Position numbers and translations under genes: made by a program
The notes under the pieces: model-generated
What the model was told of the DNA's origin: nothing
The model's database searches: none
The model's input: only the letters and a program-made list of their open reading frames with translations
NCBI RefSeq assembly: GCF_000512895.1
Contig: NZ_CP007033.1
Location: forward strand, 1,661,001 to 1,725,000
DNA length: 64,000 nt
Direction: 5' to 3'
From: Dehalobacter restrictus DSM 9455
GTDB lineage: Bacteria > Bacillota > Desulfitobacteriia > Desulfitobacteriales > Syntrophobotulaceae
In this document: piece after piece, positions 1 through 64,000 of the stretch
Layout of the letters: every line of letters starts with the position of its first letter
Position numbering within the stretch: position 1 is the first letter of the stretch

Positions 1-565
1 TATTCAGTGCTCTAACACCTTTAAGGAAAAATTCATCGTTAAAATCAACATACGTTTTTAAATCACATTTCGTAAGCAGAATCACATCAGCTTTTTCAAA
101 AGCCAGAGGATATTTGTACGGCTTATCGCTGCCCTCGGCTGCTGAACAAATCAGCATTTTGATATGCTCACCAATTTGGAATTCTGCCGGGCAGACTAAA
201 TTACCAATATTTTCAATGAACAACAGGCCGGGCTTGTCGAAAGACAATCCGTCCAAGGAACTCTGGATCGTAGGCGCATCCAGATGACATGCTCCATTCG
301 TGTTGATCTGGATCGCTTCAATACCTAACTCTTTGAGCTTGACCGTGTCAATATCCGATTCGATATCTCCTTCGATCACATATACTTTATTTTCAGAAAG
401 CTGCTGAATTAGATTAATAATGCTCGATGTCTTTCCCGCTCCGGGCGCCCCCATGATATTAACAACAAAGACTCCCATTTTGCCCAGTTTTTCCTGCGTC
501 GCAAAGGCTATCCTGTCATTTTCATCAAAAATGTTCTGGACAACCTGAATTTCTTTTTCAGCCAC
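1..565 (-). CDS. hypB: Hydrogenase nickel incorporation GTPase HypB (3' end outside window)
   Basis: The reading frame begins at a GTG (563-565), seven bases after an AAAGGGGGG ribosome-binding site, and runs off the left edge of the window. The translation opens VAEKEIQVVQNIFDEND and carries the P-loop GAPGAGKTS, then VIEGDIESD and a GACHLDAP segment typical of the HypB metal/GTP region. HypB is a SIMIBI-class GTPase that, with HypA, delivers nickel to the large subunit of [NiFe]-hydrogenases. No histidine-rich N-terminal stretch is visible, so nickel storage is unlikely. It is the last visible gene of the ech-hyp operon, 15 bases after hypA. Family assignment is firm; only the C-terminal part is unseen. 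Confidence 0.93.
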   Translation of the reverse strand, partial: MAEKEIQVVQNIFDENDRIAFATQEKLGKMGVFVVNIMGAPGAGKTSSIINLIQQLSENKVYVIEGDIESDIDTVKLKELGIEAIQINTNGACHLDAPTIQSSLDGLSFDKPGLLFIENIGNLVCPAEFQIGEHIKMLICSAAEGSDKPYKYPLAFEKADVILLTKCDLKTYVDFNDEFFLKGVRALN

Positions 566-580
566 TTAAGGCCCCCCTTT

Positions 581-928
581 TTATTCTGTTTCTATTTCTA
601 TATCTTTAACATAGAATTCTTTTCCAATGTTTGTTGGCATGCCATCATTGCCGCAGTCAGGGCAGGCAAAAGAAAACGGCTGACGCGCATAATGAATATT
701 GCAGTCCGGGCAGTACCACTTGGCTTTAATATTCTCCATTTCGAGAACAGCCCCCTCGCAGAGCGTGTCTTTCGAAATAATGTCAAAATACATCTGAATG
801 GATTCGCCAATAAAGCCGGACTGTTCTCCGACAACCAAGGTAATGCGCGTAATACTACGCGCATTATTCTCTTTGGCTTTTTCAGAAGCAATTTTTATGA
901 TTTGTTCAGTAATCGGAAATTCATGCAT
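581..928 (-). CDS. hypA: Hydrogenase nickel metallochaperone HypA
   Basis: The 115-residue product has the usual HypA length. It starts with the conserved MHE motif, where His2 belongs to the nickel site, and holds a zinc site of two CPDC pairs (C73, C76, C89, C92). HypA works with HypB to insert nickel into the hydrogenase large subunit. Its start overlaps the end of the ferredoxin-like hydrogenase gene by eight bases, so translation is probably coupled. Its place directly behind the structural genes suggests it is dedicated to the Ech complex, although it could serve other hydrogenases in the cell. Confidence 0.95.
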   Translation of the reverse strand: MHEFPITEQIIKIASEKAKENNARSITRITLVVGEQSGFIGESIQMYFDIISKDTLCEGAVLEMENIKAKWYCPDCNIHYARQPFSFACPDCGNDGMPTNIGKEFYVKDIEIETE

Positions 929-1343
929 CTTCTTCTACTGTTTCCACCTGTGTAGGATTATCCTGAGCTGCTGTCCCGGAAGCAACTTCCTGGACGACAG
1001 GCCCATATGCAGTAAACAACTTACTCGATTTATCTCTCATTGGTGCAGTATAACTTCTTTGGGTATTCAGGCAGTTTTTCGGGCATACCTGAACACAGAA
1101 ATTGCAAACAATACAGCGGGTACGATCGATTTCCCACTTTTTATCGGATTTACCGACCGCAATAGCTGTGGCCGGACATCTTTTAGAACAAATGCCGCAG
1201 AACGAGCAATTTTCTATCTTAGCCATCTCAATGCTGCCGCGCGTATTGGGATAAAACTCATTTTTGATGACCGGATACATCGCTGTAGCAGGTTTGCTGA
1301 ATAAACTTTTCATAATCGTTTTGTTAATTACATTAAAAGCCAT
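921..1343 (-). CDS. echF: Ech hydrogenase ferredoxin-like subunit EchF
   Basis: This 140-residue protein contains two classic [4Fe-4S] motifs: C46-x2-C49-x2-C52-x3-C56 and C77-x2-C80-x2-C83-x3-C87, each followed by proline. It matches the 8Fe ferredoxin-like subunit of group 4 [NiFe]-hydrogenases (EchF/HycF, related to NuoI), which passes electrons from soluble ferredoxin to the small subunit. A GGGAGAG site precedes the ATG. It lies ten bases behind the large-subunit gene and overlaps hypA. The C-terminal 45 residues beyond the clusters are variable in this family. Confidence 0.9.
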   Translation of the reverse strand: MAFNVINKTIMKSLFSKPATAMYPVIKNEFYPNTRGSIEMAKIENCSFCGICSKRCPATAIAVGKSDKKWEIDRTRCIVCNFCVQVCPKNCLNTQRSYTAPMRDKSSKLFTAYGPVVQEVASGTAAQDNPTQVETVEEDA

Positions 1344-1353
1344 GCGTCTCTCC

Positions 1354-2433
1354 CTACCTTTCCGTACAGCTGATACAAGGATCGATGGTCAATGCCAGCA
1401 CCGGAACATCTGCAAGGTCTGCGCCTGGCAGTATTTTCAACAGCGTCGGGATATTCGCAAACGTTGGTGTTCTGACTCTGAACCTCTCCAAGTATTTTGT
1501 ACCGTTGCCTTTAGCGTAGTAGAAAGTCTGACCGCGGGGCTGCTCCATACGTGAAATATATTCTCCGCTCGGATTGCCTTTTATCTTCATATCCACCTCG
1601 CCGTCAGGTATTTTCTCAATACACTGGCGAATGAGATCCAGAGACTGGTATACTTCACGCACCCGAACCACGGTGCGGGCGTAGCAGTCGCCGTCTTTTT
1701 CGACGATTGGCTCAAAATTCAGATCACCGTAAGCGGCATAGCCTAAGGTACGCATATCCTGAACAACACCACTGCCTCTCAGGGTTGGACCAGCGGCACC
1801 CAGATCGATCGCTTCCTGATAAGTCACGACGCCTATGCCTCTGGTTCTCTTCTGAACGGAATAGTCCCGTACAAATACATCCGTCACCGTTTTGGCTTCC
1901 TCCGCGATGTCTTTGACAATAACCTTTATTCTATTCAATGTGTCGTTGTCAATATCCTTCCAGACCCCGCCAATTTTACATACACTAAATATAACCCTGC
2001 CACCGGTGGTCTCTTCAAAAATATCGAGTACTTTCTCCCGGATCCGCCAGCAATGCATAAACAGGCTTTCAAAGCCATAAGCATCGGCCATGAGACCGAG
2101 CCAGAGCAAGTGGCTGTGTACCCTGGAAAGTTCCGCCCAGATGGTACGCAGATATTTGGCACGGGGCGGAATGTCCACGCCCATCATGCCTTCCAGCGTC
2201 TGGGCATAGGACTGTCCGTGAATAAAACTGCAGATCCCGCAAATACGTTCAATGACATAAATCATTTCATTAAAATCTCTTTTTTCAACCAGCTTTTCCA
2301 AGCCCCTGTGCACAAACCCGATCGAAGGAACTGCGCCAACTACTTTCTCATCTTCCATAATAAGATCGAGATGGAGCGGTTCAGGCAGTACCGGATGCTG
2401 AGGGCCAAATGGAATTATTGTTCGCTCACCCAT
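1354..2433 (-). CDS. echE: Ech-type [NiFe]-hydrogenase large subunit
   Basis: The 359-residue product is homologous to EchE and NuoD. The nickel-binding cysteines are visible as RICGIC (C65, C68) and DPCISC (C353, C356). The protein stops three residues after the last cysteine, so the C-terminal peptide that maturation proteases remove from most [NiFe]-hydrogenases is absent; this fits with the lack of a protease gene in this operon. It forms the H2-producing or H2-oxidising site of a membrane complex that couples ferredoxin oxidation to ion translocation. Gene order A-B-C-D-E-F matches archaeal and bacterial Ech operons. Confidence 0.93.
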   Translation of the reverse strand: MGERTIIPFGPQHPVLPEPLHLDLIMEDEKVVGAVPSIGFVHRGLEKLVEKRDFNEMIYVIERICGICSFIHGQSYAQTLEGMMGVDIPPRAKYLRTIWAELSRVHSHLLWLGLMADAYGFESLFMHCWRIREKVLDIFEETTGGRVIFSVCKIGGVWKDIDNDTLNRIKVIVKDIAEEAKTVTDVFVRDYSVQKRTRGIGVVTYQEAIDLGAAGPTLRGSGVVQDMRTLGYAAYGDLNFEPIVEKDGDCYARTVVRVREVYQSLDLIRQCIEKIPDGEVDMKIKGNPSGEYISRMEQPRGQTFYYAKGNGTKYLERFRVRTPTFANIPTLLKILPGADLADVPVLALTIDPCISCTER

Positions 2434-2448
2434 ATTACCATCCCTCTC

Positions 2449-2811
2449 CTATTCTTTTATATCTGCGGCAGCTATATTGAAAGGCTGTTTAACTGCCGTC
2501 TCGTAAAATGTCCCCTGAAAATCAACCGCCATTCCACTGACATTAATACCATAGAGATCATGAATCTCGTTTTCATAAAGAAACGCGGCAAAATACACAT
2601 CACTGATACTCGGAATAGTATCGCCAGACTGGACATCCAATCTCAGATTTTCCAAAGTCAAGTCCAGCTTTTCAAACGAATAAAGCAAATACATTTCCGA
2701 TGGCGTTTTTGTACAGCAGATTTGGATCAGGCGATACCCATTCTGCAGATACTGCTTCGCACGATCAACAAGCTCTTCAGCTGTAACCGGATTAATGATA
2801 CGTTCCGTCAT
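2449..2811 (-). CDS. echD: Ech hydrogenase subunit D (NuoC-like)
   Basis: This 120-residue protein resembles the 30-kDa (NuoC-like) subunit of complex I: it carries a LLYSFEKLDL strand and a HDLYGINVSG segment corresponding to the conserved E/H-D-x-(Y/F)-G-I region. It binds no cofactor; in the family it bridges the small and large subunits. The ATG directly follows the stop codon of the small-subunit gene (TAGATG), so expression is translationally coupled. It is shorter than free-standing NuoC, as expected for EchD. Confidence 0.85.
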   Translation of the reverse strand: MTERIINPVTAEELVDRAKQYLQNGYRLIQICCTKTPSEMYLLYSFEKLDLTLENLRLDVQSGDTIPSISDVYFAAFLYENEIHDLYGINVSGMAVDFQGTFYETAVKQPFNIAAADIKE

Positions 2812-3249
2812 CTATTTCGCCACATTCCTCAAGTTCTGATATTTTTCCTCAAGAACTCCCAAAGCCTGAACAACACCGTCAATGATTGCTTCAGGTCTGG
2901 CAGCACACCCAGGGACATACACGTCTACCGGAATGACGTTATCGATTCCGCCCTGGACATTGTAGCATTCACGGAAGATTCCTCCGGAAGTGGCACAGGC
3001 TCCGATCGCCACAACAACTTTCGGATCCGCCATCTGGTTATAAATATTTTTAATGACCTCTTTATTTTGTTCATTGACAGATCCTGTCACGACGAAAATA
3101 TCGGCATGCTTTGGATTGCCAATATTGAGAACGCCAAAACGCTCGACATCATATAAAGGCGTCAGACAAGCCAGTACTTCGATGTCACAGCCATTGCAGC
3201 TGGAGGCGTCGTAATGGACCAACCAAGGAGACTTCGGCAAGTATGACAA
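2812..3249 (-). CDS. echC: Ech hydrogenase small subunit (NuoB-like)
   Basis: The 145-residue product is the NuoB-type small subunit carrying one [4Fe-4S] cluster next to the NiFe site. The expected ligands are C18, C21, C85 and C115 (SCNGC, GACATSGG, VPGCAARPE). The frame opens with TTG (3247-3249), about seven bases after a GGAGTGA site. Extra cysteines C28 and C95 are present. Electrons pass from EchF through this cluster to EchE. Position between the membrane subunit EchB and EchD matches the standard operon. Confidence 0.92.
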   Translation of the reverse strand: MSYLPKSPWLVHYDASSCNGCDIEVLACLTPLYDVERFGVLNIGNPKHADIFVVTGSVNEQNKEVIKNIYNQMADPKVVVAIGACATSGGIFRECYNVQGGIDNVIPVDVYVPGCAARPEAIIDGVVQALGVLEEKYQNLRNVAK

Positions 3250-3279
3250 ATCATTTCACTCCAATCAGTATAAGGTTTT

Positions 3280-4137
3280 TCATCTGAGTGCCAGATAGGC
3301 GATGTTGCCTACGCCGAGCACAAGTGCAACGATCCAGGCGCTTCCGAGTACGGACTGCCATTTAAGACGGGAATAGTTGTTATCGATCCAGATCTCCAGG
3401 AAATAGACGACGATCGCCAGGATTAAGGCAATGATCGGGCTCGACGCGAAGAACAGACAGACAATACCCAGCAGGAAGACATTTTCATACCAGTGGGCAA
3501 TCTCAATCAGCGCCAGATCCGTCCCGGAAAATTCCGTGATAATCCCACGGACAATCTCCTGATGCGCATGATGAGACATCGATATATCAAAAGGTGATTT
3601 ACGGAATTTAATGGTTAGGATAAACAGGAATCCAAGAAAAATACCTGGCAGACTGTAAAGCAGCGGTTGGTCATACATTGCGATGTCCCAAACATTAAAA
3701 CTTTTCGTCACCATGTACATTCCTACAGTCGTTAAAATGACCATCGGCTCATAGGCCATGATCTGCAGCATTTCTCTCTCTGCACCGATATAGGCGTACG
3801 GCGAAAAAGTAGAGTAGGCCGCAATGATCAGGAAGATACTGGCCAGCGTCAAAGCGAAAATCGCCAGCAGCAAGTCTCCGCCGCCAAAGAATATCGCTCC
3901 CGAGATAATTACAAAAACGATAAAACAGATGATGTACAGCCTCTGCTGCGGATTTACCGCAATACTGCTTTTGTTCATCAATTTAAAAATATCATAGAAA
4001 GGCTGCAGAATCGGCGGACCGTATCTGCTCTGCATCCTGGCAGATATTCTGCGGTCCACCCCGGCAATCAAACCACCGATGAACGGGGCCAGAATGATAT
4101 AGAGAATGACCATTAACCATGCATAATTTCCACTCAT
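3280..4137 (-). CDS. echB: Ech hydrogenase membrane subunit B (NuoH-like)
   Basis: The 285-residue protein has about eight hydrophobic helices and the NuoH/EchB signature region GPPILQPFYDIFKLMNK near residues 40-56. An acidic loop (GAEREMLQIMAYEP) and a SHHAHQEIVRGIITEFSG segment correspond to loops of NuoH that contact the hydrophilic arm. It anchors the hydrogenase module to the membrane and takes part in ion translocation. The ATG overlaps the end of echA by four bases. Confidence 0.92.
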   Translation of the reverse strand: MSGNYAWLMVILYIILAPFIGGLIAGVDRRISARMQSRYGPPILQPFYDIFKLMNKSSIAVNPQQRLYIICFIVFVIISGAIFFGGGDLLLAIFALTLASIFLIIAAYSTFSPYAYIGAEREMLQIMAYEPMVILTTVGMYMVTKSFNVWDIAMYDQPLLYSLPGIFLGFLFILTIKFRKSPFDISMSHHAHQEIVRGIITEFSGTDLALIEIAHWYENVFLLGIVCLFFASSPIIALILAIVVYFLEIWIDNNYSRLKWQSVLGSAWIVALVLGVGNIAYLALR

Positions 4138-6026
4138 ATGATCCCCACCCCAAACATTATGATGATTAGAACAATACTGATCACAACACCAAGTTTAAAC
4201 AGTTTGCTCTCACCGAAAATATTTTCCAGATAGAAACTCCTCATCGTTATTTCTCTTGTAAGACCCAGAGAACCATAAAACTTCTCTTTTTCGGGAGTAT
4301 TGAGTCCCGCCAGGTACTGCGGTTTATACTGATAATTCTTGTGCGTGAACGACAGACCCACAGGCAGAACGACCATCAGACCGACCATAATCAGCAGAAT
4401 AATGACATTTCCCTGATCCAGTAGGTATGTCTGATTATAGATGGACGCAATAAACGGCTCCAGAGAATATTTCGAGATGAGCGGGAACAGCAGACAAATC
4501 CCAACTGTCAAAACAGCAAGCGTAGTCAGCGTAAAGCGTTCTGTCCCTGGGACCTTTGACTGGAATTCCAGCGGTCTTTCTTTCACCATCAAAAGCTTAC
4601 CGAGCCACTTTGTCCAGAAGAATAAAGTTGCGGCACTTCCAAAGGCCACAAATACCGTGAGTACCGGATTTGCTGTAACCAGCCCTTCGAGCGCTGCCCA
4701 CTTACTGATCAGCATACCGAATGGAGCAAGAAACATTCCCGCAATCCCGATGACCATACCAATTGCAATCTTCGGCATTTTGGTAATCAGTCCGTCCATG
4801 GACTCGATGATACGGTCACCGATGTTATGCTCGACTGTACCAACAGACAGGAAGAGCAAAGACTTGGCAATCGCATGGAAGATCATAAGCATGATCGCAG
4901 CCCACATCAATTGATAGGTTCCAATGCCGGCGCAAACAATAATCAGGCCAAGATTGGAAATCGTTGAATATGCGAGTACACGTTTGGCATCCGACTGGGA
5001 GATGGCCATAAAGGCTGTCAGGACAAATGTCACCGCCCCAACCATCGCGACAAACAGTCCGACCATTGAACCGCCGTCAACAAAAGCAAAAACCGGTGAA
5101 AGTCTGATGATTAAGTACACACCAGCTTTAATCATGGTACTGGAATGGAGCAGTGCGGAAACAGGGGTCGGCGCAACCATCGCTCCAAGCAGCCAGGAAG
5201 AAAACGGCATCTGGGCAGCTTTTGTTAACCCGGCAAACGCAAGTAACGCTGTCGGCAGAAGCACTACGGTAGACGCAAGCTCCGGCAGCATGTTCAGCTC
5301 AATCGTATGCGCATTGATAAATAGGTAGACAATGGCGATGGAAAAACCAAGTCCACCAAGCAGGTTCATGTTTAAAGCCCTGAACGCATTCTTAATCGCA
5401 ATTTCTTCGCGGCTGTAGCCGATCAGGAAGAATGAACTGAATGTGGTGATTTCCCAAAAGAAATAAAGCCACATCAGATTGTTGGCAAAAACAACCCCAT
5501 ACATCGCTCCTAAAAAGACGAAGATAACAAAAAAGAAAAACGGGGTCCTGTCTTTAACTTCCTTGTGATGATGATGATAATCCTTCATATAGCCAACAGC
5601 AAATATCGCTATCAAACTACTGATGATACCAATGATCAGTGTCATGATCAGAGAGAGATTATCAACAAATAAATTATACGATGTCTGGATCTCTTCCCCA
5701 TAAGAACCTTCAAACCATATCATAATTGCAGCACTGGTTAGCATCAAAAGCCCGGCCAGATACTGTTTGTATTTCAGCGAAATCCCAATGACAATGACTG
5801 CTAGAATGACCTCAATTGCAAATATTCCAAGATCAATATATTGATTATCCAGATTAAAGAATACTGCCCCTGTGTTAAAATACTGAACAGCCAGATTGAC
5901 TGATGCTACAGTCAGAATGATTGTTGACAGCACCACAATGCCTTTCCGGACAGCCGGCTGCGGCAAGATAAGCAAAAGCAGTGCAACAACAATTGGAAAC
6001 AAAATAAGAAATAGCACTGTGTTCAT
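4134..6026 (-). CDS. echA: Ech hydrogenase antiporter-like membrane subunit A (NuoL-like)
   Basis: This large integral membrane protein (about 630 residues from the chosen start) belongs to the NuoL/MrpA antiporter family. Visible landmarks are LMWLYFFWEITTFSSFFLIGY (residues split over helix 5), a buried lysine in GLTKAAQMPFSSWLLGAM, and APTPVSALLHSSTMIKAGVYL, all typical of proton-pumping subunits. I chose the ATG at 6024-6026 (MNTVLFLILF) because an AAAGAGGA site lies just upstream and the hydrophobic N-terminus starts there; an upstream in-frame start at 6071 lacks support. It is the first gene of the operon. Confidence 0.92.
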   Translation of the reverse strand: MNTVLFLILFPIVVALLLLILPQPAVRKGIVVLSTIILTVASVNLAVQYFNTGAVFFNLDNQYIDLGIFAIEVILAVIVIGISLKYKQYLAGLLMLTSAAIMIWFEGSYGEEIQTSYNLFVDNLSLIMTLIIGIISSLIAIFAVGYMKDYHHHHKEVKDRTPFFFFVIFVFLGAMYGVVFANNLMWLYFFWEITTFSSFFLIGYSREEIAIKNAFRALNMNLLGGLGFSIAIVYLFINAHTIELNMLPELASTVVLLPTALLAFAGLTKAAQMPFSSWLLGAMVAPTPVSALLHSSTMIKAGVYLIIRLSPVFAFVDGGSMVGLFVAMVGAVTFVLTAFMAISQSDAKRVLAYSTISNLGLIIVCAGIGTYQLMWAAIMLMIFHAIAKSLLFLSVGTVEHNIGDRIIESMDGLITKMPKIAIGMVIGIAGMFLAPFGMLISKWAALEGLVTANPVLTVFVAFGSAATLFFWTKWLGKLLMVKERPLEFQSKVPGTERFTLTTLAVLTVGICLLFPLISKYSLEPFIASIYNQTYLLDQGNVIILLIMVGLMVVLPVGLSFTHKNYQYKPQYLAGLNTPEKEKFYGSLGLTREITMRSFYLENIFGESKLFKLGVVISIVLIIIMFGVGII

Positions 6027-6150
6027 AGTGTCCTCTTTCCCCTCAATTATTAAATCGTTTATTAACCTCAATCATGAACTTGATAGCAAAATAAGGTGCC
6101 CAGTTCTTATTCTGCTTTCTGAGAATTATTATGTCCCCCTTTCCAAATAA

Positions 6151-6179
6151 TATAAAATATGGTTTCATACTCATTTCAA
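6151..6179 (-). promoter_or_regulatory. Candidate promoter of the ech operon
   Basis: On the minus strand, TTGAAA (6174-6179) is followed after 17 bases by TTTATA (6151-6156), about 125 bases before the echA start. This fits a sigma-A-type promoter with a weak -10 element. The rest of the 6027-6408 interval is A+T-rich and shows no gene. Confidence 0.4.
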
Positions 6180-6404
6180 ACCAAGTTTAGTATTTAGTAT
6201 AAGGACTTGCTTCGATAATTTCAACAATATTGCAACAATTTTCTAAACTTTTTTGAGAATATATTAAATTATTCAGAATTTTCCGCCTTTTCACGTTCCG
6301 ATATATCCCTTGGAATCTCGCTGCTATCTTCTGGATCCTTCCGTATGCTTTACTATGCTATTTCATGCTCTTCTCTTCAGTTACCCGAAATACAGGGTGA
6401 ACCA

Positions 6405-6440
6405 AACTAACGGTGCAGCCTCATACTGCACCGTTGATTG
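6405..6440 (-). terminator. Hairpin after the aminotransferase gene
   Basis: A perfect 10-bp inverted repeat, AACGGTGCAG (6409-6418) and CTGCACCGTT (6426-6435), with a 7-base loop, lies 20 bases after the aminotransferase stop. A T-rich but broken tract (TTAGTTTGGTTC) follows on the minus strand and a T5 run on the plus strand, so it may act in either direction. Confidence 0.65.
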
Positions 6441-6454
6441 TTTTTAAATATCTA

Positions 6455-7624
6455 TTATAACTTTTTCAGAGCAATATCAATTTGGCTTACGGCTTTTTCA
6501 AGATTTTCCAAGGAATTCGCATAGGAAATCCTCAGATATCCTTCGCCGTATTCCCCGAACGAACTGCCCCAGAGGGTCGCAACACCTGCTTCGTTTAACA
6601 GGTACTCGGCCATCTCCTTGCTAGTTTTTCCAAAAGCTTTGATATTCGGAAACACGTAAAAGGCACCGCGTGGTTTCAGACAGGTAACCCCACTGATGGC
6701 ATTCAGTCCGTCAACGATCCGATCCCTTCTGATTCTGAACTGCTCTGCTCTTCTCAAAACTTCATCCTGCGGTCCTGTCAGAGCCTCAATACAAGCCATC
6801 TGTGTAAAACCTGCCAGACAGGAAGTACTGTTCACAACGAGCTTGCCAATTTGCTGGGCGGCTTCCTTCGGCATAATGCCATACCCGGCGCGCCAGCCGG
6901 TCATCGCATAGGTCTTCGAGAATCCGTTCAGTATGATTGTCTTTTCTCTCATATGCGGCAGCGAAGAGATCGAAAATGACGGCTCTTCATAGACGACATT
7001 TTCATAAATCTCATCCGAGAGAATCACAATATTACGGTCGGCCAGAAAATCAGCGATTTCCTGATAGTCTTCTTTCGTCAGCATCCCGCCGGTTGGGTTT
7101 TGCGGCGAGTTGATAATCACCATTTTGGTTTTGTCTGTCACGAGGGATTTGAATTCCTGGATATCCATTCTGAACTCATTCTCTTCACGCAGCGGGATCG
7201 GTACCGGTACCCCGCCAACGAACTTAATGACGGATTCATAAATCGGGAAACCCGGATTCGGATAAATGACCTCATCTCCGGGGTTAACCGTAGCCAAAAT
7301 GGCGTAAAACATGATCGGCTTTCCACCCGCCGTCATGACCACTTCCTGAGGGTCGATTTCATAGCCTCTTTTTTTGCCCGCATAATCCGCAACGGCCTGT
7401 CTTGCCTCCAGCAGGCCTGAAGAAGGTGTGTATTTTGTCATGCCGGCCCGCAGGCATTCCATTCCTTTTTCTATGATATTGGGCAACGTCGGAAAATCCG
7501 GTTCACCAATCTCAAGGTGAATAATTTCCCTTCCCTGCGCTTCCAAAACATTGGCCTTAGCCAGCATTTCAAAAGCCGTCTCACTGCCCAGTCTATTCAT
7601 CCGGTCTGCAAATATCATACGCAT
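6455..7624 (-). CDS. PLP-dependent aminotransferase, class I/II
   Basis: The 389-residue product is a fold-type I aminotransferase of the aspartate aminotransferase I-gamma group. It shows the substrate-side motif LEIGEPDFPT, the NSPQNPTGG loop, and the PLP-lysine motif SFSKTYAMTGWRAGYG, followed by a C-terminal arginine in GYLRISYANS. Such enzymes transfer amino groups between aspartate, alanine or aromatic amino acids and 2-oxo acids; the exact substrate cannot be told from sequence. It starts MRMIFADRM; the ATG six bases downstream is an alternative. It stands alone, with a hairpin terminator behind it. Confidence 0.88.
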   Translation of the reverse strand: MRMIFADRMNRLGSETAFEMLAKANVLEAQGREIIHLEIGEPDFPTLPNIIEKGMECLRAGMTKYTPSSGLLEARQAVADYAGKKRGYEIDPQEVVMTAGGKPIMFYAILATVNPGDEVIYPNPGFPIYESVIKFVGGVPVPIPLREENEFRMDIQEFKSLVTDKTKMVIINSPQNPTGGMLTKEDYQEIADFLADRNIVILSDEIYENVVYEEPSFSISSLPHMREKTIILNGFSKTYAMTGWRAGYGIMPKEAAQQIGKLVVNSTSCLAGFTQMACIEALTGPQDEVLRRAEQFRIRRDRIVDGLNAISGVTCLKPRGAFYVFPNIKAFGKTSKEMAEYLLNEAGVATLWGSSFGEYGEGYLRISYANSLENLEKAVSQIDIALKKL

Positions 7625-7722
7625 AATACTATATCTCCATCCTCAAGTTGATCATTTCATTATATTTTACCTGAAAAAGCGGGATGAAATCAACCTAAAA
7701 AAGTATGCTCATCATACAAATA

Positions 7723-10263
7723 CTATTCCGCTTCCCTCAGCCGCTCCACGATACTTTGCTTGTCCGTCATGGCATACGATACCAAAGGAATCATCATACC
7801 AAGCATAAACAGGAAAGGAAGTACGATCAAAAGCGGCCACAAGATAAAATGATAACTAAAGAACCACAGCAGACCACAAAAAGATTTGACAATTAAAAGT
7901 GAAAATAACGTGCTAAATACGAGCGACAGTGCGCAAGTGCCAAGCGTATAATAAAATCCTTCAAACATTAATATACGGCGCAGCTGCCTTCGTGTCATGC
8001 CTATGCTTTGCAGCATGGCAAATTCTTTGCGTCGGGTCAAAATGCTGGTGAGAATGGCATTGACAAAATTGAGAATGCCAATCAACCCGATGATAAAGCT
8101 GAGTGCGCCGCCAATCATCACAACGGTGCTCTGCATACCGGAAAACTCCTTGAGAGAGGTGAACTTCGAGACGTAATTCATGACTGGTTCCACTGAATCC
8201 GTGTAGCTTTGCAAAAAACGCTCCATTGCCGCCTCTTGATCTTCGGAGACATTGAAGGCATAGCTCATTACGGCGGGCTGTACTACCATTGTTTTATAGA
8301 CATCCGCGGGGAGATAGAAGTTATAGTCCCATCCGGTACGGTCGGAATTGGAATAATGTTTGATGGCCACATGACCCAGCATGATAAACTCCTGCGTCGT
8401 GTACTCCCTGCCAGCAAATGTTTCCGACGTTCCTTTATAGTTGTGAAGTATTACCGCGTCACCAATCTCATAATGCTTGTTCTCCATTTCCGGTATACTG
8501 TTATCGTCCAGCGGGACTCCCTCCAGAATGTACTTACCAGTAGCCAGCTTTGCATCATCAAGCTCACCGTCGATAAGCTCCAGTCGCTGAAGAGGCATAC
8601 CCTCAAGACCATAGACCGCAGCCATCAAATCGCCGTAGGGATTCCTGTTATATTCCTGGGTGGTGTTCTTTTCGTCCTCTGCCGCAAATCCTTCCGCTCT
8701 GCCGCCATACAGTCGCCCACCCGCCTCAAAGCCGGGCTGTGTTTCCACCGCCTGAATAAAGCTCTCGCTGGTCTGGTTTTCGGGACCGGAGTAGTCATTT
8801 TGAAAGTAATCGGCATGGGCAATCAGAAAATCGGTATCCACGAATTTAGAAAGGAACTTATTCATATCAATGCTCTGAGATAGCGTAAACACCGTGTTCA
8901 GCAAAACAAGGCTCAGGGACAAGCTAATGACTACTAAAACGGTACGTCTTTTGTTCCGCCCTAAATTAGCCAGGGCCATACGGGGCATTTTTCCGCCATC
9001 AGTGGATTTTTTCGGTTTGCAGTTCTGCTTTGTATTTCCATCCGTATACCGCACTGCCTCCACCGGTGAAACAGAGGCGGCTATCCTACCCGGTTTGAAG
9101 GTACTGATGAGCACGGTGACCAAAGCAAACAGCGCCGAACCAATAAAAATCCATGGGCTTGGCGATACAGACACCGCACTTCCGGCATAGGTGGAATTGT
9201 TTATGAGGAGAGGAACAAGGGATTTACCAATAGAGAAACCTAAAATCAATCCGATTGGAATTCCTATGGTGGAAAGGATCAGTGCCTGTCTGCGGATAAT
9301 CCGGCGTATCTGTCTCCCTGTTGTTCCAATGGTTTTCAAGAGTCCATAAAAACGAATATCCCGAATGACGGAAATCTGAAAAATGTTGTAGATAATAAGA
9401 TAGCCGGTGAATACGATCAATAGCAAGCCCGAAAGCAGTGCAATCAGCGTACCTGCGTCCATACCAAAATTCGTGGAGAGATATGCCCAACTCACATTAT
9501 GCTCCAAGTAATTCGGCGCTTTTTCATCCAGAGAATAGCCACTGTCGGTAATGACCTTTGCCAGCTTCCCCTCCAAATCGATGCTGTTTTTGAACATAAT
9601 AGACGCGTTGATAACCCCGGTGAGAGAATTGTCCACCTTATAGCTGTTTTGCAGTTCGGCCGGATGAGCATCTACATAGGCACGGGAGGCCAAGATCTGG
9701 CCCACGTTAAAAACGGGGTCGCTCTCCCACCAGCCTGCAAGGACAAAATCCCGCTGTACTTCTTCGCCCCGGATGTCAAGTGTGAGCGTAAGCGGCGCGC
9801 CAACCTCAAGGGGAACGCCCATCAGCTGCAAGGTCTTGGTATCTGCAATGACTTCGTTTTCAGCTACAGGTTTGTGTCCGCTTGTTGGTTCGCAAAATCC
9901 GAGCTTCATCCCGCCATCATCATCATACCAAAACTCGGCACGCCGTTTGAGAAATTCCTTGTTTTCCACCCCGTCGCATAGCATTCGGTTATAGGAAATT
10001 TCTTTAATAAGTACATGATCTTTGATGTTGTTGAATTCCTCGTCAGTGATATATTTAAGCACAGCATGGCCGTCGCCGCCCGCCTGCCTCATCGTGGCCT
10101 GCTGAAGACCCTCCACCGTACCGATCCCCATGGTGAAAAGCGTGGTGAAAAGCACCGCTGTCAAGGCAATGGCGATGATCGCAATCAAGTTGCGGACTTT
10201 ATTTGCCCGATAGCTCTTGTCGGCCAGATTGCGAATCGCTTTTTTGTTTTTTACTTTGATCAT
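7723..10263 (-). CDS. ABC transporter permease, FtsX/MacB family
   Basis: The 846-residue protein has an N-terminal membrane helix (around residues 22-45), a large extracellular domain, a three-helix FtsX block (residues about 250-400), a second extracellular domain and a final FtsX block ending in ADKQSIVERLREAE-like sequence. This duplicated arrangement is typical of permeases that export peptides or remove antimicrobial peptides from the membrane (BceB, VraG and relatives). It overlaps the upstream ATPase gene by four bases, and a two-component system follows upstream, which supports a role in envelope-stress or peptide response. Substrate unknown. Confidence 0.88.
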   Translation of the reverse strand: MIKVKNKKAIRNLADKSYRANKVRNLIAIIAIALTAVLFTTLFTMGIGTVEGLQQATMRQAGGDGHAVLKYITDEEFNNIKDHVLIKEISYNRMLCDGVENKEFLKRRAEFWYDDDGGMKLGFCEPTSGHKPVAENEVIADTKTLQLMGVPLEVGAPLTLTLDIRGEEVQRDFVLAGWWESDPVFNVGQILASRAYVDAHPAELQNSYKVDNSLTGVINASIMFKNSIDLEGKLAKVITDSGYSLDEKAPNYLEHNVSWAYLSTNFGMDAGTLIALLSGLLLIVFTGYLIIYNIFQISVIRDIRFYGLLKTIGTTGRQIRRIIRRQALILSTIGIPIGLILGFSIGKSLVPLLINNSTYAGSAVSVSPSPWIFIGSALFALVTVLISTFKPGRIAASVSPVEAVRYTDGNTKQNCKPKKSTDGGKMPRMALANLGRNKRRTVLVVISLSLSLVLLNTVFTLSQSIDMNKFLSKFVDTDFLIAHADYFQNDYSGPENQTSESFIQAVETQPGFEAGGRLYGGRAEGFAAEDEKNTTQEYNRNPYGDLMAAVYGLEGMPLQRLELIDGELDDAKLATGKYILEGVPLDDNSIPEMENKHYEIGDAVILHNYKGTSETFAGREYTTQEFIMLGHVAIKHYSNSDRTGWDYNFYLPADVYKTMVVQPAVMSYAFNVSEDQEAAMERFLQSYTDSVEPVMNYVSKFTSLKEFSGMQSTVVMIGGALSFIIGLIGILNFVNAILTSILTRRKEFAMLQSIGMTRRQLRRILMFEGFYYTLGTCALSLVFSTLFSLLIVKSFCGLLWFFSYHFILWPLLIVLPFLFMLGMMIPLVSYAMTDKQSIVERLREAE

Positions 10264-10937
10264 TTACTTCCACCACCCACAATTTTTCCATCTTCAATTC
10301 GGATGATGCGGTCTGCCAACTGGGCAATTTCCTCGTTGTGGGTAATCATGACAATGGTCTGACTGAACCTTTCGCTTGTAACCTTGAGCAGTCCCAGGAC
10401 ATCTTGGCTGGTTTTACTGTCGAGGTTTCCTGTCGGCTCATCCGCGAGAACGATAGCAGGCTTAGCAGCTAAGGCTCTGGCAATTGCCACCCGTTGCTGC
10501 TGACCGCCGGAAAGATTGTTGGGCAGATTGTTCAGTTTGCTTTCAAGCCCCAATGTGCCGATGATTCTGTCCACATAGCGTTTATCCGGCTCGTTCCCGT
10601 CGAGCTGAATAGGCAGGACAGTATTCTCGTACACATTCAATACAGGAACAAGATTATAATTTTGAAAGACAAAGCCTATTTTTCTTCGGCGGAAAATCGT
10701 CAGTTCTTCGTCTTTCAGTGCAAAGATCTCCTTTCCATCGACAGTGACCGTGCCACTTGTGGGGCGGTCAAGCCCGCCCAGCATATGTAGAAGCGTAGAC
10801 TTGCCGCTGCCGGATGTGCCTACGATGGCTACAAACTCCCCACTCTCCACGGTGAGGTCGATGCCGTCTAACGCTTTAACCGTTGTATCTTCGCTGCCGT
10901 AATATTTTTTTAATTTTGTTGTTTCAAGTATCGTCAT
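10260..10937 (-). CDS. ABC transporter ATP-binding protein (LolD/MacB/BceA-like)
   Basis: The protein of about 225 residues shows Walker A GTSGSGKST, Q-loop FVFQNYNLVPVL, signature LSGGQQQRVAIARAL and Walker B IVLADEPTGNLD, the hallmark of the MacB/LolD/BceA ATPase subfamily that partners FtsX-type permeases. I chose the ATG at 10935-10937 (MTILETTKLKKYYG), which has GGGGAGG upstream; 16 residues further upstream in frame are unlikely to be translated. It shares a four-base overlap with the permease gene. Confidence 0.93.
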   Translation of the reverse strand: MTILETTKLKKYYGSEDTTVKALDGIDLTVESGEFVAIVGTSGSGKSTLLHMLGGLDRPTSGTVTVDGKEIFALKDEELTIFRRRKIGFVFQNYNLVPVLNVYENTVLPIQLDGNEPDKRYVDRIIGTLGLESKLNNLPNNLSGGQQQRVAIARALAAKPAIVLADEPTGNLDSKTSQDVLGLLKVTSERFSQTIVMITHNEEIAQLADRIIRIEDGKIVGGGSK

Positions 10938-11046
10938 TTTGTTTTCCTCCCCAAAGAAAATAGTCAGTATCGCAGTTGCCTGCAATATTGACTATATCAC
11001 AACAATCTTTCCACAATCTTTCTAGAATCTAACAGTCTTGAAAGAT

Positions 11047-11964
11047 TTACTTTTCTATTGGCAAAAATACTGAAAAGGTAGAACCACTGTCCGGCTGTGA
11101 TGACACCTTGATATAACCTCCCTCGGCTGAGATGATCTCTCTGGTCAAAAACAGCCCAAGACCAACACCTTCTTGATTACCAGCGGTTCCCGAGCGGTAG
11201 AACCGGGTGAATATTTTGCTTTGCTCATCCTCGGAAATACCCATCCCATTATCGGTTATATCAATACGGCAGAACAACTCATAGGGTATGGCTTTTATGG
11301 TAATACACCCGCCGCTTGTGGTATATTTTACGGCGTTATCCATGATATTATATACGGCTTCTGTCGTCCATTTCAGATCAAAATGGGCACAACTCTCCGT
11401 ATCTTCCATGGCAACAGAAATGCCCTTGGCCTCCGCCTTTGGCCTGATCTGTATCCGAACTTCATCCAGCAACCTTTGGAGGGCTTCCTGTTTCGGTGAA
11501 ACAGTAATAATACCCGTTTCCAGCCGTGATATTTTCACCAAAGCATTGATGAGGAAATTCAGCTTTTCCGCCTGTGCAGACAAGGCTTGCACACAAACTT
11601 TACAGTCTTCCGGCAATTCGTGTTCACTGAGCAGCTGTGAATAAAGCAGGATATTGGCAACGGGTGTTTTGGTCTGATGGGAAATATCAGAAATCAGCTC
11701 TTTTATTTTATCCTTTTCCGCAAGCAAATTCTTGGAGGATACCGCACATTTGGAAAGATACCGTGCAAGCTTAGCTTCCACCGCGGATAAAGCAGATTCA
11801 TCAAAAACATCTTGGGCAAAGCTACCGTTTATGGCTGTGTCCAACATATCTTCAATTTTTTCAAACGTTTTCTTTGTTCTTTGACGGTTAACGACAATCA
11901 CCATCACGGCCGCGCATACCGCAGCAATGGCAATCCCGATACAGGTGTAATCAAGTGTATTCAT
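11047..11964 (-). CDS. Sensor histidine kinase, short N-terminal membrane anchor
   Basis: About 305 residues. One membrane helix (residues about 6-24, IGIAIAAVCAAVMVIVV) is followed by a coiled region, the phosphoacceptor motif ISHQTKTPVANIL, N box NIMDNAVKYT, G1 DNGMGIS and G2 GVGLGLFL. With no extracellular sensing domain, it probably senses through its membrane partner, as in intramembrane-sensing kinases linked to Bce-type transporters. The ATG at 11962-11964 follows the regulator stop by one base (TGAGATG). The next gene downstream is the ABC transporter, supporting a sensing and export module. Confidence 0.9.
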   Translation of the reverse strand: MNTLDYTCIGIAIAAVCAAVMVIVVNRQRTKKTFEKIEDMLDTAINGSFAQDVFDESALSAVEAKLARYLSKCAVSSKNLLAEKDKIKELISDISHQTKTPVANILLYSQLLSEHELPEDCKVCVQALSAQAEKLNFLINALVKISRLETGIITVSPKQEALQRLLDEVRIQIRPKAEAKGISVAMEDTESCAHFDLKWTTEAVYNIMDNAVKYTTSGGCITIKAIPYELFCRIDITDNGMGISEDEQSKIFTRFYRSGTAGNQEGVGLGLFLTREIISAEGGYIKVSSQPDSGSTFSVFLPIEK

Positions 11965-11965
11965 C

Positions 11966-12646
11966 TCACTGCACCGCCCAGGTGTAGCCAATCCCATAGA
12001 CCGTTTTGATATATTGCGGTGCAGACGGAAGTTCTTCCAATTTATCACGCAGTCTTTTTATCGTAACCGACAAGGCATTCTCGTCAACATACTCGGCTCC
12101 ATCTGTCCAAATCCTGTCCACCAAATCTGTACGAGAAATGGTTTTTCCCTTGTTTTCTATTAAGACCCGAAGCAGTTTCTGCTCGGTTTTGCTGAGTTCA
12201 ATGGGTTTGCCGTCTCTCTTGAACTCCATCCTTGCAAAGGAAAAGGAAAACCCATCAATCTTTACGGTATCGCGAACCTGATACCTGCCCTTCCGCAGTT
12301 GGACGCCCACTCTGGCCCGCAGTACCATCAGACTGAAAGGTTTTGTGATATAGTCATCCGCCCCAAGCTCAAACCCGGTTACAATATCAGTTTCCAAATC
12401 ATTGGCAGTCAGGACAATTACAGGCAAAGCCAATTTCTTACGGATCTCAGCTAGAAGGTCAAGACCGTTTCCATCCGGTAAATTGACATCGAGTATCACC
12501 AAATGAAAGAAGTTGGTTTTTAGCTGTTTCTTGGCCGCGGCAATGTCATACGCCTGCACAAAGGTGCAATGATCTTCTTTAAGGGCCAGAACAATACCAT
12601 TGCTCAGGGCCGTATCATCCTCGACAATTAAAATGTGATTCATCAT
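11966..12646 (-). CDS. Response regulator, OmpR/PhoB family
   Basis: The 226-residue regulator has an N-terminal receiver with acidic pocket VEDD, phosphorylation site in LVILDVNLPDGNG and the conserved lysine in DDYITKPF, then a winged-helix DNA-binding domain (LSKTEQKLLRVL, ENALSVTIKRLRDKL, IKTVYGIGYTW). It is the first gene of a four-gene cluster, followed by kinase, ATPase and permease, and probably activates the transporter genes. The 65-base gap before the ATPase gene could hold a target promoter. Confidence 0.93.
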   Translation of the reverse strand: MMNHILIVEDDTALSNGIVLALKEDHCTFVQAYDIAAAKKQLKTNFFHLVILDVNLPDGNGLDLLAEIRKKLALPVIVLTANDLETDIVTGFELGADDYITKPFSLMVLRARVGVQLRKGRYQVRDTVKIDGFSFSFARMEFKRDGKPIELSKTEQKLLRVLIENKGKTISRTDLVDRIWTDGAEYVDENALSVTIKRLRDKLEELPSAPQYIKTVYGIGYTWAVQ

Positions 12647-12691
12647 GCACCTCCTGTCTGTCGACTTGCATCTTCGAAGGGTTAATGGGTT

Positions 12692-12945
12692 CTACCTTTT
12701 GATCAATACTTTCGGTCTAAAATTAATTGATTGGTCTTGCATGAAATCTGCAACGCATCGTAGTACCTGTTCCGCCATCGGACTCAGAAGGATCAAATGA
12801 CCACCTTCATGAAAATATTTAATCGTTTTCTTATCCGAAGACACGTGTTTATTGATATAATCCACGCTCTTTTTTCTTACGGTGTCATCATCTTCAGCTT
12901 GAATGATTAGGATAGGACAATTTATTTTCTCTAATTTTGGCTTTG
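12692..12945 (-). pseudogene. C-terminal remnant of an alpha/beta-hydrolase (esterase type)
   Basis: In the frame ending at a TAG (12692-12694) the translation reads PKLEKINCPILIIQAEDDDT, then an EGGHLILLSP segment and a short tail. These match the C-terminal part of carboxylesterase-type alpha/beta-hydrolases: the strand and Asp of the catalytic triad (AEDDDTV) and the catalytic His (GGHLI). No N-terminal half with a GxSxG nucleophile is found upstream, and the frame is closed by a TGA near 12994. The 15-bp duplication TTTGTTTGGTGTAAT (12942-12956 and 12961-12975) marks the break. Seen as a decayed fragment. Confidence 0.6.
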
Positions 12946-13389
12946 TTTGGTGTAATCGTATTTGTTTGGTGTAATAGTAATAGAAATTGGATCATAGTCA
13001 AAAATGGCGAGATTTTTTTTGCTTGTAGGTATCTCTTAATATGGTTACACTTCTTTATGTAGCGAATCAAGGCGCTACTTTCATTCGGTATATGTCCCGA
13101 TATAACGGTATGGCGTATCCAAACTTTTGCCCTTTTTTGGGCTGCTGCTCCCAGTCTTACCAAACGTCCTGATTTTCCACATGGTTTACCAAAGGAGATG
13201 TGATTAAATTTATTCGGCAAACATACGATGATCGCCTCCAAATGCTTCAGCAGATCAAAAAATTATTTTTCTTTCAGTATATTACTGAACCTATCTTAGA
13301 TTGGTTCTTACAAATGGGATTACAGGCATACTTTAAGGCAAACTTTAACTTTAACTACTTTAGACACATATTACGATAGCTCAACAGAC
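12946..13389. other. Decayed intergenic region
   Basis: This stretch carries no intact gene. It contains a 15-bp direct repeat next to the hydrolase remnant. One minus-strand frame (about 13020-13200) contains KVWIRHTVISG and SSALIRYIKKC, which faintly recalls the C-terminal part of glycyl-radical-enzyme activases (VWIR..V.PG). The resemblance is short and I treat it as a weak hint of a second remnant. Near 13275 there is a small palindrome, CAGTATATTACTG. Confidence 0.3.
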
Positions 13390-13420
13390 AAGTATACTTA
13401 TTATTTTGACAAGTATACTT
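13390..13420. promoter_or_regulatory. Paired palindromic operator before the Xre gene
   Basis: The perfect palindrome AAGTATACTT occurs twice (13390-13399 and 13411-13420), spaced 21 bp centre to centre, two helical turns. The second copy overlaps TTGACA (13406-13411). It lies 50-80 bases before the Xre gene and is a likely autoregulatory site for that protein. Confidence 0.6.
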
Positions 13421-13467
13421 TACATCACCGTTTGAATATGTTACTATGTATTCGTGGAGGTGATAGT

Positions 13468-13695
13468 TTGAATGAGAATATTCAGCTAAAAAACCGATTA
13501 AAAGTTGCCAGAGCGGAAAAAAATCTTTCACAGGAACAGCTTGCAATTCTTGCAGGCGTAACCAGACAAACAATTAGTTCTATTGAAACAGGTCAATATT
13601 GTCCAACAGCAAAATTAGCATTAATTTTATCAAAGGTTCTAAATAAACAGTTTGAGGATTTATTCTATTTTGAGGAGGCTATAGATAATGATTAG
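13468..13695 (+). CDS. Xre-family HTH transcriptional regulator
   Basis: The short protein (75 residues) is a single helix-turn-helix domain: LKNRLKVARAEKNLSQEQLA, then GVTRQTISSIETGQYCPTAKLAL, and a C-terminal EDLFYFEE tail, as in YozG/Xre-type regulators. I place the start at TTG (13468-13470) because GGAGG stands seven bases upstream; a longer frame upstream has no such site. Two palindromes lie just upstream and the gene overlaps the following membrane-protein gene by eight bases, so the two are co-expressed. A+T-rich compared with neighbours. Confidence 0.88.
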   Translation: MNENIQLKNRLKVARAEKNLSQEQLAILAGVTRQTISSIETGQYCPTAKLALILSKVLNKQFEDLFYFEEAIDND

Positions 13696-13987
13696 TAAAA
13701 TGGTCGAGAGAGATGAAAGAACGACATTTATCGAAAATATTAGTTATAAATTTGGATATGTCTTCATTACTTTTGCATTACTTCTTGATACTGCATATAG
13801 ATCGTTATATTCCAATGAAGCACCATGGGATCTACTTGCAATTATTATTATAAGTGGTGTTGTTATGTCAATATATCAATACAAACAAAGAATTTTAGGA
13901 AACACTTGGCTAAGAACATTTATTTTTACATTTATCATTGCCTTTATTATTGCAATTATAATGGTATTCGTTAGAAAATTATTCTAA
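13688..13987 (+). CDS. Small three-helix membrane protein linked to Xre regulator
   Basis: The 99-residue product has three likely membrane helices: residues about 22-38 (FGYVFITFALLLDTAY), 48-64 (DLLAIIIISGVVMSIY) and 75-97 (FIFTFIIAFIIAIIMVFV). A charged N-terminus (KMVERDERT) faces the cytoplasm. I do not recognise a characterised family with certainty; pairs of a tiny Xre regulator and a small membrane protein are common in Firmicutes. Its A+T-rich composition and setting among remnants suggest acquisition by transfer. Function unknown. Confidence 0.75.
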   Translation: MISKMVERDERTTFIENISYKFGYVFITFALLLDTAYRSLYSNEAPWDLLAIIIISGVVMSIYQYKQRILGNTWLRTFIFTFIIAFIIAIIMVFVRKLF

Positions 13988-14157
13988 ACTTTTCCGGCGT
14001 ATGGAGGCGCGGCCGATACGTACGGTCTCGCATAACGTCTCGTAGGTTCCCACCGCGTCTCAACCGCATCCATATTTTCTAAGTGGCGGACGAAAGCATA
14101 CCAATAAAAATCTCCGTCCGCGCCATGAATGACGGCCCCTTAAATTACTTCCTATCT

Positions 14158-14418
14158 TTATTGGATCCCCTTTTCTACCCTTAAGGATGCAGCATAATTA
14201 GGGTTTTGCCTTTTTATATTTTGCATAATGGCAATCAATAATTCTTGAAGCAGCGTTTTGGAAATAAACTCATATCCAGGCAGCTTGGCATTCCAGGTGT
14301 GCACTAATTTCTCAAACAGTTCCTCAACCGCGTAGAAATCCGTTAAATTTTGTACAGGCTGCAGAGGGAGGGTTTCAACAGCCTCCGTTATCTCATGTTT
14401 TCCATCATTTAAAACCAC
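14158..14418 (-). pseudogene. Remnant of an AraC-type regulator (linker region only)
   Basis: The 86-residue frame (LPLQPVQNLTDFYAVEELFE ... LLQELLIAIMQNIKRQNPNY ... RVEKGIQ) resembles the region between the cupin sensing domain and the helix-turn-helix domain of AraC-family regulators. It stops exactly where the first DNA-binding helix would begin, and no cupin domain lies upstream. It ends five bases before the next gene starts on the same strand, so it reads as a fragment truncated at both ends. The call rests on pattern recognition only; it could be a short unknown protein. Confidence 0.45.
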
Positions 14419-14423
14419 ATAAG

Positions 14424-15335
14424 CTAATTGATCTCTTTGACAGCTCTAAAACTCATATAATCTTGTCGATCGATCTTCCTTTTATCAAATATACCTCCAT
14501 GATAGACAATGATATATGCCTGTTGTTCATCCTTTACTGATGTATCTGAAGTCCAGTAATAGATTACCTTGGAATGTACATCCCATAAAGGTGTTTCTTT
14601 ATCTGGTGTTCTATCATAGACGTCCTTCTCTTCTTCCGGATACCAGACTCCACCTGCATTTTCGTCGTGGAGCATCATAGAACGAACTGCTTCATCCACT
14701 GTTGGCAAGCGCCAAATATTTTGCTCTTCCTTCATAGTGGTTGTACCATCCTCTGATAAATACTTGCATATATCTTGTGCCTCTTTCCAGGAGGTCCCTT
14801 TGTCCGGCCAGCCAGGCCCTCTTGGTGCCCAAGCCAGAGTTACACCATTCCCTTCTACTATTCTCATACCAAAATCATTATCATTAATTCTTTGGGAAAC
14901 TTTAATACCTTGAGGAATTGAAATAGCTAAAGTAATAACTAAAGGAACAATTATGATTAACCTATATGCCCATTTCTTAGGCTCAGGCTCCCCAAAATAA
15001 TAAAGTAGCCCAAGAACAGCAAAAGGTATAATAATCAATAATCCTAGCACATTAAAACTGGCACCGGAAAAAAAATAAATACAAAAGCCACCAAAAATTA
15101 GATGTAGTAGAAAACCCATCCTTTTCCATCTTAATATAACTAATGCTAATAATACAAAAATGATAGCAAATACCATATATTGGAGTAAAAACATACAGAG
15201 GTTGTCTCCGATGGAAGTAGCGTACCAGCCTTCATGGAAATTTTCAAAAGCTCCCCAATAAGCCCATACACTTGACAATATAACAGTTATGGACACACCT
15301 ATCCATCCGATAATTACCTTCTTGTTTTTTTCCAT
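14424..15335 (-). CDS. Membrane protein with C-terminal DUF1566-like (Lcl) domain
   Basis: About 303 residues. Five hydrophobic segments fill residues 8-155; the C-terminal half (from about 170) is soluble and has the pattern of DUF1566/Lcl C-terminal domains: WAPRGPGWPDKGTSWKEAQD, then IWRLPTVDEAVRSM, YYWTSD and FRAVK at the end. Such domains occur in cell-surface proteins and are probably carbohydrate- or ligand-binding. The ATG at 15333-15335 follows GGAG by seven bases; an upstream TTG extends the frame but is less likely. Role unknown; it lies in an accessory region. Confidence 0.7.
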   Translation of the reverse strand: MEKNKKVIIGWIGVSITVILSSVWAYWGAFENFHEGWYATSIGDNLCMFLLQYMVFAIIFVLLALVILRWKRMGFLLHLIFGGFCIYFFSGASFNVLGLLIIIPFAVLGLLYYFGEPEPKKWAYRLIIIVPLVITLAISIPQGIKVSQRINDNDFGMRIVEGNGVTLAWAPRGPGWPDKGTSWKEAQDICKYLSEDGTTTMKEEQNIWRLPTVDEAVRSMMLHDENAGGVWYPEEEKDVYDRTPDKETPLWDVHSKVIYYWTSDTSVKDEQQAYIIVYHGGIFDKRKIDRQDYMSFRAVKEIN

Positions 15336-15692
15336 CCTCAATCTCCTCAATTAAATCACCGCTATAATCTATGTGGATACTCAAACAAAATGTTTCAATG
15401 TTATTTCTTTCAGAGTCACGGTAGAGATGCCGGTGTACGGAACTACCGCACCGGGCTCCTCATGAGTATTCGCTTTCGTAATTGACAGATACCTGTCTTA
15501 GCTTTTCCCTTCAGTGAGGTTTGCATCTGTTTTCCGGTCCTACACGTCCGGCAGATGAGTTTCCTGTGTAGGCTGTAGCCGAAAACATATGCAATATTCA
15601 AATACAAACAAAGACCTTAATGTTAGCCGTTGGGGCTTCTCTCATCAAGCCCATCAAATAAATCGCTTGGTTTTTAACGTCTAATATCAGAC
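15336..15692. other. Gene-free region with a possible group II intron 3' remnant
   Basis: No open gene is seen. On the minus strand, 15425-15458 forms a 34-base unit starting GAGC and ending ATCT, with a hairpin resembling domain V of group II introns, followed by CTACCGTGAC, a common 3' end of that intron class. The rest (15460-15690) shows no recognisable coding sequence and may be intron debris. Confidence 0.4.
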
Positions 15693-16406
15693 TTAGAGTT
15701 TGTTATAAAGCCAATTTGGCATGATTTTTAACAACCACGCTATACTCCGCCAACGCTTACTGATATAAGCATGCTTTTTCTTCACCACAATCTTCTTATA
15801 TATTTGCAATGCAGCCTTCGCTGGTGAGGCTACCCAAAAGAGACCCTCACCCTGAGCCATAGCCGTATCAACAAAACCAGGTTGTATGTCTGTAATAATT
15901 ATAGGTATTCCTAATTTATATGCCTTTTGACGTAACCCTTCTAGATAGTTGGATACAAAAGATTTTGAAGCATTATATGCTGGGGCACTTCCATTACCTC
16001 TAAGAGAAGCAATTGATGATATACCTACAATATGACCTACGCCTCGCTTAACAAAGTATTTAAAAGCCACATTAACCATCGCTACGAAACCGGACACATT
16101 GACATCAATTGTTTTTTTCTCTTTATCAAAATCAAGATCAGGATTTATAAATCCACAGCCTGCGCTGATGATAATTATTTCTACTTCGTTCATTTCCTGA
16201 ATTAAGTCTTCTAATAATTTCATGGCTTCTGTAGAAGAAACATCAAAGTTTTTAATATATGACTCAGTAATAATTTCTTTCTGGAGCTCATGTAGAAGCT
16301 CCATTCTTCTACCAGTAAGCCCGACTATATAATTATTTTCAGCTAATATCTTTGCCAATTCTCTTCCTATCCCAGATGTAGCTCCAATTACAATAGCTTT
16401 CTTCAT
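15693..16406 (-). CDS. Short-chain dehydrogenase/reductase
   Basis: The 237-residue protein is a classical SDR: NAD(P)-binding GATSGIG at residues 8-14, an ISAG motif in place of NNAG, catalytic serine in GISSIASL and the YNASK active-site motif. TGRR after the second strand suggests NADP preference. The C-terminal region (KKKHAYISKRWRSIAWLLKI) is basic and amphipathic, as in SDRs that associate with membranes. The substrate cannot be inferred. It is monocistronic, with a weak ribosome-binding site (GGTGCC). Confidence 0.88.
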   Translation of the reverse strand: MKKAIVIGATSGIGRELAKILAENNYIVGLTGRRMELLHELQKEIITESYIKNFDVSSTEAMKLLEDLIQEMNEVEIIIISAGCGFINPDLDFDKEKKTIDVNVSGFVAMVNVAFKYFVKRGVGHIVGISSIASLRGNGSAPAYNASKSFVSNYLEGLRQKAYKLGIPIIITDIQPGFVDTAMAQGEGLFWVASPAKAALQIYKKIVVKKKHAYISKRWRSIAWLLKIMPNWLYNKL

Positions 16407-16611
16407 AGCCAGGCACCATTCCTTAATTTATTAAAACTAATAAATAACCGCACCTAAAAACACAAAAAAGAAAACCCCGAAACAACTTTATATAATTCAA
16501 CATAATTAAATATATTCCTTGTTTTTCCATAACATCCTTATGGGAAATTGAAAACTGCTGCCAAAATAATTTGTCAGCGGTCCATGGAATAATGCATCAT
16601 CGTGCTTTGTC

Positions 16612-17376
16612 TTACAGTTTCTTTTTCTTGAACACCAGGAGTGAGAGAATCAAGCATAACACAATCAGCAGCAGCGCCGTCCAAGCTGTTACGGACATGT
16701 CGCCAATTGTTTCCGCATTTGTAAGTAGCGTGATGTTATCCGAGGCAAGCGCGACGGGATTCCATTTTTGAAACACCGGAAACACATTGGCAATCAGCAG
16801 GAGCATCATGATTGCGGCTGTCAGAAGAAGTCCTCCGTAATTCCCCGATGCAAGTGTGCTGGCCAGCAGAAGGACTGCCAGGAGAAAAGCACCGAACAGC
16901 CATAGGCAAAACAACGAGAAAAACAGATGAGGCAAGGAGAAGCTCCCGAACAGATAAACAGTGTATCCGTAATCGGTGATCGCGGCAAGGACATAGCTCA
17001 CCGTCCACAAAATCAAAGCCGCCAAATATTTTGACATGATGACCGCAGATCGGGACAACCCCTTGGCAAGAAGGATGACCAGCGTACCGCGTGTCACTTC
17101 CTGGGAGAGTATAACGTTGAAGACAAGCAGCAGGATGATCAAACCCATTTGGCTCATGTTCTTGAAGAATTGGCCATAGGCATCCAGGACTGTCGGCTCC
17201 GGCATGCTGATGGATATTCCCTGAACGGTCAGCTGGGCAAAAATATCGGGCATCATCTTGGCCAGTAAGGGGCTCATCATGCCGAATAAGAACAGTACCG
17301 AAACCATGATAACGGCTTTATAGCTGCGGATTTGCTCCAGAAATTCTTTTTTAGTAAAAGCGATTAAACCGTTCAT
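16612..17376 (-). CDS. ABC-2 type transporter permease (YxlG/NosY-like)
   Basis: The 254-residue protein has six predicted membrane helices and the N-terminal FTKKEFLEQIRSYKAVIM pattern of ABC-2 permeases, with the conserved loop LSQEVTRGTLVILLAKGLSRSAVIMSKYLAAL in the middle. It overlaps the ATPase gene by four bases. The gene order regulator, YxlE-like peptide, ATPase, permease recalls the yxlEFG part of the Bacillus subtilis sigY operon. Exported substrate unknown. Confidence 0.85.
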   Translation of the reverse strand: MNGLIAFTKKEFLEQIRSYKAVIMVSVLFLFGMMSPLLAKMMPDIFAQLTVQGISISMPEPTVLDAYGQFFKNMSQMGLIILLLVFNVILSQEVTRGTLVILLAKGLSRSAVIMSKYLAALILWTVSYVLAAITDYGYTVYLFGSFSLPHLFFSLFCLWLFGAFLLAVLLLASTLASGNYGGLLLTAAIMMLLLIANVFPVFQKWNPVALASDNITLLTNAETIGDMSVTAWTALLLIVLCLILSLLVFKKKKL

Positions 17377-18290
17377 TGAATAACCTCCAAAAATACATCT
17401 TCCAGCGAAGGTTCAAGCACTTCATATTTCAGAACGAAAACTTGTTCCCTGAGCAGCAGTTCCAGAATTTTTAGCCCTTCCGTAGCCATGTCCTCAAGGC
17501 GGACGGTCAGGGAATTTTCTTTAGCCTCCACTGCAGATACGAAGGGGAGATTTGCAAGCTTCCCGGCAAGAACAGCAGCGCTGTCTTGATCCGCCAATGC
17601 TATCCGGAGGGAACTATGGCGATAGCTATTTTTGATATCGGAGAGTTTCCCTTGTAAAACAAGCTTGCCATCGTCCAGAATCCCAATATGATCACAGAGC
17701 CGTTCCACATCGGATAAAATATGGGTGGAAATTAAAATGGCGGTCTGCTTCCCGGCAATGGACAAAATGTCCAATATTTCTTTTCTGCCAACGGGGTCAA
17801 GCGCCGAGGTCGGTTCATCGCAGATCAGGAGCCGTGGCTCGTTCATCAAAGCCTGCGCAATCCCCAGCCGCTGTTTCATTCCTCGGGAAAAACCGCTTAT
17901 TTTTCGGTTACTGTTCTCCAGCCCTACAAGGGCCAGCAGTTCTTCCGTCTTTTTCCGGATTGGGCGGGGCTTCTGCCCGGAGATTTCCCCGCACAGTCTT
18001 AAATATTCGACGGGTGTCATGTAACTGTAAAACTCCGGCACATCCGGAAGATAACCCACATGCCTGTTGGTTTTTGTGTCTCCGTAAGCGACTTTTTCCC
18101 CGCACACTTTGATTTCTCCGGCGTCAGACTTTAAAAACCCCAAAAGCATTTTCATGGTGGTTGTCTTCCCTGCTCCGTTTTTTCCTATCAAGCCAAAAAC
18201 GGAGCTTTCGGAGACTGAGAAGCTCAAATCCTGTATGACCGGAAGACCCCCGAAGTTTTTCTTGACATGTTCCAGCTTCAGAATTTCCAT
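17373..18290 (-). CDS. ABC transporter ATP-binding protein (YxlF-like)
   Basis: The 305-residue ATPase contains Walker A GKNGAGKTT, Q-loop GYLPDVPEFY, signature FSRGMKQRLGIAQAL and Walker B LLICDEPTSALDP, with a C-terminal extension of about 85 residues ending in LEPSLEDVFLEVIQ, characteristic of ABC-2 export ATPases. The start codon overlaps the previous gene and the end overlaps the permease gene, so all are translated from one message. Confidence 0.92.
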   Translation of the reverse strand: MEILKLEHVKKNFGGLPVIQDLSFSVSESSVFGLIGKNGAGKTTTMKMLLGFLKSDAGEIKVCGEKVAYGDTKTNRHVGYLPDVPEFYSYMTPVEYLRLCGEISGQKPRPIRKKTEELLALVGLENSNRKISGFSRGMKQRLGIAQALMNEPRLLICDEPTSALDPVGRKEILDILSIAGKQTAILISTHILSDVERLCDHIGILDDGKLVLQGKLSDIKNSYRHSSLRIALADQDSAAVLAGKLANLPFVSAVEAKENSLTVRLEDMATEGLKILELLLREQVFVLKYEVLEPSLEDVFLEVIQ

Positions 18291-18490
18291 TAGTCGTCAC
18301 CTTTGCCTAAGGTAAAATACAAGATAGGGCCGATAATCTGGAACAGGACGACGACAATTACCCAAAGCACCTGATTGCCGATGCGGTAAGTCCTGTGCCG
18401 GAAAATATGAACGAGCGCAGCTGCTGCCAGGGCAACTTCAATCACCATGATCGGAATTAGAAAAGGTAAATAAGACATTAGATCTTCCAT
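18290..18490 (-). CDS. YxlE-like PLDc_N membrane peptide
   Basis: This 66-residue protein has two membrane helices (about residues 8-28 and 41-60) separated by HIFRHRTYRIGNQVLW and ends in GPILYFTLGKGDD. That is the phospholipase D N-terminal-like (PLDc_N) signature found in YxlE and similar peptides; no catalytic PLD domain is attached. In B. subtilis YxlE modulates sigma-Y activity; here the neighbour is an Xre regulator instead, so a signalling or accessory role in the ABC operon is inference. Its ends overlap both neighbours by one base. Confidence 0.8.
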   Translation of the reverse strand: MEDLMSYLPFLIPIMVIEVALAAAALVHIFRHRTYRIGNQVLWVIVVVLFQIIGPILYFTLGKGDD

Positions 18491-19608
18491 CAGACTTCCT
18501 CCTCCATCGATTCAAGTCGTCGCCAAAGTTTCTGATAACGCTCCTCCGATTTAAGACTTTGAAACGCAGGATTATCTACAACAACGCTCTTTAAATCTTT
18601 ACGGATGAGTTTATCGCTGCGCGGAGCATCTCCTCCCAAATTGAGAGATTCAAAATACGGCTGCAGCATGTCAAAAAACGAATTTCCTTTTAGTTTTAAC
18701 GGGAATGTATTCTTTTGAAAAATGATATCCGCGTATGCTTCCAACATATCCAGCGCTTTTTCATTACGGTTCTGCGCTGAGTAAAGCGCAGCTGCCGTGA
18801 GATACACCGTGAAATAATGGGACGGCTGCATCTCTTTGAGCTGAAATACCTCTCCAAGACTCAGCACTTTTTGCAGACAGGCATCCGTTTTTTCCGGAGC
18901 ATCTGCATAAAGTGCCATGAGGTCGGGAAAAGCCCCGAAAAGACTGGCTACATTCGTATAAATAAATTGCTGGAGATAACGCTTGGCGCGGTCGCTGTCA
19001 CCTTTTATTGCATAGGCTTTGGCCAGCAGTATTCCCGTTGATACCGGTCCTTCCTCGGTCCCTTCGAGCAGGTCGATAGCTTGGGCAGGCTCCTGCAGGG
19101 CCAGGCAACAGTAGGCTCGCAAGGAAAGTGCCTCTCTGGCCAGTGCCGCGTCACCGCTGTTCTTTTCCACACACTCAAAATATCCCGAGGCTTCCCGCAG
19201 AACCTCGTTCATCCGGTCTGGTCCGCCAGCAAGCGGTGCGTGGTTAACCAGCAGCTGCGCGATGGAATATACCAGATTCCAGCACGAATGATACTTCTTG
19301 ATAATCGCCAGGCACTCGGCATAGGTTTGGTCAAAGGACTCAGCAGCAAAAGCATTTGCCAATCTGCGGTACAGTTTTCTTATATCCTCCTTTGTCATTT
19401 GAGCTTCATACCCCAGAAGCTCATCAACGCTTACGTTGAAGAAGGCTGCCAATACAGGCAACAGCATAATATCCGGATAGCTTTGTCCTGACTCCCACTT
19501 GGAAACCGCCGGTTTGGATACCCCAAGATATTCGGCCAGTTCTTCCTGGGTGAGCCTTCTTTCTTTTCTCCGGGCTGCAATTATTTTTCCAATGTTGATT
19601 TTGGTCAT
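18490..19608 (-). CDS. Xre-family regulator with C-terminal TPR-like region
   Basis: About 372 residues. Residues 5-60 form an Xre helix-turn-helix (RRKERRLTQEELAEYLGVSK, AVSKWESGQSYPDI, FFNVSVDELLGYE). The remainder is alpha-helical with TPR-like repeats (ECLAIIKKYHSCWNLVYSIA, AIDLLEGTEEGPVSTGILLA, ALYSAQNRNEKALDMLEAYA), reminiscent of RRNPP-type or Rgg-like sensors. ATG at 19606-19608 has GAGGTGGG upstream. It heads the exporter operon and probably controls it; a peptide ligand is possible but not shown. Confidence 0.85.
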   Translation of the reverse strand: MTKINIGKIIAARRKERRLTQEELAEYLGVSKPAVSKWESGQSYPDIMLLPVLAAFFNVSVDELLGYEAQMTKEDIRKLYRRLANAFAAESFDQTYAECLAIIKKYHSCWNLVYSIAQLLVNHAPLAGGPDRMNEVLREASGYFECVEKNSGDAALAREALSLRAYCCLALQEPAQAIDLLEGTEEGPVSTGILLAKAYAIKGDSDRAKRYLQQFIYTNVASLFGAFPDLMALYADAPEKTDACLQKVLSLGEVFQLKEMQPSHYFTVYLTAAALYSAQNRNEKALDMLEAYADIIFQKNTFPLKLKGNSFFDMLQPYFESLNLGGDAPRSDKLIRKDLKSVVVDNPAFQSLKSEERYQKLWRRLESMEEEV

Positions 19609-19773
19609 AGATCCCACCTCATTTTTAATTCTTAAGTTTTGATTTTCAAGTTCATTATAGTCTGCTTATTTTTTTTACTCAACGGAATCGTCGTTAACAA
19701 TTGTAAAAAAAGTTAACTATGAGTTAACTTTCTGCAGGTCTTATCATTGGCGGGAATGTTGGCGCGGCAAACG

Positions 19774-19810
19774 ACAAAAAACCGCTGACAAAATCATTCG
19801 TCAGCGGCTT
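19774..19810 (-). terminator. Rho-independent terminator of the EF-G-like gene
   Basis: On the minus strand, CCGCTGAC (bases 19807-19800) pairs with GTCAGCGG (19789-19782) across a 10-base loop and is followed by a run of T (19781-19774 region, TTTTTT). It lies 45 bases after the EF-G-like stop codon. Confidence 0.85.
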
Positions 19811-19852
19811 TAGCTTACCTACAATCATTCAGCTTTATTCGTGCATTCAGCG

Positions 19853-21832
19853 TTACTCGTGATGCTGGTGCTCTTTCTTGAGCTGGGCGACCAGCGCGTC
19901 GGATAATCTTGCCGGAACTTCCTCGTACCCGATGAACTGGGTCGTGAACGTGCCTCTCCCCTGGGTCATAGCTTTGAGGTCAATGGAATAGCGCATCATT
20001 TCGGATTGGGGCACATGGGCTTTGATCACCTGGCATTTGCCGTTGGGTTCCATGCCAAGGACCTTGCCGCGTTTGGAGTTCAAATCTCCGATGACATCAC
20101 CCATGAATGCTTCAGGAACCTTGACCTCGGCCTCAACGACTGGTTCCATCAATACCGCGTTGGCCATTTCAGCACCTTTCTTGAAAGCAAGATGTGCCGC
20201 AAGTTTAAATGCCATTTCTGACGAGTCTACGCTGTGATAGGAACCGTCATACAACGTGAATTTCACATTCGTCATCGGATATCCGGCTAGAAAACCATCA
20301 GCAACTGCTTCACGCAGACCTTTTTCAACAGCAGGGAAATAGTTTCTCGGAACCGCTCCGCCGAAAACTTCTTCGTTAAATTCAAAGTCTTTTTCCGGGT
20401 TTGGCTGCATCTTAATCCAGACGTGTCCGTATTGGCCATGGCCGCCGCTTTGTTTCTTGTGTTTGCCTTCAACTTGCACCAATTTTTTGATGGTTTCTCT
20501 GTAAGGAACTTTCGGTACTTCGGTCTCGACGGCAACACCGAATTTTCTAGCCAGTTTTTCGCCGACAATATCGAGTTGCATTTCACCGAGCCCGCTTAAG
20601 ATCGTTTGTTTGGTTTCTGTATTTTTGCCGACGCTGATGGTCGGATCTTCATCGACTAACCTAGCCAGTGCGGATCCGAGCTTATCTTCATCGCCCTTGC
20701 TCTTCGGTTTGACGGAAAGCGGCAGCGCAGGTTTTGGGAATTCAATTCCGTCCAGTTGAATACCTTTCTCTTTCGTTGTAAAAGTATCTCCTGTTTTTGT
20801 CTCCTGCAGTTTCGCAACGACGGCAATATCACCGGCCTGGACGCTGGCCGTATTATCCTGGTTCTTCCCTCTCAGATAGAACAGCTGGCCCAGTTTCTCC
20901 TCGACTTCCCGGTTTGCATTGTAGACAACTGTCTCACTGGTAAACGTTCCGCCATAAACTTTGAAGAAAGTCATTTTGCCGAGATAGGGATCAGCAAGCG
21001 TTTTAAAGACCAACGCAGCCTTTTTGTCGATAGGTGTAGGGGCAGGCACATAGTCAGCCAAGAATTGTGCGAATTCCTTTACGCCCAGATTTTTTTCTAC
21101 CGAACCAAATAAAACCGGAACGATCATATTCTGAGCGAGCCCTTTGGCTGTGATCGTTTTTAATTCTTCATCGTTTAGGGACTCTCCATCCAGATATTTC
21201 ATCAGGAGTTCATCATCAGCTTCTGCCGCAGCTTCAGCAAGTGCTTCTTTCAATATGGCAATATCATCTATATATTGATCAGGTATGTCGGGTTGGAACA
21301 TACCAACCACACCTTCGAATGCTGCCTCTTTGCCAACCGGAATCTGCATTTGAACGAAACGGGTATTCGGGTAAGTTGATTTCAACCGATCCAGTACCTT
21401 TTCTGCATTGGAATTTTCTCTGTCCAGTTTATTGATAAAAATAACTTTAGGGAGTTGCTTTTCTTCGACCAGATCCCAGATGATCTCAGCCTGAACTTCT
21501 AAACCATCAACCCCGCTGATCACAAAAACACTTGTTTCCACGACGCGCAAAGTACTGATGACTTCACCGATAAAATCGGAATAACCAGGTGTATCGAGAA
21601 CATTAACTTTAACATCCTTATGCTCGATCGGAATTAATGAAGTGCTAATTGAGATGTGACGTTGTACTTCCTCTTGAAGGTAATCTGATACGGTGTTTCC
21701 ATCGTTTACTTTCCCGATGCGGTTCGTTACTCCGGCATTAAAAAGCATGGTCTCAGCCAGCGATGTTTTACCTGAACCTCCGTGCCCCACAAGACAGATA
21801 TTACGAATACTCTTGGTGTCATAGCTTTTCAA
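19853..21832 (-). CDS. Elongation factor G-like GTPase (EF-G2 type)
   Basis: The 659-residue protein has the full EF-G domain set: G domain with G1 GHGGSGKTS, G3 DTPGYSDF and G4 NKLDR, then domains II-V (PKSKGDEDKLGSALARLVDE, YRETIKKLVQVEGKHKKQSG, VEAEVKVPEAFMGDVIGDLN). The P-loop differs from canonical EF-G (AHIDAGKT), and the protein is shorter, ending KKEHQHHE; this places it with the EF-G-like/EF-G2 paralogues rather than the main translocase. The role of these paralogues is unclear. It is monocistronic, with its own terminator. Confidence 0.88.
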   Translation of the reverse strand: MKSYDTKSIRNICLVGHGGSGKTSLAETMLFNAGVTNRIGKVNDGNTVSDYLQEEVQRHISISTSLIPIEHKDVKVNVLDTPGYSDFIGEVISTLRVVETSVFVISGVDGLEVQAEIIWDLVEEKQLPKVIFINKLDRENSNAEKVLDRLKSTYPNTRFVQMQIPVGKEAAFEGVVGMFQPDIPDQYIDDIAILKEALAEAAAEADDELLMKYLDGESLNDEELKTITAKGLAQNMIVPVLFGSVEKNLGVKEFAQFLADYVPAPTPIDKKAALVFKTLADPYLGKMTFFKVYGGTFTSETVVYNANREVEEKLGQLFYLRGKNQDNTASVQAGDIAVVAKLQETKTGDTFTTKEKGIQLDGIEFPKPALPLSVKPKSKGDEDKLGSALARLVDEDPTISVGKNTETKQTILSGLGEMQLDIVGEKLARKFGVAVETEVPKVPYRETIKKLVQVEGKHKKQSGGHGQYGHVWIKMQPNPEKDFEFNEEVFGGAVPRNYFPAVEKGLREAVADGFLAGYPMTNVKFTLYDGSYHSVDSSEMAFKLAAHLAFKKGAEMANAVLMEPVVEAEVKVPEAFMGDVIGDLNSKRGKVLGMEPNGKCQVIKAHVPQSEMMRYSIDLKAMTQGRGTFTTQFIGYEEVPARLSDALVAQLKKEHQHHE

Positions 21833-22074
21833 GAATAATCTCCCCTTTGTCTATTCTTTTTAATAACTTGACTTAAACAAGACTATAGCAATAACATCAC
21901 TAATATTAAATTATAACATGTTTAATTCTCTTTAATTCTCTGTGGTTTCCACAATTCCTCTAAAAAAAACTGTATCCCTAAAAAAACTTGGAGCATGACC
22001 TTCTTTCCCGGTGCATAAGTTGAATAGAAATCAACTATATGTACTCTGACAGAGTATCGGCCAGGGAGGAAGAA

Positions 22075-23628
22075 ATGCCCAGAAATAACCTCATTTTCGG
22101 TGCAGTCATTCTTTTTGGGGCGAATCTGGTCAACCGTCTGCTCGGGTTTGTCTACCAATACCTGATTATGCACTATATCGGCAGTGAAGCGTACGGATTG
22201 TTCTATATGGTATTTCCTGTCTATATGACTGCACTGGTCTTAACCACAGCGGGAATACCACTGGCTGTCTCCAAAATGGTTGCCGAAAGAGTCTCTATTG
22301 GCCGCTATGCTGAAGCCCGGAGAGTATTCCGGACAGCTTTCCTGACTTTATTTATTTCCGGTCTGCTGGTTACCATCACGTTGTACCTGAACAGATCCCT
22401 GATCGTTCACAGTTTCTTTGCGGATGAGCGCGTTGGAATTGTTTTTCAGATCTGTATCCCGTCGATTTTTATCGTATCTGTGGCTTCTGCGTTCCGGGGA
22501 TATTTCCAGGGACTGCAGAATATGGTCCCTTCAGCGGTCAGCCAGGTTTGTGAACAAATCTTCCGGATTGGGATCGGCTTTTCTCTTTCCGTATATTTAT
22601 TAAAGAAAGGCATTGAATGGGCAGCAGCCGGTCTTGCAGCAGGAATGCTCTGTGGGGAGATCGTTGGTTTGCTTGTGATCCTGATTCAATATCTGATGCA
22701 GCGCAAGCACCTGCCTTATGGAAATCAAAACGGCGGGCAATCCAAACCCGTCATGCCGGAGCTGATCAGTTTGTCCTTGCCCGTAACCGGAAGCAGGCTG
22801 ATGGCTACAGGGCTGTCTTCTTTGGATACCGTCATTATTCCCAAACAGCTTCAGCTTGCCGGCTATTCGGCCAGGAACGCCACCTCTCTCTTTGGAGAGT
22901 TCAGCGGGACTGCACTTACGCTGCTCTCGTTTCCAAGTGTCTTTACATTTGCGCTGGCGACATCGCTTGTCCCGGCTATTTCCGAAGCAATGGTCCGAAA
23001 TGATGTCCGGGCTGCCAGGAATAAAAGCATAGATGCGATCCGCTATACCATTATGCTTGGATTGCCGTGTGTCATTGCACTTTATTTTTTTGCTGAACCG
23101 CTTACGCACCTATTCAAAAGTGACCATGTATCTGCAGTGTTGAAGGTCTTAGCCTTGGGCGGGCTGTTTGCCTATATTCAACAGACGACCACAGGAATTC
23201 TGCAAGGACTCGGCAAAACCTTTTTACCGCTGGCCCATTCGGTCATCACGGCAGTATTCCGGATCCCGCTTCTTTTCTACCTGACTGGAATTCCGAAATT
23301 TGGTCTCGTGGGTACCGCTTTAACTTATGTATTTGGTTTTGCCATGATGGCTTTCTTAAACCTTTATGCCATAAACAAGCACATCGGACTACAAGCTGAT
23401 CTGAAATCCATGATCCTGCAGCCGGTCCTGGCCGGACTTGGTATGACAGCTGTGCTCAAAAGCATCTTATGGCTGATCCCGGGCCAAACAACGCTGCTTA
23501 CGAGTCTTACTGTCCTTCTTGCCGCAATCGTGATTTATTTTGGGATCCTGATTTCTCAGGGAGGCATTTCAATAAAAGAAATAAAGAAGACCTGGCGGGC
23601 TTTGAGGTTTTGGCCTAAAAATAAATAG
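22075..23628 (+). CDS. SpoVB-like polysaccharide flippase (MVF family)
   Basis: About 517 residues with 14 predicted membrane helices, beginning NNLIFGAVILFGANLVNRLL and containing GSEAYGLFYMVFPVYM and the RGYFQGLQNMVPSAVSQVCE loop typical of SpoVB/YtgP/YkvU flippases of the MOP superfamily. Such proteins move lipid-linked oligosaccharides; SpoVB acts in spore cortex formation. The ATG at 22075 is preceded by AGGGAGGAAGAA; upstream in-frame codons lack such a site. Which paralogue (SpoVB, YkvU or other) cannot be decided here. Confidence 0.85.
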   Translation: MPRNNLIFGAVILFGANLVNRLLGFVYQYLIMHYIGSEAYGLFYMVFPVYMTALVLTTAGIPLAVSKMVAERVSIGRYAEARRVFRTAFLTLFISGLLVTITLYLNRSLIVHSFFADERVGIVFQICIPSIFIVSVASAFRGYFQGLQNMVPSAVSQVCEQIFRIGIGFSLSVYLLKKGIEWAAAGLAAGMLCGEIVGLLVILIQYLMQRKHLPYGNQNGGQSKPVMPELISLSLPVTGSRLMATGLSSLDTVIIPKQLQLAGYSARNATSLFGEFSGTALTLLSFPSVFTFALATSLVPAISEAMVRNDVRAARNKSIDAIRYTIMLGLPCVIALYFFAEPLTHLFKSDHVSAVLKVLALGGLFAYIQQTTTGILQGLGKTFLPLAHSVITAVFRIPLLFYLTGIPKFGLVGTALTYVFGFAMMAFLNLYAINKHIGLQADLKSMILQPVLAGLGMTAVLKSILWLIPGQTTLLTSLTVLLAAIVIYFGILISQGGISIKEIKKTWRALRFWPKNK

Positions 23629-23661
23629 TGCCCCATTTACAGCATACCTAGCGTTATGCTT

Positions 23662-23913
23662 TCACCGCCAAAAATTTCGGATCTTGCTTCCCCACTGCCA
23701 ATACGTCAGCAGGGCTACCACCAAAACAATCACAATAAGCAAGATCTTATAAATAAAATAAATTTTCACCACGGACAGCAGCGTAATAATGACAGCAAGA
23801 ACAATCGGAATGATAAATAATTTTTTAAGATTATTCTTTCCACCTTTTTCTCGACTCAGCCAGAAAATAATAATAAACACAGCAAAATAAAAGAAAAAAA
23901 TCCAAAAGCCCAT
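23662..23913 (-). CDS. Small membrane protein behind surE
   Basis: The 83-residue protein has three hydrophobic segments (residues about 2-19, 32-48 and 54-70) separated by a basic loop SREKGGKNNLKK. It begins 13 bases after the surE stop, so it is likely in the same transcript. No known family recognised. Confidence 0.65.
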   Translation of the reverse strand: MGFWIFFFYFAVFIIIFWLSREKGGKNNLKKLFIIPIVLAVIITLLSVVKIYFIYKILLIVIVLVVALLTYWQWGSKIRNFWR

Positions 23914-23926
23914 ACATTTCTCCTCC

Positions 23927-24682
23927 CTATAGTAAATTTCCCATGGTCTTTAACCGTTCATAATCGGTCAGGTCACAGTGTAAAGGCGTAACCGAAACAT
24001 ACCCTTCCTGAATTGCCCTGAGGTCGGTATCCTGTTCTTCTTCAAAAACGAGCGTTCCGGTGATCCAATAATACTCTCTGCCATAAGGAGATTTTCTGTT
24101 TTCGAACGCATTGTCGTAAACAGACCTGCCTAGTCTGGTGACTCTTTTTCCCTTCCATTCCTCCCTGTCGCAGGGCGGCACATTGATATTGAGCAGGCCA
24201 CTCTGATACTGAAGCAAGGGGCTGTTCGTATCAATCAAGCGTTTGATGAGCAAAGCGCTTGGCATATAGTCTTCGTAATCATAATTGGCAAGTGATACCG
24301 CAATGGAACGTATCCCTAACAGGGCACCCTCCATTGCGGCTGCCACAGTACCTGAGTAGAATACATCCGAACCGAGATTCGGTCCGTGATTAATTCCGGA
24401 TATGATCAAATCCGGCTTGGCAGGAAGAATATCCCCCTGTATTGCCAGTTTGACACAGTCTGTCGGTGTTCCGTTGACAGATACACCGATATGATTATCT
24501 GGCAAGGAATGATGGGTCACGAAGATTGGTTGAAACAGGGTGATAGACCGTCCAACAGCTGATCGCTGCCCTTCCGGAGCCACAACGTAGATCTCATGCT
24601 GATGGTCCGCTGCCAAAGCATCATACATGGTCCTGAGACCGGCAGCAAAATAACCATCATCATTTGTCAGCAGGATTTTCAT
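23927..24682 (-). CDS. surE: 5'/3'-nucleotidase SurE
   Basis: The 251-residue product starts MKILLTNDDGYFAAG, with the metal-binding Asp pair (residues 8-9), followed by SAVGRSITL and SGINHGPNLGSDVFYSGTVA, the conserved SurE core holding the metal-binding Asn. SurE dephosphorylates nucleoside monophosphates. Length and motif order are normal for the family. It follows folE by about 40 bases and precedes a small membrane protein gene. Confidence 0.95.
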   Translation of the reverse strand: MKILLTNDDGYFAAGLRTMYDALAADHQHEIYVVAPEGQRSAVGRSITLFQPIFVTHHSLPDNHIGVSVNGTPTDCVKLAIQGDILPAKPDLIISGINHGPNLGSDVFYSGTVAAAMEGALLGIRSIAVSLANYDYEDYMPSALLIKRLIDTNSPLLQYQSGLLNINVPPCDREEWKGKRVTRLGRSVYDNAFENRKSPYGREYYWITGTLVFEEEQDTDLRAIQEGYVSVTPLHCDLTDYERLKTMGNLL

Positions 24683-24721
24683 GCAAAACTAGCCTCCGTC
24701 ATTCTGCCGCTCATTATTGGA

Positions 24722-25294
24722 TTAGTGTCTGCCCATAATTAATGAGAACGCCTCTGCCCTGGTGGCAGCGCTGGTTTCAAACATTCCTCTGACTGCTGAT
24801 GTAACGGTCTGCGCGCCGGGTTTTTTAATTCCGCGTACGGTCATGCACATATGCTCAGCTTCAATGACGACAATAACGCCGCGCGGATTAAGCATATCAT
24901 TCACAGTATTCGCAATCTGGCTCGTCAATCTTTCCTGTAGCTGTGGCCTTCTGGCGTAGTCTTCGGCAACTCTGGCCAGCTTTGACAATCCTGTCACCTT
25001 GCCGTGTCTCGGTATATACGCAATGTGGGCCTGTCCAACAAAAGGAAGCAGGTGATGCTCACACATTGAATAAATCGGAATATCTCTAACCAGTACCATT
25101 TCCTCGTGGTTTTCCGAAAACAATACAGACAGGTTCTTGCTCGGATCTTCATGAAGTCCGGCAAAAGCTTCCTCATAAAATCTGGCAACTCTTTTGGGAG
25201 TATCCTTAAGTCCTTCTCTTTCCGGATCCTCTCCAATTGCTTCTAAAATATCCCTTACAGCTCGTTCTATTTTTGCATGATCTATAGCCATCAT
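24722..25294 (-). CDS. folE: GTP cyclohydrolase I
   Basis: The 190-residue enzyme has the FolE core: [18 protein letters not shown], the zinc ligands in [20 protein letters not shown] and the later [20 protein letters not shown]. It converts GTP to dihydroneopterin triphosphate, the first step of folate (and queuosine precursor) synthesis. The ATG at 25292-25294 follows AGGAGGCGATC. It is the first gene of a short run with surE; no other folate genes are in view. Confidence 0.96.
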
Positions 25295-25447
25295 GATCGC
25301 CTCCTGTTATGGTGTAAATTAGCGGAATATTTTATTAATTAGGTCAACTTGAATTGTATCATTTATTTTCGATTTGACCAAATTTTTTTTACTTTTTCTG
25401 CAGATACGCAATTCTCTCGACAATTTTATCATCATAATTTTACTTCT

Positions 25448-26665
25448 TTAAAGTTTTAACCTGCGTTTCTCAGGCAGCTCCGGCCATTTAAGGATCGGCC
25501 CAATTAACTTATACACCAGACTGGATTCCTTGGTCAGTATGGGGCCCAATATGGCGAGAATAAGCACATACAAGGCAGAAAACGGCTGCAGGACTCCCAG
25601 CAAGCCTCCTGATAGGGCCAGTGTGGCGAGTATAATCGAAAATTCACCACGTGACAGGATCGTTAAGCCAATCCTGAGTGAAGCGCGATGAGACAGCTGA
25701 GCTCTCCTTCCGGCTATAAACCCAGCAATCGTATTACCAAGAAGCGTCAGCAGTACTGCGCCAAGGACCGGCCAAACAGCGCCACCCAGCGTAAAAGGAT
25801 CGATGCTTAGACCGAAACTGAAGAAGAATAATGCGCCGAAAAAATCACGAAAGGGAACAATAATGTGTTCAATCCGCTCGCGATGCTCCGTCTCCGCCAT
25901 TACGAGGCCGAGTAGCATTGCTCCGATGGCCTCGGCAATATTCAGGGTTTCGGAAATCCCCGCAACCAACGTCACCGCCGCAAAAGTCACCAGTAAAAAC
26001 GTCTCGTCCGAAGGAATATCCAGCCGGCGGTTCAGCCACGGAACGAGCTTATGGCCCAAAAACAGAAATGCCCCGATAAATCCAAGTGCAACAGCTGCTG
26101 TAAGCAGGACTGTAACGGTCGAAGTCGAACCTGAAAGAACCAAGCCGGAGACAACGGATAAATAAATTGCCACAAACACATCCTGAAACATCATCAGCCC
26201 TAAGATAATTTCTGTCTCATCGTTCGCAGCTCGTTTTAACTCGACGATGACTTTAGCTACAATAGCGCTTGACGAAATTGTCATCATCCCTGCTACGACC
26301 AGGATTTCTTTGACGGGCCAACCTAAAAGCAATGGGTACAGCAGCGCAACAGAAAAGTTGATGAGCATATAGATGAGGCCGCTGCGGAGAATCGACGGTC
26401 CCGATGCCATCAGCTGTTTGATTGAGAATTCTAATCCAAGAGAGAATAGTAAAAATAAAACACCCATCTTTCCCATAAAGTCGATGAGCGCGGCTGACTG
26501 AATAAACCTGAAATCAAATACCCCGATATGAGGAGCATGAGGTCCAACAACCATCCCCGCAATAATCAGAATAGGCACAATGGAAATCCGCAATTTACCG
26601 GCTATCATCCCCGCCACGGCCGATAAAGCCAGAGCGAGACCAACTTCCAGTAGCAAATGCTCCAT
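25448..26665 (-). CDS. Cation:proton antiporter, CPA2 family (KhtU-like)
   Basis: The 405-residue protein has about 12 membrane helices with CPA2 landmarks: FLLFSLGLEFS, MTISSSAIVAKVIVELKRAANDE (helix 5 region), and LTILSRGEFSIILATLALSGG. It has no C-terminal RCK domain; instead the preceding gene encodes a separate TrkA-C regulator, as in KhtT-KhtU (YhaTU) K+/H+ antiporters. Likely role: K+ efflux or pH adjustment. The genes overlap by one base. Confidence 0.88.
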   Translation of the reverse strand: MEHLLLEVGLALALSAVAGMIAGKLRISIVPILIIAGMVVGPHAPHIGVFDFRFIQSAALIDFMGKMGVLFLLFSLGLEFSIKQLMASGPSILRSGLIYMLINFSVALLYPLLLGWPVKEILVVAGMMTISSSAIVAKVIVELKRAANDETEIILGLMMFQDVFVAIYLSVVSGLVLSGSTSTVTVLLTAAVALGFIGAFLFLGHKLVPWLNRRLDIPSDETFLLVTFAAVTLVAGISETLNIAEAIGAMLLGLVMAETEHRERIEHIIVPFRDFFGALFFFSFGLSIDPFTLGGAVWPVLGAVLLTLLGNTIAGFIAGRRAQLSHRASLRIGLTILSRGEFSIILATLALSGGLLGVLQPFSALYVLILAILGPILTKESSLVYKLIGPILKWPELPEKRRLKL

Positions 26666-27165
26666 TAATGAACACTCCCGTGAAACAGGAGTCCTTTAGC
26701 AGCTTTCACCTGTTCTTTTTCTCCCAGAATAACAATCGTTGCACCTTCCTGAAGAACGATGTCGGGATTGGGATTGATCGTTTTATTTTGGTCTTTTTTC
26801 ACCATCGCAATAATCGTCCCGCCGGTCCGCTTCCGGACCTGCATCTCACCGATTGATTTACCAATCGCATAAGCCCCCGTTTCAATCCTGTACCATTCGA
26901 GTACCATATCCCCGATGGCTACCTCAACAGTATCCAGATCTTTGGGGCGATAGGCCATTCCGCCCAGAATTGAGGCAATACAACGCGATTCTTCATCATC
27001 AAGTGTTACCATCGAGATCGATTCATTCGGATCCTCGAGGTAATAGTGATACATTTCCCGGCGCCCGTCATCATGGACGATCACGACCAGCTTATCTCCA
27101 GACCGGGTGTCCAGCTGATACTTTTTCCCGATTCCCGGCAAGTCTTTTTCCTTGACTAACTTCAT
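26665..27165 (-). CDS. Antiporter regulatory subunit with TrkA-C domain (KhtT-like)
   Basis: The 166-residue cytosolic protein has an N-terminal domain beginning KEKDLPGIGKKYQLDTRSGD and a C-terminal RCK_C/TrkA-C domain (YAIGKSIGEMQVRKRTGGTI, VLQEGATIVILGEKEQ). KhtT-type proteins control a CPA2 antiporter and respond to c-di-AMP and pH; that function is inferred from family and linkage, not seen. It directly precedes the antiporter gene. Confidence 0.87.
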   Translation of the reverse strand: MKLVKEKDLPGIGKKYQLDTRSGDKLVVIVHDDGRREMYHYYLEDPNESISMVTLDDEESRCIASILGGMAYRPKDLDTVEVAIGDMVLEWYRIETGAYAIGKSIGEMQVRKRTGGTIIAMVKKDQNKTINPNPDIVLQEGATIVILGEKEQVKAAKGLLFHGSVH

Positions 27166-27391
27166 GCCAAAAAGCCTCCTTTTCCTTTAAATTTACTTTA
27201 ACAAATCTACGGATATAAGTAAAGAAACGACAGCATTGGATAAAATAAGAATTCCCCATTCAGACTATGCCTGGTCAGCTAATTACGACACAAAAAAAGA
27301 CATAACGAAACTTTAGTTCCGATACGTCCTTCTAACTTCTTTTATGTGGTGAAATCTTCATTTTGCCATATCGACGTCAATGTAAATCAAA

Positions 27392-28165
27392 TCACCGCGT
27401 TGCTGTAAAGAATACGCGGTCGAAAGTAAATAAAATTTTACCGTCTTTCGAGCCGGCATAATACTTCATAATTTCCAGCATCAGATCACTCTCAAATTCT
27501 TTTTGCTTTTTGTCTTCATGAAGACAATCCAAGTAGGGTCTCAGCCCGGTGCTTCGATACAGATCCAGGATATCGTCATAACTGTTCATCAAATGATAAT
27601 ACCTGGTTTCCCATAATTCGATTTCCGGTGTTAATTCACAGAGAATATCATAATAATATTCAGGAGTATGAACCTTATAAGGAATCGCAATGTGATTAAA
27701 ATAGCCGGACCACTTCGCTGAGGATACCAGGTCTAGAAGCAGCTGATGAATCAGCATTTCATTGACAAACGGAACTTGGACAGCTAATATGCCGCGGGGT
27801 TTCAGCATGGCAAACAGTCTGGAGATAAGAAGATCATTATCAGGAATCCATTGGAAGACCGCATTGGAAAATATGAGGTCGAACTGGCCCAGATCGGAAA
27901 TGTCCCGTCCGGCATCTCGTAATAACCAACATACTGACGGATTTGTTGCTTTGGCAATTTCGAGCATGGCATGTGAATTATCAATGGCTGTGATAGCCGC
28001 ATTCTTCCATCTCTCCGCTAAAATGCGGGTGCTATTACCCGGGCCGCAGCCTACATCCAGAATGTTTTCAGGCTGTTCAAGCTTAATACGGCTGACTAAA
28101 TCACGTGACGGTTTGGATCTTTCTTTCTCAAATTTTAAATATGCCTCTGGATTCCAGTCTGCCAT
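27392..28165 (-). CDS. tam: Trans-aconitate 2-methyltransferase
   Basis: About 257 residues, with the Tam start MADWNPEAYLKFEKERSKPS, SAM-binding DVGCGPGNSTRIL, LIFSNAVFQWIPD and a C-terminal TGLRPYLD motif that matches E. coli Tam closely along its length. The enzyme methylates trans-aconitate, a by-product that inhibits aconitase. The ATG at 28163-28165 has GGGGGG seven bases upstream. It stands alone; the presence of this detoxifying enzyme hints at an active aconitase in the organism. Confidence 0.9.
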   Translation of the reverse strand: MADWNPEAYLKFEKERSKPSRDLVSRIKLEQPENILDVGCGPGNSTRILAERWKNAAITAIDNSHAMLEIAKATNPSVCWLLRDAGRDISDLGQFDLIFSNAVFQWIPDNDLLISRLFAMLKPRGILAVQVPFVNEMLIHQLLLDLVSSAKWSGYFNHIAIPYKVHTPEYYYDILCELTPEIELWETRYYHLMNSYDDILDLYRSTGLRPYLDCLHEDKKQKEFESDLMLEIMKYYAGSKDGKILFTFDRVFFTATR

Positions 28166-28336
28166 GGTAATGCCCCCCAAAAACGTTTCTTTGGTATATC
28201 AAACACTCTAAGCACTTTCTGATATATCTAAGTGCAGCTAAGGCTGCCGCCTTCACCAATGGCTTAGCGCCAGCCAAGTTTTCTATAATTGTACCAGAAA
28301 ATAAATGATAATGAAACCTCTTTGGGAAGTCTGACC

Positions 28337-29485
28337 TTAAATGGCTTTTTTAACCGTTAAGCCGAAAGATTTATTGTAACAATCAACTGCCACCTTTGTG
28401 TTGGACATTTCTTCATACGTATTCCCAAGCAGGATCCAGGCCGCGCTGTTTTTGTTGTCCATGGAGACCAGTCGTTCCAGGATAATTTTAGCGTCGTCCC
28501 ACAGCCCTTTTTCGGTCATGCAGACACTTAAATTATAGAGCACCGTTTTATCTTCCGGATCAATTTTCAGGGCATTCTGATAATACTCAATTGCTTTGCG
28601 CGTTCTTCCGAGCTGAAAACAGATAAAGCCTAAATTATTCAGCAGCAATGTGTCGTTATTCTTCAGCGTATAGGCTTTTCTAAGTAATCGGTAAGCCTGG
28701 TCGTCCTGCTGAAACTCGTGGTAAATGCCGGCCAGATTGCATAGGGCATCAAGATCATCCGGGTCATGTTTTAATACTTTCTGGAACAGCTTCCGGGCTT
28801 TGCCCTGCTGACCGGTCTGCGCATAGCAGTAGGCCAGCCTGGACATCAGGCTGAAATGCCCCCCGCATTTAATCGCTTTATGGAAAGATTCGACCGCATC
28901 CTCGGTCTGATTCATTTTTAGCTGCATCTCAGCTTTCATTTCCCAGTATTCCGGCTGATACGGCTTCACTTTACAGCAGCCGCTGAAACAGTTTAAAGCT
29001 TCCCTGTATTGCCCCTGGAACTGATAGATGCTGCCAAGTCGAAAAAGGATATCGGCATCTCCAGGTGAGGAACGCAGAGACTTATCCAGACAATTAATAG
29101 CTTCCTGCCATTCCCCAAGTTCGAGGTAACAATCCGTCTGCAGATTCCAGTAAGTACTGTTCGCTTCCAGCTGAAGCGCATTTTCGAGATGAATCAAAGC
29201 ATCATTGACAAATCCCTGTCCATGACAGCAGCGGGCCAGTAAAAAATGTACTTCAGCCAGCTGTCCGGGCTCTTCGCTATAGATGATTGCTGCTTCCAAA
29301 TAGGCCTGAGCTTCTTTGAAAACCTTATGATCAATCAGTGTTTTCACCTCTGCCAAATACAGGGCGTCGGAGATATTTTCTGTGTTTAAGATTCCAAACA
29401 GGATTTCCAGGGCCTGCTGTTCTTCACCCATGAAAAGCAGCCAATTAATTTGCAGTTTTGTCTTGAGATGTAAGCGGTTTCCCAT
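28337..29485 (-). CDS. Tetratricopeptide repeat protein
   Basis: The 382-residue protein consists almost wholly of TPR repeats of 34 residues, for example AINCLDKSLRSSPGDADILF, ALNCFSGCCKVKPYQPEYWE, KLFQKVLKHDPDDLDALCNL and AIEYYQNALKIDPEDKTVLY. No enzyme domain, signal peptide or membrane helix is visible, so it is probably a cytosolic scaffold. Partner unknown; a second, unrelated TPR protein lies at 43.6-44.9 kb. Confidence 0.85.
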   Translation of the reverse strand: MGNRLHLKTKLQINWLLFMGEEQQALEILFGILNTENISDALYLAEVKTLIDHKVFKEAQAYLEAAIIYSEEPGQLAEVHFLLARCCHGQGFVNDALIHLENALQLEANSTYWNLQTDCYLELGEWQEAINCLDKSLRSSPGDADILFRLGSIYQFQGQYREALNCFSGCCKVKPYQPEYWEMKAEMQLKMNQTEDAVESFHKAIKCGGHFSLMSRLAYCYAQTGQQGKARKLFQKVLKHDPDDLDALCNLAGIYHEFQQDDQAYRLLRKAYTLKNNDTLLLNNLGFICFQLGRTRKAIEYYQNALKIDPEDKTVLYNLSVCMTEKGLWDDAKIILERLVSMDNKNSAAWILLGNTYEEMSNTKVAVDCYNKSFGLTVKKAI

Positions 29486-29785
29486 ATCAACACCCCTAAA
29501 TATAAAATTATCGTCAAAGACGAGTGCCTTGTTAACCTTAAAATTATCATATTACAAAAACTATGACGCCCGGCTAGCTAAGATTTTGGTTAACATGGTA
29601 CTGGATAGTTATTCTTCTTCCTTCCATTATTTACCTCTTATTTTACTGAAAAACCGCTCCTCAAATAACATCTCAATTAGATATTTTTCCAATTGGAACT
29701 ATTTTTTTCGTTATTTATTTCTAAAAATATGTATAATAAGAGAAGAGTTGCCAAAGCTCAATTTATTGATAAAGAGGCTGATATT

Positions 29786-30820
29786 TTGTCCAAAGCAAAA
29801 GTACCCTTCTTGATCATCATGATGATCATCATGATAGCAATACCGATAATGTCCGGATGCAGCAAAATATTCTCGTTTTCCGCTGATGAAGAATCCAATC
29901 CAGTATCAAACTTGCCACCTGGTGCGCTTTACATAGACGGAGCTGCTATCCGTCCGCTAACTCTGAATGTAATTAATCAGGCCAAACAATCCATTTATAT
30001 CGAGCTGTCCAGTCTGAATGATCAGGAAATCATTAATTTGCTGATTACAAAAGCGCATTCGGGCATCGAAGTGAGACTGCTGCTCGATCAATGGCAGAGA
30101 GATAATACCTCAACCATCAAAGCACTAAAAAATGAAAACATATCGGTCCAGTACTATCCTGCTGAAAAAGGACAGTACCAGACAGTACGCTATATGGTTG
30201 TTGATCACAAAACGGCTGTTTTTTATGAAAAGGACTGGACCGCCAAAGGCTTCGATGCGCACAGCATGGCTGTAAAGCTATCCGGAGACTCTGTCGGTGT
30301 CATGGACAAATCCTTCGGCAAAGACTGGACCTATACGACAACACTGTCGCTCGATTTACCGGATACTTCCAAATTGCCAGAAGACAATATTACCTTTGCC
30401 GTTACTGTCAATGTTAAACAGCAGCTTCTTAATTTAATCAACGCTGCTACGTCTGAGATCTTAATAGAAACCGAACAACTAAGTAAAGACGATATAATTG
30501 ATGCCCTGATGGAGGCAAAAAAAAGAGGCTGTAACGTGAAAGTGATCGTCAGCCTTTCCAGTGCGATTACCTCGCCCGATGCCATTCAGGAATTAAAGGA
30601 TGCCCAGATCGAATTACGCTATTACAATCATCCTGACAAAAAAGCGATGGGCGCAAATTTCGGTATTTTTGATCAGACAACGCTGTTTTTTTCCAATTCT
30701 GCCTGGACATATCCTTCTTTTGTTATTAATCACGAGAGTTCCTTGACTATCCCTTCCCCTGCTGCCGCCAAAAAAGTTACAGCGCTGTTTGATGAAGAAT
30801 GGGCTAACAGTACACCTTAA
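29786..30820 (+). CDS. Lipoprotein with phospholipase D-like fold
   Basis: About 344 residues. I choose the TTG at 29786 because AAAGAGG stands eight bases upstream and the protein then opens with a signal peptide ending in IMSGC, a lipobox-like site. Two PLD-like half domains follow (NVINQAKQSIYIELSSLNDQ, SGIEVRLLLDQWQ; LINAATSEILIETEQLSKDD, KKRGCNVKVIVSLSS). The catalytic HxKxxxxD motifs are degenerate: the first half has VVDHKTAVF, the second lacks it. It may therefore bind rather than cleave phosphodiesters. Confidence 0.7.
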   Translation: MSKAKVPFLIIMMIIMIAIPIMSGCSKIFSFSADEESNPVSNLPPGALYIDGAAIRPLTLNVINQAKQSIYIELSSLNDQEIINLLITKAHSGIEVRLLLDQWQRDNTSTIKALKNENISVQYYPAEKGQYQTVRYMVVDHKTAVFYEKDWTAKGFDAHSMAVKLSGDSVGVMDKSFGKDWTYTTTLSLDLPDTSKLPEDNITFAVTVNVKQQLLNLINAATSEILIETEQLSKDDIIDALMEAKKRGCNVKVIVSLSSAITSPDAIQELKDAQIELRYYNHPDKKAMGANFGIFDQTTLFFSNSAWTYPSFVINHESSLTIPSPAAAKKVTALFDEEWANSTP

Positions 30821-30866
30821 TCAGTATTTCTCGTTCCTATCCTTATATAAAACCATATGTAGGGCA

Positions 30867-31027
30867 AGTCTGTGGGCCACTATACCGCTTTTCGGCAGAT
30901 TGCGCCCTCCATGGCGAGTCGCCTCCTTGCCATCCATGGCATCGCCGACATTAGGCCATCCGTGGCCGTCAAAAAGCCGCGCTACGCTATCCTGCTCCGC
31001 TCGCAGCGGAACTGTGTCCCACAGACT
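30867..31027 (+). repeat. Dispersed palindromic repeat, copy A (full)
   Basis: A 161-bp element bounded by the perfect inverted ends AGTCTGTGGG and CCCACAGACT. Its right half holds the family core GCTCCGCTCGCAGCGGAACT (about 30994-31013), and AAAAAGCCGCGCTACGC lies just upstream. Related copies occur at 31126, 41433, 46352 and 56782. It carries no gene. Confidence 0.75.
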
Positions 31028-31125
31028 GATCTTAGGGTTATTCAAGCAGGTCTGCATACTAAAATACAGAGCATTTTGCGTAGTTATTATCTGGCATACT
31101 GAACTTACTTAAACAACTTTTGACC

Positions 31126-31195
31126 AGTCTGCGTGCCATAGTTCCAGCGTCAAGCGGAGCAAGGAGGCGAAGTGGCCCCAAATACTTTAGTCTGA
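31126..31195 (-). repeat. Dispersed palindromic repeat, copy B (diverged, partial)
   Basis: Read on the minus strand, the segment GCTCCGCTTGACGCTGGAAC followed by TATGGCACGCAGACT matches the right end of copies A and E with several substitutions. It lies 100 bases after copy A and just before the insertion sequence. Confidence 0.55.
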
Positions 31196-31292
31196 CTATT
31201 ATTTACTTATTTACTCAACTTTCCCACCCTGTCGGGTAGGTTGAAACCTTGAAAGTCTTTGAAAGTATGGTTAAATACAACAAGGAAACCAC

Positions 31293-31377
31293 CAAATCTG
31301 GTATAATGAGAATAACCACAAACCCAATAATACCAGTACTTTGGAGGTTTCCTATGACCAGTATTATACCAGATTTG
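31293..31377 (+). promoter_or_regulatory. Long inverted repeat around the transposase start
   Basis: CAAATCTGGTATAAT (31293-31307) and ATTATACCAGATTTG (31363-31377) are perfect 15-bp complements. The left arm contains a TATAAT -10 box; the right arm lies inside the first codons. The loop holds the ribosome-binding site GGAGG. Read-through transcripts could fold and hide the start region. Confidence 0.65.
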
Positions 31378-32730
31378 ACGAGTAACGAAAATGCTGTTTC
31401 CTCACGAATCGATCAATATTTTATCCAGAATTCATTTTCCAAGCTCCTTAAACGTTGCAATTTTTATAAAGAATCAGGAATTCCGTGTGTGACTATTTTA
31501 AAAGAACTTTTCACCCTTGTTTTTACCGGAAAGAATCTCTTTAGAACACTTGAAATGAAACCCGAAGAATTATCTTTCCGTAAAAATACAGCCTATCGCT
31601 TCTTAAACTCCGGTCATTATAATTGGTCAAAACTCCTGTTGTTACTAGCATCTAAGGTCATTGATTTTGTTAATGGTTTGACCAGTGATGATCGGAAATC
31701 GGTACTCATTGTTGATGATTCTCTTTACAGCAGAAGTCGAAGTAAGAAAGTTGAACTGATGACTCGGGTCTTTGACCACACAACCCATAAATTTGTGAAA
31801 GGCTTTCGAATGCTGACTTTGGGCTGGTCCGATGGAAACACATTTCTGCCTATTGGTTTTTCACTCTTAAGTTCCCAGAAACCGGAGAAGATCTTGAATC
31901 CGGCCAAGCCTTTGGATAAGCGAACGATTGCTTACAAAAGAAGAACCGAGGCGATGGGGAGTACAACCGATGCTTTGATTAATCTTCTCCACTGTGCTGC
32001 TCATATTCCAGCTAAGTACGTTCTTTTTGACAGCTGGTTTGCCCATCCTAAGACGATCTTAAGGGTCAAACAAGAAAAGCGCGATGTTATTTGCATGTTG
32101 AAGATTACAGAGAAAATTCATTACCACTATAACGGAAAATGGCAGCCCCTTCAGGAACTTCGTAAATTGGCAGGTGATATTGCTGATGCTAAAACAGGGA
32201 TCATCGGTTCAATAACAGTTCAAATACGTGAGACCAAAAATATTCAAGACTTAACCGATGTGAAAATTGTTTTTGTTCAGGACAGACGATCGAAAAACTG
32301 GCTGGCCCTCCTGAGTACGGACTTGGAGCTATCTGAAGAAGAAATTGTCCGTATTTACGGCAAACGCTGGGACATAGAAGTTTTCTTCAAAGTATGCAAG
32401 TCGTATTTGGCTCTGGCTAAAGAATACCAAGGACGAAACTATGATGCTCAGGTAGCCGCAACATCCATCGTATTTCTAAGATACATTATGTTAGCAGTTG
32501 AAAGCAGAAATACTCAGGATGATAGGACAATTGGAGAACTATTTTACTATTACAGTGATGAAATGGAAGATCTCAAACTTTCTCAAGCATTAGTATTGTT
32601 AATCGACACTCTCAGGCGTGTTCTAAGCAATTTTCCTGTCATAAGCCAGGAATTAGCCAATATGATTATGGATACTTTTCTTAGCACTATTCCACGGTCT
32701 TTCAAAGAACGATTGTTGTTTGCAACCTGA
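31354..32730 (+). CDS. IS4-family transposase
   Basis: The protein of about 458 residues is a DDE transposase of the IS4 family: first Asp in VLIVDDSLYSRSRSKK, second Asp in YVLFDSWFAHPKT, and the Y-R-W-E box in IYGKRWDIEVFFKVCKSYL. ATG at 31354 follows GGAGG by six bases. The frame is intact from end to end and the element has complete inverted repeats, so it may still be active. An extra 35 codons upstream are open but unlikely to be translated. Confidence 0.92.
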   Translation: MTSIIPDLTSNENAVSSRIDQYFIQNSFSKLLKRCNFYKESGIPCVTILKELFTLVFTGKNLFRTLEMKPEELSFRKNTAYRFLNSGHYNWSKLLLLLASKVIDFVNGLTSDDRKSVLIVDDSLYSRSRSKKVELMTRVFDHTTHKFVKGFRMLTLGWSDGNTFLPIGFSLLSSQKPEKILNPAKPLDKRTIAYKRRTEAMGSTTDALINLLHCAAHIPAKYVLFDSWFAHPKTILRVKQEKRDVICMLKITEKIHYHYNGKWQPLQELRKLAGDIADAKTGIIGSITVQIRETKNIQDLTDVKIVFVQDRRSKNWLALLSTDLELSEEEIVRIYGKRWDIEVFFKVCKSYLALAKEYQGRNYDAQVAATSIVFLRYIMLAVESRNTQDDRTIGELFYYYSDEMEDLKLSQALVLLIDTLRRVLSNFPVISQELANMIMDTFLSTIPRSFKERLLFAT

Positions 32731-32812
32731 TGTGTCAGAAAAATCATGGCTTTAACCATTATTTAATGGTGGGAAAGTTGAGTCATTTATTTAAAATACG
32801 CTCTACTTATAC

Positions 32813-34899
32813 TTATTTATTATTGATGGAGGCACCATCCGCACGCGAGAATGAATACGTATTTGATTCTGAAATAACATTATTGAGGCTGTCGATCATC
32901 TTTAAAAGAAGCTTGACCGGCTCAGTCTCATTCTGGATTGATTTGGGCAAAGTGGCTGTTAAGACAGTATTACTTACATACTTCGTTTTAACCGGGGTAT
33001 CATCAATATAAATCTGATAATCCGGTAGGAAGTTTTCTCCTTGAACCTGAATCACATCTTCACTCAGGCGAAGGACCTTTTCGATCTTGGGAAAACGTTC
33101 TCCAAGCAGGTACAAAGCATTCTGAACTGGTTTATCCCGTGGTTCCAGCTCATAGGCATACGCATTGCCAATCAGCGAATCATATTGCAGCATTTCATAG
33201 TCTGCAGATTCTGTTTCGGTGATTTTTTCATTCTGCTGATAAAGCGCAGCGGTCATAACGTCCGACCCTTTTTCATATAAGGAATAAAGAAAATCCGTCA
33301 GGGTATTTCCTTCTTTTTTGCTTTTTTCCAGAATGTAAGGCCCCAAAAAGCTCGAGGAAATACGGATATTTTCTTTATCTTTCGGGCTCGAGAAATTATC
33401 CCAGATGATAAAGGGCACCGTATATTTGTTTAAATAATCACTGTAATTATTCCGGTCCTGAAAAAAGTCAGCCTCTTTGTATACTTCCGAGCTATTGCCA
33501 AGCAAGGGCAAATGATCTCCGTAAAAAACGACAATCGTTGGTTCGTCAATCTTCTTCAGACCTTCAATCAAAGCTTTCAGGGACTGATCGACATCGGAAA
33601 TTGTATTCACGTAGTTCTCCAGCAAGGTTTTACTTTTAGCCGAAAAGTTACCCTGGACCTGAATCGTATTTCCGGCATTAGGTTTCTCCGCATAGGGTCC
33701 ATGAGCCTGCATCGAAATCGCATAGATGAAATCGGGTTTATCATTCTGTCCAAGCTGCTGCAGAATCTTCTTCGTAAGCTCCGTATCGCGGATATAAGTT
33801 CCTTTCTTCTCAGGATCTGTAAAAAATTCCTTGCTGATAAATTTGTCAAATCCCATCTCTTCGAAAACAATATTGCGGCGGTAAAACCAGTTATGGTAAG
33901 TATGAATTGCCGTAGCCTCATAGCCCTGCTTTTTGTAAATCGCGGGCAGGGCATCCATATCCCTGGTTGCGTACTGGACATACGGAATGATCCCTGCCGG
34001 GAGAAACTGGCAGGAATATCCTGTTAGAACCTCAAACTCTGTATTCACCGTTCCTCCGGCAAAGACAGGAACAACCATCTTTCCGCCTGAATAATTTTTT
34101 TGCAGATAATGAAAATACGGAATTGGATCTTCGCTGAAGCTTACTTCTTTCATCAGCGTCGGATCCCAGAAAGCTTCACTTTGCACATAGATGACATTTG
34201 GGGTGAAATCCGGATCAACCGTGTAATCAGTTTTGGTCTGAGTAATAATCTTTTCAATTTTTCTTTTTGGTAAGAAGCCGGAGCATCATCCGAATAGGCT
34301 TTATAATTCATCATAAAGCCGATAATCAAGCCATTTTCTTCATAATTGGACTGCTGGCTCCAGTTTACAAGCCGACAGTTGAAGGTCTTTTGCATAGAAG
34401 TATGGGCAACCAGATTAAACAGCAAGAGAAAAGACAGTACCGCAATGGGGACTTTTTGAGCCGAAAGGTACTCTTCTCTTGGTATGTAACGAATGATCAT
34501 GATGATCGCAGCGATGAGCAAAATCACGAGTCCCAACATAAAAGCGATCGGCATATCCTGAAAGCTCTGGGAAATATTCGCGGCTTCCTTCCCAAGGTTT
34601 AAATCCCAGGGCAGCAAAGGCTCTCCTCTTAGGAGTAGTTTTTCCCTGCTGACCAGTGCAATAAAGGAAAGGCCGGTTAGAATGACTACTGCAATGGACA
34701 GGTACAAACGCCGGGGCAAAAGATAAAAAGCATTAATCAGTCCAAACAGCATGGCATACGTGGCAATGAATTGATTCGGATAGTGTACGGACCAGACCAG
34801 CGTATCGGCGAGACTTCCGCGTGAGACCGTCTCAAACAATATTAAAACCATTAACGGAATTATAGCCAGAAATTTAGAATTAGACACTTTCTCCTCCAT
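32813..34899 (-). pseudogene. LTA synthase/sulfatase-family gene split by a frameshift
   Basis: Two consecutive frames form one protein of about 695 residues. The N-terminal frame (start 34899, MEEKVSNSKFL) has five membrane helices as in lipoteichoic acid synthases; the C-terminal frame holds the extracellular sulfatase-like domain, with NVIYVQSEAFWDPTLM, YATRDMDALPAIYKKQGYEA, YAISMQAHGPYAE and VVFYGDHLPLLGN. The N-terminal frame runs off at a CCAAAAAGAAAAATTG stretch (34258-34270); one extra A there would restore IEKIITQTKTDYTVDPDF continuous with the second frame. Enzymes of this class polymerise glycerol phosphate or modify surface glycans. Real mutation, slippage or sequencing error are all possible. 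Confidence 0.85.
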
Positions 34900-34917
34900 A
34901 GAATTCCTCATAAATTT

Positions 34918-34946
34918 TAAAGAGGATGTCCGTTGGACATCCTCTT
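34918..34946 (-). terminator. Attenuator-like terminator before the LTA-synthase gene
   Basis: AAGAGGATGTCC (34920-34931) and its perfect complement (34935-34946) form a 12-bp stem with a 3-base loop; on the minus strand TTTAAAATTTAT follows. It sits some 20 bases before the start codon, so it would end a leader transcript unless bypassed. Confidence 0.7.
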
Positions 34947-35119
34947 CCCGCTTTGCCGTTAGACATCTGGTTTTCTGACCCTGCACATGCAGGTGGGAAC
35001 CTGGACAGATCTTTCCATCTTCTTTTTACAAAGCATGATGTGCACAAGCTGCCACTACTCAGTTCCCGAGAAAAAAATAGGATCAAAACCATGATAGTCC
35101 ATACAAACAGAGCAGCATC
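34947..35119 (-). ncRNA. Candidate structured leader RNA
   Basis: This gene-free stretch lies between a TATAAT box and an intrinsic terminator, both on the minus strand. It can form GGGAAC/GTTCCC pairing around a 60-base segment, and a CCTGCA/TGCAGG hairpin. I do not recognise it as any known riboswitch class (no cobalamin, T-box, SAM, c-di-GMP or c-di-AMP motifs seen). Could be an attenuated leader for the downstream gene or a small RNA. Confidence 0.4.
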
Positions 35120-35125
35120 ATAGCT

Positions 35126-35131
35126 ATTATA
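35126..35131 (-). promoter_or_regulatory. Candidate -10 box of the leader RNA
   Basis: TATAAT on the minus strand, in the context GGTGTTATAATAGC, about 185 bases before the terminator hairpin. No good -35 is visible. Confidence 0.45.
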
Positions 35132-35182
35132 ACACCGGGGTGAAGAAAAATCCTCTAGAAACAACTGGAAAACCAATATGTT

Positions 35183-35617
35183 TTAGCGATGCACTCTATC
35201 TTCTAAATCAGCAAGTCTGTCCAAAATCACAGAGATCGTCATCTCCTGGGTACGCACCCTCTGCCGCAGCTGTTCGACGAGACTGGACATATTCTTGATT
35301 TGATGCAGTGTCCCTGGATTCACCGTTCCATCATCCACTAAAGCAAGCGTTCTTGTTCTATTAGCGGGATCTTTTGAATTGGAATTCAATTTATTTAAGT
35401 ACCTGATCTTGCCGTATCGGGTATTTCTGCCCTGGTTAATTTCAATAACCTTGTCGTCTTCCAGCACTTTCAGCGCTTTTTTCAGGGTAATACTTGCTAC
35501 TCCTGTTTCACGTTGTATTTCGGAATAGGCAATCTCAAACTGATCTTCTTCATGTTTCTTGGACACCTTCTCGAAAAATTCCAAGAACTTATTGTACGTC
35601 TTATCTTTCAGCTTCAA
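35183..35617 (-). CDS. Winged-helix DNA-binding protein with C-terminal coiled coil
   Basis: The 144-residue protein has an N-terminal winged helix (residues about 8-70): FEIAYSEIQRETGVASITLK forms the helix-turn-helix and ALKVLEDDKVIEINQGRNTR the wing, similar to GntR/MarR-like or RepL-like domains. The C-terminal 45 residues (MSSLVEQLRQRVRTQEMTIS ... LADLEDRVHR) form a coiled coil for oligomerisation. Exact family unknown. It is monocistronic; the 160 bases upstream are very A+T-rich. Confidence 0.75.
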   Translation of the reverse strand: MKLKDKTYNKFLEFFEKVSKKHEEDQFEIAYSEIQRETGVASITLKKALKVLEDDKVIEINQGRNTRYGKIRYLNKLNSNSKDPANRTRTLALVDDGTVNPGTLHQIKNMSSLVEQLRQRVRTQEMTISVILDRLADLEDRVHR

Positions 35618-35780
35618 TGTTATTCATCCTTCCAAGCAAAAATAAAACAACCAAATAGTTTATTGTATTATATCATAAATTAATGATTATTTTCACTTAA
35701 ATTGTAAAAATATATTAATTTTTTAAGAATAATATTAAGCCTGCTAAACTATTTCGAAAAATCAATAAATTATTTGTCTG

Positions 35781-36605
35781 TTAGGTCAGCTTGCTTAAGA
35801 CCTCTTGCTTCATGGAAAAAGAATGTTTGTCGGAAGGAAACGCTCTGTCTTTGACTTCCTCGCAATATTTTTGAACAGCATCAACGATCAGGGGTTCAAT
35901 CATTGCGTATTGTTTGACGAAAGTCGGTACAGTCTTGTCTGAAGCGCCAATCATGTCATGAATAACCAGGACCTGGCCGTCGCATTGATTCCCAGCACCG
36001 ATGCCAATGGTCGGCACGGATATCGACTGTGTGATCTTTGCCGCGAGTAGCGCCGGTATTGCTTCCAGGACCAGCATAAAAACACCGGCTTGAGCCAGCA
36101 TCCCGGCATCACGCAAAAGTTTGGAAGCGCTGTGTATTTCTGTTCCCTGGACTTTATATCCGCCCAGCAGGCCGGCCGTTTGAGGCGTTAAACCAATGTG
36201 CCCGACAACAGGAATCCCGGCTTTGGTCAGAAAGCTGACAATCTCGCGGTATTCCTCCCCGCCCTCGAGTTTAACAGCGTCAGCTCCGCCCTCCTGCATC
36301 AGCCTTCCGGCATTGCGCAACGCATCTTCAGGCCTCGCATAGGTCAGATAAGGCATATCCACAATCATGAAAGTATTTGGAGCACCCCGGCGGACAGCTT
36401 TGGCATGATGCAGCATATCCTCCATTGTCACTGGAACGGTTGAGTCATATCCTAAGACGACCATCCCAAGCGAATCACCCACAAGGATTACATCGACGCC
36501 GGCTTTTTCCATGATTCGTGCCGTTGGAAAATCATAGGCTGTCAGCATCGTGATCTTATTTTCCTGTTCGCTCATCTTTTTAAAATCTGGAATCATTTTT
36601 TTCAT
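35781..36605 (-). CDS. panB: 3-methyl-2-oxobutanoate hydroxymethyltransferase
   Basis: The 274-residue enzyme shows the PanB core: ITMLTAYDFPTARIMEKAGV, the metal-binding VGDSLGMVVLGYDST, GHIGLTPQTAGLLGGYKVQG, the catalytic Glu in MLVLEAIPA, and IGIGAGNQCDGQVLVIHDMI. It transfers a hydroxymethyl group from methylenetetrahydrofolate to 3-methyl-2-oxobutanoate in pantothenate synthesis. No panC or panD lies nearby, unlike many Firmicutes. Confidence 0.96.
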   Translation of the reverse strand: MKKMIPDFKKMSEQENKITMLTAYDFPTARIMEKAGVDVILVGDSLGMVVLGYDSTVPVTMEDMLHHAKAVRRGAPNTFMIVDMPYLTYARPEDALRNAGRLMQEGGADAVKLEGGEEYREIVSFLTKAGIPVVGHIGLTPQTAGLLGGYKVQGTEIHSASKLLRDAGMLAQAGVFMLVLEAIPALLAAKITQSISVPTIGIGAGNQCDGQVLVIHDMIGASDKTVPTFVKQYAMIEPLIVDAVQKYCEEVKDRAFPSDKHSFSMKQEVLSKLT

Positions 36606-36722
36606 CGTGATCGCCTTCTCCCTAAACCTTCTTTATTTCAAACTTTGTCTAAGCTTTTAAGTCATAAGTTATATGGGCCAAGCATATGGTGTACAGAAAT
36701 TGGAGAAAAGGGAGGCTGCCGT

Positions 36723-37091
36723 ATGTCAAAATCGTTTCAGCTGTCGTTAGTTACCAAAGGTATAGCGCTGGCCATCGTCATTTCATTTCTGCTGACCGTT
36801 GTTCTGAGTCTGGTCTACTTTTTTACTTCGGTGCAGGAATCTTTCCTTTACTCACTGCTCGCTGCCGGAATTGGAGTACTCATCGCCAGTTTTTACATTG
36901 CGTATCAATCCGGAGCAAGAGGACTTCTGTACGGACTGGCTGTCGGAATCGGTTTTTTTGTGGTCACTATATTGATTTATTACATTTTCTATGCGGGTGA
37001 TCCTTCTTGGAAAATACTGCTCGAGAAAGTCCTGATTAGTCCCATAGCGGGTGCGATCGGTGGGAGTATCGGAGCCGTGATGAAGAAATAA
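36723..37091 (+). CDS. TIGR04086-type membrane protein
   Basis: About 122 residues with four membrane helices (starts near residues 12, 34, 63 and 105), a glycine-rich last helix (SPIAGAIGGSIGAVMKK) and the pattern of the TIGR04086 family common in Clostridia. ATG at 36723 follows GGGAGG by seven bases; the longer upstream frame is unlikely. In other Clostridia the family lies near the six-cysteine peptide genes; none is present here. Function unknown. Confidence 0.7.
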   Translation: MSKSFQLSLVTKGIALAIVISFLLTVVLSLVYFFTSVQESFLYSLLAAGIGVLIASFYIAYQSGARGLLYGLAVGIGFFVVTILIYYIFYAGDPSWKILLEKVLISPIAGAIGGSIGAVMKK

Positions 37092-37244
37092 CGCGGTCCA
37101 TGTAGTGCGTTAAACCACTCTCCTGAACTATTCACCCTCCAGAACATGCTGTTGGGTGAAAAAACGGGACAAGTACGGCTGTTTCCCACTATACTGCTGG
37201 GTGTATACTCCTTGACTCTTTCCACCTAGGCCCTTGGCCTATCG
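37092..37244 (+). ncRNA. Structured intergenic region, possible small RNA
   Basis: Between two convergent genes the plus strand carries a chain of hairpins: AACGC/GCGTT (37090-37111), TTCACCC/GGGTGAA (37131-37159), a GGGA/TCCC stem (37166-37187) and AGGCC/GGCCT (about 37228-37240), and ends in a strong terminator. It may be a 3' UTR or an independent small RNA; no known class recognised and no clear promoter. Confidence 0.35.
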
Positions 37245-37271
37245 CCCCCAGCTGGGGGTTTTCTTTTTTTT
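37245..37271 (+). terminator. Strong rho-independent terminator
   Basis: CCCCCAGCTGGGGG (37245-37258) is followed directly by TTTTCTTTTTTTT on the plus strand. It ends transcription coming from the TIGR04086-type gene or the small RNA candidate. Confidence 0.9.
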
Positions 37272-39411
37272 ATCTGGCGAGCGCAAATTTGTTGATCCAG
37301 TTGACGATAATACGGTCTCCCTGATTCAGCTCGGTCGTAAAATGAGCTTCACTGCCATTGACCTGCATTTCCAGTTTTCCGCCCGAAATTGAGTTTTCAG
37401 CAAGATTGATATACGGAAATAGTTCCGACAAAATGGGCTTGCGCGAAAAACCTTCCACTCTGATTTCCATACCGTCTTCAATAGGCTCATCTTCCTGAAT
37501 GACCCTTCCTTTGCAGTAGATCTTTGCTTCAAACGGCGGTAAACTGAACGCTTCTCCGTTAACCGTAAAAATCATCGGTTCGGCTTCCAGCGCCAAATCC
37601 CTGATCAATATTTTTTTTTCAAGAATATCGATACGGTCGTTGTTATTAATAACACAATCAATGGTTACAGCGTGACCATTGACGATAATCTCCAGATCCG
37701 ATACCAGTTCCCGGGGCTGGTTGTTGACTTTGATTTTCTTTTTGTTGATTTTATTGATATTAATGCCTTTCATGGCCAGTAAATCATAGAGCGTTTCATT
37801 CATTTTTACAAGCAGGCTGCAGCCATCCTCAAGCCAGTCTTCTTCATTTGCCGGTTTATTGTTCAGATAGATGAACGGATTGAATTCCTCTTCCTTGCCA
37901 TCCCAGATAATCTTCTTCGCTGTGGGCCGGGAAATGACATCTTTGACCTGCGCTTTGGCATCTTCTCCGGAATGACCCGGCCTAAAGGTGACCATGTCAC
38001 CCTGACTAAGCCTCTGATCCAGCTTGGCCGACTGGCCATTGACTGTAATCACCGCTGGACTTCCCAACTCTCCTTTAATAACCTGAATCTCACCGTTTAG
38101 CTTATAGATCAGCGCCGATCCCGGACGTCCAAAAAACGTTTTCGGCTGGATGCCTGCTGCGAGAAGCCCTTCCGCCACTGTAGCAAGCTGCAGTTCAAAC
38201 AACGGAATATTCGTGTTATTCACATTGACTGCATAATAATGGAGACCTTTATTATCCAGCGCGGAAATTGCAATTCCTATCGGCGTAATGACATCCGAAC
38301 CAAACAAATCTTCTTCCTGGCCGGAGACCGCGGACAACCTTTCCCTGACTTGAATGCCGATTCTACCCCGGGAAAGATTAATCACCTTTGACAAAATATC
38401 TCCCATTAAAGGAGTAAGGCTACCTCCCCCGACCATGATCACAGCCTGGGGCGAACAGCTGTTATTCAGCAGCAGGATTTCTCCGCCGATCCTTTCGGCA
38501 ATCACCTGAACGGTCGGTTTAATGACATCCAGTATTTCCTGACGTGTGACGGAGGACCTGGCACCGAAGAAATTGACGATGTCAATCAGGCTGTTTGGAT
38601 TTGGATCGTTCCCGTTCAGCTGTTTTTTAATCCTTTCGCCTTCCTGAAAATCGACCAGATAATTGGAACAGATTGCTTCTGTGACCTCATCGCCGGCCAT
38701 GGGCACCATTCCATAAGCAAAGAAAGTGCCTTCCTTGGTAAACGCAATATCTGCAGTCCCTGCCCCGATATCCACGAGGGCCAGATTAAGTCTTCTCATA
38801 TCTCCGGGAATTGCGGCCAGTCCGGCGGCAATCGGTTCCAGCGTCAAACTGGCCATCTCAAGTCCCGCCCTTGCTAAAACTGCAATAAGGCCATCGACAA
38901 CCGTTCTCGGTAAAAACGAAGAAATAACCGTAATTTCTGCTTTTTTCCCTCTCTGCCCGACCAGCGTTGTAATCTGCTGGTCTTCGAGCAGCTGCTTCAC
39001 CGTACTGTATCCGACACAGTAGAATAGGATATTATCTGTCTCTTCAGCTGAGATTTTCTTCATGGCCTTTTGGACAGCTTCCATTTCCATGGCCAGGACT
39101 TCTTCCTGTTCCCAGTGTGTCGGCAGAACTTCCTCTCTCGTGACCGTCGCTGTTTCGGTACAAAGCGCCCTGCCTGCTGCAGCCACAGCCACTTTTGTCA
39201 ATTTGCAGTTTAGTTTATGCTCAAGTTCATGCTTTACAAATGACACGGCTTTAGCGACTTCGTTCACATCGTGAACCTGTCCGTCATACATGGCTCTTTG
39301 CGTATGTTCGGTTCGCGCACTGGCTATGACTTCATATCCCGATACACTCTTTTGCACCACAAGTCCAATAACGACCCTGGTGCCGATATCAAGGGCAAAA
39401 ACAGTCTCCAC
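37270..39411 (-). CDS. FtsA-like ATPase with long C-terminal repeat region
   Basis: The protein of about 713 residues begins VETVFALDIGTRVVIGLVVQ, an actin-fold phosphate-1 motif as in FtsA/PilM. LALVDIGAGTADIAF (phosphate 2) and IMVGGGSLTPLMGDIL (adenosine motif) complete the ATPase, about residues 1-385. The C-terminal half has about five beta-rich repeats with VNGQSAKLDQRLSQGDMV-like pattern, similar to ubiquitin-like/ThiS folds. I prefer the GTG at 39409-39411, seven bases after GAGGTGG, over the GTG at 39423. True FtsA is near 420 residues; this is a paralogue. Confidence 0.8.
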   Translation of the reverse strand: METVFALDIGTRVVIGLVVQKSVSGYEVIASARTEHTQRAMYDGQVHDVNEVAKAVSFVKHELEHKLNCKLTKVAVAAAGRALCTETATVTREEVLPTHWEQEEVLAMEMEAVQKAMKKISAEETDNILFYCVGYSTVKQLLEDQQITTLVGQRGKKAEITVISSFLPRTVVDGLIAVLARAGLEMASLTLEPIAAGLAAIPGDMRRLNLALVDIGAGTADIAFTKEGTFFAYGMVPMAGDEVTEAICSNYLVDFQEGERIKKQLNGNDPNPNSLIDIVNFFGARSSVTRQEILDVIKPTVQVIAERIGGEILLLNNSCSPQAVIMVGGGSLTPLMGDILSKVINLSRGRIGIQVRERLSAVSGQEEDLFGSDVITPIGIAISALDNKGLHYYAVNVNNTNIPLFELQLATVAEGLLAAGIQPKTFFGRPGSALIYKLNGEIQVIKGELGSPAVITVNGQSAKLDQRLSQGDMVTFRPGHSGEDAKAQVKDVISRPTAKKIIWDGKEEEFNPFIYLNNKPANEEDWLEDGCSLLVKMNETLYDLLAMKGININKINKKKIKVNNQPRELVSDLEIIVNGHAVTIDCVINNNDRIDILEKKILIRDLALEAEPMIFTVNGEAFSLPPFEAKIYCKGRVIQEDEPIEDGMEIRVEGFSRKPILSELFPYINLAENSISGGKLEMQVNGSEAHFTTELNQGDRIIVNWINKFALAR

Positions 39412-39442
39412 TTCTCTTCCCACCTCGCAAAGTTATATATCG

Positions 39443-40411
39443 TTAAATAGCCAGCTCGTTAGCCAGCTCATAGAGTTTACGGTTAAACATTTTCTTTTCC
39501 TTAAAAGCAAGTTCCAGTGGCCTGTCCACAATCTCATTTTGAAAATGTGAGATCATCACCTCAGATTTTCCCTCCATCAGTGCCTCAATGGCCTTGCCGC
39601 CCATCATTGCTCCGAGCAAAGAATCGGCTGCCGAGGGTGCTCCTCCGCGTTGAATGTGGCCGAGAATCGTCACTCGGTTTTCCAATCCGGAATAATTCTT
39701 TAAGCCTGAAGCAATTTCACGGATATCCCCTGCTCCTTCAGCACAAATAATAATACTGTGATTTTTTCCTCTCCGATATCCCCGCAGCAGTTTCTCACTA
39801 ATTTCTTGAAGATCAAAAGGGATTTCGGGCGTCAGGATCGATTCGGCGCCAATCGCGAGTCCTGAGTGGAGGGCAATATCCCCGCAGTTTCTGCCCATGA
39901 CTTCGACAAGAAAAGTCCGTTCATGGGACGAAGCGGTGTCTCTTAATTTGCTTACAGCCTCGACAACGGTGTTCACCGCCGTATCAAAGCCAATTGTTGA
40001 ATCTGTTCCGGCAATGTCATTGTCAATCGTACCGGGCACGCCAATGACTTTGATACCCAATTCAGCAAGTTTTTTTGCTCCGCGGTAAGAACCGTCTCCG
40101 CCGATGACCACGAGTGCTTCGATTCCTTTGGCCTTTAGCTGGTCCGCGGCCAGACGTTGGCCTTCAGCCGTAAACATTTCTTCACATCTGGCAGTTTTCA
40201 GAATCGTTCCGCCGCGATGCACAATATCTGCAACTGAGCCCAGCTCCATTTCTTTTATTTCACCGCGCAGAAGCCCATCATAACCATGGAAAACCCCATA
40301 TACCCGGAGATCATGGTAAATGCCCTTGCGAACAATCGCCCGTATCGCGGTGTTCATTCCGGGAGCATCCCCTCCGCTGGTTAAAACTGCAACCTTGCTA
40401 TCCGCGCCCAT
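39443..40411 (-). CDS. pfkA: ATP-dependent 6-phosphofructokinase
   Basis: The 322-residue enzyme contains the nucleotide-binding LTSGGDAPGMNTAIRA, VVIGGDGSYRGA, the catalytic GTIDNDIAGTDSTIGFDTA and EVMGRNCGDIALHSG, all typical of group I bacterial Pfk. It phosphorylates fructose 6-phosphate in glycolysis. ATG at 40409-40411 has AAGGAG upstream. The upstream DnaA-like gene overlaps its start by 14 bases, so they are co-translated. Confidence 0.96.
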   Translation of the reverse strand: MGADSKVAVLTSGGDAPGMNTAIRAIVRKGIYHDLRVYGVFHGYDGLLRGEIKEMELGSVADIVHRGGTILKTARCEEMFTAEGQRLAADQLKAKGIEALVVIGGDGSYRGAKKLAELGIKVIGVPGTIDNDIAGTDSTIGFDTAVNTVVEAVSKLRDTASSHERTFLVEVMGRNCGDIALHSGLAIGAESILTPEIPFDLQEISEKLLRGYRRGKNHSIIICAEGAGDIREIASGLKNYSGLENRVTILGHIQRGGAPSAADSLLGAMMGGKAIEALMEGKSEVMISHFQNEIVDRPLELAFKEKKMFNRKLYELANELAI

Positions 40412-41372
40412 AAGATCTCTCCTTTTCAGCATTATACAGTTTTTTACATAAAGTTTCAAACAACACCTGTTTTCTCTCCCGTATCTTTTCAGACTGATTT
40501 GTCAGACTGCCGGTGTTTTTTCGAAAATAGGATGCAATATCGCGATAGGGGTACTGAAATATCTCATGCAGCAGGAGATACACCATCTGCCTTGCTTCCA
40601 CAATCTCCCCTTTTTTCGTACTTCCCAGGACTTTGTCTTTTTCCAAACCGCAGTATTCACAAACGATAGAAACGACGAGATTGGCCTGTTCTCCGATGCC
40701 GGGAAGGTGAAATAATTTTTCGGACTGAGGTACATGGATTTTCTCCTCCGCAAAGTTTGTCGGCTGAATGTCTTTTTTTAGCTGTTCAGCGATCTTTACA
40801 GCCTGCTTCATATTTTTAATACCGGAAAGAAGCGCCGGCTGGCAGGGCCGGATCTCCTGAAACAAATCTCCGGTAAGACGATATGCGATGAAATGCTCGA
40901 GCTCCTCGGCTGCCGGGTCCTTTAAATAGAGGAAAAATCCGCTTTTAAGCCTTGATGCAAACCGCTGGTTCAAAAAGTCAAAGTTGGGTGTACTGCCCTG
41001 ATATGTAATGACCGTCTTTCCGCCTTGAGCCAGAATGGTATCTACTGTATGGAACAGTTCTTCAAGCGTTTTCTTCTTTCCTTGCAGCACATTAATATTA
41101 TCAAGCAGGAAAAGGTCATTGGAACGCACAGAACGGCGAAAGCTGTTAAGGCTGCCATTTTGGGCCGCAAACGCAAATTTCTTAGAGAATTTATCCGCAT
41201 CGATCAGGACAATCTTCACCTTTTGCGGTTTCATCTTTTGCAGGATACAATTCAGTAGCTGAGTCTTGCCCAGTCCTTCCTGGCCGGCAATTATCGTAAC
41301 CGGGGGCGCCTTTTGTACTTCATAATTCTCTATGTATTGAAAAGCTAATTGGTTGAACTGGCTGATAAACAC
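40398..41372 (-). CDS. DnaA paralogue (AAA+ plus DnaA C-terminal domain)
   Basis: The 324-residue protein shows an AAA+ module with Walker A AGQEGLGKT and Walker B LFLLDNIN, and a C-terminal helical domain (VVSIVCEYCGLEKDKVLGST ... ARQMVYLLLHEIFQYPYRDI) that aligns with DnaA domain IV. The N-terminal domain I (DnaB/DnaA-binding) and the linker are absent, and the DNA-contact signature GGRDHTTV is replaced by FRKNTGSLTNQ. It is therefore not the replication initiator; it resembles Hda or DnaC-like regulators in build. Function unknown. It is cotranscribed with pfkA. Confidence 0.75.
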   Translation of the reverse strand: MFISQFNQLAFQYIENYEVQKAPPVTIIAGQEGLGKTQLLNCILQKMKPQKVKIVLIDADKFSKKFAFAAQNGSLNSFRRSVRSNDLFLLDNINVLQGKKKTLEELFHTVDTILAQGGKTVITYQGSTPNFDFLNQRFASRLKSGFFLYLKDPAAEELEHFIAYRLTGDLFQEIRPCQPALLSGIKNMKQAVKIAEQLKKDIQPTNFAEEKIHVPQSEKLFHLPGIGEQANLVVSIVCEYCGLEKDKVLGSTKKGEIVEARQMVYLLLHEIFQYPYRDIASYFRKNTGSLTNQSEKIRERKQVLFETLCKKLYNAEKERSYGRG

Positions 41373-41432
41373 TGTTTAGAATACCCCCTGCGAGAAAACT
41401 TACTCACCAATTTTTTATGTTAGTGTCATGGA

Positions 41433-41472
41433 GGGCCACAGTTCCGCTTTAGGCGGAGCAGGATAGCTACCA
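41433..41472 (-). repeat. Dispersed palindromic repeat, copy C (partial)
   Basis: The minus strand reads GCTATCCTGCTCCGCCTAAA followed by GCGGAACTGTGGC, matching the core of copies A and E. Only about 40 bp of the family are present. Confidence 0.6.
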
Positions 41473-41502
41473 TAATTCAGCAACGCGGTACCAGGGAAGA
41501 AT

Positions 41503-41531
41503 AAGGGTTAAGGAATATATCCCTAACCCTT
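41503..41531 (-). terminator. Hairpin after glnA
   Basis: AAGGGTTAAGGA and TCCCTAACCCTT pair over 11 of 12 positions with a 5-base loop, 45 bases after the glnA stop. On the minus strand the following TTATTCTTCC is only moderately T-rich. Confidence 0.55.
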
Positions 41532-41576
41532 GCCTAGGTTGACAATTTTAGCCATCTATCATTACACGTGCTCTGG

Positions 41577-42905
41577 CTAATATATTTCGAGATATCTGTC
41601 GATTTCCCATTTATGCACGGCGATGCGGAAGCTGTCATATTCTTCGGTCTTTGCTGCAACAAATCGGGAATAGATGTGCTCGCCAAGGGCATCTTTGATG
41701 ACTTCATCATTGCTTAATAGCGTTAAAGCCTCTTTGAGATCTCCGGGAAGCGAGTCAATCCCCATCTCTTTTCTTTGCCTGTCATCCATGGCAAAAATAT
41801 TCAAATCAACGGCTTCGGGCGGGTTAAGTTTCCGTTTGACCCCATCCAGTCCGGCCTTAATCTGGACCGCTAAAGCCAGATAAGGATTGCAGGAAGGATC
41901 CGGGCTTCTTAATTCAATACGGGTTGAAGAACCCCTCTTGGCCGGAATACGTATCAACGGACTCCGGTTGCGGCCCGACCAGGCAATATAGCAGGGTGCT
42001 TCATAGCCCGGAACGAGCCTTTTATACGAATTGACCGTAGGATTGGTAATCGCTGTGAAAGCCTTGGCATGCTCCATAATGCCGGCAATATAATGATACG
42101 CTTCGCTCGAAAGGTTCATCGGTCCTTCCGGATCATAGAAAACGTTTTTGCCATTTTTGAATAAGGACTGGTTGACATGCATTCCAGAACCATTGATCCC
42201 AAAGATCGGTTTCGGCATAAATGTCGCATGCAGTCCGTGCCGCTGGGCAATCGTCCGGACGACAAATCTGAAGGTGACCATTTTATCAGCCATTTCCAAG
42301 GCATCGGCATATTTGAAGTCAATCTCATGCTGTCCGGGAGCAACTTCATGATGGGAGGCTTCAATTTCAAAATTCATCTGTTCCAGCGCCAGAACCATAT
42401 CTCTTCTGGCACTCTCCCCTAAATCAACCGGTGTCATGTCAAAATAACCGGCTTTATCATGGGTAATCAGGGTCGGTCTGCCCTCAGTATCGACATGGAA
42501 CAGGAAAAACTCCAGCTCCGGTCCTATGTAACATTTGAAACCCATTTCTGAGGCTTCTGCCAGTACTTTTTTTAGTGTATTGCGGGGGCAACCGTTGAAT
42601 GGCGTCCCGTCAGGATTATAGACATCACAGATGAGTCTCGCTACCCCACCTTCAGCAGGCCTCCACGGGAAGACGACAAATGTGTCAGGGTCGGGTCTCA
42701 GGTACATGTCCGACTCCTCAATACGCACAAAGCCTTCAATGGAAGAACCGTCAAACATCATTTCTCCGTCCAGGGCTTTCTCAAGTTGTTCTACCGGAAT
42801 AGAGACATTCTTTAATACTCCGAAAATATCGGTAAACTGAAGTCTCATGAATTTTACGCCCTTTTCATACGCCTCTCGCAAGACATCTTCTTTCGTATAA
42901 TTCAA
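41577..42905 (-). CDS. glnA: Glutamine synthetase, type I
   Basis: The 442-residue enzyme has the type I-alpha length and motifs: [18 protein letters not shown], metal/ATP site [18 protein letters not shown], glutamate-binding [20 protein letters not shown] and the arginine-rich [20 protein letters not shown]. It makes glutamine from glutamate, ammonia and ATP. No GlnR-type regulator gene lies next to it; the gene is monocistronic. The short form suggests feedback inhibition rather than adenylylation, as known for Firmicutes. Confidence 0.97.
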
Positions 42906-42983
42906 TTCTCAGCGCTCCCTTCAATTGTTTAAAATTTTTACTCCTACAATACCATGTCAACCATAAATCTTATATTTTAAATT

Positions 42984-43517
42984 TTATGGTTGACATGGTT
43001 CTAAATACTTTTTCAATGCTGGGTGAATATATAACAACTGACGGCTTTCCGTAACCGCAGAAAATCTTTGAATATCTTTCCCGTCAAATTGCTGCGAAAA
43101 AAACAGTTTAATCGTCGTCCTTTCGTCGTTTGTCCGCAATTCCACCTTATCAGGATAAAATAAGTAATTATACAGTTCATCGCGCCAGCTAAGCTGTAAA
43201 TTTCCTGTGGAGATCTTGATAATACCAAATTTTTCCACGAGGATGTCCCCTATTCCGGAGAAACCCTGGGTGATATTCTCAGCTTCCACCGCCATCTGAC
43301 CGGACTTAAATTTCAGGGACAGGATATGCTCAAGAATAAACCTGGCCGGCAAGGAGATTTCCTCTATCATCATCGCATACGCTTTGATTTCATCCTCCCA
43401 CTGGCGAATTTTTTCGGCATAGGCCGACTTGATCTCCGTTAAATTTTGGGTTTCTTTTTCTAAAAGACAATAAATCCGTTCAAAGCTTTCAAGCAGAACC
43501 TGATCATGATGATTCAA
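42984..43517 (-). CDS. Uncharacterised protein with N-terminal coiled coil
   Basis: The 177-residue protein starts with a helical region of heptad character (LLESFERIYCLLEKETQNLT, KIRQWEDEIKAYAMMIEEIS) and continues with an alpha/beta C-terminal part (LSWRDELYNYLFYPDKVELR, DGKDIQRFSAVTE). No signal or membrane segment. I do not recognise the family. It stands between glnA and a TPR-protein gene on the same strand. Confidence 0.6.
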   Translation of the reverse strand: MNHHDQVLLESFERIYCLLEKETQNLTEIKSAYAEKIRQWEDEIKAYAMMIEEISLPARFILEHILSLKFKSGQMAVEAENITQGFSGIGDILVEKFGIIKISTGNLQLSWRDELYNYLFYPDKVELRTNDERTTIKLFFSQQFDGKDIQRFSAVTESRQLLYIHPALKKYLEPCQP

Positions 43518-43635
43518 GTGAACATCTCCACCTTATTTTGGCTTATAATCTATTCTAACCTATTCCCAATTTTTTTCACAGTCCTTTTTCGGTATATCAG
43601 AAAGTATAATTACATTCTGAAAGTTCTAAGCGATT

Positions 43636-44916
43636 TTACCGATAAAATCGGGAGGTCTTTTTGTGATATCTGATAGTCTGGGACAAATCCTGAATCAGCA
43701 GCTCAATTTCTTTTGTTTCATCCTGCAGCGACCTGGCGTACACCAGCGCGATCCAGCCGCAGCGTAGCGCTTCCATATTTTTGCCTTTCTTCATCAAAAG
43801 ATTGGCAAGCTTTAACATCGCTTCTCCTTTCGGCAATTCCGGCTCGTCATAAAACCTTTTGCCGAGCAGTTTGTACAGATTCTCCTGAAATAAAGTATCC
43901 TCATAGCGGATAAGATATGTTAATTCCTCGCTGATTTCGCCGATCTTGGAGCTGTCACCAAAGAACTGAAAATACTTCAGAGCTTCCAGATACTGTTTTT
44001 TCGCCTCCGAGTAGTCCTGTTTCATAATCAACAGGATGGCCAGACTGTAATAGCGCACAGCAAAGCCGAATTCGCTTCCTTGATGGTATTGAATGGACAA
44101 CTCAAGGCTGCTGATTGCTTCATCCAGCAATTTCAAACATTGAAGAAGATTACTTAACATGAAATAACTTTCACTGACTTCAGGATCACGGCCGTTTTTC
44201 AAATACAGCGCGACAACTCTCTGCTGCAAAAGCAGGGCTTCCGGCAACCTGTCTTTTTCAAAGTACAAGAAGGCGATATATTGCAGCGCATTAGCCAGAG
44301 AAACTTGTTCGCCTAACCTGGCATAGATCTTCGCGGCATGATAAAATCTTTTCTGCGCCGCAATTCTCTGCGCCTGACTGTAATAGATTTCTCCCAAACA
44401 GAGGTTGATCTCTGCCTCCCCACTCAGATAACCATGTTTCCGGCAGAGATTCTCGGCATGCAGAAAATTCTCTTCTGCAGCCTGCCACTCTTTAATTTTT
44501 ATATAAACCTGGCCCAGATCGGAGTACAAGGCCGCTAAACGCAGGGATGATGCTTCTCCCGGATAGTCCCTGATAGCCTGCTTATATAAATAAATGGCTT
44601 TGGCATTCTTCCCCTGGCTGAAATAAACACTCGCCAGTCCGGCCCTGGCTTCAGCAATCCCCTTATTGTTATGCAGCTGTTTGCAGTAGACCAGTGCCCT
44701 TCGGAATCCAGCTTCGGCATCATTAAATTTGTTATTTTTCACCTGGACCGTTGCTAGCAAGCGCTGGGAAAAAGCGATAATCACCGGCATTTCCAGCGCT
44801 TCAGCCTCGAGAAGGCTTATCTGCAGACTTTTTTCAGCTTCTTCAGTGTTTCCTTCACCCAAGCATTTGATTCCATTTTCCAGATACTTCCTCCATACTT
44901 CCAGTGTGGTCTCCAT
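43636..44916 (-). CDS. Tetratricopeptide repeat protein
   Basis: The 426-residue protein is built of TPR units over most of its length (ATVQVKNNKFNDAEAGFRRA, GLASVYFSQGKNAKAIYLYK, DLGQVYIKIKEWQAAEENFL, CLGEIYYSQAQRIAAQKRFY). The pattern of longer, 36-40-residue repeats resembles the sensing domains of RRNPP-type regulators, but no helix-turn-helix is present. Cytosolic; partner unknown. Confidence 0.82.
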   Translation of the reverse strand: METTLEVWRKYLENGIKCLGEGNTEEAEKSLQISLLEAEALEMPVIIAFSQRLLATVQVKNNKFNDAEAGFRRALVYCKQLHNNKGIAEARAGLASVYFSQGKNAKAIYLYKQAIRDYPGEASSLRLAALYSDLGQVYIKIKEWQAAEENFLHAENLCRKHGYLSGEAEINLCLGEIYYSQAQRIAAQKRFYHAAKIYARLGEQVSLANALQYIAFLYFEKDRLPEALLLQQRVVALYLKNGRDPEVSESYFMLSNLLQCLKLLDEAISSLELSIQYHQGSEFGFAVRYYSLAILLIMKQDYSEAKKQYLEALKYFQFFGDSSKIGEISEELTYLIRYEDTLFQENLYKLLGKRFYDEPELPKGEAMLKLANLLMKKGKNMEALRCGWIALVYARSLQDETKEIELLIQDLSQTIRYHKKTSRFYR

Positions 44917-45109
44917 GGTATCCCTCCTGAATTTTCATCAAAATATATGAATTTTCTTCACAATACCTGAATTTTCTTTACAATATATGAGTTGGGGCAA
45001 CTTCATTTGGTCTATAATATGCTATACTGAATCTAAGGGAGCAAATCGGTGCTATGAATGTTTTTGCTCTTGAAAAAATGAAGTAAATCATCCTGCAGGA
45101 GGGATTGTA

Positions 45110-45361
45110 ATGAGCACAAAAAGCCCATCTTCAAAAAATATTCTCTGGATCATCGCCAAAGTCCTGATTTTCATACTCTGCATTTATCTGGCCTACCTGG
45201 TATTAAAACCGCTGCTCGGCATCATCCTGAGTATCGGCTTTTGGATTATCAAGGTTGCCGTGGCCATTTTCATTTCTTTATTGGTATTACACCTGCTCCT
45301 CAGAATCATTTTCAAGGTCGATCTGCTGGAAATCATTTTTGGGGTTCGCTGGCCAAAATAA
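45110..45361 (+). CDS. Small two-helix membrane protein
   Basis: The 83-residue product has two long hydrophobic stretches (residues about 11-41 and 43-68) and a charged end GVRWPK. A GGAGGG site precedes the ATG. No known family recognised. It lies upstream of the pdaB-like gene. Confidence 0.65.
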   Translation: MSTKSPSSKNILWIIAKVLIFILCIYLAYLVLKPLLGIILSIGFWIIKVAVAIFISLLVLHLLLRIIFKVDLLEIIFGVRWPK

Positions 45362-45404
45362 TGCCACCGCGATACACGGTGGATAATATCGGACATTTAA
45401 ACTT

Positions 45405-45450
45405 TAAATATAAAAGGAGGCGTCTTTATCGACACCTTCTTTTATATTTA
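45405..45450 (+). terminator. Long A+T-rich hairpin
   Basis: A 20-bp stem (18 matches) between 45405-45424 and 45431-45450 with a 6-base loop follows the small membrane protein gene. The right arm is itself T-rich, so it probably acts as a terminator in both directions. Confidence 0.6.
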
Positions 45451-45501
45451 ACATGATTTACGGCTCCCCGGAATAATCATGGTTCTAAGGGGGGATAAAC
45501 A

Positions 45502-46266
45502 ATGAGCGTCTTTGTGGTGAACAGAAAAAAGCTGGCGGTGGGGACCGTGATCCTGATGCTGATTGCGGTTTTGGCCGTAAACAAAGAACAGGTTGTATCC
45601 GTTGTTACCGGAAATTCAAAGCCGATTTACTCCGTCAAGACCGAAACAAAGCAGGTTGCGCTTACTTTTGATATCAGCTGGGGCGAAGAAAATGTGCAGC
45701 CGATTTTGGATATCCTAAAAAAAGAAAATATCAAGGCCACTTTCTTTCTTTCATCTCCGTGGGCCGAAACAAAACCGGAGCTAGTCAAGCGCATTGCCGC
45801 GGACGGCCACGAAATTGGCTCCCACGGGCGGCGTCATGTTGATTTGAACACCTTGACAGCTGATGCCCTCATGAAAGAACTCGATACTTCCAAAGAAGTC
45901 CTGGAACGTTTAAGCGGCCAGAAAATCAACCTGCTGCGCGCTCCGAACGGGGCCTATGACAACCAGGTCATCTCGATCGCAAACGAGAGAGGCTACAAAG
46001 TCATCCAATGGAGCGTTGATTCCCTGGATTGGAAAAGACCCGGAGCCGACGCAATCATCAATTATGTGATGAACGGGCGCTCCAAAAATAAAGGAGCCTC
46101 CCCCGGCGACATTATCCTTTTCCACGCTTCTGATTCCGCGCCGGATACGCCCGAGGCGCTCCCCACTGTTTTGAAAATGCTCAAAGAGAAGAACTATGAA
46201 ATTGTGACAGTCGGCAAGATGCTCAGCAATGCCCAGGAGAGCTGTCCACCCGGTTCAAGCCTGTAA
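45502..46266 (+). CDS. Polysaccharide deacetylase, PdaB-like
   Basis: The 254-residue protein has an N-terminal signal anchor (residues about 9-26) and a NodB-homology domain: VALTFDISWG (the Asp motif in the PdaB variant form, TFDxxWG instead of TFDDG), the His motif GSHGRRHVDL, LLRAPNGAYDNQV and DIILFHASD. PdaB-type proteins are needed for spore cortex maintenance in Bacillus and may modify peptidoglycan. The site AAGGGGGG stands before the ATG. Confidence 0.82.
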   Translation: MSVFVVNRKKLAVGTVILMLIAVLAVNKEQVVSVVTGNSKPIYSVKTETKQVALTFDISWGEENVQPILDILKKENIKATFFLSSPWAETKPELVKRIAADGHEIGSHGRRHVDLNTLTADALMKELDTSKEVLERLSGQKINLLRAPNGAYDNQVISIANERGYKVIQWSVDSLDWKRPGADAIINYVMNGRSKNKGASPGDIILFHASDSAPDTPEALPTVLKMLKEKNYEIVTVGKMLSNAQESCPPGSSL

Positions 46267-46351
46267 TGAGCACTTGTATCGCGTTCTCAATTTACTCGCT
46301 AAATCTGCCGACATAATCCTCTTTATATTACAAGACTAGTATGTTAGGGCT

Positions 46352-46459
46352 AGTCTCCTTAATGGATGGCCGGCACCAAGCGGAGCATGGATTGCGCAGC
46401 GCGGCTTTTTGTGCCACGGATGGCACAATAGCCGAAAGCGGCCATCCATTAGGGAGACT
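46352..46459 (-). repeat. Dispersed palindromic repeat, copy D
   Basis: A 108-bp element with 21-bp ends (AGTCTCCTTAATGGATGGCC with G, and its complement; 20 of 21 match). The interior GCGGAGCATGGATTGCG and AGCGCGGCTTTTTG matches copy A read in reverse. No gene inside. Confidence 0.75.
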
Positions 46460-46511
46460 AACCCGAACAAAACAAACGTTTCTGTGTTGACGGGATTTAC
46501 AAATCGCTTTA

Positions 46512-47369
46512 CTAATGCCCTTTCCAACTTTGGAACCCTTCGCCGACGACCTCTGAAACATCGCCGATGGCCACAAAAGCATCCGGGTCATATTTGTGGA
46601 CTATTTCTTTGACCTGGGTCAGTTGTGCTCTATTTACGATACTGTAGACCACTCTCTTTTGAAAGCGCGAATAAGCCCCTTCAGCTTGAAGATACGTTAC
46701 ACCTCTGCCGACGAGATGGATGATATCCTCAGCAATCTCGTCCGGCTTTTCTGTGACGACCATGACGCTCTTGGAATAATCCAACCCGACCTGGACGAGA
46801 TCTATCACTTTGGTAGCGATAAACATATAAATCATTGCATACATGGCCATTTCCGGGCTAAAGATCAGTGCAGCTCCGATAAAGACAACCGCATCGAGGA
46901 TTAGGATGATCTGCCCGACACTGAATTGTATTCTTTTATTCAACACGATCGCCAGGATATCGGTGCCGCCTAATGAGCCGCGACAGCGAAAGATGATGCC
47001 CATTCCGATACCGGATATAACACCCCCGAAAATAGAGGCCAGCAGCGTATCTGTTGTTATCGGAGCCAAAACATCTGTAAACTTCAGCGCAGCAGATAAT
47101 GTCCCTACGCCCAGGATACTCCAATATAACAGCTGTCTGCCGACTGACTTGTAGCCGAGAATGAATAACGGAATATTCAGAAGGGCCACCAGAATGCTTA
47201 TATTCCATTGAAACAGATAATGCAGCAGAATCACAATTCCTGTGACTCCGCCGTCAGCAATCTGGTTGGGCAGGATCAATGTATTAATGCTGACAGCTAC
47301 AATCACTGCGCCTATAATGATTCCAAAAAATCTTTTGAGAAAATGCCATGGTATTTTTTTCAGATTCAT
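46512..47369 (-). CDS. YitT-family membrane protein with DUF2179 domain
   Basis: The 285-residue protein has five membrane helices (residues about 12-200) with LPNQIADGGVTGIVILLHYL, GVISGIGMGIIFRCRGSLGG TDI, and a cytosolic C-terminal DUF2179 domain (GRGVTYLQAEGAYSRFQKRV, VYSIVNRAQLTQVKEIV). Members occur in multiple copies in Firmicutes; their transport substrate is not established. ATG preceded by GAGGT. Confidence 0.88.
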   Translation of the reverse strand: MNLKKIPWHFLKRFFGIIIGAVIVAVSINTLILPNQIADGGVTGIVILLHYLFQWNISILVALLNIPLFILGYKSVGRQLLYWSILGVGTLSAALKFTDVLAPITTDTLLASIFGGVISGIGMGIIFRCRGSLGGTDILAIVLNKRIQFSVGQIILILDAVVFIGAALIFSPEMAMYAMIYMFIATKVIDLVQVGLDYSKSVMVVTEKPDEIAEDIIHLVGRGVTYLQAEGAYSRFQKRVVYSIVNRAQLTQVKEIVHKYDPDAFVAIGDVSEVVGEGFQSWKGH

Positions 47370-47380
47370 GTTTTACCTCA

Positions 47381-47415
47381 AATTAATCTGGTCATCCAAT
47401 TAATCTGGTCATCCA
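47381..47415. repeat. Tandem 17-bp repeat upstream of the YitT-type gene
   Basis: AATTAATCTGGTCATCC occurs twice in direct order (47381-47397 and 47398-47414), starting ten bases before the gene's ribosome-binding site. Possibly a recent duplication; could hold a binding site. Confidence 0.6.
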
Positions 47416-47459
47416 AGCTTTCTCCGACAATTTGCTCTTAGCTCTCTTTAACATTATTC

Positions 47460-47488
47460 TTGACAAAAAGAATTCTATTTAGTAAAGT
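47460..47488 (+). promoter_or_regulatory. Promoter of the tRNA-Arg gene
   Basis: TTGACA (47460-47465), 17 bases, then TAAAGT (47483-47488); the tRNA begins 17 bases later. Confidence 0.7.
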
Positions 47489-47505
47489 AATGAAGCAGTT
47501 TTATT

Positions 47506-47581
47506 GCGCTCGTAGCTCAGGGGATAGAGTGACGGTTTCCGAGGCCGCAGGTCGTTGGTTCGAATCCAACCGGGCGCACCA
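47506..47581 (+). tRNA. tRNA-Arg (anticodon CCG)
   Basis: The 76-base gene folds into a cloverleaf: acceptor GCGCTCG/CGGGCGC, D arm GCTC/GAGT, anticodon loop TTCCGAG (CCG), five-base variable loop and T arm GTTGG/CCAAC with TTCGAAT loop. CCA is encoded. The first anticodon-stem pair is A-C, a mismatch. Confidence 0.93.
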
Positions 47582-47594
47582 TTAGAAAAAATAG

Positions 47595-47622
47595 ACATTG
47601 CAAGTTCTTGCAGTGTTTTTTT
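47595..47622 (+). terminator. Terminator of tRNA-Arg
   Basis: ACATTGCAA (47595-47603) pairs with TTGCAGTGT (47608-47616), followed by T7, 14 bases after the CCA end. Confidence 0.85.
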
Positions 47623-47713
47623 AGTATCATATATTTTTCACGGCATTTTATTGTTCTCAAGCATAAAAACAGATAAATCGTTAAACCTACTATATAAAAA
47701 GGAGGATTTAACG

Positions 47714-48250
47714 ATGAATATTCTAGAAAAAGCGACCGCCAAAAGCAATTCCATTGTTCAAAATATAATTGATCACGAACCTGTTAATTATATTGAGGCG
47801 GGTTTGCAGTATCAGATTGTCTTGATGGGTCGTTTTCAAGCCTCAATTATTACCACCCTGTATAATCATGCTGAAGATCCGGAGCTCAGAGTACTGCTTA
47901 AAGATGCACGCGATTCACTGGTAGAAAGAACTGTCAAAATGAGTGAAGATTTTTTACGATCCGAGGATGTCAAGCTGCCAACCATACAGTTTCCCGAACG
48001 GTCCCTGGAAGAATACCAGGACATCCCAGACCACTTGCACTTCAGTGATATGGAAATTGCGCTGCTGCTGCTGGAAATGAGCGCTTCCAGCCAAATGGCC
48101 TTATTGACAGCCATTAATCAAAGCTATCACCTGGAAATTGGGAATCGTCTCCGCAAGGAGCTGAACATGGGATTTGATTGGGCTTACCGGCTGGAGCAGC
48201 TGATGCTCCAAAGAAACTGGCTTCCCAAAATTGCAAAAATCGTTCATTAA
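47714..48250 (+). CDS. Helical protein, DUF3231-like
   Basis: The 178-residue protein is all-alpha, with the start ATG at 47714 eight bases after GGAGG; a longer frame running back into the tRNA gene is not used. The sequence YNHAEDPELRVLLKDARDSL and the pattern FSDMEIALLLLEMSASSQMA resemble DUF3231/CotF-like proteins of spore-formers, with ferritin-like helical pairs. No metal-binding motif is obvious. Family call is tentative. Confidence 0.55.
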   Translation: MNILEKATAKSNSIVQNIIDHEPVNYIEAGLQYQIVLMGRFQASIITTLYNHAEDPELRVLLKDARDSLVERTVKMSEDFLRSEDVKLPTIQFPERSLEEYQDIPDHLHFSDMEIALLLLEMSASSQMALLTAINQSYHLEIGNRLRKELNMGFDWAYRLEQLMLQRNWLPKIAKIVH

Positions 48251-48293
48251 CAACAACGTAAAATTCATTTTTTAGTATTCCATATACATTTAA

Positions 48294-48330
48294 TATGCCA
48301 GCCTCAAAGAGACTGGCATTCCTTATATTT
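48294..48330 (+). terminator. Terminator after the DUF3231-like gene
   Basis: ATGCCAGCCTC and GAGACTGGCAT pair with one mismatch and a 3-base loop (48295-48319); TCCTTATATTTT follows on the plus strand. Confidence 0.75.
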
Positions 48331-48357
48331 TGTGTCCTTTTCAGAATTTAATAACAC

Positions 48358-49005
48358 TTACTCCGGAAAATATAATTGGAAAGCCGCAATGATGTCTTGC
48401 TGAACCAACTCCGGCTCCTTTTCCCCATTGATTTCAACAACCGGTTCCCCATTTTTTTGCCACTGTTTGTACAGCTTCTGGTAATTATCTGCAACGTGCC
48501 GCAGCGTCTCACTGTTTTCAAATATTTCAGTCTGGAATCTGCCTGCCGCTATTCTCTTGAGCGATGTTTCCGGGCTTACCTTAATGAAAAGTGTAAGGTC
48601 CGGTTTTACCGCATATTGGTTGATTTCTCCAATCCAGGACTCATCATTTTTCATTCCCTGATACGCAAACGAAGACCATATATATCTGTCACAGATCACA
48701 TAGTTTCCCTGCTCCAGAGCAGGAATGACCAGATTGTTGTTGTGATCAAGCCGGTCGGCAGCAAACAGCAACGCCAGACAGTTGTCATTCACGCCGTTGA
48801 TCCGGCCTGAAAGTACCTGGCGGATCGTTGTCCCGAGCGGACCCTGGCTTGGTTCTCTGGTTAGAATGGTTTTTACTCCGCGTACTGTTTCAAGATATAC
48901 CTTCAGACGCTCAATCTGCGTTCCTTTGCCTGATCCATCGATGCCTTCGAGCACAATGAACTTTCCTTTCACCTGCACGATCTTTTCAACTCCTTCAGGA
49001 TTCAT
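48358..49005 (-). CDS. tmk: Thymidylate kinase
   Basis: The 215-residue enzyme has P-loop VLEGIDGSGKGTQ, TREPSQGPLGTTIRQVLSGR, and the DRY motif CDRYIWSSFAYQG. It phosphorylates dTMP to dTDP for DNA synthesis. Canonical Tmk begins close to KGKFIVLEG; the 11-residue N-terminal extension from the chosen ATG may be shortened. It is downstream of spo0A on the same strand, after a terminator. Confidence 0.93.
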   Translation of the reverse strand: MNPEGVEKIVQVKGKFIVLEGIDGSGKGTQIERLKVYLETVRGVKTILTREPSQGPLGTTIRQVLSGRINGVNDNCLALLFAADRLDHNNNLVIPALEQGNYVICDRYIWSSFAYQGMKNDESWIGEINQYAVKPDLTLFIKVSPETSLKRIAAGRFQTEIFENSETLRHVADNYQKLYKQWQKNGEPVVEINGEKEPELVQQDIIAAFQLYFPE

Positions 49006-49023
49006 TGTAATCTATTTCAGCGC

Positions 49024-49056
49024 AAATAAAAAGATGCCTCCTCTCTGAGACATCTT
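49024..49056 (-). terminator. Terminator of spo0A
   Basis: On the minus strand AAGATGTCTC pairs with GAGGCATCTT-like bases (arms 49030-49037 and 49048-49055), followed by TTTTTATTT. Confidence 0.75.
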
Positions 49057-49065
49057 TATACACTG

Positions 49066-49110
49066 AGTGTTCGTTTGTTCGTTTGTTCGTTTGATCGTTC
49101 GTTCGTTCAT
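49066..49110. repeat. Short tandem repeat after spo0A
   Basis: The plus strand carries GTTCGTTT three times and then GTTC three times, from just after the spo0A stop codon. An interrupted four-base microsatellite. Confidence 0.8.
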
Positions 49111-49905
49111 TTATCCAACCTTACTCATCACCCGAAGCTTATCAGCGAGCAGTGCAATGAATTCAGAATTAGTAGGTTTTTGACGTTCTATGTTCATCGA
49201 ATATCCGAAGATCCGCTTCAGCGTTTCCATATGTCCGCGTTCCCAGGCCAGCTCAATGGCATGTCTGATGCCTCTTTCCACCCTGCTGGGAGCCGTATTG
49301 TATTTCTTAGCAATTGCCGGGTACAGTTCTTTGGTTACCGCCCCGAGTAAAGAAACATCTTCGATTACCATGAGTATTGCATCCCTGATGTATTGATATC
49401 CTTTGACATGAGCTGGAATACCGAGTTGGTGCATCATTGTCGTTACTTCTACGTTGATATTGACCCCTCTTCCGACCGACGTAACAGAGGAACAAGTCTG
49501 CAGCAGCGGTGGATTTGTGATTTCCAGATCCTGCGTCAGCGTCCTGATGCGTTTTCCCAGAATTTCCAGGTCAAATGGTTTCAGGATAAAATAATCAACC
49601 CCCATGACCATGGCCTGATGCGTCAGTGTTTCATGCCCGAAAGCCGTTAATAATATGACTTTGGGTTTCCTGACTGATGTTCTGGCATTGATTCTTTCCA
49701 GGACTTCCAAACCATCAAGATTCGGCATAACAAGATCCATAATAACGAGATCCGGGTCATGTTTTTGAATCAAATCCCAAGCTTCAAGTCCATTGTAGGC
49801 TACGCCAGCAAGCTCAAAGCTATCATCCTTTGAAATGTAATCCTGAAGGATCTGACATAGATTTCGATTATCCTCTGCTACAATAATCTTTACCTTTTTT
49901 GACAT
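49111..49905 (-). CDS. spo0A: Sporulation master regulator Spo0A
   Basis: From the ATG at 49903-49905 the protein has 264 residues, the normal Spo0A length. It has a receiver domain (acidic pair in VAEDNRNL, phosphorylation Asp in LVIMDLVMPNLDGLEVL, Lys in DYFILKPFD) and the Spo0A effector domain with its DNA-recognition helices (HVKGYQYIRDAILMVIEDVS, PSRVERGIRHAIELAWERGH). It controls entry into sporulation. A candidate 0A box lies about 70 bases upstream. The frame extends 48 codons further upstream without support. Confidence 0.97.
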   Translation of the reverse strand: MSKKVKIIVAEDNRNLCQILQDYISKDDSFELAGVAYNGLEAWDLIQKHDPDLVIMDLVMPNLDGLEVLERINARTSVRKPKVILLTAFGHETLTHQAMVMGVDYFILKPFDLEILGKRIRTLTQDLEITNPPLLQTCSSVTSVGRGVNINVEVTTMMHQLGIPAHVKGYQYIRDAILMVIEDVSLLGAVTKELYPAIAKKYNTAPSRVERGIRHAIELAWERGHMETLKRIFGYSMNIERQKPTNSEFIALLADKLRVMSKVG

Positions 49906-49977
49906 CTCTACATTTCCCCGCTTTATCATATTTTTCCCGGTTCGTTTTCCGGTAGTATCATTATAAATCAGCGGAGA

Positions 49978-49984
49978 TGTCGAA
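49978..49984 (+). promoter_or_regulatory. 0A box near the spo0A promoter
   Basis: TGTCGAA matches the core TGNCGAA of Spo0A binding sites. A minus-strand TATAAT (about 49960-49965) lies next to it, so autoregulation of spo0A is likely. Confidence 0.55.
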
Positions 49985-50195
49985 TTCTTAAAAAATAAGG
50001 AACACTTTCTAATTTTGGCATTTATTGCAAAGGCCTGTCCCATCTGCAAAAAGCGATATTTGAGAATTATTTTTTTTCGTTAAAATAAGCCAAATTATTT
50101 TTCGTCCTACATATTGTCCCGAACTTCAAGAGAATTTCAGTGTAAATATTAAAGTTTTGTCTTGTTCTGACGAGTTACCGTATCTGCATGATGTT

Positions 50196-50393
50196 TCAGC
50201 TGATGATAATTGCTTCCGTCGGACAACCGTCGGCTGCTTCCTGCGCTGATTCTTCAAGAACCTCCGGGACCTGTTCCTGAAGCGTCACAGCCAATCCGTC
50301 ATCATCCATTTCAAAAATGTCCGGGCAGATTGCAGGACATGCTCCGCATCCAATACAGGCTTCTTTTTCTACATAGGCAATCATGTTGTTCAC
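50196..50393 (-). CDS. [4Fe-4S] ferredoxin
   Basis: The 65-residue protein has C13-x2-C16-x2-C19 and C57-P, ligands of one [4Fe-4S] cluster, and an additional C23. An acidic core (DDDGLAV, EVPEVLEES-like stretch) suits a low-potential electron carrier of the Bacillus/Thermotoga type. It could deliver electrons to the hydrogenase at the start of the window, but no linkage shows that. Monocistronic. Confidence 0.9.
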   Translation of the reverse strand: MNNMIAYVEKEACIGCGACPAICPDIFEMDDDGLAVTLQEQVPEVLEESAQEAADGCPTEAIIIS

Positions 50394-50466
50394 CCCAAAC
50401 TTTTTTTGTCAATCGTCGATTGTATTGTTCCCGAGGTGACTAAAGATATGCAGATTTTCAGATTTT

Positions 50467-50886
50467 CTATTCGTGACTCATCTCTACGATTTTCAGACCA
50501 TCGTTTTGTTGTTCTACTATAATGTGGTAAGTAAGTACTTTTCTTTGATCAATGGATGACCCCGTCGTAATTTCAACCAAATAACTATTTTGCGCAGAAG
50601 TGTTTTGAATCTCCACGTTTTGAACACTTAAAAATGGATTATCCTGAAACATCTGCTGCAGTATGCTATTCGTAGCTTCAGCCTGTCCTGATGCCAGAGC
50701 CGAAGCAAGATCAAATTGCCTGTAATCAAGCTTTTCCCAATAATCTTCAATCACTGCCTTCGGATTTGCATAACTTTGCCCATTGGCTATTGCTGAAACT
50801 GCAGTATTCGGATTCTGCCACCAGACAATGACGCCAATAAAAAAAATACTGCAGACAAGTATAAAAAAATAACGGTTCAATAACAT
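50467..50886 (-). CDS. Exported protein of unknown function
   Basis: The 139-residue protein has one N-terminal hydrophobic helix (residues 5-23, YFFILVCSIFFIGVIVWW) serving as signal anchor and an extracellular domain with AVIEDYWEKLDYRQFDLASA, a pattern recalling NTF2-like or DUF4878 folds. No cysteine for lipid attachment behind the helix. Function unknown. Confidence 0.65.
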   Translation of the reverse strand: MLLNRYFFILVCSIFFIGVIVWWQNPNTAVSAIANGQSYANPKAVIEDYWEKLDYRQFDLASALASGQAEATNSILQQMFQDNPFLSVQNVEIQNTSAQNSYLVEITTGSSIDQRKVLTYHIIVEQQNDGLKIVEMSHE

Positions 50887-50951
50887 AATTTCCCTCCTAG
50901 ACCTTTTACTATAATATAGGAGGGAAATTGGAAATTCATGACACCCGGTAA

Positions 50952-51020
50952 TTATTTGTTGAAGATTTTTTTCAGAAGATTAAGTACGGACTGAGGCAGC
51001 TTGATATAGTACATTTTCAT
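50952..51020 (-). CDS. spoVM: SpoVM-like 22-residue sporulation peptide
   Basis: A minus-strand ATG (51018-51020), nine bases after AGGAGG, opens a frame of 22 codons: MKMYYIKLPQSVLNLLKKIF plus NK. This matches SpoVM of Bacillus (26 residues, beginning MKFYTIKLP) in length, the Lys-Leu-Pro motif and the amphipathic helix. SpoVM recognises the curved forespore membrane and anchors the coat ATPase SpoIVA. Too short for standard gene calling. It lies downstream of the 51.08-51.43 kb gene. Confidence 0.85.
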   Translation of the reverse strand: MKMYYIKLPQSVLNLLKKIFNK

Positions 51021-51079
51021 AGGATTTTTCCTCCTTCCAGCACTGCTGTCTTGAGAATAATTTATGCGGCAGCCTGATT

Positions 51080-51427
51080 TTATACGACGTGGTAATTTTT
51101 AACAGCATCTTCAAGCTGTTTGACTAGTTCGATTTCCTCCGCAGTTTTTGCCGTGAAATAAAGTTTTCCTACGATTGACGTCAGCATTTTCAAAACATCT
51201 TCAAATGTCAGTTTATCTGTGAGCGCCAATTTTTCACTTGTTTCAATCATGGCAATTCCAAATTGATGTCCGACACCGTCTTTCATCATCTTCGTACAGG
51301 ATTTTCCCAACAGTTTCATGACAAGTGCAGCTTCCTGCGTATCGAGCTGCCGTACGGCATCAATGGTGGTATAAAATCCCTGGACGATCCTGACGCCAAC
51401 ATTGGACCAATCTACCGGCTGAGCCAT
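51080..51427 (-). CDS. Helical protein upstream of spoVM, unknown function
   Basis: About 115 residues, starting MAQPVDWSNVG; this ATG is seven bases after AGGAGG, while an ATG six bases upstream is too close to it. The protein is alpha-helical throughout (AVRQLDTQEAALVMKLLGKS, FEDVLKMLTSIVGKLYFTAK), without membrane or signal segment. No known family recognised. Confidence 0.7.
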   Translation of the reverse strand: MAQPVDWSNVGVRIVQGFYTTIDAVRQLDTQEAALVMKLLGKSCTKMMKDGVGHQFGIAMIETSEKLALTDKLTFEDVLKMLTSIVGKLYFTAKTAEEIELVKQLEDAVKNYHVV

Positions 51428-51515
51428 TTCCATTCCTCCTCAAAAAATAACCTGTGCCTTACTATATGCACTGGTTAGATGAGGGGTGAAATCAGTTCCT
51501 GAATATTCTGCGTCT

Positions 51516-54233
51516 TTACGCTCTTGAATTGCCGATTACGGGTACCTGAACCGATGAAACCTTTTGGAGGACGCGCTCCGAACTTCCCTGATAGAAAGAA
51601 GTAATCGGCAGGGCCTGCAGAAAATATCGGCCATACCTTTTTTTAATAATCCGGTCATCCAGAACAATCACGACGCCTTTATCCTCTCTCGTTCGAATCA
51701 AACGTCCAAAGCCCTGCTTGAAGCGGATAATTGCTTCAGGCAAATTTAACGCATAAAACGGATCAAGTCCCTGACTTTCCAACAGGCGGGCCTTCGCTTC
51801 CAGAATGGGCGTATCCGGCGGCCAAAACGGCAGTCTGACCATGATAACACAGCGCAGCATGTCCCCGGGAAGATCGATGCCTTCCCAAAAGCTGTTCGTT
51901 CCAAGCAGGACACTGCTGTTGTTCTGCATAAACTCCTGCAGAAGGTCTTCCCTGGTGCCGTCAATCCCCTGGGCCAGCACATTCAGGTGCTGGCAGCATT
52001 CTTCATTCCCCAACAAGTGGTATACCCGCTGCAAATACCGGTGGGAAGTAAATAATACCAGTGTACCTCCATTCATCTCTTCGGCAATTCTCCCAATAAA
52101 TGAAGCAGTCTTTTCTGCGAGCCTATCCTCCGGTAGATTTACAGGTAAATCATTGACGACACAGAAAACCATTTGTTTTTCATAATCAAACGGTGAATCC
52201 AGCTTCAGGCTGATATAGCGTTCTACTCCGATATCCCTGGTCAAATACGTAAAATCCTCACCGACACTTAAGGTGGCAGAAGTTAAAACCGTGCAATTAT
52301 TTTTTCTGAATATTTTTTTATTTAATAACGGAGCAACATTGATCAGCGTGTTTTTTAAATAGACTGTGTTGCTTTTTTCGAGATAGGTTACACGTTCTTC
52401 CTCACTTTTACTAACGATCTTGCCAAATCCGTCAACGATTTGGGCAATATCACTTTTTATTCTGCTAATCTCATATCTGGTTTCTTCCAACTGCTCACTT
52501 TCAAGGGCCAGAAAGGTATTAATTCTATCCAGCACCTCCACAATACCTTTAAACCTGATGATCAGATTTTCCGAGGCCAGCAGGATCATCTGCAGGATAT
52601 CTTCGCCAACCTTTTCAGGGTCTAAGCGAAAACTCAACTGTCGGCCAAGCACGCTTTGCAGCATGCTGAAAAGTTCTTGGGCCTGATCCGCAGCCGCCCT
52701 GCAGCGATCCGGAATCTCTTCAAGATTGCTTTTAAAATAGGTCCAGTTAAAGGCAGGGAAGACCTCTGCCCAAACAGCATGATTTCTTTTCAGATAAGCG
52801 AATAGATTGCCTTTCCCACCATAGATATTGTCCGTCAGCCGCAGCATCTGTTCGAGGCAAATTTCAAATCCAAGTTGCTTGAGCGCAGTCTGGTAAATAT
52901 TATGCGCTTCATCAATGATAAGATTGCTGTATTCCGGCAGAATCTTATAATTCGTTTTGATATCGGCAAGGAGCAAGGAGTGATTAATCACAAGAACATC
53001 AGCAGCCTCGGCTCTCTTCCTGGCATTATAAAGGTAACAACGTGAAGTAAAAGAACACTCTCCGGGTTGACAGGCCGGATTATCCGCGCCAAATTTTCGA
53101 TAAGTCGGAACGAAGCTTTGATTATTCGGCAGTTCTCCAAAATCCCCGGTTTTCGTTTCAGAAGCCCAGGAAAAGAATGCGGCCTGCCGGAGTTGTTCAT
53201 CATGGGTTGTATAATCCGTAAACAGCGATTCCTGATAAAGGCATTTCAGACATAAATAATTGCTCTTACCCTTAAGCAGTGCTGTTTCAAATGGAAAAGG
53301 CAGGATTTTCTGCAGCAGCGGAAGGTCTTTGCTGAAGAGCTGCTCCTGCAAAGTGATGGTGTGGGTCGCAACAATCACCTTCTGCTGATGCCTTTTGGAC
53401 CACCAGAGTGCCGGAATCAGATATGCAAGCGTTTTCCCTGTTCCTGTACCGGCTTCAATCACAACATCTGTCGCTTCGGTAAACCCTTTTAGGATCTCAG
53501 CGGCCATGACGGTTTGAATCTCTCTGTTTTCAAACCCTGGAATATTGCTGGCGAGTAAGCCGTCCTGGCCAAAACACTGCACAGCCCAAGCCGGCGAATC
53601 AGGAATTTTAGCCAAATCATCCGAACCGGGGCTAAAAAGATTTTGTACCGTCTCTCCCCGGTAAGGTGCAATACGGATGGGCCTGTCCGGATACGTTCGC
53701 ACGATTTCCTTTTTCAATTCGATTAGCACAGGCTGACAGGAAAGGCCCTTTGTATATTCTTCCAACTTGCTCAAGAAGCCCAAATCAGCCTTCAACCCCT
53801 TTTTCCAGCACTGCAGAAGCAGGTCATGGGTCAGCCGGACCTTTTTTTGGGCCGCAGATATAAACCTGTGATGTTTCTTTATCTTAAGTTTATCGGTTAT
53901 TTCCTCTAAGCTTTGCTGGCTGACTGTCGGGAAAAACACTGCGGCAAGTTCCTGAACCTCAATCACGTTCTGGTTCAGATTAATTTCAAAATATTTTTTT
54001 AAATCTGGCAGGACTTTCTTCTGCTCATAAACAAATATAAGGGCATCATGGGTAAAATCTTCAAGACTTTTTTTATGCTGTTCCATCCTACCTGGGGCTT
54101 CGCCTTCGCTCTGGAACGAAAACAACAGATATTTTGGAAATACCCCTTTTCCCAAGCGCAGAGCTGCCAAGTATCCACGTTCTGAGGGAGTTCCCGGACG
54201 TATTAGAGATAGGATGACACAAGTCTGATTCAA
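51516..54233 (-). CDS. DinG/XPD-type ATP-dependent helicase
   Basis: The 905-residue protein opens with TTG after GGGAG. The first 200 residues look like a decayed DnaQ-type exonuclease domain as in Firmicute DinG; the helicase follows, with Walker A AGTGTGKT (261-268), the four-cysteine iron-sulfur region (CLKC ... CQPGECSFTSRC), DEAH in LIIDEAHNIYQ, NHSLLLADI, SATLSVGEDF and GFGRLIRTREDKG. It unwinds DNA or RNA-DNA hybrids. Fits with a repair function. Confidence 0.88.
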   Translation of the reverse strand: MNQTCVILSLIRPGTPSERGYLAALRLGKGVFPKYLLFSFQSEGEAPGRMEQHKKSLEDFTHDALIFVYEQKKVLPDLKKYFEINLNQNVIEVQELAAVFFPTVSQQSLEEITDKLKIKKHHRFISAAQKKVRLTHDLLLQCWKKGLKADLGFLSKLEEYTKGLSCQPVLIELKKEIVRTYPDRPIRIAPYRGETVQNLFSPGSDDLAKIPDSPAWAVQCFGQDGLLASNIPGFENREIQTVMAAEILKGFTEATDVVIEAGTGTGKTLAYLIPALWWSKRHQQKVIVATHTITLQEQLFSKDLPLLQKILPFPFETALLKGKSNYLCLKCLYQESLFTDYTTHDEQLRQAAFFSWASETKTGDFGELPNNQSFVPTYRKFGADNPACQPGECSFTSRCYLYNARKRAEAADVLVINHSLLLADIKTNYKILPEYSNLIIDEAHNIYQTALKQLGFEICLEQMLRLTDNIYGGKGNLFAYLKRNHAVWAEVFPAFNWTYFKSNLEEIPDRCRAAADQAQELFSMLQSVLGRQLSFRLDPEKVGEDILQMILLASENLIIRFKGIVEVLDRINTFLALESEQLEETRYEISRIKSDIAQIVDGFGKIVSKSEEERVTYLEKSNTVYLKNTLINVAPLLNKKIFRKNNCTVLTSATLSVGEDFTYLTRDIGVERYISLKLDSPFDYEKQMVFCVVNDLPVNLPEDRLAEKTASFIGRIAEEMNGGTLVLFTSHRYLQRVYHLLGNEECCQHLNVLAQGIDGTREDLLQEFMQNNSSVLLGTNSFWEGIDLPGDMLRCVIMVRLPFWPPDTPILEAKARLLESQGLDPFYALNLPEAIIRFKQGFGRLIRTREDKGVVIVLDDRIIKKRYGRYFLQALPITSFYQGSSERVLQKVSSVQVPVIGNSRA

Positions 54234-54376
54234 TCAGCCAAGCTCCCTTCAAAAAAAATATACGCACTTAACAATAAATCATAACATTCCTAATAAACTA
54301 AATACAGAGAAGATTCATAAAGAAAACTTGACTGGTGCCAAATCAATCAAATCATACAAATTTTAGGAGGAAAAGA

Positions 54377-54691
54377 ATGAAGCCAATCTATTTGCGAACG
54401 GATTTCCCCGACGGCCGCTCTCACATCCTGATCCGAGATCTTGCCTCAGTGAATACAGAACTGCATCACTTTATTCTATTTTTGACCAACAAGGGGAAGC
54501 TCTGGATCGATGTTTTTTGGCCGCATGACGAGGAATCCGAAAAGTATACGGTCAGTATCTCCGAAGAAAAATTCTGGCATACTTTCCGGGAATGGCGTCT
54601 GCATGGACTTGTGCTGGGCAGCAATGAACGCGTGGCCGAAATATTTGCCCAAAGGCATTTAAATAAAAGGACTAAGCCAAAATCAGTTTAA
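54377..54691 (+). CDS. Small uncharacterised protein
   Basis: About 104 residues starting MKPIYLRTDF, ATG at 54377 after AGGAGGAAAAGA. No membrane segment or known motif; the composition suggests a small alpha/beta domain. It stands divergent to the helicase gene, and its end overlaps the convergent FlhB-like gene by four bases. No family recognised. Confidence 0.65.
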   Translation: MKPIYLRTDFPDGRSHILIRDLASVNTELHHFILFLTNKGKLWIDVFWPHDEESEKYTVSISEEKFWHTFREWRLHGLVLGSNERVAEIFAQRHLNKRTKPKSV

Positions 54692-54990
54692 GGCGTATCC
54701 TTTTTCGTCCCCTTCATTTTGTCCAAGCGATAAATAAAAGCCAGTACTTCAGCAACCGCCTGATAAAGCTCAGGCGGTATTTCTTTGGACATCTCTACCT
54801 GCATCAAGGCTTCTACAAGGGTGTCGTCATTTTGGACCGGAATGCCCTGCTCTTCAGCCAATTCGATTATTTTTTTGGCCATATACCCTTCGCCTTTGGC
54901 GACAATCCTCGGAGCACCAACATGATCATAGGCCAGAGCAGCAGCTTTTTTCATATTTTGTTTTTTACTACTTGGACTTTCCCTTTTCAT
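54688..54990 (-). CDS. FlhB C-terminal-like protein (YlqH type)
   Basis: The 100-residue protein corresponds to the cytosolic C-terminal domain of flagellar export protein FlhB without its membrane part: AAALAYDHVGAPRIVAKGEG YMAKKIIELAEEQGIPV. The NPTH cleavage motif is not present. Such free-standing domains (YlqH, FlhX) occur next to FliK-like proteins, as here. Four-base overlap with the upstream gene. Role in flagellar export is inferred. Confidence 0.85.
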   Translation of the reverse strand: MKRESPSSKKQNMKKAAALAYDHVGAPRIVAKGEGYMAKKIIELAEEQGIPVQNDDTLVEALMQVEMSKEIPPELYQAVAEVLAFIYRLDKMKGTKKDTP

Positions 54991-56416
54991 CCTTTGATAT
55001 CCACCCCTGAAAAGTTCTTTCCGGCCAGGAAATGCGCAAACTGGGGAAATTCATCGTAGGTCTTCAGCGATATTTTTTCTAAAGATAAGCCAATATCCGC
55101 GAAGCCCTGCTTGATTTGATCATAGATATCTTCAATGAGTGGATTCAGCTCCTCGCGATGATCATTTAAGAGGCAGATATGTAGTTTGTTGTCGTAAAGC
55201 GTAAGGTCGGCTCCGAGCTGGTCAAGGTGTTCCGTCTCGACCTGCAGCGCCAGATGGCAGTGTTCAATATCCATCTTATGGCCTTTGCGGGAACTCTCCA
55301 CGGCAAGCAAACAATTATATATCTCATTGTTATTTTGCAGCGGGATATGCATAAGAAAATATGCGGCATTTTCTTTATTCCCGGTCTGGATCCAGATCTG
55401 CTGTCCGGTAATCTCATCCAGAAAGCCCTTCAGCGCGCTTTTTTCAGGAGAGGCAGAATCTTCAGCCAGCGCGTTTAAGAGCATTGTTTTTACATTTTCC
55501 GTTTGTTCTGCTTCCTGACCGGCATTATTTTTTAATTTAAACAGCAGCTGATTCTCGTGCTCGAGACCCAGGCTTTTGAAATAATGCAGGATATTTTCAA
55601 ACTGCTCACCGCTGGTATCCTCCCACTTCGGGATAATCTTCCAAAGCAGGTCTGCAAGCGTGCTGAGCGGGGATTTCTGATCTACTGGACTTTGACTCGT
55701 TGAACTTTGATTTATTGAGCTCTGATTTGCAGAATTTTGATCCGATAGCATCGTTTTAAGAACACTGCTGTTTTGCTGATTCAGATATTTTGCCAAGATG
55801 ACAGAGATCTCAGGAGTTAGGTTAATTCCCCTGTTTAGAATCGTTGTGATCTGCTCCGGGGTCAACCGAAGAGCTTGCCTGGCTGCCTGGCTGGATACCT
55901 GTCCTGCGCCGGCATTTGTCTCCTGCGGCGCTGTTCCGAAAGCTGTCTTGCTTAATAAATTACCCTGGTTTTTTCCTTCCCGCAAAATCGTCCACAGCTT
56001 ATCAGCGGCCTGGTATAGTATTTCAGGCGGAGCACTCTTGCTGCCTGCTGCCGTGTTCTGATTGACCATGCTGTTGACCAGAAAGTCCGCTTCATCGGCT
56101 GAAAGGCCAAATCCTTTGGTTATCATTGAAGACAGTTGTTCCGCAGACAAGCTGCTCAACTGGCCGGTGCTCTGACTAACCCGGCTCAAAACAACGCCTT
56201 CCGTATTGACCTCTTTGACAACCGCCAGAAATCTTTCACCTTCCAGAAACTGCGGTTCCAGCTGGGCTTTAATTTTTGCCCGGCAATGGAGATCAGTCCT
56301 TCCTGGTTCCCATTTCTGCTGATAATTTCCACCGGAAGAAGCTGTCCGGTTTTCAATTGTGTAAAATCTATCAAAGGAGAAATCTTGCCAATGCTCTGGA
56401 TATTGTTTATGATCAT
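54987..56416 (-). pseudogene. FliK-like (YlqG type) gene split by a frameshift
   Basis: The frame starting at 56416 (MIINNIQSIGKISPLIDFTQ) and the larger frame ending at 54987 join if one A is added to the five-A run at 56273-56277: the product then reads GQKIKAQLEPQFLEGERFLA without break. The total would be about 475 residues. The C-terminal 200 residues have the Flg_hook (FliK C-terminal) pattern with LHICLLNDHREELNPLIEDI. It pairs with the FlhB-like gene. The break is like that in the LTA-synthase gene. Confidence 0.75.
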
Positions 56417-56496
56417 TAGAGACTCCCTCGCAAAAAAATCTACCATAATAAAATGATAAACAAAAATTATCGTAGTCTAGAATTAAAGGAATGATT

Positions 56497-56772
56497 GTGT
56501 TGAGTATTTTTGAAACGATTATGCTGCTATGTTTTGGTTCGGCCTGGCCTTTTTCGATCTACTCGTCCTACAAAGCCGGAACAGCAAAAGGAAAAAGCCT
56601 GTTTTTCCTGGTTGTATTACTTATCGGCTATTTATCCGGCATCCTGCACAAGATGATTTATTCGTTCGATTATGTCATTATACTATATATCCTGAATTTT
56701 TGCCTGATCGCAGTTGATACGGGGCTTTATTTTAGGAATAAACGGTTGGATGCATTAAGGAATTTTGAATAA
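56497..56772 (+). CDS. PQ-loop-like small membrane protein
   Basis: About 91 residues with three membrane helices. The first helix ends SAWPFSIYSSYKAGTAKGKS, similar to the proline-containing PQ-loop/SemiSWEET fold, followed by GYLSGILHKMIY. The start is uncertain: GTG (56497) and TTG (56500) are better spaced from AAAGGA than the ATG at 56491. Substrate unknown. Confidence 0.65.
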   Translation: MLSIFETIMLLCFGSAWPFSIYSSYKAGTAKGKSLFFLVVLLIGYLSGILHKMIYSFDYVIILYILNFCLIAVDTGLYFRNKRLDALRNFE

Positions 56773-56781
56773 TCCGGGGGA

Positions 56782-56884
56782 AGTCTGCATACCACAATAC
56801 CCGCGTGCCATGGATGGCTCAATCCTTAAAAAGTCCGCGCTTCGCATCGTGCTCCGCTCGCAGCGGAACTGTGGCACACAGACT
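56782..56884 (+). repeat. Dispersed palindromic repeat, copy E
   Basis: A 103-bp element beginning AGTCTG and ending CACACAGACT, with the core GTGCTCCGCTCGCAGCGGAA shared with copy A and the same TGATCT just outside the right end. No gene inside. Confidence 0.75.
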
Positions 56885-57021
56885 GATCTCATGCTTAAAG
56901 CACGTTTGTTATGTAATATCCCGTTCATTTATATAGTAGAATATTGAATGTCTTAATTGTAGGTTACCAACGTCTTATTTGGATAATAAGACAAAAATAA
57001 ATATCAATAGGAGATATTGTG

Positions 57022-57531
57022 ATGAATAATGAATTTAAGTTAGTGGAACCTGAGCAGTTAACGGATAACTCCTTTAAACTGGTCGGAAAGGACTGGATGC
57101 TGATCACAGCGGGAAATATAGAAAAGTATAATACGATGACGGCCAGTTGGGGTGGATTCGGAGTCTTGTGGAATAAAAAGGTATGCTTCTGTTTTGTCCG
57201 GCCTTCGCGTTATACCTATCAGTTTATGGAAGAAAACGATACTTTCACGCTTTCGTTTTTTGAAGAAGACTATCGAAAGGCTTTATCTTTCTGTGGAGCA
57301 AATTCCGGAAGAGATGTGGACAAAGCTTCCGCTACCGGGATTACACCCGTTGAAAGCATGTCCGGATCCGTCTATTTTGAAGAAGCAAGGCTCGTTCTGG
57401 AATGCAAGAAGCTGTATTATCAAGATTTAGACCCAAGTCATTTTCTTGATCCCGCGATTGAAAGTAATTATAAGCAAAATGATTATCACCGTGTTTATGT
57501 CGGCGAAATCATTCAGTGCTATGCTAAATAA
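57022..57531 (+). CDS. Flavin reductase-like FMN-binding protein
   Basis: The 169-residue protein belongs to the flavin reductase-like/flavoredoxin fold: DWMLITAGNIEKYNTMTASW, GGFGVLWNKKVCFCFVRPSR, TFTLSFFEEDYRKALSFCGA. In the family FMN is bound in a split barrel. ATG at 57022 follows GGAG by eight bases. Partner unknown. Confidence 0.82.
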   Translation: MNNEFKLVEPEQLTDNSFKLVGKDWMLITAGNIEKYNTMTASWGGFGVLWNKKVCFCFVRPSRYTYQFMEENDTFTLSFFEEDYRKALSFCGANSGRDVDKASATGITPVESMSGSVYFEEARLVLECKKLYYQDLDPSHFLDPAIESNYKQNDYHRVYVGEIIQCYAK

Positions 57532-57592
57532 CAAGCTGCTGGCATAAAAAACTTAAATATTGTTGACTTACACAGCGACGTGAGCCAAATTG

Positions 57593-57622
57593 AAAGACGC
57601 CTCATTTTTTGAGGCGCCTTTA
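57593..57622. terminator. Bidirectional terminator between convergent genes
   Basis: An arm GACGCCTCA and an arm TGAGGCGCC, with a T-rich loop, separate the flavin reductase-like gene and trxA; A-tract before and T-tract after. Confidence 0.75.
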
Positions 57623-57647
57623 ATCATACGGATCTTATTTTATTTGC

Positions 57648-57977
57648 TTACATCTTCGCTTCAATGGCTTTAACCAGATCCGGTTTTCCTCTGAAGCCGA
57701 CGATCTTATCAACGATTTCACCGTTTTTAATCAGCAGCAGTGTCGGGATACTCATTACGCCGTATTTCTCGGCGATTTCTCCCTGCTCATCCACATTTAA
57801 TTTGCCGATGGTTACTTTACCGGCATATTCATCTGCCAGTTCTTCCACTACAGGAGCTATCATTCTGCAAGGTCCGCACCAGGCAGCCCAAAAATCGGCC
57901 AATACCAGCTGGCTTGAACTGAGTACGTCACTCTGCCAGTTTCCGGCTGTAAACGTTTTGACATTAACACCTGCCAT
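57648..57977 (-). CDS. trxA: Thioredoxin
   Basis: The 109-residue protein has the active site WAAWCGPC (C34, C37), cis-proline region MSIPTLLLIKNGE and the usual thioredoxin length. ATG at 57975-57977 after GGAGG. It lies 60 bases downstream of a CsoR-type repressor gene on the same strand and could share its promoter and operator. Confidence 0.95.
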   Translation of the reverse strand: MAGVNVKTFTAGNWQSDVLSSSQLVLADFWAAWCGPCRMIAPVVEELADEYAGKVTIGKLNVDEQGEIAEKYGVMSIPTLLLIKNGEIVDKIVGFRGKPDLVKAIEAKM

Positions 57978-58036
57978 CTTAAATCCCTCCATTTCTTAAC
58001 ATCACCATAGAAAAATTCGTTTGTTTGTCCGTATGA

Positions 58037-58312
58037 TTAATGGACAAACCGGTTCATCATATCAATCAGATCATCCAGGGCTTTATCATTTTCCGCTTCA
58101 AGCGCACCTTTCAAGCAGGTTCTGGAGTGCTCTTCAAAAATCATAATGCCAACTTTATTAATTGCTGCTTTGACTGCCGCAACCTGAACCAGAATATCAG
58201 AACAGCATTTTTCTTCATCAAGCATACGCTGCAACCCTTTGACCTGTCCCTCAATCCGTTTCAATCTGATCATGATATCGTTTCCCGGCCCACTTTTTTT
58301 CTTTGGTTCCAT
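58037..58312 (-). CDS. CsoR/FrmR-family metal-sensing repressor
   Basis: The 91-residue protein is a four-helix-bundle CsoR-type regulator: RLKRIEGQVKGLQRMLDEEK, then C36-C37 and H62-x3-C66. The spacing C37-x24-H62-x3-C66 equals the Cu(I) site of CsoR. A perfect G-tract palindrome stands 17 bases upstream. Nearby is thioredoxin, not a copper pump, so persulfide or other thiol sensing is an alternative. Ligand not proven. Confidence 0.9.
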   Translation of the reverse strand: MEPKKKSGPGNDIMIRLKRIEGQVKGLQRMLDEEKCCSDILVQVAAVKAAINKVGIMIFEEHSRTCLKGALEAENDKALDDLIDMMNRFVH

Positions 58313-58328
58313 CTTACCCCTCGCCTCT

Positions 58329-58345
58329 ATACCCCATAGGGGTAT
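58329..58345. promoter_or_regulatory. CsoR-type operator
   Basis: ATACCCCATAGGGGTAT, a perfect palindrome with C4/G4 tracts, lies directly before the repressor gene. Such G-tract sites are known targets of CsoR/RcnR proteins. Confidence 0.75.
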
Positions 58346-58440
58346 GTTCTAAGATTATTATATGGTCAGTCTGGTTATTCTGTCAAGAGGCTTTGCAGGA
58401 TATTTCTGGACATTTCAGGATATTCAAAGATATTACATAG

Positions 58441-58500
58441 GCTTTGCCGGATATGAAATATATTATGCCTGTTTTTTATGAATAATAAACCGGCAAAGCC
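58441..58500 (-). terminator. Inverted repeat behind aspS
   Basis: GGCTTTGCCGG and CCGGCAAAGCC form an 11-bp perfect stem with a 38-base loop; a related direct copy GGCTTTGCAGGATAT stands at about 58390. Possible terminator, no T-run. Confidence 0.35.
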
Positions 58501-58563
58501 CTTATCGAAAGTTCTTTTAATAAGATAAGATGAATTAAATTAATAGTTAATTATGATAAATGA

Positions 58564-60345
58564 TTAATTAGAAGGCTGTTTTGCTTTCAGGTCCAGTTTA
58601 ATATGAAGCTCTTTGAGTTGGCTGTCCACGACCGGTGAAGGCGCCTGGGTCAGCAGACATGAAGCACTCTGGGTCTTCGGAAATGCGATGACATCGCGGA
58701 TATTGTCCCGTCCGGAAAGAATCATCGTAAGTCTATCCAGCCCAAACGCAATTCCCCCATGGGGTGGTGTGCCATATTCGAACGCTTCAAGCAGATAGCC
58801 AAATTTTTCTTTGGCCTCTTCACTGCTCAAACCAATCAGGTCAAAGATTTTTTCCTGAACATCCCTTTGGTGAATCCGGATGCTTCCTCCGCCGAGTTCC
58901 ATTCCGTTCAGGACCATGTCATAAGCCTTTGCTCTTACCTTCAGCGGATCGGAATCCAGGAGGGCAATATCTTCATTCATCGGACTGGTAAACATATGGT
59001 GAATCGCCACATAGCGTTTTTCTTCTTCATCATATTCAAAGAGCGGGAATTCCGTAACCCAAAGACAGTTAATCATATCTTCCCGAATAAGCTCCATTCG
59101 TTTAGCCAGCTCTAGTCTTAAGTTTCCAAGCGCATTATGAACGACGGCTTCCTTATCGGCAACGAAAAATAGGATGTCTCCGGTTTCTGCTTCCATCGCA
59201 GCCAACAGTGCGTTAATCTCCTGTTCGGTGAAGAACTTCAGAATCGGTGATTTCATTCCTTCAGGATCCATCACGATGTAGGCAAGCCCTTTTGCACCGT
59301 AAATGCTGACAAATTTGGTTAGCGCGTCAATTTCCCGCCTCGGCATACCGGCACAGCCTTTGGCGCAGATTCCTTTAACTCTGCCGCCCTTTGCGACAAC
59401 GTCGGCAAATACTTTAAATCCGGAATCTTTGACAACCGGAGCCACATCAATCAGTTCCATGGTAAAGCGGGTATCCGGCTTGTCCGAACCATAGCGTTCC
59501 ATCGCCTCCTGATAGGTCAGCCGCGGAATGGGAAGCGGAATCTCAATACCTTTGACTTCCCTGAATATCTTAGCAATCAGGTTCTCCATCATCGGCAAAA
59601 GGTCTTCAATCTCAATAAAGGACATCTCCAAATCGAGCTGGGTAAATTCCGGCTGGCGATCCGCACGCAAGTCTTCATCGCGGAAACAGCGGGCGATCTG
59701 AAAATATTTTTCCATGCCAGCGACCATCAACAACTGTTTAAAGATCTGCGGTGATTGGGGCAGCCCATAAAATGTTCCCTGATTCACGCGGCTGGGCACG
59801 AGATAGTCTCTGGCCCCTTCCGGTGTTGACTTAGCCAGAATTGGCGTTTCAATTTCCAGGAACCCCTCACTGTCCAGAAAATCACGCATGATTTTCGTGA
59901 CCTGGTGTCTGATCTTAAAGATGTTCTGCATTTCGGTCCGGCGGAGATCAAGATAGCGGTGTTTCAGCCTGACACTTTCATCGACATCCACATTGTCCTG
60001 GATATAGAAAGGCGGAGTTTTCGCTTTATTGAGTATTTCCAGGTTTTCAATCACAACTTCAATTTCTCCGGTAACCATATTCGGATTTTCTGAACCTTCA
60101 GGTCTCACCCGAACGAGACCTTCGGCCTTTATCACATACTCCGAGCGGAGTTTTTCAGCCTGATTAAAAGCGTTTGCAGGCATATCCGGATTGAAGACAA
60201 TCTGGACGATACCGGACCTGTCGCGCAAATCAACGAAAATGACGCCTCCATGGTCTCTTCTGGTCTGAACCCAACCCAACAACTTTACTTTTTCGCCTGC
60301 ATTTTTCCTGTTCAGCGTACCCGCTCCGATTCTTTCTGCTAACAT
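58564..60345 (-). CDS. aspS: Aspartyl-tRNA synthetase
   Basis: About 593 residues of a bacterial-type class II enzyme: OB-fold domain with [20 protein letters not shown], motif 2 [23 protein letters not shown] insertion (residues about 290-420) and motif 3 [13 protein letters not shown]. It charges tRNA-Asp (in organisms lacking AsnRS also tRNA-Asn). ATG at 60343-60345 lies six bases after AGGAGG; the ATG six bases upstream touches the site. In operon with hisS. Confidence 0.96.
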
Positions 60346-60355
60346 GGACATCCTC

Positions 60356-61627
60356 CTACATTTCACATTTCGTATGATTCAACAAAAAAGCTTTGATTTG
60401 ATCCAGCGGGATTTCCTGCTGTTCTCCCAACCGCATATCGCGGACGATCACCATTTTCCGGGCAAGCTCATCGTCACCCAATATTAGTACATAGCGGGCT
60501 TGTTCCCTGTCTGCATATTTAAGCTGACCTTTAAGCCCTTTTCCAAGAAGGTCCATGACTGCCGGCATCCCGGCCTGCCGCAGATCACCTAAAAGTCTGA
60601 ACCCTTCCTGTCTGGCCGCCTCACCCAGCGCTGCAATCACGACCGGCGCTTCAACCTCAGGCAACATTTCAACACTCTGCTTTTCCATGACACTCAGAAT
60701 ACGTTCCAGTCCCATGGCAAAACCAATTCCCGGTGTGGCCGGACCGCCAATTTCCTGGACAAGACCGTCATAACGCCCGCCACCACAAATCGCGTTCTGG
60801 GCGCCGATACCTTCAGCTGTGACTTCAAAGGCTGTTTTTTGATAATAATCCAGCCCGCGAACCATTCTGGGATTAATCCGGTAGGCAATCCCAGCGATAT
60901 TTAAATATTCCTGAGTCTTCGCGAAATGTTCCGCACAGTCTACGCAGAGCGTATCCAGGGTCGTCGGAGCATTTTCCGTCAGCTTTTGACAGGAACTGTT
61001 CTTACAGTCTAAAATCCGCATCGGATTTTTGGTAAAGCGGTTCTGGCAATCCGGACAAAGATCATCCTTGCGTTCCTGCAGGAACTCTTGCAGCCTAATC
61101 CTGTGCTCAGCCCGGCACGTTGGACAGCCCACGGAATTGATCTCAACCACGAGTCCCTTAAGGCCGATCCTGCCAAAAAAATCCCAGATCAGACAGATGA
61201 TTTCAGCATCGACAAGTGGATCCTCTCCACCGAGCACCTCTGCTCCGAACTGGTGGAACTGCCGGAAGCGTCCGGCCTGGGACTTCTCATAGCGGAACAT
61301 CGGGCCGAGGTAATACATTTTGACCGGCTGCTGCAGCGCATAAAGCTTGTTCTCGGTATACGCCCTGCAGACGGAAGCCGTCCCTTCAGGACGCAGTGTG
61401 ATGGATCTCTGCCCTTTGTCCATAAAGGTATACATTTCTTTATTGACAATATCCGTTGTCTCTCCGACGCCGCGCTGAAAAAGTTCGGTCGCCTCAAAGA
61501 CCGGTGTTCTGATTTCTTTATATCCATACTCGGAACAAATCTTCCGGATTTGTTCTTCGAGAAACTGCCACTTTTCTATGGTACCCGGAATGATATCCTG
61601 TGTACCTTTCGGCCGTTGAATCGACAT
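60356..61627 (-). CDS. hisS: Histidyl-tRNA synthetase
   Basis: About 423 residues, class [18 protein letters not shown], motif 2 [35 protein letters not shown] and [15 protein letters not shown] cysteine-rich insert (CPTC, CPDC, NSSCQ) is typical of Firmicute HisRS. ATG at 61625-61627 after GGAGG. No T-box leader precedes it; a promoter lies 75 bases upstream. aspS follows ten bases after the stop. Confidence 0.96.
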
Positions 61628-61699
61628 GATCATTTCCTCCTGCACAACGGTAGATCACCAGATCATCCGGCGTGTCCAATCTAAAAAATAAGCTTATCT

Positions 61700-61709
61700 A
61701 TTATAACAC
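61700..61709 (-). promoter_or_regulatory. Extended -10 promoter of hisS-aspS
   Basis: TGTTATAAT on the minus strand (TG-n-TATAAT) lies about 75 bases before the hisS start and after the hemZ stop. Confidence 0.6.
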
Positions 61710-61745
61710 AATTATCCTTCAGTCTCATCAGGATTCTGTATTTTT

Positions 61746-63374
61746 TCATAAAACAGGCAAAAAATCTGTTAATGATTGCTTTATTTTTTGGTGGACCTGC
61801 ATCAGTTGGTCCTCATAACACTGCAGGTCCAGCGGATGATAGATATTCTCATGGCCGGAACCCCTCTTCCGTATTTTGCTGACACTGCCTGCGCCAAGAC
61901 CAATGATATTTTGCTGTTCTTCGATCACCGCAATATTATAGCGGCATTCTTTGCCCTGCAGGGCATAGCCGATATTCTCAAGGTTACCGGCAATATACTT
62001 TTGTCGGTACAGATAATACGGAATATATCCGCGCTGTTGAATCCTGCGATGGACTTCGCGCTGAATATCCTGCCAGTCTATAGCATCTTCACGGTTTGAA
62101 GCCGAATGGTTCTCCCAGGCCGCAGAGCCTCGTTTCAGCGCCAGGGCATGGACGGTAATGTTATCCGGTTGCAAAGCCAGTACTTTTTCCACACTGTCCA
62201 GGACTTCCTCAGATCCTTCACCCGGCAGTCCAAGGATCAAATCCATATTGATCACCCAGTCGGAAACATCTCTGGCTAGAAGAAAACATTCCCGGATATC
62301 GGCGGCCGTATGCCTGCGTCCAATCACGGGCAGGGTTGCCTCCTGCATGGTCTGAGGGTTAACGCTTATCCGGCTCACCCCAAAATTCTTCATGACTGTC
62401 AGTTTGGTATAGTCAATCGTATCTGGTCTACCGGCCTCAACAGAATATTCACACCGCTCAGCCTGTGGAATCTCGTCACGGATGGTTTCCAGCAGCATCT
62501 GCAGGTCGGCAGCGCTTAGCACCGTCGGTGTACCACCGCCGATATAAAGGCTATCGGCCTTCATACCCAGTCCCCGCATCATTTCCCCGGTTAGTTTGAC
62601 TTCCTTCTTCAGAGCTTTCAGATACCGGCAAAGCTGTTCGCTTTGCTTCCCAGCCAGGGAGTTGGACGGAAACGAGCAGTAGAAACAGCGGGACGGACAA
62701 AAGGGTATCGCAAGATAAACGCCGGCAAAATGCTCGGCTTCTTTCATCGTTTGACGGAAAGGCTGCTGAACCTGTTCGATCTGGTGAAGCAGGCTCACCT
62801 TTTCCTGGTCAACGAGGTAAAGTTCTCGCAGGATTTTATTCTTTTGTCCTTCGTCATATCCGAGATCGGTCATTTTGCCGATGATTTTACCAGGCCGTAT
62901 CCCGGTCAGACTTCCCCATGGAAGCTTTTTTCCGGTATATTCGGATAAAAATGTACATAATCCTCTCTTTAAAATGATCTGGGACAGCGGTTCTTTGCCG
63001 GGAAGCTTCAGTCTGTAGAAATCATCCGCTGATCCCGTCTGCACTGCCTTCGCATATTTTTTTCCGGTAGTTCTGTCGGTTAGGCAGATTTCATAAACCT
63101 TTTCCGAGGCAGTATTCACGGACTCTATGTTCAAGCAAAAACCTTCAGCATCAGACCGTTCATTATCAGCGGCAGACCGCATTATTCCAGCATCGGATCG
63201 AATGGCGGCTGATGGCATGTCATCCGATAGTACGTCGGAAGATAACTCTCCTGCCATGAGATTTCTGCCTGTTCTAAACTTTTTTCCCGGAAAAAAAGCT
63301 GCTATGATTTGTGAGCAGCTGGTCAGCATTTTCGGATCGATTGTGGAACTGCAAAGAAGAATGCTTTCCTCCAT
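61746..63374 (-). CDS. hemZ: HemZ-type radical SAM oxidase (coproporphyrinogen dehydrogenase-like)
   Basis: The 542-residue protein has the radical SAM cluster motif PFCPSRCFYCSFPS (C-x3-C-x2-C), GGGTPTVLSA and the HemN-type SVEAGRPDTI, plus a HemZ-specific N-terminal domain of about 160 residues. Residues 43-80 form an Ser/Asp/Ala-rich insertion of repetitive kind. HemZ is a HemN paralogue in Bacillus and Clostridia; its activity in anaerobic haem synthesis is not settled. One-base overlap with the next gene. Confidence 0.9.
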   Translation of the reverse strand: MEESILLCSSTIDPKMLTSCSQIIAAFFPGKKFRTGRNLMAGELSSDVLSDDMPSAAIRSDAGIMRSAADNERSDAEGFCLNIESVNTASEKVYEICLTDRTTGKKYAKAVQTGSADDFYRLKLPGKEPLSQIILKRGLCTFLSEYTGKKLPWGSLTGIRPGKIIGKMTDLGYDEGQKNKILRELYLVDQEKVSLLHQIEQVQQPFRQTMKEAEHFAGVYLAIPFCPSRCFYCSFPSNSLAGKQSEQLCRYLKALKKEVKLTGEMMRGLGMKADSLYIGGGTPTVLSAADLQMLLETIRDEIPQAERCEYSVEAGRPDTIDYTKLTVMKNFGVSRISVNPQTMQEATLPVIGRRHTAADIRECFLLARDVSDWVINMDLILGLPGEGSEEVLDSVEKVLALQPDNITVHALALKRGSAAWENHSASNREDAIDWQDIQREVHRRIQQRGYIPYYLYRQKYIAGNLENIGYALQGKECRYNIAVIEEQQNIIGLGAGSVSKIRKRGSGHENIYHPLDLQCYEDQLMQVHQKIKQSLTDFLPVL

Positions 63375-64000
63375 CAGGCCAGGTCTCCACTGATATATGG
63401 ATTTCTGGCCCTTTCCCGGCCAATGGATGTAAAGGATTCATGTCCGGGATAGACCAGGATTTGGTCATCCAAAACCATCAGTTTATCATGGATGCTGCTG
63501 AGTAGTTTATGAAAATCCCCCCCTGGAAAATCCGCTCTGCCGATGGAACAGTCAAAGAGCGTGTCCCCGCTGAACAGTACACCGTCCGTCAGCAGGCAGA
63601 TGCCGCCCGGTGTATGTCCCGGTGTATGGATTACTTTCATTTGAACTTCACCAATAAAGAATTCCTGACCGTCTTCCAGCAGTATTTCAGCTGGGGACAT
63701 CACATAGTCCTTACTGAACATTCTGGAAAGGTTTTTCTGAGGATCCGTCAGCATCCCTGCATCCTCCCTGTGGACGGCGACTTCAGCATGCAGGGTTTTT
63801 CTCAATTCTTCAGCTGCCCCGATATGGTCATAATGTCCGTGCGTCAAGATGATCCGTTCAACCTCGAGGTTATGCCTCCTCAGCAAATCCTTGATCATCG
63901 CACTACCCGATCCGGGATCGATGATTGCAGCCTTTTTAGTCTTGTCACAAGCCAGCACGTAGCAGTTCACACCCAAGACAGGCATAACTATTCTTTCAAT
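63374..64000 (-). CDS. Metallo-beta-lactamase-fold hydrolase (glyoxalase II-like), 5' end outside window
   Basis: The frame is open to the right edge: IERIVMPVLGVNCYVLACDK continues the usual N-terminus of this family, so the ATG at 63983-63985 is probably internal and the true start lies beyond the window. The metal site THGHYDHIG, HTPGHTPGG, FSGDTLF and the final PGHES are all present, as in YqgX/GloB-like hydrolases. Substrate unknown; it precedes hemZ in an operon as in many Firmicutes. Confidence 0.88.
   Translation of the reverse strand: MERIVMPVLGVNCYVLACDKTKKAAIIDPGSGSAMIKDLLRRHNLEVERIILTHGHYDHIGAAEELRKTLHAEVAVHREDAGMLTDPQKNLSRMFSKDYVMSPAEILLEDGQEFFIGEVQMKVIHTPGHTPGGICLLTDGVLFSGDTLFDCSIGRADFPGGDFHKLLSSIHDKLMVLDDQILVYPGHESFTSIGRERARNPYISGDLA

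Follow-up and report, generated by a model that had tools for sequence, protein, structure and literature searches.

A DnaA paralogue next to pfkA in two families of Firmicutes

The paralogue and its relationship to DnaA

The window, which means the whole stretch of 64,000 nucleotides of the Dehalobacter restrictus genome that was analysed, contains a gene for a DnaA-like protein between glnA and pfkA. It is called dnaL here as a working name. The families of the order and class were numbered: f1 is the family of Dehalobacter, f2 is the second family carrying dnaL, and f3 and f4 are sister families. The genes and the hairpin of the locus are as follows.

41577 to 42905, minus strand: glnA, from the synteny table; the upstream neighbour of dnaL in most f1 loci, not in f2
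41503 to 41531, minus strand: terminator-like hairpin between glnA and dnaL, with a 12-bp stem and -18.2 kcal/mol
40398 to 41372, minus strand: dnaL, a DnaA paralogue of 324 amino acids with a GTG start, based on the open reading frame, the Bac_DnaA and Bac_DnaA_C matches, and orthologues
39443 to 40411, minus strand: pfkA, 6-phosphofructokinase of 322 amino acids (TIGR02482, 419 bits; cut-off 371)
37270 to 39423, minus strand: FtsA/PilM-like actin-fold ATPase of 717 amino acids (TIGR01174, 2.5e-26, below the cut-off of that model), the third gene of the conserved block

A Shine-Dalgarno-like AGGGGG lies upstream of the dnaL GTG, and an in-frame stop codon lies two codons ahead of the start (TAA ACA GTG). 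Thus, domains I and II are truly absent and a hidden domain I is excluded, in agreement with the first-pass annotation, which had described a protein without domain I. In the alignment, dnaL opens with residues similar to those at which DnaA domain III starts, and the orthologues begin there too.

Both Pfam matches, Bac_DnaA (2.9e-22) and Bac_DnaA_C (5.3e-10), exceed the curated cut-offs. The NCBIfam models gave 118.8 bits for DnaA (TIGR00362; equivalog cut-off 343.9), 43.8 bits for Hda (TIGR03420; cut-off 194.8), and 22.5 bits for DnaI (cut-off 228), none of which reaches its cut-off; the DnaI/DnaC-type models together gave 22-36 bits, against 119 for DnaA. The dnaL family profile matches DnaA structures at 5e-48 across both domains, and the DnaA ATPase domain is matched by all 37 aligned members and the DnaA helix-turn-helix by 33 of them. 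The AlphaFold model (mean pLDDT 82.6, mostly above 90 up to residue 150) matches the structure of A. aeolicus DnaA at 6e-18 and that of Hda only at 2e-6. In a tree of domain III, all 24 DnaA rows form one group (support 100/100) with the paralogues of the order outside. The paralogues cluster together except for one row, possibly displaced by the very long outgroup branch, and their branches are several times as long as those of DnaA. The normal dnaA gene of the same genome (445 amino acids) lies at contig position 482, far away from dnaL at about 1.70 Mb.

By these sequence comparisons, dnaL is a lineage-specific DnaA paralogue consisting solely of domains III and IV. The identity originally proposed is borne out by the profiles, by the tree and by the predicted fold, and the profile search, with DnaA as the best match, does not place the protein in an unrelated AAA+ family. 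A chance open reading frame is excluded by the orthologues in two families and by a dN/dS of about 0.1 between close Dehalobacter. A literature search for the paralogue found no report. A phage origin was considered and rejected: the matches in phage collections show about 25% identity and resemble ordinary DnaA, some of these records look bacterial, and the PHROGs matches are weak.

A search for related loci with the single dnaL protein returned one close metagenome-assembled genome and one weak match. Among the genomes of f1 and f2, 57 of 58 have dnaL, in single copy beside a normal dnaA; a few of the matches are fragments, and the one genome lacking it is a draft in 250 contigs. It was not found in the 11 genomes of sister families searched in the same class (two of f3 and nine of f4). 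In a phylum sample of 299 genomes, matches far above the DnaA level occurred in f1 and f2 members only, and four other genomes of this sample had a second, unlisted match to the dnaL search. With few exceptions, the orthologues have an uninterrupted frame and the length expected.

Gene order and a promoter written in dnaL codons

In 33 of 40 assessable loci, representing both families, dnaL lies directly upstream of pfkA on the same strand, so that the gene order holds beyond one strain. Six loci have an insert of 1.5-2.7 kb between the two genes, and in one, pfkA is missing from the stretch. The reported 14-nt overlap with pfkA is correct, as the pfkA ATG is at 40411 and the dnaL stop codon ends at 40398. 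Of the loci tested, only three have it, all from very close Dehalobacter. In a fourth Dehalobacter the two genes share about 17 nt, and most other loci have gaps of 3 to 145 nt.

The FtsA/PilM-like gene follows pfkA in most loci, at times with one gene between, and panB and gntR are also conserved downstream in some. The upstream genes in f2 encode a LysR regulator, a peptidyl-prolyl isomerase, and DedA-like and SpoVR-like proteins (named by sequence inspection). In the sister families, accA precedes pfkA with pyk often next, or pfkA lies beside a ROK-type kinase gene (assigned by eye); the FtsA-like gene lies away from pfkA. The dnaL-pfkA-ftsA-like block therefore arose in the ancestor shared by f1 and f2. 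The FtsA/PilM-like protein itself is conserved through the class and in some of the phylum, and its C-terminal half gives weak matches of ubiquitin-like type (Mut7-C/ThiS/TGS). Of the genomes checked, those of f1 and f2 alone have its gene linked to pfkA. Upstream of glnA, a cluster conserved across f1 includes, at 42984-44916, genes for a TPR protein and for a 177-residue protein that matches no family significantly. At 31249-32730, there is a 493-codon open reading frame resembling an insertion-sequence transposase by eye.

Hairpins similar to that between glnA and dnaL, with sequence-diverged stems, were found in five relatives. Just ahead of dnaL, the window shows no good promoter. With this and the hairpin, dnaL may be weakly expressed by read-through from glnA. 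Between 36500 and 45600, Rfam gave no match to a known RNA. The signals for pfkA lie inside dnaL.

40431 to 40459, minus strand: candidate pfkA promoter, TTGAAA-17-TATAAT, an 11/12 match, in codons 305-314 of dnaL
40417 to 40424, minus strand: pfkA Shine-Dalgarno sequence AAGGAGAG, read from the sequence, within the dnaL open reading frame

The candidate promoter ends 19 nt ahead of the pfkA ATG in the window. Each of the 13 full-length f1 loci examined has it at these same codons (twelve with an 11/12 match and one with 10/12), which encode a conserved C-terminal peptide, FETLCQKLYN. Its position in dnaL is fixed, and its distance to pfkA ranges from 19 to about 77 nt. In 11 loci, none of the hexamer codons TTT, GAA, TAT, and AAT has changed synonymously, with the GAA codon replaced by an Asp codon in one; only 2 of 22 other conserved two-fold codons are frozen, and the spacer codons vary freely. 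Freezing of the four codons has a probability of about 0.001 by chance, in an arithmetic that ignores shared ancestry, and the background of such sites is 0.006 per 110 nt with the dnaL ones included. Codon shuffling genome by genome did not reach significance by itself (for the loci with the promoter, p 0.16-0.59); the freezing across genera is the stronger test. A comparable site is absent from the diverged f1 loci L042 and L056, from L045, which lacks domain IV, and from the f2 loci tested. In L043, a relic (TTCAAA-17-CATAAT) lies between the stop codon and pfkA within a remnant of the FETLCQKLYN peptide. From this pattern, it is concluded that the end of dnaL in f1 would be held partly by the pfkA promoter, and pfkA can probably be transcribed independently there from the candidate site.

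Does the overlap reflect a link between replication control and central carbon metabolism, as had been suggested? A factor coupling replication initiation to glycolysis, purposely co-expressed with pfkA, would account for the dnaL-pfkA order that prevails in two families, in contrast to the accA-pfkA order of the sister families, in which pyk often comes next. For B. subtilis and E. coli, connections of replication with carbon metabolism have been reported (PMC1866360, PMC9009071, PMC3080795). Those in B. subtilis involve DnaE and DnaC on the replication side and pyruvate kinase, among other enzymes, on the glycolytic side (PMC1866360, PMC9009071, PMC10143966), and pfkA appears just as a name in a list of pathway enzymes in the review searched; by their titles and abstracts, the published B. 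subtilis links give no specific support for a coupling of a DnaA-like protein to pfkA. Moreover, f1 has the internal pfkA promoter, six loci have inserted sequence and one has no link. The ftsA-like gene and sometimes panB and gntR are conserved downstream as well, so the linkage is not special to pfkA. Since the pfkA promoter is inside the last codons of dnaL, the 14-nt overlap is weak evidence for the proposed link, which goes unsupported beyond the neighbourhood itself; such a coupling factor is most improbable. The locus cautions that a gene overlap need not amount to functional coupling, as a promoter written in codons explains much of the linkage.

Residues kept and lost in domains III and IV

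The two domains were delimited as follows.

40773 to 41372, minus strand: AAA+ domain III, residues 1-200, from the alignment with the DnaA of the same genome and 41 orthologues and from the AlphaFold model
40401 to 40697, minus strand: domain IV (helix-turn-helix), residues 226-324, with a Bac_DnaA_C match at profile positions 3-58 of 69

The landmarks of domain III are Walker A (G30-T37), R79 and R83 in the initiator-specific helices, Walker B (D91-N92), the Arg finger (R141), and the sensor II position (K189). Walker A (three Gly and the Lys), R79, R83, and Asp91 are invariant in the 41 orthologues, and R141 is retained in 36 of them. At the position of the second Walker B acid, 17 of 21 f1 members, including Dehalobacter dnaL, have Asn, and 15 of 20 f2 members have Asp. 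Thus, the Walker motifs, first described as intact, are so only in part: Dehalobacter dnaL has a perfect Walker A and retains the first acid of Walker B, Asp, but has lost the second. The sensor 1 Asp is Gln in Dehalobacter dnaL and is essentially lost across the orthologues. The sensor II Arg, present in 24 of 24 DnaA sequences, is Lys in Dehalobacter dnaL and remains Arg in only two f2 members. In E. coli DnaA, regulatory inactivation through hydrolysis depends on this Arg, R334 of the sensor II motif (PMC3193534). By its residues, dnaL probably hydrolyses nucleotide poorly. Three f1 loci, L042, L053, and L056, form a subgroup with a shortened protein (280-286 amino acids) in which box VII departs from the usual Arg finger motif; this is possibly a further functional shift.

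Among close Dehalobacter, dN/dS is 0.02-0.11 for domain III and 0.16-0.34 for domain IV, rough values from few changes. This strong purifying selection on domain III does not fit a decaying duplicate kept only because the pfkA promoter lies inside it. Such a duplicate would explain the fast evolution relative to DnaA, the loss of catalytic and DNA-binding residues, and the genomes in which domain IV is gone, one of them with a promoter relic left. However, almost every orthologue has remained an intact frame, and f2 members keep dnaL equally, though without such a promoter; decay is therefore very unlikely.

Might dnaL be a DnaC/DnaI-like helicase loader, or another accessory AAA+ factor binding single-stranded DNA, derived from DnaA? 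Its most conserved part is domain III with the single-stranded-DNA-contact helices, and there are weak matches to DnaI and to DnaC-like phage loaders. These models score far below DnaA, however, and the N-terminal helicase-binding domain of the loaders is absent from dnaL, which makes this reading unlikely.

In domain IV, the signature GGRDHTTV of the DnaA of the same genome aligns with -RKNTGSL in dnaL, which is one residue shorter. The replacement of the DNA-contact signature is therefore true as first described for the Dehalobacter lineage, while in f2 the signature is half retained. In the following, positions are given by E. coli DnaA numbers (R399, R407, H434, and T436). The equivalent of R399, R261, is kept in all orthologues with a domain IV. 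The H434 equivalent is present in 20 of 20 f2 members and is not among the commonest residues in f1, i.e. it is lost there; f2 members also retain the R407 position and often that of T436. In L043 (G008) and L045 (G010), both of f1, the protein stops after domain III, leaving 145 and 42 nt, respectively, between its end and pfkA; these are natural deletions of domain IV. Judged by sequence, the state of domain IV in Dehalobacter is one end of a gradient across the two families, and f2 dnaL may still bind DnaA-box-like DNA.

These retained positions, with R261 in every member having domain IV, would suit a DnaA-derived transcription factor whose domain IV binds DNA and controls the neighbourhood (glnA and pfkA) or an ATP-responsive regulon. 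The loss of the H434 position and the signature in f1 and of the whole domain in two members speaks against it. Furthermore, the window has 72 DnaA-box-like sites against 57 expected, barely above chance, with no cluster at the dnaL locus. A transcription factor seems rather doubtful on this balance.

A possible initiation regulator and its closest known systems

It is possible, though somewhat short of an even chance, that dnaL is a nucleotide-bound regulator that joins or caps the DnaA assembly and restrains initiation at oriC, in the manner of Hda but separately evolved. Starting at domain III, it has no helicase- or partner-recruiting part of DnaA. The nucleotide pocket, the initiator-specific helices, and the Arg finger are kept, and residues driving ATP hydrolysis in DnaA are lost. 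The protein would stay nucleotide-bound and enter or cap a DnaA assembly through its AAA+ interface, and this would restrain initiation. Since the DNA-reading residues are gone in Dehalobacter and its kin and the whole of domain IV in two genomes, the conserved activity would reside in domain III. The adjacency of pfkA would be an inherited gene order, held in f1 by the embedded promoter. Hda and dominant-negative DnaA variants restrain initiation via the DnaA assembly. As assembly surfaces and nucleotide pocket are kept and the partner-recruiting domain and hydrolytic residues are lost, a modulator of DnaA is the simplest reading, and dnaL probably tunes the true DnaA.

YabA, the usual DnaA regulator of Firmicutes, was found in all 62 genomes searched in a class sample. 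This rules out dnaL as a replacement for YabA; rather, dnaL would add to it. Domain IV survives in most members, and the Arg399 equivalent is kept wherever it exists, which is not expected from a pure protein-binding role.

DnaA, a near-universal protein, is under strong constraint, and it is from Proteobacteria that dedicated regulators derived from it are, to my knowledge, best known. Here a paralogue fixed across two Firmicutes families has been stripped of partner-recruiting, hydrolytic, and finally DNA-reading parts. I tentatively suggest that this Firmicutes lineage evolved its own Hda-like, DnaA-derived initiation regulator, with DNA-reading, DNA-blind, and domain IV-less intermediates in living genera. 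The series offers a natural view of which initiator parts can be reused.

Among known systems, DnaA itself is the best match in every search, sharing the AAA+ domain III, the initiator-specific helices, the Arg finger, and a helix-turn-helix domain IV of the same fold. Unlike DnaA, dnaL lacks domains I and II, the sensor II Arg, and the sensor 1 Asp, and is not at oriC; in f1 the second Walker B acid is mostly Asn and the DnaA-box signature is replaced. The DnaI/DnaC loaders have an AAA+ core of the same wider clade, but the profile match is much weaker, and dnaL has a DnaA-type domain IV in place of their N-terminal helicase-binding domain. Chlamydial DnaA2 and similar second DnaA copies are full-length paralogues in the same genome as DnaA, whereas dnaL is truncated, found in two families only, and adjoins pfkA. 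Hda/HdaA of Proteobacteria is likewise a DnaA-derived AAA+ protein without domains I and II that has an Arg finger and coexists with DnaA, and two dnaL members (L043 and L045) also lack domain IV. In contrast to Hda, most members, including that of Dehalobacter, keep domain IV, and no Hda-like clamp-binding motif was recognised by eye in the dnaL N terminus, which resembles the start of DnaA domain III. Moreover, dnaL occurs in a different lineage, and both its profile matches and its fold place it nearer to DnaA than Hda.
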